DNA of 24,317 bases from a virus: IMG/VR virus record IMGVR_UViG_3300042485_000440, positions 1 through 24,317 of that record. The stretch is one strand, 5' to 3'. A program made the position numbers and the translations under genes. The notes below the pieces were generated by a model. The model worked only from the letters and a program-made list of their open reading frames with translations, did no database searches and was not told where the DNA came from. How positions within the stretch are numbered: the first letter of the stretch is position 1; the number at the start of each line of letters is the position of its first letter. Below are positions 1-24,317 of this stretch, piece after piece.

Positions 1-3
1 TGC

Positions 4-32
4 TTGACACAGTCCTTTTTTTATCATATAAT
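4..32 (+). promoter_or_regulatory. Consensus sigma70-type promoter for dnaJ-like gene
   Basis: TTGACA lies at 4-9 and TATAAT at 27-32, separated by exactly 17 bases, which is a perfect match to the bacterial housekeeping promoter. A start site about 7 bases after the -10 box would fall at or next to the ATG at 39, so the mRNA would have almost no leader and no Shine-Dalgarno sequence. Upstream sequence is outside the window. Confidence 0.75.
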
Positions 33-38
33 AATACT

Positions 39-875
39 ATGGACTATTACTCTACACTAGGATTAAAACGAGGTGCATCGGACGAGGAAATTAAAAAAGC
101 CTATCGTTCCATGGCCATGAAACATCATCCCGATCGTGGAGGTGATGAAAGAAAATTTAAAGAAATCTCACAGGCCTACGAATTTCTAAGCGATCCTCAG
201 AAAAAACAAATAATAGATTTAGGTGGGGATCCAGGTCAACAGCAGGGCTTTAGAAATCAAGGCAGTCCATTTGAATTCCATTTTGGCACCGAGGATCTCA
301 ATGATCTGTTTGGAAACTTTGGATTTGGATTTGGCGCACGAGGTGCTCCTAGAAGAAACAAAACTCTAAGCATTAATGTTGAAATAGGTCTAGAAGATGT
401 GCTGAATGGTAAAACCATAAATGCCGAAGTTGGAGTTCCTGGCGGTCGTAAAAAAATAATCAATATAGAAATACCCAGTGGTATAGAGCACGGACAACAG
501 ATCAGATATGGTGGTATGGGAGATAATTCTATTCCAGATGTTCGACCTGGGGATCTTATCGTTAATGTTTTAATTGTTCAACATCCCTCATTTAGAAGAG
601 AGGGAGATTCATTGATCTTTGAAAAATCAATATCAGCATGGGATGCTATGCTAGGAACCAGCATTGATATCATCACACTAGATAGAAAAAATCTAAGCAT
701 AACTATACCCCCGGGCACACAGCCAGAAACAGTTTTGAGTTGTCGTGGTGAGGGATTGCCAAATGTGAGAACTCGTCAACGAGGAAATCTGTTAGTGAAA
801 GTCAAAGTCAACATTCCAAAAAATCTTTCAATAGAACAGATGCAAAAAATTAAAGTATTAAAAGATGGAATTTGA
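39..875 (+). CDS. dnaJ: DnaJ/CbpA-like J-domain co-chaperone
   Basis: J-protein that should stimulate the ATPase of a host DnaK and deliver substrates to it. The J domain opens at residue 2 (DYYSTLGL) and carries the HPD signature at residues 30-32. A Gly/Phe-rich linker follows at about 70-103, then the two beta-rich DnaJ C-terminal substrate-binding domains (about 108-275). The Cys-rich zinc-finger repeats of class I DnaJ are absent, so this is a class II, CbpA-like form at a typical length of 278 aa. The start is fixed by the J domain, although there is no Shine-Dalgarno sequence, only a strong promoter whose start site would lie at the ATG. The end overlaps the peptide deformylase gene by 11 bases, and ClpA follows, suggesting one protein-quality-control operon. 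No DnaK is in the window, so a host partner is inferred. Confidence 0.93.
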   Translation: MDYYSTLGLKRGASDEEIKKAYRSMAMKHHPDRGGDERKFKEISQAYEFLSDPQKKQIIDLGGDPGQQQGFRNQGSPFEFHFGTEDLNDLFGNFGFGFGARGAPRRNKTLSINVEIGLEDVLNGKTINAEVGVPGGRKKIINIEIPSGIEHGQQIRYGGMGDNSIPDVRPGDLIVNVLIVQHPSFRREGDSLIFEKSISAWDAMLGTSIDIITLDRKNLSITIPPGTQPETVLSCRGEGLPNVRTRQRGNLLVKVKVNIPKNLSIEQMQKIKVLKDGI

Positions 876-1359
876 ACTAGGACCGCATGAAAGTCTAATA
901 CAACCCAGCACCGATTGGGCATTTGGTATCGATGGTGATGCCGAACAATTAGAAAAAGACATGATTGAATTCATGTTGGCCAATAATGGGATTGGACTGG
1001 CTGCTAATCAGATAGGTCTTACTAAGCGAGTATTTGTAATGGGCAGTAATACTATTCCTAATTTTCCTGCGCCATTCGCTGTGTTTAATCCAGCGATCAA
1101 AGAGGCCAGCACAGAGTTGGTATTAGATCAAGAAGGGTGTTTAAGTTATCCAGATCTGTTTTTGAAAATCAAACGCCCCAGTTGGATCGTTGCTGAATAT
1201 CAAGACAGCCAGGGCACAGTTAAAGAAATACGTATAGATGGTTATCTGAGTAAATGTTTTCAACATGAATTTGATCATCTAAATGGTATATGTTTTGTTG
1301 ACAGGGTGTCACAAATGAAGTTAAACTTAGCTATGAAAAGAATAAGGAAAAACAAATAA
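865..1359 (+). CDS. def: Peptide deformylase
   Basis: Metalloenzyme that removes the formyl group from the N-terminal methionine of new proteins. All three family motifs are present: GIGLAANQIG at residues 42-51 (motif 1, GxGxAAxQ), EGCLS at 90-94 with metal ligand C92, and the HEFDH motif at 134-138 with ligands H134 and H138 and catalytic E135. At 164 aa it is close to the usual bacterial length of about 170. It overlaps the J-protein gene by 11 bases and is followed after one base by clpA. Phage deformylases are known from marine cyanophages, where maturation of photosystem proteins has been proposed. No photosystem gene is seen here, so general support of phage protein synthesis is the simpler reading. 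Confidence 0.95.
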   Translation: MEFELGPHESLIQPSTDWAFGIDGDAEQLEKDMIEFMLANNGIGLAANQIGLTKRVFVMGSNTIPNFPAPFAVFNPAIKEASTELVLDQEGCLSYPDLFLKIKRPSWIVAEYQDSQGTVKEIRIDGYLSKCFQHEFDHLNGICFVDRVSQMKLNLAMKRIRKNK

Positions 1360-1360
1360 T

Positions 1361-3718
1361 ATGATTGAGCCAAGTCAAAGCCTACAGGCCATTTTTGAAA
1401 ATTGTATCAAAATGGCCAAAGATCATGAACACGAATATATTACTATAGAACATATCGTCTACGGCATCATGTGTGATGATGATGCTTATGCTTTAATTGC
1501 CAGCTTTGGTGCAGATGCTAATTTTATTAAAACCAATCTTGAACATTATATTAAAAATAATCTCAACGATATCAAAACATCTGATCCTAAATCCAAACCT
1601 AAAAAAACAAATAGTGTAGAGCGTGTGTTAAATCGCTGTTTTACGCAGGTACTATTCAGCGGTCGTCAACGCATGGAAGTGGCTGATGTTATAGTAGCTA
1701 TTCTATCAGAAAAGAATTCATTTGCATTTTACTTTTTAAGCAAAGGCGGAATTACCAAAGAAAAATTTGTTAAATTCTTCCAAGAAAATGTTGCGATTGA
1801 AGATGAAGAAGTATCAGAAGACTTAGAAAGACGTGTGGTCAATACCGGTAGTGCCGATAGAGTCTTAAATCAATACTGTACTAATCTTTCATTAAAAGCA
1901 AAACAACGTTTATTAGATCCTGTGATCGGTCGTGATGAAGAAATTGAAAAGATTCAACTGGTATTGGCACGCAGAAATAAATCAAACGTGTTAATGGTAG
2001 GTGAACCAGGCGTAGGTAAAACTGCTATCGCCGAAGGTATCGCTCGTAAAATCTTTGAAAAGAAAGTACCTAAGTTTATATTGGATCACACAGTATACAC
2101 ATTAGATATCTCTGCTCTACTAGCAGGATCGAAATATCGTGGAGACTTTGAAGAACGCATCAAGGCTGTGTTACAGGCACTGGAACGCAAAGGTAAAATC
2201 ATCTTGTTCATCGATGAAGCCCACATGATGAGCGGTGCAGGATCAGCCAGCCAGAGTCCTAACGATCTAGCAAATATTCTTAAACCTGTGTTGACCAAAG
2301 GAATTATTAAATTAATTGCATCAACTACCTGGGAAGAATATCGCAAGCATTTTGAAAAGGATCGTGCTTTGATGCGCAGATTCCAACGTGTGACCATAGA
2401 CGAGCCCAGTGCTGAGATGAGTGTTAAGATTCTCAAAGGACTTAAAAAATACTACGAAAAACATCACAATGTTAAAATTTCAGATGCGGCCATTGAGCAG
2501 GCAGTTAAATTATCCGTGAAATACATGAGTGACAAAAAGTTACCTGACAAAGCCATTGACATTATAGATTGTGCTTCTGCTCGCTACAAGTTAAAGGACG
2601 ATCCGGCAATGGAAGGTGTGGATCAGATCGTTGACGTTGAACAAGTCACTTATGAATTGAGCAAAATGATCAACATGCCATTAGAAACCGTAGCTCAAAA
2701 AGAATCAAAGAATCTTTCTGATCTAGATTCAAGCATGAAAACAGCAGTATACGGTCAAGACGATGCTGTGGACACATTGTTAGATAAGATCTTTGTAGCA
2801 CAAGCAGGAATGAAATCACCTAACAAACCAATTGGATCTTTTCTGTTCCTCGGGCCAACAGGTTGCGGTAAGACTGAAACTGCCAAACAGTTAAGCGAAA
2901 AAATGTCAATGCCTCTTGTGAGATTTGATATGGGCGAATATCAGGAGAAACATTCAGTGGCACGTTTAATTGGTGCTCCTCCGGGTTATGTTGGCTACGA
3001 AGACAATGCTGGTCAATTGATCACTAAGTTGCAGGAAACTCCTAACAGTATTTTACTGTTAGATGAGATTGAAAAAGCACATCCGGATGTTACAAATATC
3101 TTATTGGCTTTCATGGACAACGGATTTGTCACAGGATCAAACGGCAAACAAGCAGATGGACGCAACTGTATTTTAATCATGACTTCAAACCTAGGTGCTC
3201 GAGACAGTGAAAACAACACCATCGGATTTGGAGACCTTGACAAAGAAGGTGAAGATGACAAAGCAGTTAAAAAATTCTTTGCTCCTGAATTCCGTAATCG
3301 TTTAGATGCAGTGATTAAATTCAGTAAGTTAAGTCCAGAAACTGTTGTTCAGATCGTTAAGAAATTTATCGAAGAACTTAATTCACAGCTCAAAGACAAA
3401 GGCATTGAAATTGTCGCTAGTTCGCAGGCTGTTAAATGGTTAGCTGAAAAAGGCTACGATAAGAAAATGGGCGCAAGACCTCTAGCAAGATTGATCGATA
3501 ACAAGATGAAATCACCATTGAGTCGTAGAGTGTTGTTTGGTGACTTAGTTGATGGCGGTAGAGTTACCATAACCGTGGACAATGATGATCTAACATTTAA
3601 TGTCACTGAACTACCGAAGCCACTAACCAAAGCAGAAAAAAAAGCGATCAAAGCTGCACGAGCAGCTGAGTTGGAGCCAACAACAGAGACCGCAGATGAA
3701 AACTCAGAAAACCAGTAG
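1361..3718 (+). CDS. clpA: ClpA-type AAA+ unfoldase with ClpP-docking loop
   Basis: Double-ring AAA+ unfoldase that threads proteins into ClpP. It has an N-terminal Clp repeat domain (about 1-143), a first AAA+ module with Walker A GEPGVGKT at 214-221 and Walker B ending in D285-E286, and a second with Walker A GPTGCGKT at 498-505 and Walker B D568-E569. There is no long ClpB-type middle domain, and the 785 aa length fits ClpA (758 in E. coli). An IGF tripeptide at 621-623, placed just before the conserved PEFRNRLD segment, corresponds to the IGL/IGF loop that docks ClpP, so a functional protease partner is predicted. No clpP or clpS is in the window, and host ClpP is the likely partner. The last about 40 residues are charged and Ala/Glu-rich. 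The 3' end overlaps the next gene by 23 bases. Confidence 0.93.
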   Translation: MIEPSQSLQAIFENCIKMAKDHEHEYITIEHIVYGIMCDDDAYALIASFGADANFIKTNLEHYIKNNLNDIKTSDPKSKPKKTNSVERVLNRCFTQVLFSGRQRMEVADVIVAILSEKNSFAFYFLSKGGITKEKFVKFFQENVAIEDEEVSEDLERRVVNTGSADRVLNQYCTNLSLKAKQRLLDPVIGRDEEIEKIQLVLARRNKSNVLMVGEPGVGKTAIAEGIARKIFEKKVPKFILDHTVYTLDISALLAGSKYRGDFEERIKAVLQALERKGKIILFIDEAHMMSGAGSASQSPNDLANILKPVLTKGIIKLIASTTWEEYRKHFEKDRALMRRFQRVTIDEPSAEMSVKILKGLKKYYEKHHNVKISDAAIEQAVKLSVKYMSDKKLPDKAIDIIDCASARYKLKDDPAMEGVDQIVDVEQVTYELSKMINMPLETVAQKESKNLSDLDSSMKTAVYGQDDAVDTLLDKIFVAQAGMKSPNKPIGSFLFLGPTGCGKTETAKQLSEKMSMPLVRFDMGEYQEKHSVARLIGAPPGYVGYEDNAGQLITKLQETPNSILLLDEIEKAHPDVTNILLAFMDNGFVTGSNGKQADGRNCILIMTSNLGARDSENNTIGFGDLDKEGEDDKAVKKFFAPEFRNRLDAVIKFSKLSPETVVQIVKKFIEELNSQLKDKGIEIVASSQAVKWLAEKGYDKKMGARPLARLIDNKMKSPLSRRVLFGDLVDGGRVTITVDNDDLTFNVTELPKPLTKAEKKAIKAARAAELEPTTETADENSENQ

Positions 3719-4364
3719 AAAATTTTATAACAAATGGATCTATAAAGTTTCATTACTAATCAAAGGTTCTAATATTTTTAGAACCCACTCTCTGGACGAC
3801 ATCAAAGATTTCTGTCGAGCACCTAGTCCGGAAAAACCTAATTATTCTCTGCATTCTAGAGCTTGGCAAAATCGTGATCAGATACAAGAACTAGCGGAGT
3901 TTTTATACACGCAACAATCTGCGATATGGGCCAAGCGTATTCAAAACAGTTTCATAGATTTCTATACCAACGACAGGAATTTCTACGAAGAGATTTCATT
4001 GAAGTTTGAATCTGCTATGTTACATAGGGTTGAACCGGATCCGGAAACTATTGATCTATTAGATCAACCACTGACTATTGTGGCTCCTAAATTTCCTCAC
4101 AATAAATATCATTATAGAGTATATCTTCTGCCGCATAAGCTAGCCGGTGATAAAGAATCTAAGAAAAAATATGTGAGTTGGTTAAAATCACAGGATCCTA
4201 GGATCACCTGTACACCTGCTGTGGAAAAATGGTTTATCAAAACTGATTGGAATTGGGATCGTAGGTATGTGTTAGTGGAAGATGAGCACACGCTGTTGAT
4301 GCTGAAATTACGAAACTCCGAAGTTGTAGGACGTGTTTACAATTATATTATCAGCGATAAATAA
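3696..4364 (+). CDS. Conserved phage protein of unknown function
   Basis: A 222 aa soluble protein, rich in Trp, Tyr and Lys, with no recognisable catalytic motif, signal peptide or membrane segment. The N-terminal 25 residues are strongly basic, and the middle part (about 35-110) looks helical with many aromatic residues. The C-terminal half alternates short beta-like stretches (PLTIVAPKFPH, RRYVLVEDEHTLLMLKL). The start overlaps the end of clpA by 23 bases and a beta-rich small protein gene follows 3 bases later, so it is probably co-transcribed with both. Its position before the virion-protein block hints at a late or structural role, but nothing in the sequence proves this. Confidence 0.75.
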   Translation: MKTQKTSRKFYNKWIYKVSLLIKGSNIFRTHSLDDIKDFCRAPSPEKPNYSLHSRAWQNRDQIQELAEFLYTQQSAIWAKRIQNSFIDFYTNDRNFYEEISLKFESAMLHRVEPDPETIDLLDQPLTIVAPKFPHNKYHYRVYLLPHKLAGDKESKKKYVSWLKSQDPRITCTPAVEKWFIKTDWNWDRRYVLVEDEHTLLMLKLRNSEVVGRVYNYIISDK

Positions 4365-4367
4365 GAG

Positions 4368-4727
4368 ATGTCCACTGAAAGCATAACTCTATTATCTAAC
4401 ATTTCCCAAGAAGCAACCCCTGGGGATTCCAGCTTTGTATATTCCGGCAAACAAAAGGGTGCAGGATATCACAAGTATAACGACGGCGTTCATACCGTGG
4501 TTTATAATTTTAATCAATTCGTAGGCACAGTAAAAATACAGGCCACACTAGAACTGTATCCAGGCGACAGCGACTGGTTTGACGTTGAAGGTACAGAAGT
4601 TGGTGGTGACAGCACAGTTATCAACAATTCAGCAACATCTTATACATTTACTGGCAAATTTGTATGGATTCGTGCCGCATACAACCTACAAAACGGTACT
4701 ATTACCGAAATCCGATATAATTACTAA
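4368..4727 (+). CDS. Small beta-rich protein, possible virion protein
   Basis: A 119 aa protein with no Cys and few charged residues. It is rich in Ser, Thr, Gly, Asn, Tyr and Val, with alternating hydrophobic patterns throughout (for example VHTVVYNF, TVKIQATLEL, FVWIRAAYNL) that suggest an all-beta sandwich. Such composition is common in phage decoration, neck or fibre-associated proteins, so a structural role is inferred from composition and neighbourhood only. The gene starts 3 bases after the preceding stop. The upstream GATAAATA (4356-4363) lies only 4 bases before the ATG and is made of the previous gene's last codons, so it is unlikely to be its promoter. Confidence 0.72.
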   Translation: MSTESITLLSNISQEATPGDSSFVYSGKQKGAGYHKYNDGVHTVVYNFNQFVGTVKIQATLELYPGDSDWFDVEGTEVGGDSTVINNSATSYTFTGKFVWIRAAYNLQNGTITEIRYNY

Positions 4728-4739
4728 GTTTCACAAAGC

Positions 4740-4775
4740 GATAAATATAGTATGACCTTACGGAACCATACTATG
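4740..4775 (+). promoter_or_regulatory. Late-type promoter with start-codon hairpin
   Basis: GATAAATA at 4740-4747 resembles the T4 late promoter TATAAATA. It runs straight into an inverted repeat, ATAGTATG (4747-4754) and CATACTAT (4767-4774). That is an 8-bp stem whose right arm contains the first two bases of the ATG at 4773, and whose 12-base loop holds the weak Shine-Dalgarno candidate ACGGA. A late start site about 6-7 bases after the box would fall in the left arm, so late transcripts could not form the hairpin while read-through transcripts could. Confidence 0.55.
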
Positions 4776-5873
4776 AGAGACCTTATATCAAAATTAGACG
4801 CTATCATTAGCGAAACAGCACTTAACACTAACGATCCTCAAGGTGACTACGATGCTAAATCCAAAGCATTGCAGGATCTACAAATGGACCCGAACGTTGC
4901 AGATGACCCGGAATTATCCAATGCAGTCATACAACGCAAAGCAGCCCTAGAAAAAGAAGCTAAATCTTTAGGCATAAAAGAAAACCTATTCCAAATTGGT
5001 GATGATTTCGGCATCAGCTTTTCCGAAGATCACGAAATAGCCACAGAAATTACAGATATACTAGAAGACGGTATCCTTATTGATCTCGATGATGCTGCTC
5101 TGGAAATGTTAGCAGCACAGGGTGCCGTATTCCTCGAAGGTGAACTAGTAGAGGGACGTGGAAGTTGTTGGGTGGGATATCAACAAAAGGGAATGAAGAA
5201 AAAAGGAGACCGCATGGTCCCTAACTGTGTTAAAGAAGACAGCTTTGAAGAAAGCGGACTACAATATTACACAGGTAAAAAGAAATACGGCAAAGACGGA
5301 ATGTCTGCGTTGGCACAGGCAGGTCGTGATGGTGCTAGTGAAGAAGAACTAGGCAAAATCAAAGACAAATACAAGAAAGAAGATCACGGTCCTGAGAATC
5401 CAGATGCTGAATACAATCAAGGTGAATATGACCGTGAAGGCGATATGGCCAAAGACCAACTGTTCACTATCAACAGTGCGGCTAAAGAACTTTACAGCAT
5501 TTTAGATGCAGATGAAAATCTACCAGAGTGGGTACAAAAGAAAATCACCTTGGCTATGGACTATATTGACACTGCTCGTGATTATATGAAAGCACAGAAG
5601 TACGAAGAAGATGTAGCAGAAGGTGATGTAGACGAGGCCAAATACCAAGGACGCGAAGTGCCCTTAGGTAAGAAAATGGCTGGCGATGTAAAAAAATCAA
5701 AAGTATATGTACGTAAACCTAATGGTAATATCGTTAAAGTAAACTTTGGCGATAAGAAAATGCGTATTAAGAAATCTAATCCGGCACGTAGACGTTCATT
5801 CCGTGCCCGTCACAACTGCAAAAATCCAGGACCGCGCTGGAAAGCTCGTTACTGGTCATGTAGGAGCTGGTAA
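4773..5873 (+). CDS. Probable internal head/prohead protein, basic C-terminus
   Basis: A 366 aa protein starting MRDLISKLDAIISE. An in-frame ATG exists at 4752, but a late promoter at 4740-4747 would start transcription at or after it, so 4773 is preferred. The leader ends in I-S-E, a possible T4 gp21-type prohead protease site. Acidic helical sequence follows, then a Cys-containing motif (GRGSCWVGYQQKGMKKKG ... VPNC, about residues 130-153). Next comes a YGKDGMSALAQAGRDGASEE segment of a type often seen in phage structural proteins. The C-terminus is very basic and aromatic (RRRSFRARHNC ... ARYWSCRSW) with two Cys residues. This composition fits an internal or scaffold-associated head protein, but the function is inferred. 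The stop overlaps the next start (TAATG). Confidence 0.75.
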   Translation: MRDLISKLDAIISETALNTNDPQGDYDAKSKALQDLQMDPNVADDPELSNAVIQRKAALEKEAKSLGIKENLFQIGDDFGISFSEDHEIATEITDILEDGILIDLDDAALEMLAAQGAVFLEGELVEGRGSCWVGYQQKGMKKKGDRMVPNCVKEDSFEESGLQYYTGKKKYGKDGMSALAQAGRDGASEEELGKIKDKYKKEDHGPENPDAEYNQGEYDREGDMAKDQLFTINSAAKELYSILDADENLPEWVQKKITLAMDYIDTARDYMKAQKYEEDVAEGDVDEAKYQGREVPLGKKMAGDVKKSKVYVRKPNGNIVKVNFGDKKMRIKKSNPARRRSFRARHNCKNPGPRWKARYWSCRSW

Positions 5874-6211
5874 TGCTATTAAAAGAAATGTTCTCGCCTA
5901 TAGGCGCACCTAAACATGATCAACAAGACATTGATTGGTTAGATGATTTAAAATTTTTTATCGACAACGACGATGCTATGTTAAACAATCATTTCTTTCC
6001 GGCAGTGAAACGCCATAAAGAATACCAAGGTAATCCCAATGCCTATAAGATCTATATTAGACCCATAGAACATTGCAAAGAAGCATACTGTGAAAAATTT
6101 GAAATCGATACCCCAGAAGAAAAATTTCCCAAAGAAAAACTCATCGAATTAGCCAAACGCTGCGCCGAAGAGCAAGAAAAGTATATCAGTAAGGGCGATT
6201 ATGAATCTTAG
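5873..6211 (+). CDS. Conserved small acidic phage protein
   Basis: A 112 aa soluble protein of unknown function, beginning MLLKEMFSPIGAPKHDQQDID. The body is mixed charged and aromatic (KFFIDNDDAMLNNHFFPAVK, YKIYIRPIEHCKEAYCEKF) with two Cys residues about 5 apart and a helical acidic/basic C-terminus (PKEKLIELAKRCAEEQEKY). No catalytic motif was recognised. It starts on the last base of the previous stop (TAATG) and overlaps the nucleotidyltransferase gene by 11 bases, so translation of the three genes is likely coupled. The hydrophobic N-terminus resembles the leaders of the neighbours but lacks an early [LI]-x-E site. Confidence 0.75.
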   Translation: MLLKEMFSPIGAPKHDQQDIDWLDDLKFFIDNDDAMLNNHFFPAVKRHKEYQGNPNAYKIYIRPIEHCKEAYCEKFEIDTPEEKFPKEKLIELAKRCAEEQEKYISKGDYES

Positions 6212-7097
6212 ACAGCTATTTGAAGCAGAAGTTGGTGGAAAACACCTTGCATTCTGTTTCGGTAGAATGAATCCTCCTACGATTGGTCACAAACAGTTGT
6301 TAGACACTGTGGCCAGCATGGGTGGTGACTACAAAATATTTGTTAGTCAAACTCAGGATAAAAAGAAAAATCCGTTAGATTATCAAACCAAAATCAAATT
6401 TATGAAAATGATGTTTGCAGAACATGCTAAAAACATCGTTGATGATTCTAGTTTGAATACTATAGGAAAAATCGCCAGTCACGTGTATAATTTAGGATAT
6501 AGAGATATTACATTTGTAGCTGGCAGTGACAGATTAGACGATATGAAAAACCTTCTCACTACCTATAATGGTGTTGAAGGCAAGGCACACGGATACTATA
6601 AATTCGATACATTAGATTTTGAATCCAGCGGTGAGCGTGAAGATGGTGCGGAAGGAGTTGCAGGAATAAGTGCCAGCAATGCTAGATCAGCAGCAGCCAC
6701 TGGGGACTTAGAAGCATTTAAAGAAGCCACAGGTGCTGGACAACATGCTGGGCCTTTATATCAAGCTGTGCGTAAAGGAATGGGTATAGCTGAAGATGTA
6801 ACTGAAGCACCTATCGAGATGGATCCTGCTGATCCAATGGATCCTATGATATACGGACACGATAAAGCAAATCCTGCAAAATTAAAATATAGAATGCTAC
6901 GTGCAGCTGGCCAATTAAAAGATTTAGCTGCTCGTGCCGACAAAGCCAGTCCTGAAGAATGGCAGACCATGGCTCGTCAGTTTGAAGAACTAAAAATGAA
7001 TATGGAACAAATACGCCATGCACTCGACGAACTTGGCAAAGTAAAAAGCAAAGGCGGTATTAGATCCAGAGGAATCACTGTAAGGGATCAAGTGTAA
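6201..7097 (+). CDS. Cytidylyltransferase-like nucleotidyltransferase
   Basis: Nucleotidyltransferase of the HxGH superfamily (NMN adenylyltransferase/cytidylyltransferase type), which joins a nucleotide to a phosphorylated substrate with release of pyrophosphate. The nucleotide-binding motif is seen as FGRMNPPTIGH (residues 20-30, T27-x-G29-H30). The second signature is ISASNAR at 156-162, equivalent to the ISSTxxR motif. Residues about 200-298 form an extra helical C-terminal region with an acidic, Pro/Met-rich linker, making the protein longer than a minimal 150-180 aa domain. The N-terminal nine residues (MNLRQLFEA) precede the first beta strand and resemble a capsid-targeting leader with an L-F-E site, so the enzyme could be packaged in the head. 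The substrate is unknown. The gene overlaps its neighbours at both ends. Confidence 0.85.
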   Translation: MNLRQLFEAEVGGKHLAFCFGRMNPPTIGHKQLLDTVASMGGDYKIFVSQTQDKKKNPLDYQTKIKFMKMMFAEHAKNIVDDSSLNTIGKIASHVYNLGYRDITFVAGSDRLDDMKNLLTTYNGVEGKAHGYYKFDTLDFESSGEREDGAEGVAGISASNARSAAATGDLEAFKEATGAGQHAGPLYQAVRKGMGIAEDVTEAPIEMDPADPMDPMIYGHDKANPAKLKYRMLRAAGQLKDLAARADKASPEEWQTMARQFEELKMNMEQIRHALDELGKVKSKGGIRSRGITVRDQV

Positions 7098-7297
7098 TGG
7101 AACTATCAGATTTAAAAAGATTAGCAGGTATTACTGAATTTCGAGGTTATCAACCCTACGAAGGCAGCAATATCAGCATCACTGGTAATGAAAAGCAACG
7201 ACTAGAAAAGAAACATAATATTAGACCCGGTACACCAGAATGGTTTCAACTATGGTTTAGTTTACCTTATCTAACTGGTGAGCCACCAATTAATTAA
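7097..7297 (+). CDS. Small conserved phage protein
   Basis: A 66 aa protein starting [15 protein letters not shown]. The first 14 residues form an amphipathic leader ending in I-T-E, comparable to T4 head-targeting sequences. The remainder is polar and ends with an aromatic stretch ([13 protein letters not shown]). There is no known domain. The start shares a base with the preceding stop (TAATG), so translation is probably coupled to the nucleotidyltransferase. Function is unknown, and a minor internal head protein is one possibility. Confidence 0.65.
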
Positions 7298-7307
7298 AGG
7301 ATATAAT

Positions 7308-7658
7308 ATGGAAGATGTAATAGAACAACCACAATTAGTTAAGATGGGACCTGGCGCTATCGCTAAGATCAAAGAACTAATCACAGAAGAAAATAATCCC
7401 AACTTGAAATTACGCATGTTCGTGTCAGGTGGCGGATGTAGTGGTATGCAGTATGGATTTACCTTTGAGGAAGAAGTTAACGAAGATGATTTTAATCTAG
7501 AATTTGAAGGCATACATTTATTAATTGATGCCATGAGCAGTCAATATCTACAAGGTGCAGAAGTTGACTATACAGAGTCATTACAAGGTAGTCAATTTAG
7601 TATTAAAAATCCCCAAGCACAAACTACATGTGGATGTGGAAGTTCTTTTAGCGCATGA
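7308..7658 (+). CDS. erpA: ErpA/IscA-like iron-sulfur carrier (HesB family)
   Basis: A-type carrier that passes Fe-S clusters to apo-enzymes. The three family cysteines are present: C44 in GGGCSG and C108/C110 in the C-terminal CGCG. Length is 116 aa, typical of ErpA/IscA (107-115). The ATG at 7308 is chosen because AAAGGA (7296-7301) provides a Shine-Dalgarno site and the family begins near here. An in-frame ATG at 7278 lies inside the upstream gene. Its possible client in this window is the radical-SAM enzyme QueE, which needs a 4Fe-4S cluster, although the genes are 14 kb apart. It ends in an ATGA overlap with the nucleotidase gene. Confidence 0.93.
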
Positions 7659-8305
7659 GAGCAAGTGATTTAAATCTACCAGAAGGCATGGAAGTCTACT
7701 TAGACATGGACGGAGTCCTTGCAGACTTTTTTCATGAGTATGCTAAACTAGCTGGTGTTCCGGCTGATAAGTATGGCAAGCATGATTACCGTTCAATTCC
7801 ACCAGCCAAGGCCGATCCTACACTGGACAAGATGATAGGTACTGATTTTTTTGCAAGACTGTCTAAATTTCCTAGCACTGATAAATTGGTAGATATAGTT
7901 GTTGATGCTGCGGGCAGTTATAATATCTGCTCAAGTCCATTGCGTGGAGATTACGAAGGATCAGCGAAATACAAAGGTGTGTGGATTAAAAAACATCTTA
8001 ATCCTCAACCCAAGCATATCTATATCACTCCCAACAAGGCCAAGTATGCTAAAAATGCCGATGGTATGCCTAATGTATTGATTGATGATCGTGGCAGCAA
8101 TATCTCAGCATGGGAAGCAGCAGGTGGTATTGGTATCAAATATCAAGCAGACGAGAACAGCCTTAAAATGATATTAGACGGACTTAAACGTGCTCGTCGT
8201 GTGGCCAAAGGTCAAGAAAAACTGGAACCACAACAATTGGTCAGCAAAGATAGAGGCGGTAGCAGTGCTATTGCCGCACCTGGGGATAAAAATGAGAGCC
8301 TTTGA
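7655..8305 (+). CDS. 5'(3')-deoxyribonucleotidase-like HAD phosphatase
   Basis: HAD-superfamily phosphatase expected to dephosphorylate (deoxy)nucleoside monophosphates. Motif I is DMDGVLADF (residues 17-25, nucleophile D17 and acid/base D19). A Ser-containing motif II region (SSPLRGD) and a Lys-rich motif III region lie mid-protein, and motif IV is IDDRG with D144-D145. The pattern and the 216 aa length fit the NT5C-type deoxyribonucleotidases common in large phages, where they tune nucleotide pools or handle modified nucleotides. The first ten residues ([10 protein letters not shown]) are an extension before the first strand and end in L-P-E. The C-terminal 40 residues are polar and probably disordered. 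The gene overlaps by 4 bases upstream and 14 bases downstream. Confidence 0.87.
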
Positions 8306-8636
8306 GTTTATCACAGAAGCTAAACGTAAAAAACGTAGACCTCGTTGGGCTGCTTATGGTCCAGGCCCGTATGGTGGCTATGGCTATGCTGTGGGCTATA
8401 GTGGCGACAGCGGAGCTGGTGGTGATGGCGGTGGTGGTGGAGGCGAAAGCATTGAGCATGAAAACTTTGCTGATGGCAAAAAGCCCGGACGCAAAGGACT
8501 AGCCAAACGTAGCGGAGTCAATACCAAAGCATCAGTAAGCAGCCTGCGTAAAACTGCGAAAAACTCATCAGGAGAAAAGCAGAGAATGGCACACTGGTTA
8601 GCTAATATGAAAGCTGGTCGTGCTAAAAAGAAATAA
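8292..8636 (+). CDS. Small basic Gly-rich protein, likely internal virion protein
   Basis: A 114 aa, strongly basic protein with three parts. The first is a leader, [10 protein letters not shown], closely resembling the T4 capsid-targeting sequence and containing an I-T-E site. A Gly/Tyr-rich low-complexity stretch follows (about residues 22-53), then a conserved-looking Lys/Arg-rich domain (PGRKGLAKRSGVN ... GEKQRMAHWLANMKAGR) that probably binds nucleic acid. A longer in-frame start at 8190 exists but lies entirely within the nucleotidase gene and does not match the leader pattern, so 8292 is preferred. Leader, charge and context suggest a DNA-associated protein packaged in the head. This is inference. 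Confidence 0.75.
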   Translation: MRAFEFITEAKRKKRRPRWAAYGPGPYGGYGYAVGYSGDSGAGGDGGGGGGESIEHENFADGKKPGRKGLAKRSGVNTKASVSSLRKTAKNSSGEKQRMAHWLANMKAGRAKKK

Positions 8637-8639
8637 ATA
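8632..8639 (+). promoter_or_regulatory. Possible late-type promoter box
   Basis: AATAAATA matches seven of eight bases of the T4 late box. It overlaps the stop codon of the upstream gene and lies 7 bases before the next ATG (8647), which would give a leaderless or near-leaderless transcript, so it may be chance. Confidence 0.25.
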
Positions 8640-8646
8640 CACTATC

Positions 8647-8904
8647 ATGAAAATTAAAGATATTTTAGAATCAGCTACAGCAGGTGCTACATCATCAGGA
8701 AATATAGCCGCTGTTGTAAGCCCCCATCTTGCCATCGGCAAAGATCGTGGTAACAAAAGTTATACGGGATCACCAGGTAAAAGCGGTACTAAAGCACCCA
8801 AGGTGCCTAAGATAGTACAGGCTAAAAATGCTGACGGAACTGCTAAAAATGCGCTGGATCTAAAGGGCGATATATTCGGTGGTGGCTCTGCCATCAAGAG
8901 ATAA
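8647..8904 (+). CDS. Small conserved phage protein with head-leader-like N-terminus
   Basis: An 85 aa protein starting MKIKDILESATAGATSSGN. The ATG at 8647 follows the previous stop by 10 bases. An in-frame ATG at 8620 lies inside the upstream gene and is less likely. The leader contains I-L-E followed by Ser, a plausible prohead protease site. The rest is Gly/Ser/Lys-rich and basic, with no predicted fold or known motif. It sits between two other Lys-rich small proteins and is probably a minor virion or core component. Function cannot be stated from the sequence. Confidence 0.68.
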   Translation: MKIKDILESATAGATSSGNIAAVVSPHLAIGKDRGNKSYTGSPGKSGTKAPKVPKIVQAKNADGTAKNALDLKGDIFGGGSAIKR

Positions 8905-8907
8905 ATA
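8900..8907 (+). promoter_or_regulatory. Late-type promoter for the 8941 gene
   Basis: GATAAATA is followed by a leader of roughly 26-28 bases with AAGG (8927-8930) 10 bases before the ATG at 8941. ATAAAT of the box can pair with ATTTAT (8932-8937), a weak AT-only stem around the Shine-Dalgarno site. The downstream TTACGGA is shared with the leader at 4740-4775. Confidence 0.5.
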
Positions 8908-8940
8908 CATTACGGACCTTAAAACCAAGGAATTTATAAA

Positions 8941-9765
8941 ATGGACTTCAAATCACTAATTACTAAAATCAGCTCAATGGATGACGCTATTGCAACAGTC
9001 AAAGCGCCGGAGCTTCCAAAACCAGTACAATTAAACGAAGATGCAGAATTGCGTGTTCTAGCTGGTACTTCAACTGTTCTTGCAGAAGCAAAGAAAAAAG
9101 AAGAAGCGGTAGCTGAAGAAATGGAAGTCGGTGATTCTAAGAAAACTGCCAAAGGCGGTACAGTTACTAAAACTAAAACAGGTATCGTTCACAAATCTGC
9201 TCCAGGCGTATACGGTGGATCAGACGACAAAGATACAGATCCTGATGCAGACGAACATCCAGCAGACAAAAAAGCTAAAAAAGAATCTATCGGAGAAGCT
9301 TCAGAAGCTCAAAAAGCGGCTCGTGAAAAATTCATGAACATGGTTAAGGGCAAGAAAGAAAAGAAATCAGACAAGAAAGAAGAAAGTGTAAAAGAAGCCG
9401 CTAAACCAGATTTCTTAGACATGGACAAAGATGGTGACAAGAAAGAGCCAATGAAGAAAGCAGTCGCTGACAAAAAGAAAGGCGCTGTGAAAAAAGAAAG
9501 CAAGATGATGCCAAAGAGCAAAAAGCGTCCTGTTAAAGAATCAGTAGAAACAAAATTAACTTTCAAAGACATGGTTAAACTTGTACAAGAAAGTGGTGGG
9601 CAGCAACAAATTGATGCAGTGGATCAAGAATTGTTTTCTTGGGCACAGCGTGTTGCTAAATCTAAATTTCAAGAAAGCACCAAGGCTGAATTGTATGCTG
9701 GTCTAGTATACGAGCGTATGGGCGGCGTATTTGAAATGTATGACGTTCTAGCAGAACAAAAATAA
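8941..9765 (+). CDS. Lys/Glu-rich phage protein, possible head core component
   Basis: A 274 aa protein of highly charged composition. Residues about 1-55 are helical and include L-A-E and L-N-E sites. Residues 55-200 are low-complexity, dominated by Lys, Glu, Asp and Ala, and contain DMDKDGD (160-166). The last about 80 residues form a folded-looking helical domain (LTFKDMVKLVQES ... ELYAGLVYERMGGVFEMYDVLAEQ). The charge pattern recalls T4 head-core/scaffold and internal proteins, but no family is certain. It has its own late-type promoter at 8900-8907 and is followed by an intrinsic terminator, so it ends the structural-type block. Confidence 0.75.
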   Translation: MDFKSLITKISSMDDAIATVKAPELPKPVQLNEDAELRVLAGTSTVLAEAKKKEEAVAEEMEVGDSKKTAKGGTVTKTKTGIVHKSAPGVYGGSDDKDTDPDADEHPADKKAKKESIGEASEAQKAAREKFMNMVKGKKEKKSDKKEESVKEAAKPDFLDMDKDGDKKEPMKKAVADKKKGAVKKESKMMPKSKKRPVKESVETKLTFKDMVKLVQESGGQQQIDAVDQELFSWAQRVAKSKFQESTKAELYAGLVYERMGGVFEMYDVLAEQK

Positions 9766-9782
9766 TTTAACCAAATTAACTC

Positions 9783-9815
9783 AAAAGCCAGCAATTTATA
9801 TTGACTGGCTTTTTT
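9783..9815 (+). terminator. Rho-independent terminator
   Basis: AAAAGCCAG (9783-9791) pairs with CTGGCTTTT (9805-9813). The stem can continue with CAA/TTG after one bulged A, leaving a 6-base loop. A run of T residues (9810-9815) follows. It ends the block that closes with the gene at 8941-9765. Confidence 0.85.
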
Positions 9816-9829
9816 GTTGGCTATATAAT
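9801..9829 (+). promoter_or_regulatory. Sigma70-type promoter for dsbA, overlapping the terminator
   Basis: TTGACT (9801-9806) and TATAAT (9824-9829) are 17 bases apart. The -35 box lies inside the right arm of the upstream terminator stem. Initiation near 9836 would leave AAGGAG (9838-9843) 8 bases before the ATG at 9852. Confidence 0.72.
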
Positions 9830-9851
9830 AGTCTTATAAGGAGATATAGTC

Positions 9852-10109
9852 ATGGCTAAAATGTACGGTCCAGAAGAAAAGGCAAAACTAGAAAGATTGA
9901 TCACAGAAGGCTCAAATGTACTTCGTGAAGTAGAAGATTTAAATGAAGGTCTCAAAGAAACTGTAAAAGCAGTGGCAGAAGAACTACAAATCAAACCCAG
10001 CATCATTAGTCGTGCAATTAAAATCGCTCACAAAGGTGATTTCAAAGCACACGACGAAGATTGGAAAGAAGTTGAAGCTATACTTGATATTACTAAACGA
10101 CTTGACTAA
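9852..10109 (+). CDS. dsbA: DsbA-like dsDNA-binding late transcription protein
   Basis: An 85 aa, mostly helical, highly charged protein resembling the DsbA proteins of T4-like marine phages. T4 DsbA binds double-stranded DNA near late promoters and enhances late transcription. The sequence has a first helix (EEKAKLERLITEGSNVLREVE), a segment AEELQIKPSIISRAIKIAHKG that looks like a helix-turn-helix-type element with basic residues, and an acidic C-terminal helix. AAGGAG with a spacing of 8 bases precedes the ATG, one of the best ribosome-binding sites in the window. It has its own sigma70-type promoter and shares a base with the next gene (TAATG). The family call rests on pattern and context, not a search. 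Confidence 0.75.
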   Translation: MAKMYGPEEKAKLERLITEGSNVLREVEDLNEGLKETVKAVAEELQIKPSIISRAIKIAHKGDFKAHDEDWKEVEAILDITKRLD

Positions 10110-10387
10110 TGCAAAATATTAAAAAGTTTTGGTTAGACAGCTATTATTCTGATCAAATTGCATTTTGTTGTGAATTAATTAGTTTTATATTTACAGTTGG
10201 TGCTTCGTTAACTCTAGCACTACACGCTGCTAATCCCAATATGATGATCGTATATCCAGGTTTCTTTGTTGGAAGCATAACACAATGTTACGCTAGTTAT
10301 CGACGAGGAGCTGCATGGGTTATGATTCTTACAGGATATTTTGCTTGTGTTAATGTATTCGGATTTGGAGTCGCTGCTGGTTGGTAG
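10109..10387 (+). CDS. Small integral membrane protein
   Basis: A 92 aa protein with a short basic/aromatic N-terminus (MQNIKKFWLDSYYSD) followed by three hydrophobic segments at about residues 17-40, 44-60 and 68-90. These suggest two to three membrane passes with little outside the membrane. The spacing of the segments around a short polar loop (YASYRRGAA, basic and so probably cytoplasmic) is the clearest topological cue. It is coupled to dsbA by a TAATG overlap and lies immediately upstream of the polymerase regulatory region. No function is recognisable. It is not a holin by any motif visible here, though its size would allow it. Confidence 0.72.
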   Translation: MQNIKKFWLDSYYSDQIAFCCELISFIFTVGASLTLALHAANPNMMIVYPGFFVGSITQCYASYRRGAAWVMILTGYFACVNVFGFGVAAGW

Positions 10388-10388
10388 T

Positions 10389-10396
10389 AATAAATA
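10389..10396 (+). promoter_or_regulatory. Possible late-type promoter upstream of DNA polymerase
   Basis: AATAAATA follows the membrane-protein stop, about 75 bases before the polymerase ATG. If active it would give a leader of roughly 70 bases that contains both hairpins of the presumed polymerase operator. Confidence 0.35.
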
Positions 10397-10412
10397 TTTT
10401 AGAATAAGGTTA

Positions 10413-10459
10413 GATCAGCCATAAATGATCATTTTGGTATTTGCAAGCCGGAAATTGCA
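10413..10459 (+). promoter_or_regulatory. Tandem 5-bp/8-nt hairpins, candidate polymerase translational operator
   Basis: Hairpin 1 is GATCA (10413-10417), loop GCCATAAA, TGATC (10426-10430). Hairpin 2 is TGCAA (10442-10446), loop GCCGGAAA, TTGCA (10455-10459). Both have exactly 5 bp and 8 loop bases. The stems differ in sequence but both pair, and the loops share GCC-N2-AAA. Hairpin 2 ends one base before the Shine-Dalgarno AAGGAG (10461-10466). T4 gp43 represses its own translation by binding an 18-base hairpin of the same 5/8/5 form next to its ribosome-binding site. Confidence 0.65.
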
Positions 10460-10471
10460 TAAGGAGAATAA

Positions 10472-13141
10472 ATGAGTTACGTAGACGCTTTCTATGATAG
10501 AGAGCAGGACGTTATCAATGTCGTTGAAAGAGATGACAAAGGTAACAGACATTTCAAAGAATACCCAGCAAGACACATCTTCTATTACCCAGATTCCAAG
10601 GGAAAATATATTTCCATTAAAGGTGAACCTCTGAGTAGGGTTACCAGCAAGAATGTAAAAGAACATCGAAAAGAATTAGCTATACATTCCAATAAAAGAT
10701 TGTTTGAAAGTGATATCAATCCCATATATCGTTGCTTAGAAGACAACTATCTCAACGCTGATGCACCAAAACTAAATGTAGCGTGGTTCGACATTGAGGT
10801 AGACTTTGATCCCGAGCGAGGATACGCATCGCCAGATGATGCTTTCATGCCTATCACAGCCATAGCCATTCATCTACAGTGGTTAGATACTATGGTATGT
10901 CTAGCACTACCTCCTAAAACTCTCAGCATGGCCGAAGCACAAAAACAGGTTGAAGAATTTCCCAATACCATGTTGTTCGAAACAGAAGCAGAAATGTTAG
11001 ACACATTTCTCAACTTGATTGAGGATGCTGATGTGTTAAGCGGTTGGAACAGCGAAGGCTTTGATATTCCGTATACCGTTAATCGTGTGACCAAGGTGTT
11101 ATCAAAAGAAGACACTCGCAGATTCTGTTTGTGGGATCAATATCCTAAAAAACGAGAATATGAAAAATATGGCAAAACTGCTGTGACCTATGATCTGATT
11201 GGTCGTGTTCATCTAGACAGTTTAGAACTGTACAGAAAATATACCTATGAAGAACGACACACTTATAGACTAGATGCTATTGGTGAAACGGAGATCGGTG
11301 AAAATAAAACTGTCTACGAAGGCACGCTGGATCAACTCTATAACAACGATTTTAAAACATTCATCGAATACAATCGTCAAGACTGTGCTTTATTAGATAA
11401 ACTAGATAAAAAATTAAAGTTTCTGGCACTTGCCAACACACTGGCACACGAATGCACAGTGCTGTTGCAGACCACTATGGGTGCTGTAGCAGTTACTGAA
11501 CAGGCTATCATTAATGAAGCACATCGTAGAGGAATGATCGTTCCTAATCGAGTACAACGTGAAGCAGGAATAGATACACAGGCTGCTGGTGCGTATGTTG
11601 CGTATCCTAAGAAAGGTATCCACGAATGGATTGGCTCACTAGATATTAACTCACTGTATCCTTCAGCGATTCGTGCTTTAAACATGGGTCCGGAAACTAT
11701 TGTAGGACAGCTTCGACAAGACGGTACTAGAGCATACATTGAAGCAGAAATGTCCAAAGGTAAATCATTTGCTTCAGCATGGGAAGGTATATTTGGATCA
11801 TTGGAGTATACCGCTGTAATGAATCGCGAAGTGGGCAGAGAAATTACCATAGACTGGGAAGATGGCGGTCATGACACTCTAAGTGCTGCACAGGTATATG
11901 ATTTAATATATGAAAATAATCAACCCTGGATGCTGAGTGCTAACGGAACAATCTTTACCTATGACAAGGAAGGTATCATTCCCGGACTGCTAAAACGTTG
12001 GTATGCTGAACGTAAAGACATGCAGACCAAATTAAAAGAATGTATAACCGCAGGCAATAAGATTGAAGAAGAATACTGGGACAAGCGTCAATTGGTTAAG
12101 AAAATTAACTTAAACAGTTTGTATGGCGCTATTCTTAATCCCGGCTGCCGTTTCTTTGATAATAGAATTGGACAATCGACCACACTCACTGGCCGTGCCA
12201 TCGCTCATCATATGGCTGGCAAAGTCAATGAGATCATTACTGGAGAAAAGAATCACATAGGCAAAGCAATTATCTACGGTGACACAGATTCATGTTATTT
12301 TTCTGCGTATTCAACTCTAAAGCAGGACATTGAAAAAGGATTGATACCGTGGAGCAAAGAAAACATTATTGATCTTTACGATAGCATAGGAGAAGAAGTA
12401 AATGGCACATTCCCTAAATTCATGCAAGAAGCCTTCCATTGTCCAAAAGTCCGAGGTGAAGTTATCAAAGCAGGTCGCGAGATTGTTGCTACCAAAGGAT
12501 TATTCATCACCAAGAAACGATATGCAGTTCTCTACTTCGACAAAGAAGGAAAAAGAACAGACTCAGACGGCAATCCTGGTAAGATCAAAGCCATGGGGCT
12601 TGACCTAAAACGATCAGATACTCCTGTAGTCATCCAGGACTTCTTAAGTGCAGTATTAACTAAAGTTCTGAATGGAGCGGCCAAAGAAGAAGTGCTGGAT
12701 TATATCACCGACTTCCGTACAGATTTCAAGACCAGACCCGGTTGGGAAAAAGGTTCGCCAAAACGTGCCAACAACATCACAGAGTATGCTGCCAAAGAAA
12801 AGAAAGCAGGTAAGACTAATATGCCCGGACATGTTCGAGCCAGTCTGAATTGGAACACTTTAAAACGCATGTTTGATGACAAATATTCAATGACTATCAC
12901 AGATGGTGCTAAAGTCATTGTGTGTCGTCTCAAAGACAATCCAATGGGTCATACTTCTGTGGCATATCCTGTAGACGAACTACGCTTGCCACAATGGTTC
13001 AAAGACTTACCATTCGATGATGGTGAAATGGAAACCACAGTTATAGATGAAAAGTTAGGAAATTTAATTGGTGTTCTAGAATGGGATATCAGTTCAACAC
13101 GCAGTGACAACAATTTTAACAAATTGTTTGATTTTGAGTAA
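10472..13141 (+). CDS. 43: Family B DNA polymerase, T4 gp43 type
   Basis: Replicative DNA polymerase with proofreading, 889 aa (T4 gp43 is 898). The 3'-5' exonuclease motifs are FDIEVD with D107/E109, NSEGFD with D198, and YNRQDC with D304. The polymerase motifs are A (DINSLYPS, D391), B (KKINLNSLYG, 543-552) and C (YGDTDS, D604 and D606). All catalytic acids are present. The C-terminus ends FNKLFDFE, equivalent to the T4 gp43 tail that binds the sliding clamp. The ATG at 10472 has AAGGAG 5 bases upstream. Expression is probably autoregulated through the hairpins at 10413-10459. The clamp gene follows after 59 bases; T4's intervening genes (regA, 62, 44) are absent here. Confidence 0.97.
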   Translation: MSYVDAFYDREQDVINVVERDDKGNRHFKEYPARHIFYYPDSKGKYISIKGEPLSRVTSKNVKEHRKELAIHSNKRLFESDINPIYRCLEDNYLNADAPKLNVAWFDIEVDFDPERGYASPDDAFMPITAIAIHLQWLDTMVCLALPPKTLSMAEAQKQVEEFPNTMLFETEAEMLDTFLNLIEDADVLSGWNSEGFDIPYTVNRVTKVLSKEDTRRFCLWDQYPKKREYEKYGKTAVTYDLIGRVHLDSLELYRKYTYEERHTYRLDAIGETEIGENKTVYEGTLDQLYNNDFKTFIEYNRQDCALLDKLDKKLKFLALANTLAHECTVLLQTTMGAVAVTEQAIINEAHRRGMIVPNRVQREAGIDTQAAGAYVAYPKKGIHEWIGSLDINSLYPSAIRALNMGPETIVGQLRQDGTRAYIEAEMSKGKSFASAWEGIFGSLEYTAVMNREVGREITIDWEDGGHDTLSAAQVYDLIYENNQPWMLSANGTIFTYDKEGIIPGLLKRWYAERKDMQTKLKECITAGNKIEEEYWDKRQLVKKINLNSLYGAILNPGCRFFDNRIGQSTTLTGRAIAHHMAGKVNEIITGEKNHIGKAIIYGDTDSCYFSAYSTLKQDIEKGLIPWSKENIIDLYDSIGEEVNGTFPKFMQEAFHCPKVRGEVIKAGREIVATKGLFITKKRYAVLYFDKEGKRTDSDGNPGKIKAMGLDLKRSDTPVVIQDFLSAVLTKVLNGAAKEEVLDYITDFRTDFKTRPGWEKGSPKRANNITEYAAKEKKAGKTNMPGHVRASLNWNTLKRMFDDKYSMTITDGAKVIVCRLKDNPMGHTSVAYPVDELRLPQWFKDLPFDDGEMETTVIDEKLGNLIGVLEWDISSTRSDNNFNKLFDFE

Positions 13142-13148
13142 AATATCA

Positions 13149-13177
13149 TTGACTTTTACTCACGATCTAAATATAAT
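13149..13177 (+). promoter_or_regulatory. Sigma70-type promoter for the clamp gene, with embedded late-like box
   Basis: TTGACT (13149-13154) and TATAAT (13172-13177) are 17 bases apart, identical in both boxes and spacing to the dsbA promoter. CTAAATA (13167-13173) lies across the start of the -10 box and resembles the late box described for some T4-like marine phages, so the site may work both early and late. CGGAGA (13189-13194) is the ribosome-binding site. Confidence 0.68.
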
Positions 13178-13200
13178 ATTAATATAACCGGAGAACCTAA

Positions 13201-13938
13201 ATGAAAGACATTTTACAAGATATCGTTAGTCATACACAGAATCTAGGATTTTTGACTACCGTTAAAGTATCAGGCACAGCAGAAGGCACCACAATCAACT
13301 CAATGGCAGACGATCGCTCTGTTATTATGGAAGCGGAAACAGCGAATCCATACCCAGATATGTTAGGTGTGTTTGGCATGCCACAACTACAAAAACTTAA
13401 ATATCTACTGGATGGTGCTGAGTACAAAGATGACGCAAAGATCTCAATTACCACAGCAGAACGTAACGGAGAAACTATCCCGGTCGGTATCCACTTTGAA
13501 AACAAAGACAGTGATTTTAAAAACGACTATCGATTTATGACCACAGAAGTTATCAATGAAAAAATGAAAACTGTTAAGTTCCGTGGTGTTAAATGGGACG
13601 TAGAAGTTGAACCCAGCGTGGCTGCAGTACAACGTTTCAATTTCCAAGCAGGTGCAAATTCAGAACATCCAACATTCTTAGCAAAAACAGATGGTGGCAA
13701 TTTGAAATTTATCTTTGGTGATGCGTCAACACACGGTGGCGAGTTTATTTTTGCACAGAATGTAGAAGGTAAATTAGATCGTGGTTGGACTTGGCCTGTA
13801 TTACCAATTTTGAGCATTCTTAAGATTGCCGATGTCAACAATACTAAAATGTCTTTAAGTAATGAAGGTGCTATTCAAATTACTTTAGACAGTGGATTAG
13901 CCACTTACAAATATATTATTCCTGCACAGGCAGCCTAA
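13201..13938 (+). CDS. 45: Sliding clamp, T4 gp45-like
   Basis: A ring-shaped processivity factor that tethers polymerase to DNA and, in T4, activates late promoters. The 245 aa length compares with 228 in T4. The sequence has alternating strands and helices of the clamp fold and no catalytic motif. The best signature is the C-terminal pattern ILKIADVNN ... SLSNEGAIQITLDSGLATYKY, in which a final strand packs against the acidic/hydrophobic segment as in gp45 homologues. Position directly after gp43 supports the call. CGGAGA precedes the ATG by 6 bases. The DpdA-like gene begins only 2 bases after the clamp stop with no own promoter or good ribosome-binding site, implying joint expression. Confidence 0.85.
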   Translation: MKDILQDIVSHTQNLGFLTTVKVSGTAEGTTINSMADDRSVIMEAETANPYPDMLGVFGMPQLQKLKYLLDGAEYKDDAKISITTAERNGETIPVGIHFENKDSDFKNDYRFMTTEVINEKMKTVKFRGVKWDVEVEPSVAAVQRFNFQAGANSEHPTFLAKTDGGNLKFIFGDASTHGGEFIFAQNVEGKLDRGWTWPVLPILSILKIADVNNTKMSLSNEGAIQITLDSGLATYKYIIPAQAA

Positions 13939-13940
13939 AT

Positions 13941-15548
13941 ATGAAATCACCAGTCAATTTAACTCCACTACAAAAAGACTACGCAGTATATCTCCCTGCA
14001 ATTAGTTCTTTTTATAGTACCTATATTGCTAAACAGAGATTAGAGGAGTTTGTATCAACCGATCGTATTCCTAAAGGTTTTGACCGCGGTATTGAGGGTA
14101 TGAACTTCTTAAATGCGGATCAAGGATACTTTACTTACAAGTATGCTTTGTACTCTGCAGGTCATGCACAACTTGATTTAGAAAAATCAATGGACCAAGA
14201 GTCTATGATTCAGCAACGTGATCGTCCTAACACAATGATCTTAGGTGACTCCGGTGGATATCAAATTGGTAAAGGTGTTTTAAAGTTTGACTGGTTAAAC
14301 TTTGAAGGTGCGGAAGCTAATAAAACTCGTAAAAAAATTCTCGAATGGTTAGAATTAACTGCTGATTGGTCTATGATGTTAGACGTTCCAACATGGGCAT
14401 GTGATCATATTCATAGTCCAAAGACTGGATTAAAAACATTTGAGGACTGTTTAGAAAAGACACGATTTAATAATGATTATTTCTTAAAGAATCGTTTAGG
14501 TCAGACTAAATGGCTTAATGTATTGCAAGGCGGTGATTGGGATACTGCCGAAAAGTGGTATCGCGGAGTGGTAGAGTTTAGTGATCCAAATGGTCCATAT
14601 AAAGGCATCGAAGCAGAAGGCTGGGCATTTGGTGGTGCTAATATGTGTAAGATGGATATCACTCTTAAACGTTTAATGATTATGCGTGACGAAGGTATGC
14701 TTACAGGCAAGAATTGGATTCACTTCTTAGGCACAGCACAACTTGATTGGTCATGTTACCTAACACAGATCCAGCGTCAACTTCGCAAGCATGTCAACCC
14801 AGAACTTACAATTAGTTTTGATTGTGCAAGCCCGTTCATTGCTACTGCACACGGACTGGTGTATACAAATGCACAACATACTAACAAGCGTTGGTCAGTT
14901 ATCATGGACAAGGCTCCGGATAACAAAGCACTTGCTGGATCAGATATTCCGTTTCCGTTTGAAAGTGAATTTGCTTCTAGACTGCTTATGGGCGATATTG
15001 CATATTACAACTACGGTGTTCGTAAGACCGACGAAGAACTAGGCGAGACCAAGTTCAATCACTTAAATCCAGAACATTATAATCAAGTGCCGAAACTTAA
15101 CAAGCTAGGAAAGATTCCTAATAAAACTAGTTGGGATAGTTTTGCTTATGCACTAATGATGGGGCATAACGTTGAATGTCATATTAAAGCGGTACAACGT
15201 GCTCAACAGTTAATGGACATTGAATGTGCTAGATTTAAACCCGATTGGCGAATGAAAAGTATTGAGGGTAAGAAAGAAATTGAATTTAGTGATTGGGTGC
15301 CGAACAAAATTCTTTATTTTTCGACATTTATCGAAGAACTGTTTAATACTAAAACTAAAGCAGAAGCTTTTGACATGATCGAAACTGCTGGTCAGTTCTT
15401 AAAGAGCCTTGAAGGTTCACGTCTACAAGGTGGCCCAGCTGCAAATACATTTGGTAGCTTGTTTGATTTTGATGACGGTAAGAAACCTGCAGAGATTGAT
15501 TTTTCAAATCCAGATGATGACGAGTTAAACAGTTTAGTCGTTGAATAA
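13941..15548 (+). CDS. dpdA: DpdA-like DNA guanine transglycosylase (TGT superfamily)
   Basis: Predicted enzyme that swaps guanine in DNA for a 7-deazaguanine base. It has the TGT TIM-barrel signature in order: GDSGGYQ with D103 (general-base Asp, DSGGFQ in tRNA TGT), MLDVP with D148, VLQGG mid-protein, GWAFGG, and ISFDCASP with D294 in the position of the catalytic nucleophile (FDCVxPTR in TGT). At 535 aa it is longer than bacterial tRNA TGT (about 375). It lacks the C-terminal CxCxxC zinc site, which argues for a DpdA-type DNA enzyme. The acidic tail contains FGSLFDFDD (504-512), matching the polymerase clamp-binding tail. FolE, QueD-like and QueE genes nearby support 7-deazaguanine chemistry. 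The DpdA subfamily cannot be assigned by eye, and a tRNA substrate is not excluded. Confidence 0.82.
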   Translation: MKSPVNLTPLQKDYAVYLPAISSFYSTYIAKQRLEEFVSTDRIPKGFDRGIEGMNFLNADQGYFTYKYALYSAGHAQLDLEKSMDQESMIQQRDRPNTMILGDSGGYQIGKGVLKFDWLNFEGAEANKTRKKILEWLELTADWSMMLDVPTWACDHIHSPKTGLKTFEDCLEKTRFNNDYFLKNRLGQTKWLNVLQGGDWDTAEKWYRGVVEFSDPNGPYKGIEAEGWAFGGANMCKMDITLKRLMIMRDEGMLTGKNWIHFLGTAQLDWSCYLTQIQRQLRKHVNPELTISFDCASPFIATAHGLVYTNAQHTNKRWSVIMDKAPDNKALAGSDIPFPFESEFASRLLMGDIAYYNYGVRKTDEELGETKFNHLNPEHYNQVPKLNKLGKIPNKTSWDSFAYALMMGHNVECHIKAVQRAQQLMDIECARFKPDWRMKSIEGKKEIEFSDWVPNKILYFSTFIEELFNTKTKAEAFDMIETAGQFLKSLEGSRLQGGPAANTFGSLFDFDDGKKPAEIDFSNPDDDELNSLVVE

Positions 15549-15557
15549 GGAGATGCA

Positions 15558-16085
15558 ATGAAAAGAGATTATGATACTGGTATTGCTGAAGAAGTAATAC
15601 TGTTTACTGGTATTGAAATTGAAAAGACACCTGCATACGGAATGAAAACTCTGTTTGTAGTTGGTGTTCAGAACGAGCAAACAATTATAAATCTCGCTAA
15701 AGATCACAAATGTACTCATATCTATTTTGGAGCTAATCAAAGTTTTCCTAAACTCGATGTTAACAATGCAGTCGGTTGGCAACCATGGGAATATATGATC
15801 CAAGAATGTCTTGAAGCTGGCTTTTGGTGTACGCTAGATCTTGATGTAGCGCAGGTTGAAGGATTGTTAGAAAGTGCTCTTGTTGAGCATCGTCAGTTCA
15901 TTCCGCAGATTTCGGTTAAGCTGCCCTATTTACAACAGTTGGGGTATAATGCTACAATTAAACTCGACGACAAAGATTTTGCAGCAACTAATCATGGGGT
16001 TTGGTGTCATAATCTTCATGACCTACTTGATAGAAATAAGTTTACAAGTTGGGATCAATATGGCAGAGACGAGATTATTAAATGA
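15558..16085 (+). CDS. Conserved protein linked to the DpdA-like enzyme, function unknown
   Basis: A 175 aa protein with strong ribosome-binding site AAGGAG (15547-15552) 5 bases before the ATG. It shows regular strand-helix alternation (MKTLFVVGV; CTHIYFGA; WEYMIQECLEAGFWCTLDLDV; QFIPQISVKLPYL; NATIKLDD), consistent with a partial TIM-barrel or Rossmann-like alpha/beta fold. There is no Walker, radical-SAM or methyltransferase motif. Conserved-looking polar clusters are GANQSF, LDLD, KLDDKDF and NHGVWCHNLHDLL. It lies between the DpdA-like and QueD-like genes and overlaps neither main domain, so it may be a tailoring enzyme or partner of the transglycosylase. Similar gene pairs are recalled from T4-like cyanophages but were not checked. 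Confidence 0.8.
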   Translation: MKRDYDTGIAEEVILFTGIEIEKTPAYGMKTLFVVGVQNEQTIINLAKDHKCTHIYFGANQSFPKLDVNNAVGWQPWEYMIQECLEAGFWCTLDLDVAQVEGLLESALVEHRQFIPQISVKLPYLQQLGYNATIKLDDKDFAATNHGVWCHNLHDLLDRNKFTSWDQYGRDEIIK

Positions 16086-16104
16086 GTACTATGGAACAAT
16101 TACA

Positions 16105-16494
16105 ATGATTGTTAGACAAGATCAAAGACCAAATAAAATGATATGGGTTACCTTTCGTAAAGAAGGTATCCATTGTTATCCGGCAGCACTGACCGACCCT
16201 GCACTAGCTACTGGTGACGAATATGATGTGAGTTTTTTAGGTCATCCTCATAGACACATCTTTCATTTCCGTGTATGGATATCAGTGACACACGACGATA
16301 GGGATATCGAATTCATTCAATTTAAACGCTGGTTGGAAAATCTGTATTCGGATGGCACTATCCAACTAGATCACAAGAGTTGTGAAATGATGAGTGATGA
16401 ACTTCACGTTGTCATTTCCAATAAGTATCCAAATCGCGAGATTTGGATTGAGGTCTCCGAAGATGGAGAAAATGGTAGTTTTGTCAAATATTAA
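16105..16494 (+). CDS. queD: QueD/6-pyruvoyl-tetrahydropterin synthase-like protein
   Basis: QueD turns 7,8-dihydroneopterin triphosphate into 6-carboxy-tetrahydropterin. With the ATG at 16105 the protein is 129 aa, the usual size. Zinc ligands are visible as H23, H49 and H51 (rat PTPS uses H23, H48, H50), and the catalytic D-H pair is D89-H90 (rat D88-H89). The DIEFIQFK segment matches the family's MV-x-DF-x-x-LK region and IWIEVSEDG the final strand. The catalytic cysteine expected about 6 residues before the second His is a Ser (S43), so the chemistry may differ from QueD. The start is uncertain because the open frame runs back into the previous gene (other ATG at 16060), and no strong ribosome-binding site is seen. 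Confidence 0.72.
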   Translation: MIVRQDQRPNKMIWVTFRKEGIHCYPAALTDPALATGDEYDVSFLGHPHRHIFHFRVWISVTHDDRDIEFIQFKRWLENLYSDGTIQLDHKSCEMMSDELHVVISNKYPNREIWIEVSEDGENGSFVKY

Positions 16495-16506
16495 TAAGAG
16501 GCTGCA

Positions 16507-16758
16507 ATGGCTAAGAATTATACTGATTACAAGTATTTTGAAAACCATCCTGACGTCGTTAGGATCTTCAACGATCTTGAGACGTACTTGGATTACTGTA
16601 GGATTATCCTACAACCTTTTAACCCCGCAGATCTTTATAGAAAGGATTCTGCAACCTATCAGGCTTACCTTGCTAGTAAGAGACCAAGACGTCCTTGGGT
16701 AGATAGGAACAATCAAGGAAATAATCGCAGACCATATGGCCAAAATTTTTCTCGTTGA
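16507..16758 (+). CDS. Small conserved phage protein
   Basis: An 83 aa protein of unknown function with ribosome-binding site AAGAGG (16496-16501) before the ATG. The first 55 residues are helical and aromatic (YKYFENHPDVVRIFNDLETYLDYCRI). The last 25 are Arg/Asn/Gln-rich and probably disordered (RRPWVDRNNQGNNRRPYGQ), suggesting nucleic-acid or protein contact. Twelve bases separate it from the QueD-like gene, and it overlaps the glycosyltransferase gene by 23 bases. A similar small protein is recalled from T4-like cyanophages, without a known role. Confidence 0.75.
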   Translation: MAKNYTDYKYFENHPDVVRIFNDLETYLDYCRIILQPFNPADLYRKDSATYQAYLASKRPRRPWVDRNNQGNNRRPYGQNFSR

Positions 16759-17809
16759 TCTAGAAGCAGTAGAAACACGCTATACGGGCGAGTGGAAAAC
16801 CCACTTACCTGCGTTACTACGAAAGCAAGGACACGATGTTCAAATTATCTCTGGGCCTGAGGATATTCCTACAGCCACTACTCCTGGCGCTTTTCTTAAT
16901 TTTGGTGGTACCAATATATACAAAGCTAGTCAGGTTGAGCAAATGGGTCGGCTATTTTGCGATGGACGCATTCACCCTGGCGATCATTTTATTTTTACTG
17001 ATGCTTGGCATCCGGGCATTGTAAATCTAAAGTACATGAGTGAACTGTTACAGATTCCTGTAACTATTCACGCACTATGGCATGCTGGCAGTTATGATCC
17101 ACAGGATTTCCTAGGTCGTCTTATCGGTGATGCTCCGTGGGTTCGACACAGTGAGCAAGCATTCTTTGAAGCCATAGATCATAATTATTTCGCCACTGAC
17201 TTTCATATTGAAATTTTTCTAAATAATCTTTTAAATGTAGAAACAAGAACAGGAAGAATTCGGTACATGCCTAGTGGTAAAATAGTTCGCACAGGATGGC
17301 CTATGGAATATATGGCAGATACGTTATTGATGTATAAAGATATGCCCAAACGTGATCTTATATTATTTCCACATCGTATCGCTCCTGAGAAACAGGTTGA
17401 AATATTCCGTGATCTCAAAGAACAATTACCACAATATGAATTCATAGTATGTCAAGATCAGCAGTTAAGCAAGAGAGAATATCATAATCTACTAGGAGAA
17501 GCCAAGTTGGTATTCTCAGCCAATCTTCAAGAAACGCTGGGAATCAGCGCATTCGAAGGCGCTGTGGTAGGTGCTATTCCGTTGGTTCCTAATAGATTGA
17601 GCTATAAAGAAATGTATTCTGATACATTTAAATATCCTTCCAAATGGACAGAATCATTTGCCACATATCAGACACACAGACAAGAATTATGTAACGTGAT
17701 CATTGATCACATGGAAAATTATAAAACACGACTACCAGACCTAAATAAATTGATAGATTCATTGAAAACCAATTTCTTTAGTTGCAATAATCTACTAGAG
17801 AAGTTATAA
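16736..17809 (+). CDS. GT-B glycosyltransferase (GT4-like)
   Basis: A 357 aa, two-Rossmann-domain glycosyltransferase expected to transfer a sugar from a nucleotide-sugar. The C-terminal donor domain has LILFPHRIAPEKQ (about 206-219) and an EX7E motif, E266-TLGISAF-E274, followed by EGAVVGAIPLVPN, which is the typical retaining GT4 donor-binding region. The N-terminal domain contains a Gly-rich turn (LNFGGTN) and several His/Trp residues (TDAWHPG, HALWHAGS) that could form the acceptor site. No membrane segment or signal is seen, so it acts in the cytoplasm. It lies between the QueD-like and folE genes, making a modified DNA base a possible acceptor. A host envelope or virion target is the alternative. 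It is followed by a 37-base gap. Confidence 0.85.
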   Translation: MAKIFLVDLEAVETRYTGEWKTHLPALLRKQGHDVQIISGPEDIPTATTPGAFLNFGGTNIYKASQVEQMGRLFCDGRIHPGDHFIFTDAWHPGIVNLKYMSELLQIPVTIHALWHAGSYDPQDFLGRLIGDAPWVRHSEQAFFEAIDHNYFATDFHIEIFLNNLLNVETRTGRIRYMPSGKIVRTGWPMEYMADTLLMYKDMPKRDLILFPHRIAPEKQVEIFRDLKEQLPQYEFIVCQDQQLSKREYHNLLGEAKLVFSANLQETLGISAFEGAVVGAIPLVPNRLSYKEMYSDTFKYPSKWTESFATYQTHRQELCNVIIDHMENYKTRLPDLNKLIDSLKTNFFSCNNLLEKL

Positions 17810-17846
17810 TAAACTGTCATCCACGACACTAACTCGGAGAAATTAA

Positions 17847-18611
17847 TTGACAACATTTACATCAAAAGATTTGAATAATGCCCTTAAAAGCGCAGATCAA
17901 ATGAGCAACAAAGGCTACAAAGAAGCATACCTAGGCGATGCTATTCGTTTTAAAATGAAACGTGATAAAAAACGTTTCTGGGCAGGTGATAACATCAGCG
18001 ACTATGTTAGTGAAGACGATAAAACTAAACTAATCGACGAAGCCACAGAGGCATTTGAAATAGTACTTGATCGGTTGTTGATTGATCGTGAAAACGATCC
18101 TAACAGTCAAGGCACAGCACGTAGACTTGCTAAAATGTATTTTAACGAAATCATGGCAGGTAGATATGATCCGTTACCACTTGCAACTAATTTTCCTAAT
18201 GAGGGCGAAGAAGCCTATAAAGGTATGCTAGTAGTTCGCTCAGAACTTCGTAGCATGTGCAGTCATCATCATCAACCTGTAGTTGGCGTTGCGTATATTG
18301 GTGTTATTCCAAACGGCAAAGTTATTGGCCTAAGCAAATACACACGTATCGCACAATGGTGTGCTCGTCGAGGTACTTTACAAGAAGCACTATGTAATGA
18401 CATAGCACATGAAATTGAAAAGGCCACTAATGCCAAAGACATCGGTGTTTACATACAGGCCACACATGGATGCTGTGAGAATCGCGGCATTATGGCGCAT
18501 AGTTCACTGACTCAAACTACAGTACTCAAAGGCGCATTCAAAGACGATCCAGGTACTAAAAAAGAATTCATGGATAATATCAAACTTCAACAAGAATTTG
18601 CTCCAAGATAA
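17847..18611 (+). CDS. folE: GTP cyclohydrolase I (FolE)
   Basis: Zinc enzyme converting GTP to 7,8-dihydroneopterin triphosphate, the entry step to folate and 7-deazaguanine. Zinc ligands are C138 and H141 in the CSHHH segment and C209 in HGCCENRG (CxxH plus distal Cys as in E. coli). Other family signatures are VIGLSKYTRIAQWCARR and the C-terminal SLTQTTVLKGAFKDD. Length is 254 aa against about 220, with an N-terminal extension of about 40 residues. The start is TTG at 17847, supported by CGGAGA (17835-17840) at a 6-base spacing; there is no suitable nearby ATG. Together with the QueD-like, QueE and DpdA-like genes it fits a 7-deazaguanine route more than folate supply. Its stop shares a base with a 31-aa gene. 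Confidence 0.95.
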   Translation: MTTFTSKDLNNALKSADQMSNKGYKEAYLGDAIRFKMKRDKKRFWAGDNISDYVSEDDKTKLIDEATEAFEIVLDRLLIDRENDPNSQGTARRLAKMYFNEIMAGRYDPLPLATNFPNEGEEAYKGMLVVRSELRSMCSHHHQPVVGVAYIGVIPNGKVIGLSKYTRIAQWCARRGTLQEALCNDIAHEIEKATNAKDIGVYIQATHGCCENRGIMAHSSLTQTTVLKGAFKDDPGTKKEFMDNIKLQQEFAPR

Positions 18612-18706
18612 TGATATCTAAAGTTATTAAAAAGTATACTATCTTAATATTGGCAATATTCTTATTGTTATGTCTAATTGCTATTCCTTTGGTTAAGATG
18701 TTATGA
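18611..18706 (+). CDS. Tiny single-pass membrane peptide (31 aa)
   Basis: An open frame of 31 codons begins on the last base of the folE stop (TAATG) and ends in an ATGA overlap with the next gene, exactly the coupling pattern of its neighbours. The product starts MISKVIKKY, then a single hydrophobic helix of about 20 residues (Ile/Leu/Val/Phe/Ala with one Cys) and ends VKML. Positive residues at the front predict N-terminus in the cytoplasm. It fills an otherwise 91-base gap. Function is unknown, and it is short enough to be chance, although both junctions argue against that. Confidence 0.6.
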   Translation: MISKVIKKYTILILAIFLLLCLIAIPLVKML

Positions 18707-19113
18707 TAATTCCATTGCGTGACGATTTAATGGTCCAACAACAGATCAGCAACAGCTGGGAACATATGGTTGGTGTTATTATGCTTAATCAAACTGGTAG
18801 GCGAGCAGTAAAAACTACACTGCCTGAATTCCTATATTGGTTTCCTACACCGCTGGCGTTACTGCATGCCGATGAAGAATTTGTTAAGAGCATACTTAAA
18901 CCTTTGGGTATGACTAATATTCGCTACGATCGATTGATTGGTATGAGTCGAGATTATCTAACATGGGATGGCGAGGATGCACAAGCACTATTTGGTATTG
19001 GAAAATACGGCAAAGACAGTTACGAAATCTTTTTTAAGAATAACTATGCAGTTCAGCCTACAGATAAAGAATTAAAACGATATCTAGAACAAGAGGTTTC
19101 TAATGTTTCTTAA
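18703..19113 (+). CDS. MBD4-like HhH-GPD DNA glycosylase
   Basis: Base-excision glycosylase resembling the catalytic domain of MBD4, which removes T or U mispaired with G. The fold is visible as the helical core (WEHMVGVIMLNQT ... LYWFPTPLALLHADEEFVKSILKPLGM), the helix-hairpin-helix LFGIGKYGKDSYEIFF (residues 96-111) and the catalytic Asp D121 in VQPTDKELKRYL, aligning with the MBD4 HPEDHKLNKY segment. At 136 aa it is a minimal catalytic domain with no methyl-CpG-binding part and no Fe-S loop. It begins in an ATGA overlap and ends overlapping the cupin gene by 11 bases. In a phage with modified guanines it could repair deamination opposite the modified base, or attack host DNA. The substrate is not readable from sequence. 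Confidence 0.82.
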   Translation: MIIPLRDDLMVQQQISNSWEHMVGVIMLNQTGRRAVKTTLPEFLYWFPTPLALLHADEEFVKSILKPLGMTNIRYDRLIGMSRDYLTWDGEDAQALFGIGKYGKDSYEIFFKNNYAVQPTDKELKRYLEQEVSNVS

Positions 19114-19576
19114 ACTGTTAGAAAAACTCGGTCGTAAGCGTATCATTTATGATCGCATCTGCAACGAACCTTATCTAGAAAGGTATTATCTTTTCTTAAA
19201 AGATAGAAATCTATTTCCCTTTAATATCTTTCTACACAAGTTTTTAAAAGGTGATCCAGACGATGTGCATGATCATCCTTGGCCCTATGCTACACTTATT
19301 TTAAAGGGCGGATATTGGGAGTGGATTCCGGTATTCAATACTCTTGGAAAAAAAATAAGTGAATATCGTGTTTGGCGTGGTCCGGGTTCTTTTCGTGTCT
19401 GTAGAGCCAACTCTTATCATCGCATAGAACTTGAATCGGGAATTACTGCTTGGACTCTGTTTATGCCAGGCCCACATAAAAGAGAATGGGGATTTTTAAT
19501 TAACAATAAATGGATACAGAACGAAGAGTATCTAAAACAGCGCAAGGATAATCATGTTAAAAAAGAGGCAGGTTAG
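19103..19576 (+). CDS. Cupin-fold protein
   Basis: A 157 aa protein with a small double-stranded beta-helix (cupin) pattern: HDHPWPYATLILKGGYWEW gives metal-binding-type His residues and a first Gly turn, and SYHRIELESGITAWTLFMPG gives the second motif with another His. A basic N-terminus (about 35 residues) and a C-terminal tail rich in Lys/Asn flank the barrel. The active residues allow metal binding, but the reaction cannot be assigned. Cupins in phages include isomerases, dioxygenases and non-enzymatic binders. It overlaps the glycosylase gene by 11 bases and the phosphoribosyltransferase gene by 23, so it belongs to the same nucleotide-handling operon. Confidence 0.8.
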   Translation: MFLKLLEKLGRKRIIYDRICNEPYLERYYLFLKDRNLFPFNIFLHKFLKGDPDDVHDHPWPYATLILKGGYWEWIPVFNTLGKKISEYRVWRGPGSFRVCRANSYHRIELESGITAWTLFMPGPHKREWGFLINNKWIQNEEYLKQRKDNHVKKEAG

Positions 19577-20111
19577 TTGGGAAGAATATCAAGGATTAGT
19601 TTCAAAGATATGTAGAGATATCACAGTCAGCGGCTGGCGGCCCGACTATGTGGTAGGTATCACTAGAGGCGGATTATTACCTGCTAAAATGATCAGTTAT
19701 TATTTCGATGTACCTTGTGAAACACTAAAGGTAAGCTTGCGTGATCACGAACAAACAGAATCTAATACATGGATGGCCGAAGATGCATATGGTTATCTAA
19801 GATCGGAACAGGACATAGAAGATGAAACTGGCGCGGCTGGTGATAACTGTAAAAATATATTGATAGTGGACGATATTAATGATACAGGTGCTACTTTAAA
19901 TTGGATATTAGATGATTGGCCAGCCAGTTGCTTTCCCGAAGATGCTGTGTGGGAAGATGATGTATGGAATCAAAATGTCAAGTTCGCTGTGATATTCGAT
20001 AACCTATCATCAAAGTTTCGAGCTAGAATTGATTTTTCTGGTGAGGAAATTAACAAATTTGAAAACGATGCGTGGATAGATTTTCCTTACGAAGATTGGT
20101 GGACAAAATGA
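19554..20111 (+). CDS. Purine phosphoribosyltransferase-like protein
   Basis: Type I phosphoribosyltransferase fold, most like bacterial xanthine/hypoxanthine PRTases (Gpt-like), which attach a base to PRPP. The PRPP loop is ILIVDDINDTGAT with D106-D107 and T111-G112. The N-terminal PDYVVGITRGGLLPA contains the usual cis-peptide/PRPP region (RGG). An acidic insertion at about 75-95 (EDIEDETGAAGD) replaces the flexible loop. Length is 185 aa, slightly above the 150-180 norm. Its base is unknown. In this setting, salvage of guanine released from DNA by the transglycosylase, or charging of a deazaguanine, is possible. It ends in an ATGA overlap with a small gene. Confidence 0.83.
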   Translation: MLKKRQVSWEEYQGLVSKICRDITVSGWRPDYVVGITRGGLLPAKMISYYFDVPCETLKVSLRDHEQTESNTWMAEDAYGYLRSEQDIEDETGAAGDNCKNILIVDDINDTGATLNWILDDWPASCFPEDAVWEDDVWNQNVKFAVIFDNLSSKFRARIDFSGEEINKFENDAWIDFPYEDWWTK

Positions 20112-20323
20112 GTAAGATAATGGTACACTGCACAGATAAAGACCGAGATGTAGAGGCACATATTTTAAATTATAAACCCAAGGCATTTTTGGAAGTAGCT
20201 CTTAATACGGTTAAATTGCGCATGTCATACATGAACAACGCTTATGTCGGTTCTATGGCTGGACTGGAATTTGTAATTAAAGAAGATCAATTGCCTAGAG
20301 AGTACAAGGAATATCAGAGATGA
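20108..20323 (+). CDS. Small conserved phage protein
   Basis: A 71 aa protein of unknown function, starting MSKIMVHCTDKDRDVEAH. The ATG at 20108 forms an ATGA overlap with the phosphoribosyltransferase stop. A longer frame from 20072 lies within that gene and is less likely. The sequence has two short strands and a central amphipathic helix (PKAFLEVALNTVKLRMSYMNN) and a polar C-terminus. There is no Cys pair, Walker motif or membrane segment. It ends with an ATGA overlap onto the HIT gene. Confidence 0.7.
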   Translation: MSKIMVHCTDKDRDVEAHILNYKPKAFLEVALNTVKLRMSYMNNAYVGSMAGLEFVIKEDQLPREYKEYQR

Positions 20324-20706
20324 ATTTAAAATACACGTTATCAGATGCACAAGCGGACGGTCAAGCACCGTGGAAAGATCCTATACTAGAAGATTTCCAT
20401 GTGGTCATTTATGCAGACAAGTATCCTGTAACAGAAGGTCATCTTTTGTTTGTACCACAGTATGCCGCAGACGGAGTTATCGAAGACTGTTTTGCAGATG
20501 CACTTAAGGTAGGCAAACAAAAGGTAAAGTCTGGTGAATGGGACGGATTTAATATTGGATTGAATTGGGGGGAGGCCGCAGGACAGACTGTACCATATCC
20601 TCATGTTCATTTAATCCCCCGTCGCAAAGGTGACATGGAAGACCCCACTGGCGGTGTTCGACATGTGATACCAGAACGTGGTAATTATCGCAAATGGCAA
20701 GAATAA
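20320..20706 (+). CDS. HIT-family nucleotide hydrolase
   Basis: Histidine-triad protein expected to hydrolyse dinucleoside polyphosphates or nucleotidyl conjugates. The motif appears as QTVPYPHVHLIPR near residue 90. The second and third His of the usual H-x-H-x-H triad are present, including the catalytic central one, while the first position is Tyr. N-terminal signatures (FHVVIYADKYPVTEGHLLFVP) match the family substrate-binding strands. Length of 128 aa is typical. It begins in an ATGA overlap and ends overlapping the next gene by 13 bases. A role in cleaning up nucleotide by-products fits the neighbourhood but is inferred. Confidence 0.88.
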   Translation: MNLKYTLSDAQADGQAPWKDPILEDFHVVIYADKYPVTEGHLLFVPQYAADGVIEDCFADALKVGKQKVKSGEWDGFNIGLNWGEAAGQTVPYPHVHLIPRRKGDMEDPTGGVRHVIPERGNYRKWQE

Positions 20707-20891
20707 CTGTTCCGTGGGCCAATCAAAAGAACACATGGTGGAATGAAACCTGTGCTAGAATTATCGAACATTTTGGTTTACCAGGCGGGCGTTATGTAAC
20801 AGAGGTCAGTGCAGAATGTATGCATTTTGATTTCCGCAATGAAAAAGACGCACTTATGTGCAGATTACTTATAAGCGACAGTATCGTATGA
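20694..20891 (+). CDS. Small conserved phage protein
   Basis: A 65 aa protein starting MARITVPWANQKNTWWNETC, with five aromatic residues in the first 30 and the phrase GLPGGRYVTEVSAECMHFDFRNEKDALMCRLL. The C-terminal 25 residues look like a strand-helix unit. Three Cys residues are scattered without a metal-site pattern. It overlaps the HIT gene by 13 bases and the membrane-anchored gene by 4 (ATGA). Function is unknown. Confidence 0.7.
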   Translation: MARITVPWANQKNTWWNETCARIIEHFGLPGGRYVTEVSAECMHFDFRNEKDALMCRLLISDSIV

Positions 20892-21100
20892 AAGACAAAA
20901 TAATTATCGTGCTAATTTTGTTGGTAGCTTTGTTTGTATTATCTAATGCAGATTGGTCTAATAGAACTGTGATTTATGACTGCAGCCTAGCGGAAATCAG
21001 TCCGGATTATCCGCAAGAAGTAAAAAACGAATGTCGTAGATTACGCATAGAAGAATTCCGTGAAAAACAAATACAAGAAAGAAAGACTATATTAATATGA
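20888..21100 (+). CDS. Small membrane-anchored protein
   Basis: A 70 aa protein with one N-terminal hydrophobic helix (IIIVLILLVALFVLS, residues about 5-19) after a Lys-containing start, then a soluble acidic/basic region of about 50 residues with two Cys and a helical RRLRIEEFREKQIQERK tail. It is either a single-pass anchor with the C-terminus outside or a signal peptide; there is no clear signal-peptidase or lipobox cysteine site. ATG at 20888 is preferred over 20858 because of the ATGA overlap. It ends with a 4-base overlap with the next gene. The role is unknown. Confidence 0.72.
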   Translation: MKDKIIIVLILLVALFVLSNADWSNRTVIYDCSLAEISPDYPQEVKNECRRLRIEEFREKQIQERKTILI

Positions 21101-21282
21101 CATATTGGACCATGACTCTACAAGAAGATCCCGAGACCAAAGAACTGGTTTTGCCGCTTACTGAGGAGATATTAGAAGCAGTAGGCTGGAAACCAGGTGA
21201 CATTATAGTTTGGAAAAACAACCAAAACGGTTCGTGGTCATTGAGAAAAAAGGTTGACAAAAAGGTAGAAAAGAGTGTATAA
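21097..21282 (+). CDS. Small AbrB-like protein
   Basis: A 61 aa protein whose core, PETKELVLPLTEEILEAVGWKPGDIIVWKNN, resembles the swapped-hairpin AbrB/SpoVT type: a strand, then [IL]P-L-x-E-x-[IL]-L, then a W-x-x-GD turn. Such domains bind DNA as dimers, but small phage versions are often of unknown role. The Lys-rich C-terminus (KKVDKKVEK) could contact nucleic acid. Its last codons contain the TTGACA and TATAAT of a promoter for queE. The family call is tentative. Confidence 0.68.
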   Translation: MTYWTMTLQEDPETKELVLPLTEEILEAVGWKPGDIIVWKNNQNGSWSLRKKVDKKVEKSV

Positions 21283-21283
21283 T
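21254..21283 (+). promoter_or_regulatory. Sigma70-type promoter for queE
   Basis: TTGACA (21254-21259) and TATAAT (21278-21283) are 18 bases apart, inside the end of the preceding gene. The queE ATG lies only 6 bases after the -10 box, at or next to the expected start site, so the transcript would be leaderless, as at the dnaJ-like gene. Confidence 0.55.
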
Positions 21284-21288
21284 ATATT

Positions 21289-22134
21289 ATGAGTAAAATA
21301 AAAGTTGCAGAGCTGTTTTACAGCATACAAGGTGAAGGTCGCTATATGGGAGTACCTAGTGTATTCTTACGTACATTTGGATGTAATTTTAAGTGTTCGG
21401 GCTTTGGCATGCCCAAAGGAGAACTCAGTGAAGAATATCTCAACGTTAATCCAGCGAATTTTATGGAATATGGACGACTTCCGCTTGTGTCTACGGGGTG
21501 TGATAGTTATGCTAGTTGGGATCCTCGTTTTAAGCATCTCAGTCCCGCTTTTGGTACTGAAGAAATTGCTGATAAAATTGTTGACATTCTTCCGTATAAA
21601 CAATGGCAAGATGAGCACCTAGTGATCACAGGCGGCGAACCTTTACTAGGCTGGCAACGTTCATATCCAGAATTATTGATGCATGAAAAAATGCTGGGAT
21701 TAAAAGAACTTACATTTGAAACCAATGGTACTCAAGAATTACAACCAGAATTTAAAACTTGGTTACGTGATTATTGGGGCGAAGTCAAAGGTTATCAAAG
21801 TCTAACATTCAGCGTAAGTGCAAAATTAAGTTGTTCAGGGGAACATCCAGACGAAGCTATACGTCCAGATATCGTATGTTCCTATCAGGAACTTGGACAC
21901 ACCTATCTCAAATTCGTTGTTGCCACAGAAGATGATGCTGAGGAAGCACTAGAAGCTGTTGACATATACAGAGCAGAAGGTTTTGAAGGACATGTTTATC
22001 TAATGCCTGTGGGTGGTGTCGAATCAGTCTATACTCTAAACAATAGACGTGTTGCAGAATTAGCTATGAAGATGGGCCTACGTTACAGTGATAGATTGCA
22101 GGTACCGTTATTTAAAAATGCGTGGGGAACATAA
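21289..22134 (+). CDS. queE: 7-carboxy-7-deazaguanine synthase (QueE), variant cluster motif
   Basis: Radical-SAM enzyme making 7-carboxy-7-deazaguanine (CDG) from 6-carboxy-tetrahydropterin. The family start KVAELFYSIQGEG (5-17) fixes the ATG. The cluster cysteines are C32 and C36 (GCNFKC) and, after a 34-residue insertion, C71 (TGCDSY). The usual order C-x3-C-x2-C is thus C-x3-C-x34-C, with the Asp after the third Cys kept. The SAM-binding GGEP is at 115-118 and FETNGTQ follows, with VYLMPVGG near the C-terminus. Length is 281 aa against about 210-250, mostly due to the insertion. The ErpA-like protein could supply its cluster. The gene ends in a TAATG overlap. Activity despite the insertion is likely because all three Cys remain. 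Confidence 0.9.
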   Translation: MSKIKVAELFYSIQGEGRYMGVPSVFLRTFGCNFKCSGFGMPKGELSEEYLNVNPANFMEYGRLPLVSTGCDSYASWDPRFKHLSPAFGTEEIADKIVDILPYKQWQDEHLVITGGEPLLGWQRSYPELLMHEKMLGLKELTFETNGTQELQPEFKTWLRDYWGEVKGYQSLTFSVSAKLSCSGEHPDEAIRPDIVCSYQELGHTYLKFVVATEDDAEEALEAVDIYRAEGFEGHVYLMPVGGVESVYTLNNRRVAELAMKMGLRYSDRLQVPLFKNAWGT

Positions 22135-22553
22135 TGAAAAAATTTATTGAAAAGCTATTTGGTTTTGAAAAACTCAAACAAGAAAAAGAATCACTACAAG
22201 AAGCTAGAGACAAAGCAGTGGCTGAAACAGTAAGAGCTCAAGAAACAGAACAACTTAGTAAATTGAGTGAGAAAGATCGCGCTACTCGTAAAAAAGAACC
22301 TTGGGTAGGTGTTATTGATACCCATGTCAACAAAGACAATGTGCGTAATGGTTTCTTTGAACTTGACTGGAACGAACCGTTTGTGTTAAAATTAAAGCAA
22401 GAAGGTTATGGAGTAGATGGGGACAAGGATGAAGAAATCGTAGATCGTTGGTTCCGTGAGCTCTGTGCCAATGTAGTTGTCGATGGCGATTATGGTGGCC
22501 CGATTAATACAGGTGTAATTGACATAAACGAAGTTAAAAGAAAGAACCAATGA
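22134..22553 (+). CDS. Conserved phage protein with coiled-coil N-terminus
   Basis: A 139 aa protein. Residues about 10-58 are a charged heptad-like helix (KLKQEKESLQEARDKAVAETVRAQETEQLSKL), probably a coiled coil. The remaining 80 residues form an alpha/beta-looking domain (WVGVIDTHVNKDN, FFELDWNEPFVLKLKQEGY, DRWFRELCANVV). ATG at 22134 shares a base with the queE stop, so it is preferred to the in-frame ATG at 22122. It ends with an ATGA overlap onto the RNase H gene. There is no catalytic motif and the function is unknown. Confidence 0.75.
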   Translation: MKKFIEKLFGFEKLKQEKESLQEARDKAVAETVRAQETEQLSKLSEKDRATRKKEPWVGVIDTHVNKDNVRNGFFELDWNEPFVLKLKQEGYGVDGDKDEEIVDRWFRELCANVVVDGDYGGPINTGVIDINEVKRKNQ

Positions 22554-23536
22554 CATATATTCTAGTAGATACTGCTAACACATTCTTTCGTGCTCGTCAC
22601 GTAATCAACGGTGATGCTGATATTAAATTAGGCATGGCTTTTCATATCACACTAAACAGTATTCGAAAAGCATGGCAACAGTTTAACGGTACTCACGTTA
22701 TATTCTGCTTAGAAGGTCGCTCATGGCGCAAAGATTTCTATGCTCCTTACAAGGCACAGCGTGCAGAAGCTCGTGCAGCACATACAGAACGAGAAGCAGA
22801 TGAAGAACGAGTATTTTGGGAAGCATTTGATACCTTTAAAGAATTCGTCACAGAAAAGACCAATTGTACAGTACTGCAAAATCCACAGCTAGAAGCGGAT
22901 GATTTGATCGCAGGCTGGATACAGAGTCACCCGGATGATAATCATGTTATTATTTCAACAGATACCGACTTTGCTCAATTAATTGCTTCCAATGTCAAAC
23001 AATATAACGGCGTAATGGAAACTACTATTACACACGAAGGTTATTTTGATGATAAAGGCAAATCGATAATTGATAAAAAAACTAAAGAATCTAAAGCAGC
23101 ACCTAATCCAGAATGGCAATTATTCGAAAAATGTATGCGAGGAGACACATCAGATAATGTATTCAGTGCTTATCCAGGTGTACGTACTAAAGGTACCAGC
23201 AAGAAAGTTGGTCTGCTAGAAGCATTTGAAGATAGAAATACCAAAGGCTACAACTGGAACAATTTAATGTTACAACGTTGGACTGATCACAACGGCATCG
23301 AACATAGGGTTCTAGAAGATTATGAACGTAATCGCAGATTGATTGATTTAAATCATCAGCCAGACAACGTTAAACAAATTATTAAAGAAACCATAAACAC
23401 AGCCACACAAGCTGATAAAAATATCAGTCAGGTGGGAATTAGATTAATTAAATTCTGCAATCTTTATGATCTTAAAAAGATCGCAGATCAAGCACAGAGT
23501 TATGCAGAACCATTAAATGCGAGGTACATAGTATGA
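22550..23536 (+). CDS. rnh: RNase H / 5'-3' flap exonuclease (T4 rnh, FEN family)
   Basis: Metal-dependent 5'-3' nuclease that removes RNA primers and flaps from lagging-strand DNA. Acidic metal ligands are visible as D7 in ILVDTAN, the EADDLI motif (115-120, D117 and D118), STDTDF with D138 and D140, and GDTSDN with D199 and D202. The spacing fits the FEN/T4 RNase H family, and the length, 328 aa, is near the T4 value of 305. The Lys/Arg-rich helical-arch region (about 60-90: RSWRKDFYAPYKAQRAEAR) should bind the flap. The C-terminus, ending NARYIV, lacks an obvious clamp-binding peptide. It overlaps both neighbours by 4 bases. Confidence 0.92.
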   Translation: MTYILVDTANTFFRARHVINGDADIKLGMAFHITLNSIRKAWQQFNGTHVIFCLEGRSWRKDFYAPYKAQRAEARAAHTEREADEERVFWEAFDTFKEFVTEKTNCTVLQNPQLEADDLIAGWIQSHPDDNHVIISTDTDFAQLIASNVKQYNGVMETTITHEGYFDDKGKSIIDKKTKESKAAPNPEWQLFEKCMRGDTSDNVFSAYPGVRTKGTSKKVGLLEAFEDRNTKGYNWNNLMLQRWTDHNGIEHRVLEDYERNRRLIDLNHQPDNVKQIIKETINTATQADKNISQVGIRLIKFCNLYDLKKIADQAQSYAEPLNARYIV

Positions 23537-24009
23537 CAGACTTACACGCAAAACCAATTATAGAAAATAAATTTTGGATTGTGGAAAAAGATGGCGAGAA
23601 ATTTGCCACATTAAGAAAGAATGAAGACAACAGATTCGTTCTCAGCAATGAAGAAGGCGTTAGAATCTATGACACCAAAGAAAGCCTAACTAGACAATTT
23701 GGCAAAGATTTCTTTGTGGCCAAGATCGTGAAAGAAGCATATGATGCACAACCTAATGAAGTTCATGGTTATGCTACCAGTGTGGCACCACATAATGCTA
23801 TGTTCGATATACAGCGTAAATTACCGTTGTTTACCAAGAGCAGTGATTCGAAAAGTCTTTACTGCGCAGGTTACCATGTCATACGCTTTGAAAAAGGTTG
23901 GGTCAAATCATTCTGTCCTAAGTTGATTACTCTACAAAGATATGAATACAAAGGACCTTTCAAAACAGAATTAGAAATGAAACAGGTATTGTCAAATGTC
24001 TCAAAATAA
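23533..24009 (+). CDS. Conserved phage protein of unknown function
   Basis: A 158 aa, mixed alpha/beta, basic protein. The first half has an alternating strand pattern (NKFWIVEKDGEKFATLRK, RFVLSNEEGVRIY) like a small beta-sheet domain, and the C-terminal half is aromatic and basic (YHVIRFEKGWVKSFCPKLITLQRYEYKGPF). There are two isolated Cys residues and no known motif or membrane segment. It starts in an ATGA overlap with rnh and overlaps the next gene by 14 bases. Proteins of this sort recur after rnh in T4-like marine phages (recalled, unverified). Confidence 0.75.
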   Translation: MTDLHAKPIIENKFWIVEKDGEKFATLRKNEDNRFVLSNEEGVRIYDTKESLTRQFGKDFFVAKIVKEAYDAQPNEVHGYATSVAPHNAMFDIQRKLPLFTKSSDSKSLYCAGYHVIRFEKGWVKSFCPKLITLQRYEYKGPFKTELEMKQVLSNVSK

Positions 24010-24244
24010 TCTTCCCACCAATCTTCCCACCGTGGAAAGATTGATTCAGCGTGTTGTTGCTGCTGAAAAAAGTCAACAAAAGGATATTCGTATATCTATA
24101 CAAGAAGCCAGAGACCTAACTGCCGAATTAGCGGTAATGACCAGTAAATTAGGTCGCACAGTGCAGGAAATACATGAAATGCTGGCGCAAATACGCGAAT
24201 CTACTACCAAAATCGACGTTAAGTTTGACGGCGGAGGCTTCTAA
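23996..24244 (+). CDS. Small helical conserved phage protein
   Basis: An 82 aa protein made almost wholly of helix (VERLIQRVVAAEKSQQ, IQEARDLTAELAVMTSKLG, VQEIHEMLAQIRES), likely a coiled-coil dimer or helical bundle, ending in a short strand KIDVKFDGGGF. The first residues contain a tandem LPTNLPT repeat, visible in DNA as two copies of an 11-base unit (aatcttcccac, 24008-24018 and 24020-24030). It overlaps the previous gene by 14 bases, and a 43-base regulatory gap follows. Function unknown. Confidence 0.75.
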   Translation: MSQNNLPTNLPTVERLIQRVVAAEKSQQKDIRISIQEARDLTAELAVMTSKLGRTVQEIHEMLAQIRESTTKIDVKFDGGGF

Positions 24245-24248
24245 AAGG

Positions 24249-24290
24249 CATAAATATATACGTGGTTAATTAGGAAACACGTATATAATG
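24249..24290 (+). promoter_or_regulatory. Late-type promoter with RBS-sequestering hairpin
   Basis: CATAAATA (24249-24256) runs into a perfect 10-bp inverted repeat, TATATACGTG (24255-24264) and CACGTATATA (24278-24287). The right arm touches the ATG at 24288, and the 13-base loop contains the Shine-Dalgarno AGGA (24272-24275). A late start site near 24262 would remove most of the left arm, so only read-through RNA could fold. The layout is the same as at 4740-4775. Confidence 0.65.
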
Positions 24291-24317
24291 AGTAGACCAA
24301 AACCCCGAATACTGTTA
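24288..24317 (+). CDS. Start of a truncated small phage gene
   Basis: Only ten codons (MSRPKPRILL) are inside the window; the gene runs off the right edge. The ATG is supported by AGGA 12 bases upstream and by the promoter/hairpin ahead of it. The first residues resemble a short conserved protein of T4-like cyanophages (recalled), but the product cannot be identified. Confidence 0.6.
   Translation, partial: MSRPKPRILL

Follow-up and report, generated by a model that had tools for sequence, protein, structure and literature searches.

The 5′ leader of a family B DNA polymerase gene in an uncultured virus, and those of its relatives, carry a conserved RNA element whose folds very probably govern the amount of polymerase. 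The location of this element, its structure and its occurrence as a single copy per genome strongly imply that the polymerase gene is under translational control. In the reading that we prefer, to which we assign a probability of roughly 55%, the element would be an autogenous translational operator of doubled pseudoknots, with the polymerase itself as the predicted ligand.

Layout of the leader and conservation in near relatives

We analysed a window of 24,317 nt, which is a stretch of IMG/VR record IMGVR_UViG_3300042485_000440. Its features at the polymerase gene, read from the sequence, are as follows.

10389–10396, + strand: T4-late-promoter-like box AATAAATA, 12 nt 5′ of unit 1 (tentative)
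10408–10430, + strand: putative unit 1 pseudoknot; S1 is GGU 10408–10410 with GCC 10418–10420, L1 is 10411–10412, S2 is GATCA 10413–10417 with TGATC 10426–10430, and L3 is AUAAA 10421–10425
10413–10430, + strand: hairpin of unit 1, GATCA (10413–10417)-GCCATAAA-TGATC (10426–10430)
10436–10459, + strand: putative unit 2 pseudoknot; S1 is GGU 10436–10438 with GCC 10447–10449, L1 is 10439–10441, S2 is TGCAA 10442–10446 with TTGCA 10455–10459, and L3 is GGAAA 10450–10454
10442–10459, + strand: hairpin of unit 2, TGCAA (10442–10446)-GCCGGAAA-TTGCA (10455–10459)
10461–10466, + strand: Shine-Dalgarno (SD) sequence AAGGAG of the polymerase gene
10472–13141, + strand: family B DNA polymerase gene (889 aa, ATG at 10472), the presumed regulated gene

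The polymerase gene matches phrog_262 (E 1e-195) and encodes Pfam DNA_pol_B and exonuclease domains; its 889-aa product is a possible repressor of its own gene. The original prediction described two hairpins with 5-bp stems and 8-nt loops before the polymerase SD, and they are present exactly as it stated. Tandem perfect hairpins of this geometry, at most 45 nt apart and with at least 6 of 8 loop positions identical, occur as one pair on the + strand of the window and in none of 100 dinucleotide shuffles of it. The folding energy of the whole leader, taken as a single sequence, is ordinary (z −0.40), and the loop motif GCCNNAAA by itself is not enriched in the window, so the case for the element rests on comparison. 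In one respect the prediction had to be corrected: the element appears to consist not of plain hairpins, but of two H-type pseudoknots, in which the GGU 5′ of each stem would pair with the GCC of the loop.

Near relatives were defined as the 80 loci, from one IMG/VR scan with the window polymerase, whose polymerase identity is at least 86%. Both units lie directly 5′ of the SD in all 80, and each stem is shortly preceded by a GGU or GGC complementary to the loop GCC (80 of 80 leaders). The stem of unit 2 retains exact complementarity in every near relative across seven stem sequences, whose 5′ strands read TGCAA, TGTCT, TGTCA, TGTGA, TGCGA, TGAGA and TGTAA. In an alignment of 50 distinct near-relative leaders that was built without reference to structure, 100% of the cells of this stem are paired, 48 cells have two-sided changes, and three pairs covary; when the partner strand is slid by 1–3 columns as a control, pairing falls to 26–40%. 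Unit 1 is conserved with more variable dimensions: GGY...GCC is present in all 80 near relatives, as is an S2 of 4–6 bp, the stem sequences vary, and the 5′ strand has a 1-nt bulge in 60 of the 80. The proposal that the leader is selected for RNA structure is thus borne out by the retention of both units and by the pairing of the unit 2 stem. Covariation and conserved loops in relatives, whose absence the original prediction had named as its refutation, are both clearly present. Noncanonical combinations in S2 are G·U in 31 cases versus A·C in 2, which argues that selection acts on RNA of the mRNA sense. At the level of sequence comparison, covariation establishes the RNA structure of the leader, with both stems formed in the mRNA sense.

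The box listed above contains one of seven ATAAATA sequences in the window, all on the + strand (4102, 4357, 4741, 8633, 8901, 10390 and 24250), a count that is not above expectation. Several lie shortly 5′ of open reading frames (ORFs), and they are possibly T4-like late promoters. Of 230 leaders, 150 have a similar box 5′ of the element.

Pairing, presence and absence in distant relatives

Since the GGU/GCC pairing is nearly invariant among close relatives, we examined S1 in more distant ones, with about 61–68% polymerase identity to the window, which were retrieved with the Phosso, L147 and L115 polymerases as queries. These relatives mostly have a single such unit, at the SD. The predicted doubling of the element before the polymerase SD therefore stands for the window's clade and is restricted to it, whereas other clades have one unit and a different upstream hairpin. 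This hairpin (UCG-stem-loop-stem-CAUG), which replaces unit 1 in L143, L171, L278 and other class 2 and class 3 leaders, has covariation of its own in helix 1.

Besides the window's class, two further classes of leader can be told apart. Class 2 leaders read GGC-NNA-CCG-GCC-AYAAA-CGG-AG, with an inner S1 pair that is C-G in 50 cases and U·G in 11, and class 3 leaders read (G)AGU-..-S2-GCU-..AAR. Covariation of S2 is seen in three leader classes. Among 32 units across classes, 18 have G-C and 14 have A-U as the outer S1 pair, and none has a mismatch there; these units were of equal length and were chosen without demanding that this pair form. On the polymerase tree, the outer pair switched between G-C and A-U at least four times, always on both sides, although four is a small number and the class labels on the tree came from a scanner seeking a paired S1; the unbiased counts of pairing are the S2 alignment tests and the 32-unit count, not the tree labels. 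The clearest switch is in L235, which has the linker AUU and the stem UGUCA of the window's class, yet carries AGU/GCU where that class has GGU/GCC. S1 is not generally extended by a fourth base pair (GAGU/GCUC), which is unpaired in 18 of the 45 cases tested.

Overall, S1 has 3 bp, L1 1–4 nt and S2 3–7 bp, and L3 is A-rich and about 5 nt long. Loops of these lengths fit the geometry of H-type pseudoknots. The loops across classes are GCCNNAAA or GCUNNAAR, within pseudoknots, and once S1 and S2 vary, the only invariant bases are the GC core and AA. The conservation of the loop is explained, at least partly, by the GCC–GGU pairing and the crossing of the A-rich strand.

The 3′ end of S2′ lies at most 6 nt 5′ of the SD in the relatives or overlaps it, as in class 2, where the SD overlaps S2′ (CGG-AG). 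This location falls within the expected footprint of the 30S subunit. We ran covariance models over 21 records, among them the window and three contigs of about 350 kb, and no contig gave more than one confident copy. Confident matches occur in 18 of the 21 records, always in the leader of the polymerase operon, and the three records without a match are contigs whose polymerase leader has no element. In the L247 contig, the sole match is weaker (E 0.002). The idea that the element serves a regulon was rejected, since a second confident copy is absent from all 21 records and five weak matches, when read, were not the element.

The polymerase tree requires 12 or more changes between presence and absence of the element, indicating that the control is dispensable. 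In lineages that lack the leader, the polymerase begins where the preceding gene, for a membrane protein, ends. Where an extra ORF stands between leader and polymerase, the element precedes this ORF, and the polymerase start overlaps the stop of the ORF. These ORFs (L247:1852–2004, L250:1831–2004, L262:1665–1817 and L165:979–2004; also in L179, L237, L189 and L242) differ from one another, encode 50–341 aa and are assigned to no clear family by Pfam; they look like repeated insertions beneath one leader. In 71 of 230 element-bearing leaders, for example L007 and L010, the polymerase apparently starts with TTG rather than ATG. The leaders of the named phages Phosso, Atu_ph07, SCTP-2, PA5oct, 121Q and Vibrio 2.275.O were read and lack the element. 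We found no cultured phage that bears it; the best named relative by polymerase has 51% identity and a leader without the element.

Comparison with known leader elements

In phage T4, the polymerase gp43 controls its own synthesis through a leader hairpin at the polymerase gene (PMC3014915). Like the T4/RB69 operator, the new element is a leader RNA that lies shortly 5′ of the SD at the gene of a family B replicative polymerase, and in T4-like phages, as here, the loop is kept while the stem varies. As we read it, the T4 hairpin is AGCCU-AAUAACUC-GGGCU, with a 5-bp stem and an 8-nt loop, and T4-like leaders have a single such hairpin with the loop AAUAACUC or near variants and a variable stem. 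A 2010 review saw no evidence of a pseudoknot in the T4 gp43 leader (PMC3014915). In contrast, the loop described here is GC[C/U]-NNAAR and pairs with an RGY lying 5′ of it to form H-type pseudoknots, of which the window's clade has two; the single hairpin with a UAAC/UAAA loop is not found, and the expectation of a loop unlike that of T4 holds. A resemblance between T4 leader GGCUAUAAAC and class 2 GGCCAUAAAC was not taken as homology with the T4 operator; we treat it as a coincidence, since other T4-like leaders keep it inconsistently. The element thus likely acts like the gp43 operator, judging from our comparisons, but by structure it is not a member of that group.

The leader of gene 32 in T4, T2 and RB69 also has an H-type pseudoknot, at the gene of a replication protein that represses itself (PMC3014915). 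That pseudoknot is 67 nt 5′ of the start and serves as the nucleation site for cooperative binding of gp32, whereas the window-type pseudoknot, adjoining or overlapping the SD, precedes a polymerase gene and lacks an A+U-rich repeat tract. A leader pseudoknot is found in both, here with covariation in S1 and S2, but in our case there is no ssb gene downstream and no UUAA(A) repeats lie between S2′ and the start codon.

Two other kinds of element are less similar. RegA target sites are unstructured and near the AUG, while the new element is strongly structured; moreover, RegA (PF01818) was absent from eight relatives (five of 338–374 kb and three smaller, perhaps fragments) in a search that detects it in T4 and KVP40. 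The preQ1-I riboswitch is a small H-type pseudoknot at the SD, but it has an unrelated gene context, and Rfam covariance models at gathering score matched nothing in the window or in nine related loci; at a relaxed threshold, the polymerase leader gave nothing credible. We found no description of pseudoknots in phage polymerase leaders in the literature searched, and the RNA structure is undescribed in these sources. Because the T4 structure differs, Rfam has no match and no cultured phage with the element was found, we regard it as a new variant of polymerase-leader control.

Proposed control of the polymerase gene and its significance

We infer that the element represses translation and that its ligand is the polymerase. 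In the mechanism we propose, the polymerase mRNA would form two successive H-type pseudoknots in its 5′ leader (GGU-L1-stem-GCC-NNAAR-stem′), with the second adjoining the SD. These would be kept closed, most likely by free polymerase off the DNA, excluding the 30S subunit and stopping translation; with polymerase occupied on DNA, the leader would open and the gene would be translated. In other clades a single unit would be enough, and there the SD begins within S2′, which would make folding and ribosome binding mutually exclusive. We favour autogenous repression because it is exerted by T4 gp43 from the same place (PMC3014915), because RegA was not found in eight relatives and because gp32-positive relatives lack a confident second copy. 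Binding of the gp43 type is suggested by location, the one copy per genome, the absence of RegA and the likeness to T4. Chances are about even that the leaders form a new pseudoknot family that binds viral family B polymerases, is distinct from that of T4, widespread in large uncultured phages and repeatedly lost, and in which tandem units provide cooperative or graded autogenous repression.

The main rival to autogenous repression is that the pseudoknots tune initiation on the polymerase gene, or protect the mRNA 5′ end, without specific binding. The stability of H-type pseudoknots requires a G-C rich S1 and an A-rich L3, so the conserved parts of the element are those that stabilize such folds, and the conserved GG/CC and A-rich L3, which could serve stability without any ligand, are a point against our preferred reading. 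Also against that reading are the plain hairpin and other loop of the T4 operator, the leader of the best named relative, which lacks the element, and the apparent dispensability of the control. The overlap with the SD in class 2 and the tolerated losses fit this rival too, and the apparent TTG starts of many relatives would suit a gene that must be expressed weakly. However, specific recognition better fits the doubling of units, the retention of the S1′ GC core and the L3 AA while stems vary, and the single confident copy at the gene of a DNA-binding protein, and we consider control without a ligand rather unlikely.

More doubtful still is recognition of the leader by some other protein of the phage instead of the polymerase, for instance a single-stranded DNA-binding protein (SSB) of the gp32 type or a RegA-like repressor. 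The leader of T4 gene 32 does contain a pseudoknot on which gp32 nucleates (PMC3014915), and three of eight relatives have a gp32-like ORF; the weak SSB matches are at G001:147269–147820, G012:204529–205074 and G013:254675–255205. Yet these three records lack a confident second copy, meaning that no element lies at the gp32-like gene, RegA was not detected in the eight relatives, and a repressor with multiple targets should have several sites per genome.

A small-molecule riboswitch, either of the preQ1 type or a nucleotide-sensing aptamer, is improbable. Small H-type pseudoknots are known aptamers, preQ1-I among them, the paired units recall tandem riboswitches, and the window has, by eye, FolE-, QueE- and Tgt-like ORFs. 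Against this, Rfam, preQ1 families included, gave no match, confident copies precede the polymerase operon alone, and the sequences of S1 and S2 vary around the few invariant bases. The ORFs in question (13941–15548, Tgt/DpdA-like; 17847–18611, GTP cyclohydrolase I-like; 21289–22134, QueE-like) suggest a possible pathway for 7-deazaguanine modification of DNA or tRNA (queuosine-type) in this phage. Finally, although DNA sites also carry inverted repeats, a DNA-level feature (protein-binding palindromes, a terminator or an origin) is scarcely credible given the excess of G·U over A·C, the pseudoknot pairing, and a position fixed at the SD, not at a promoter.

The first RNA SELEX experiment was directed at autogenous control by T4 gp43, the structure of the polymerase–RNA complex was unsolved as of a 2010 review, and gene 32 was then viewed as perhaps the only viral pseudoknot in translational autoregulation (PMC3014915). 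The more than 200 leaders described here form a large natural library of another type of operator for the polymerase gene, revealing which pairs and loop bases are kept, as well as repeated S1 swaps, losses and gene insertions under the operator. If autogenous repression is confirmed, the element would join gene 32 as another viral pseudoknot in translational control, and would suggest that replicative polymerases gained specific mRNA recognition through more than one RNA architecture.
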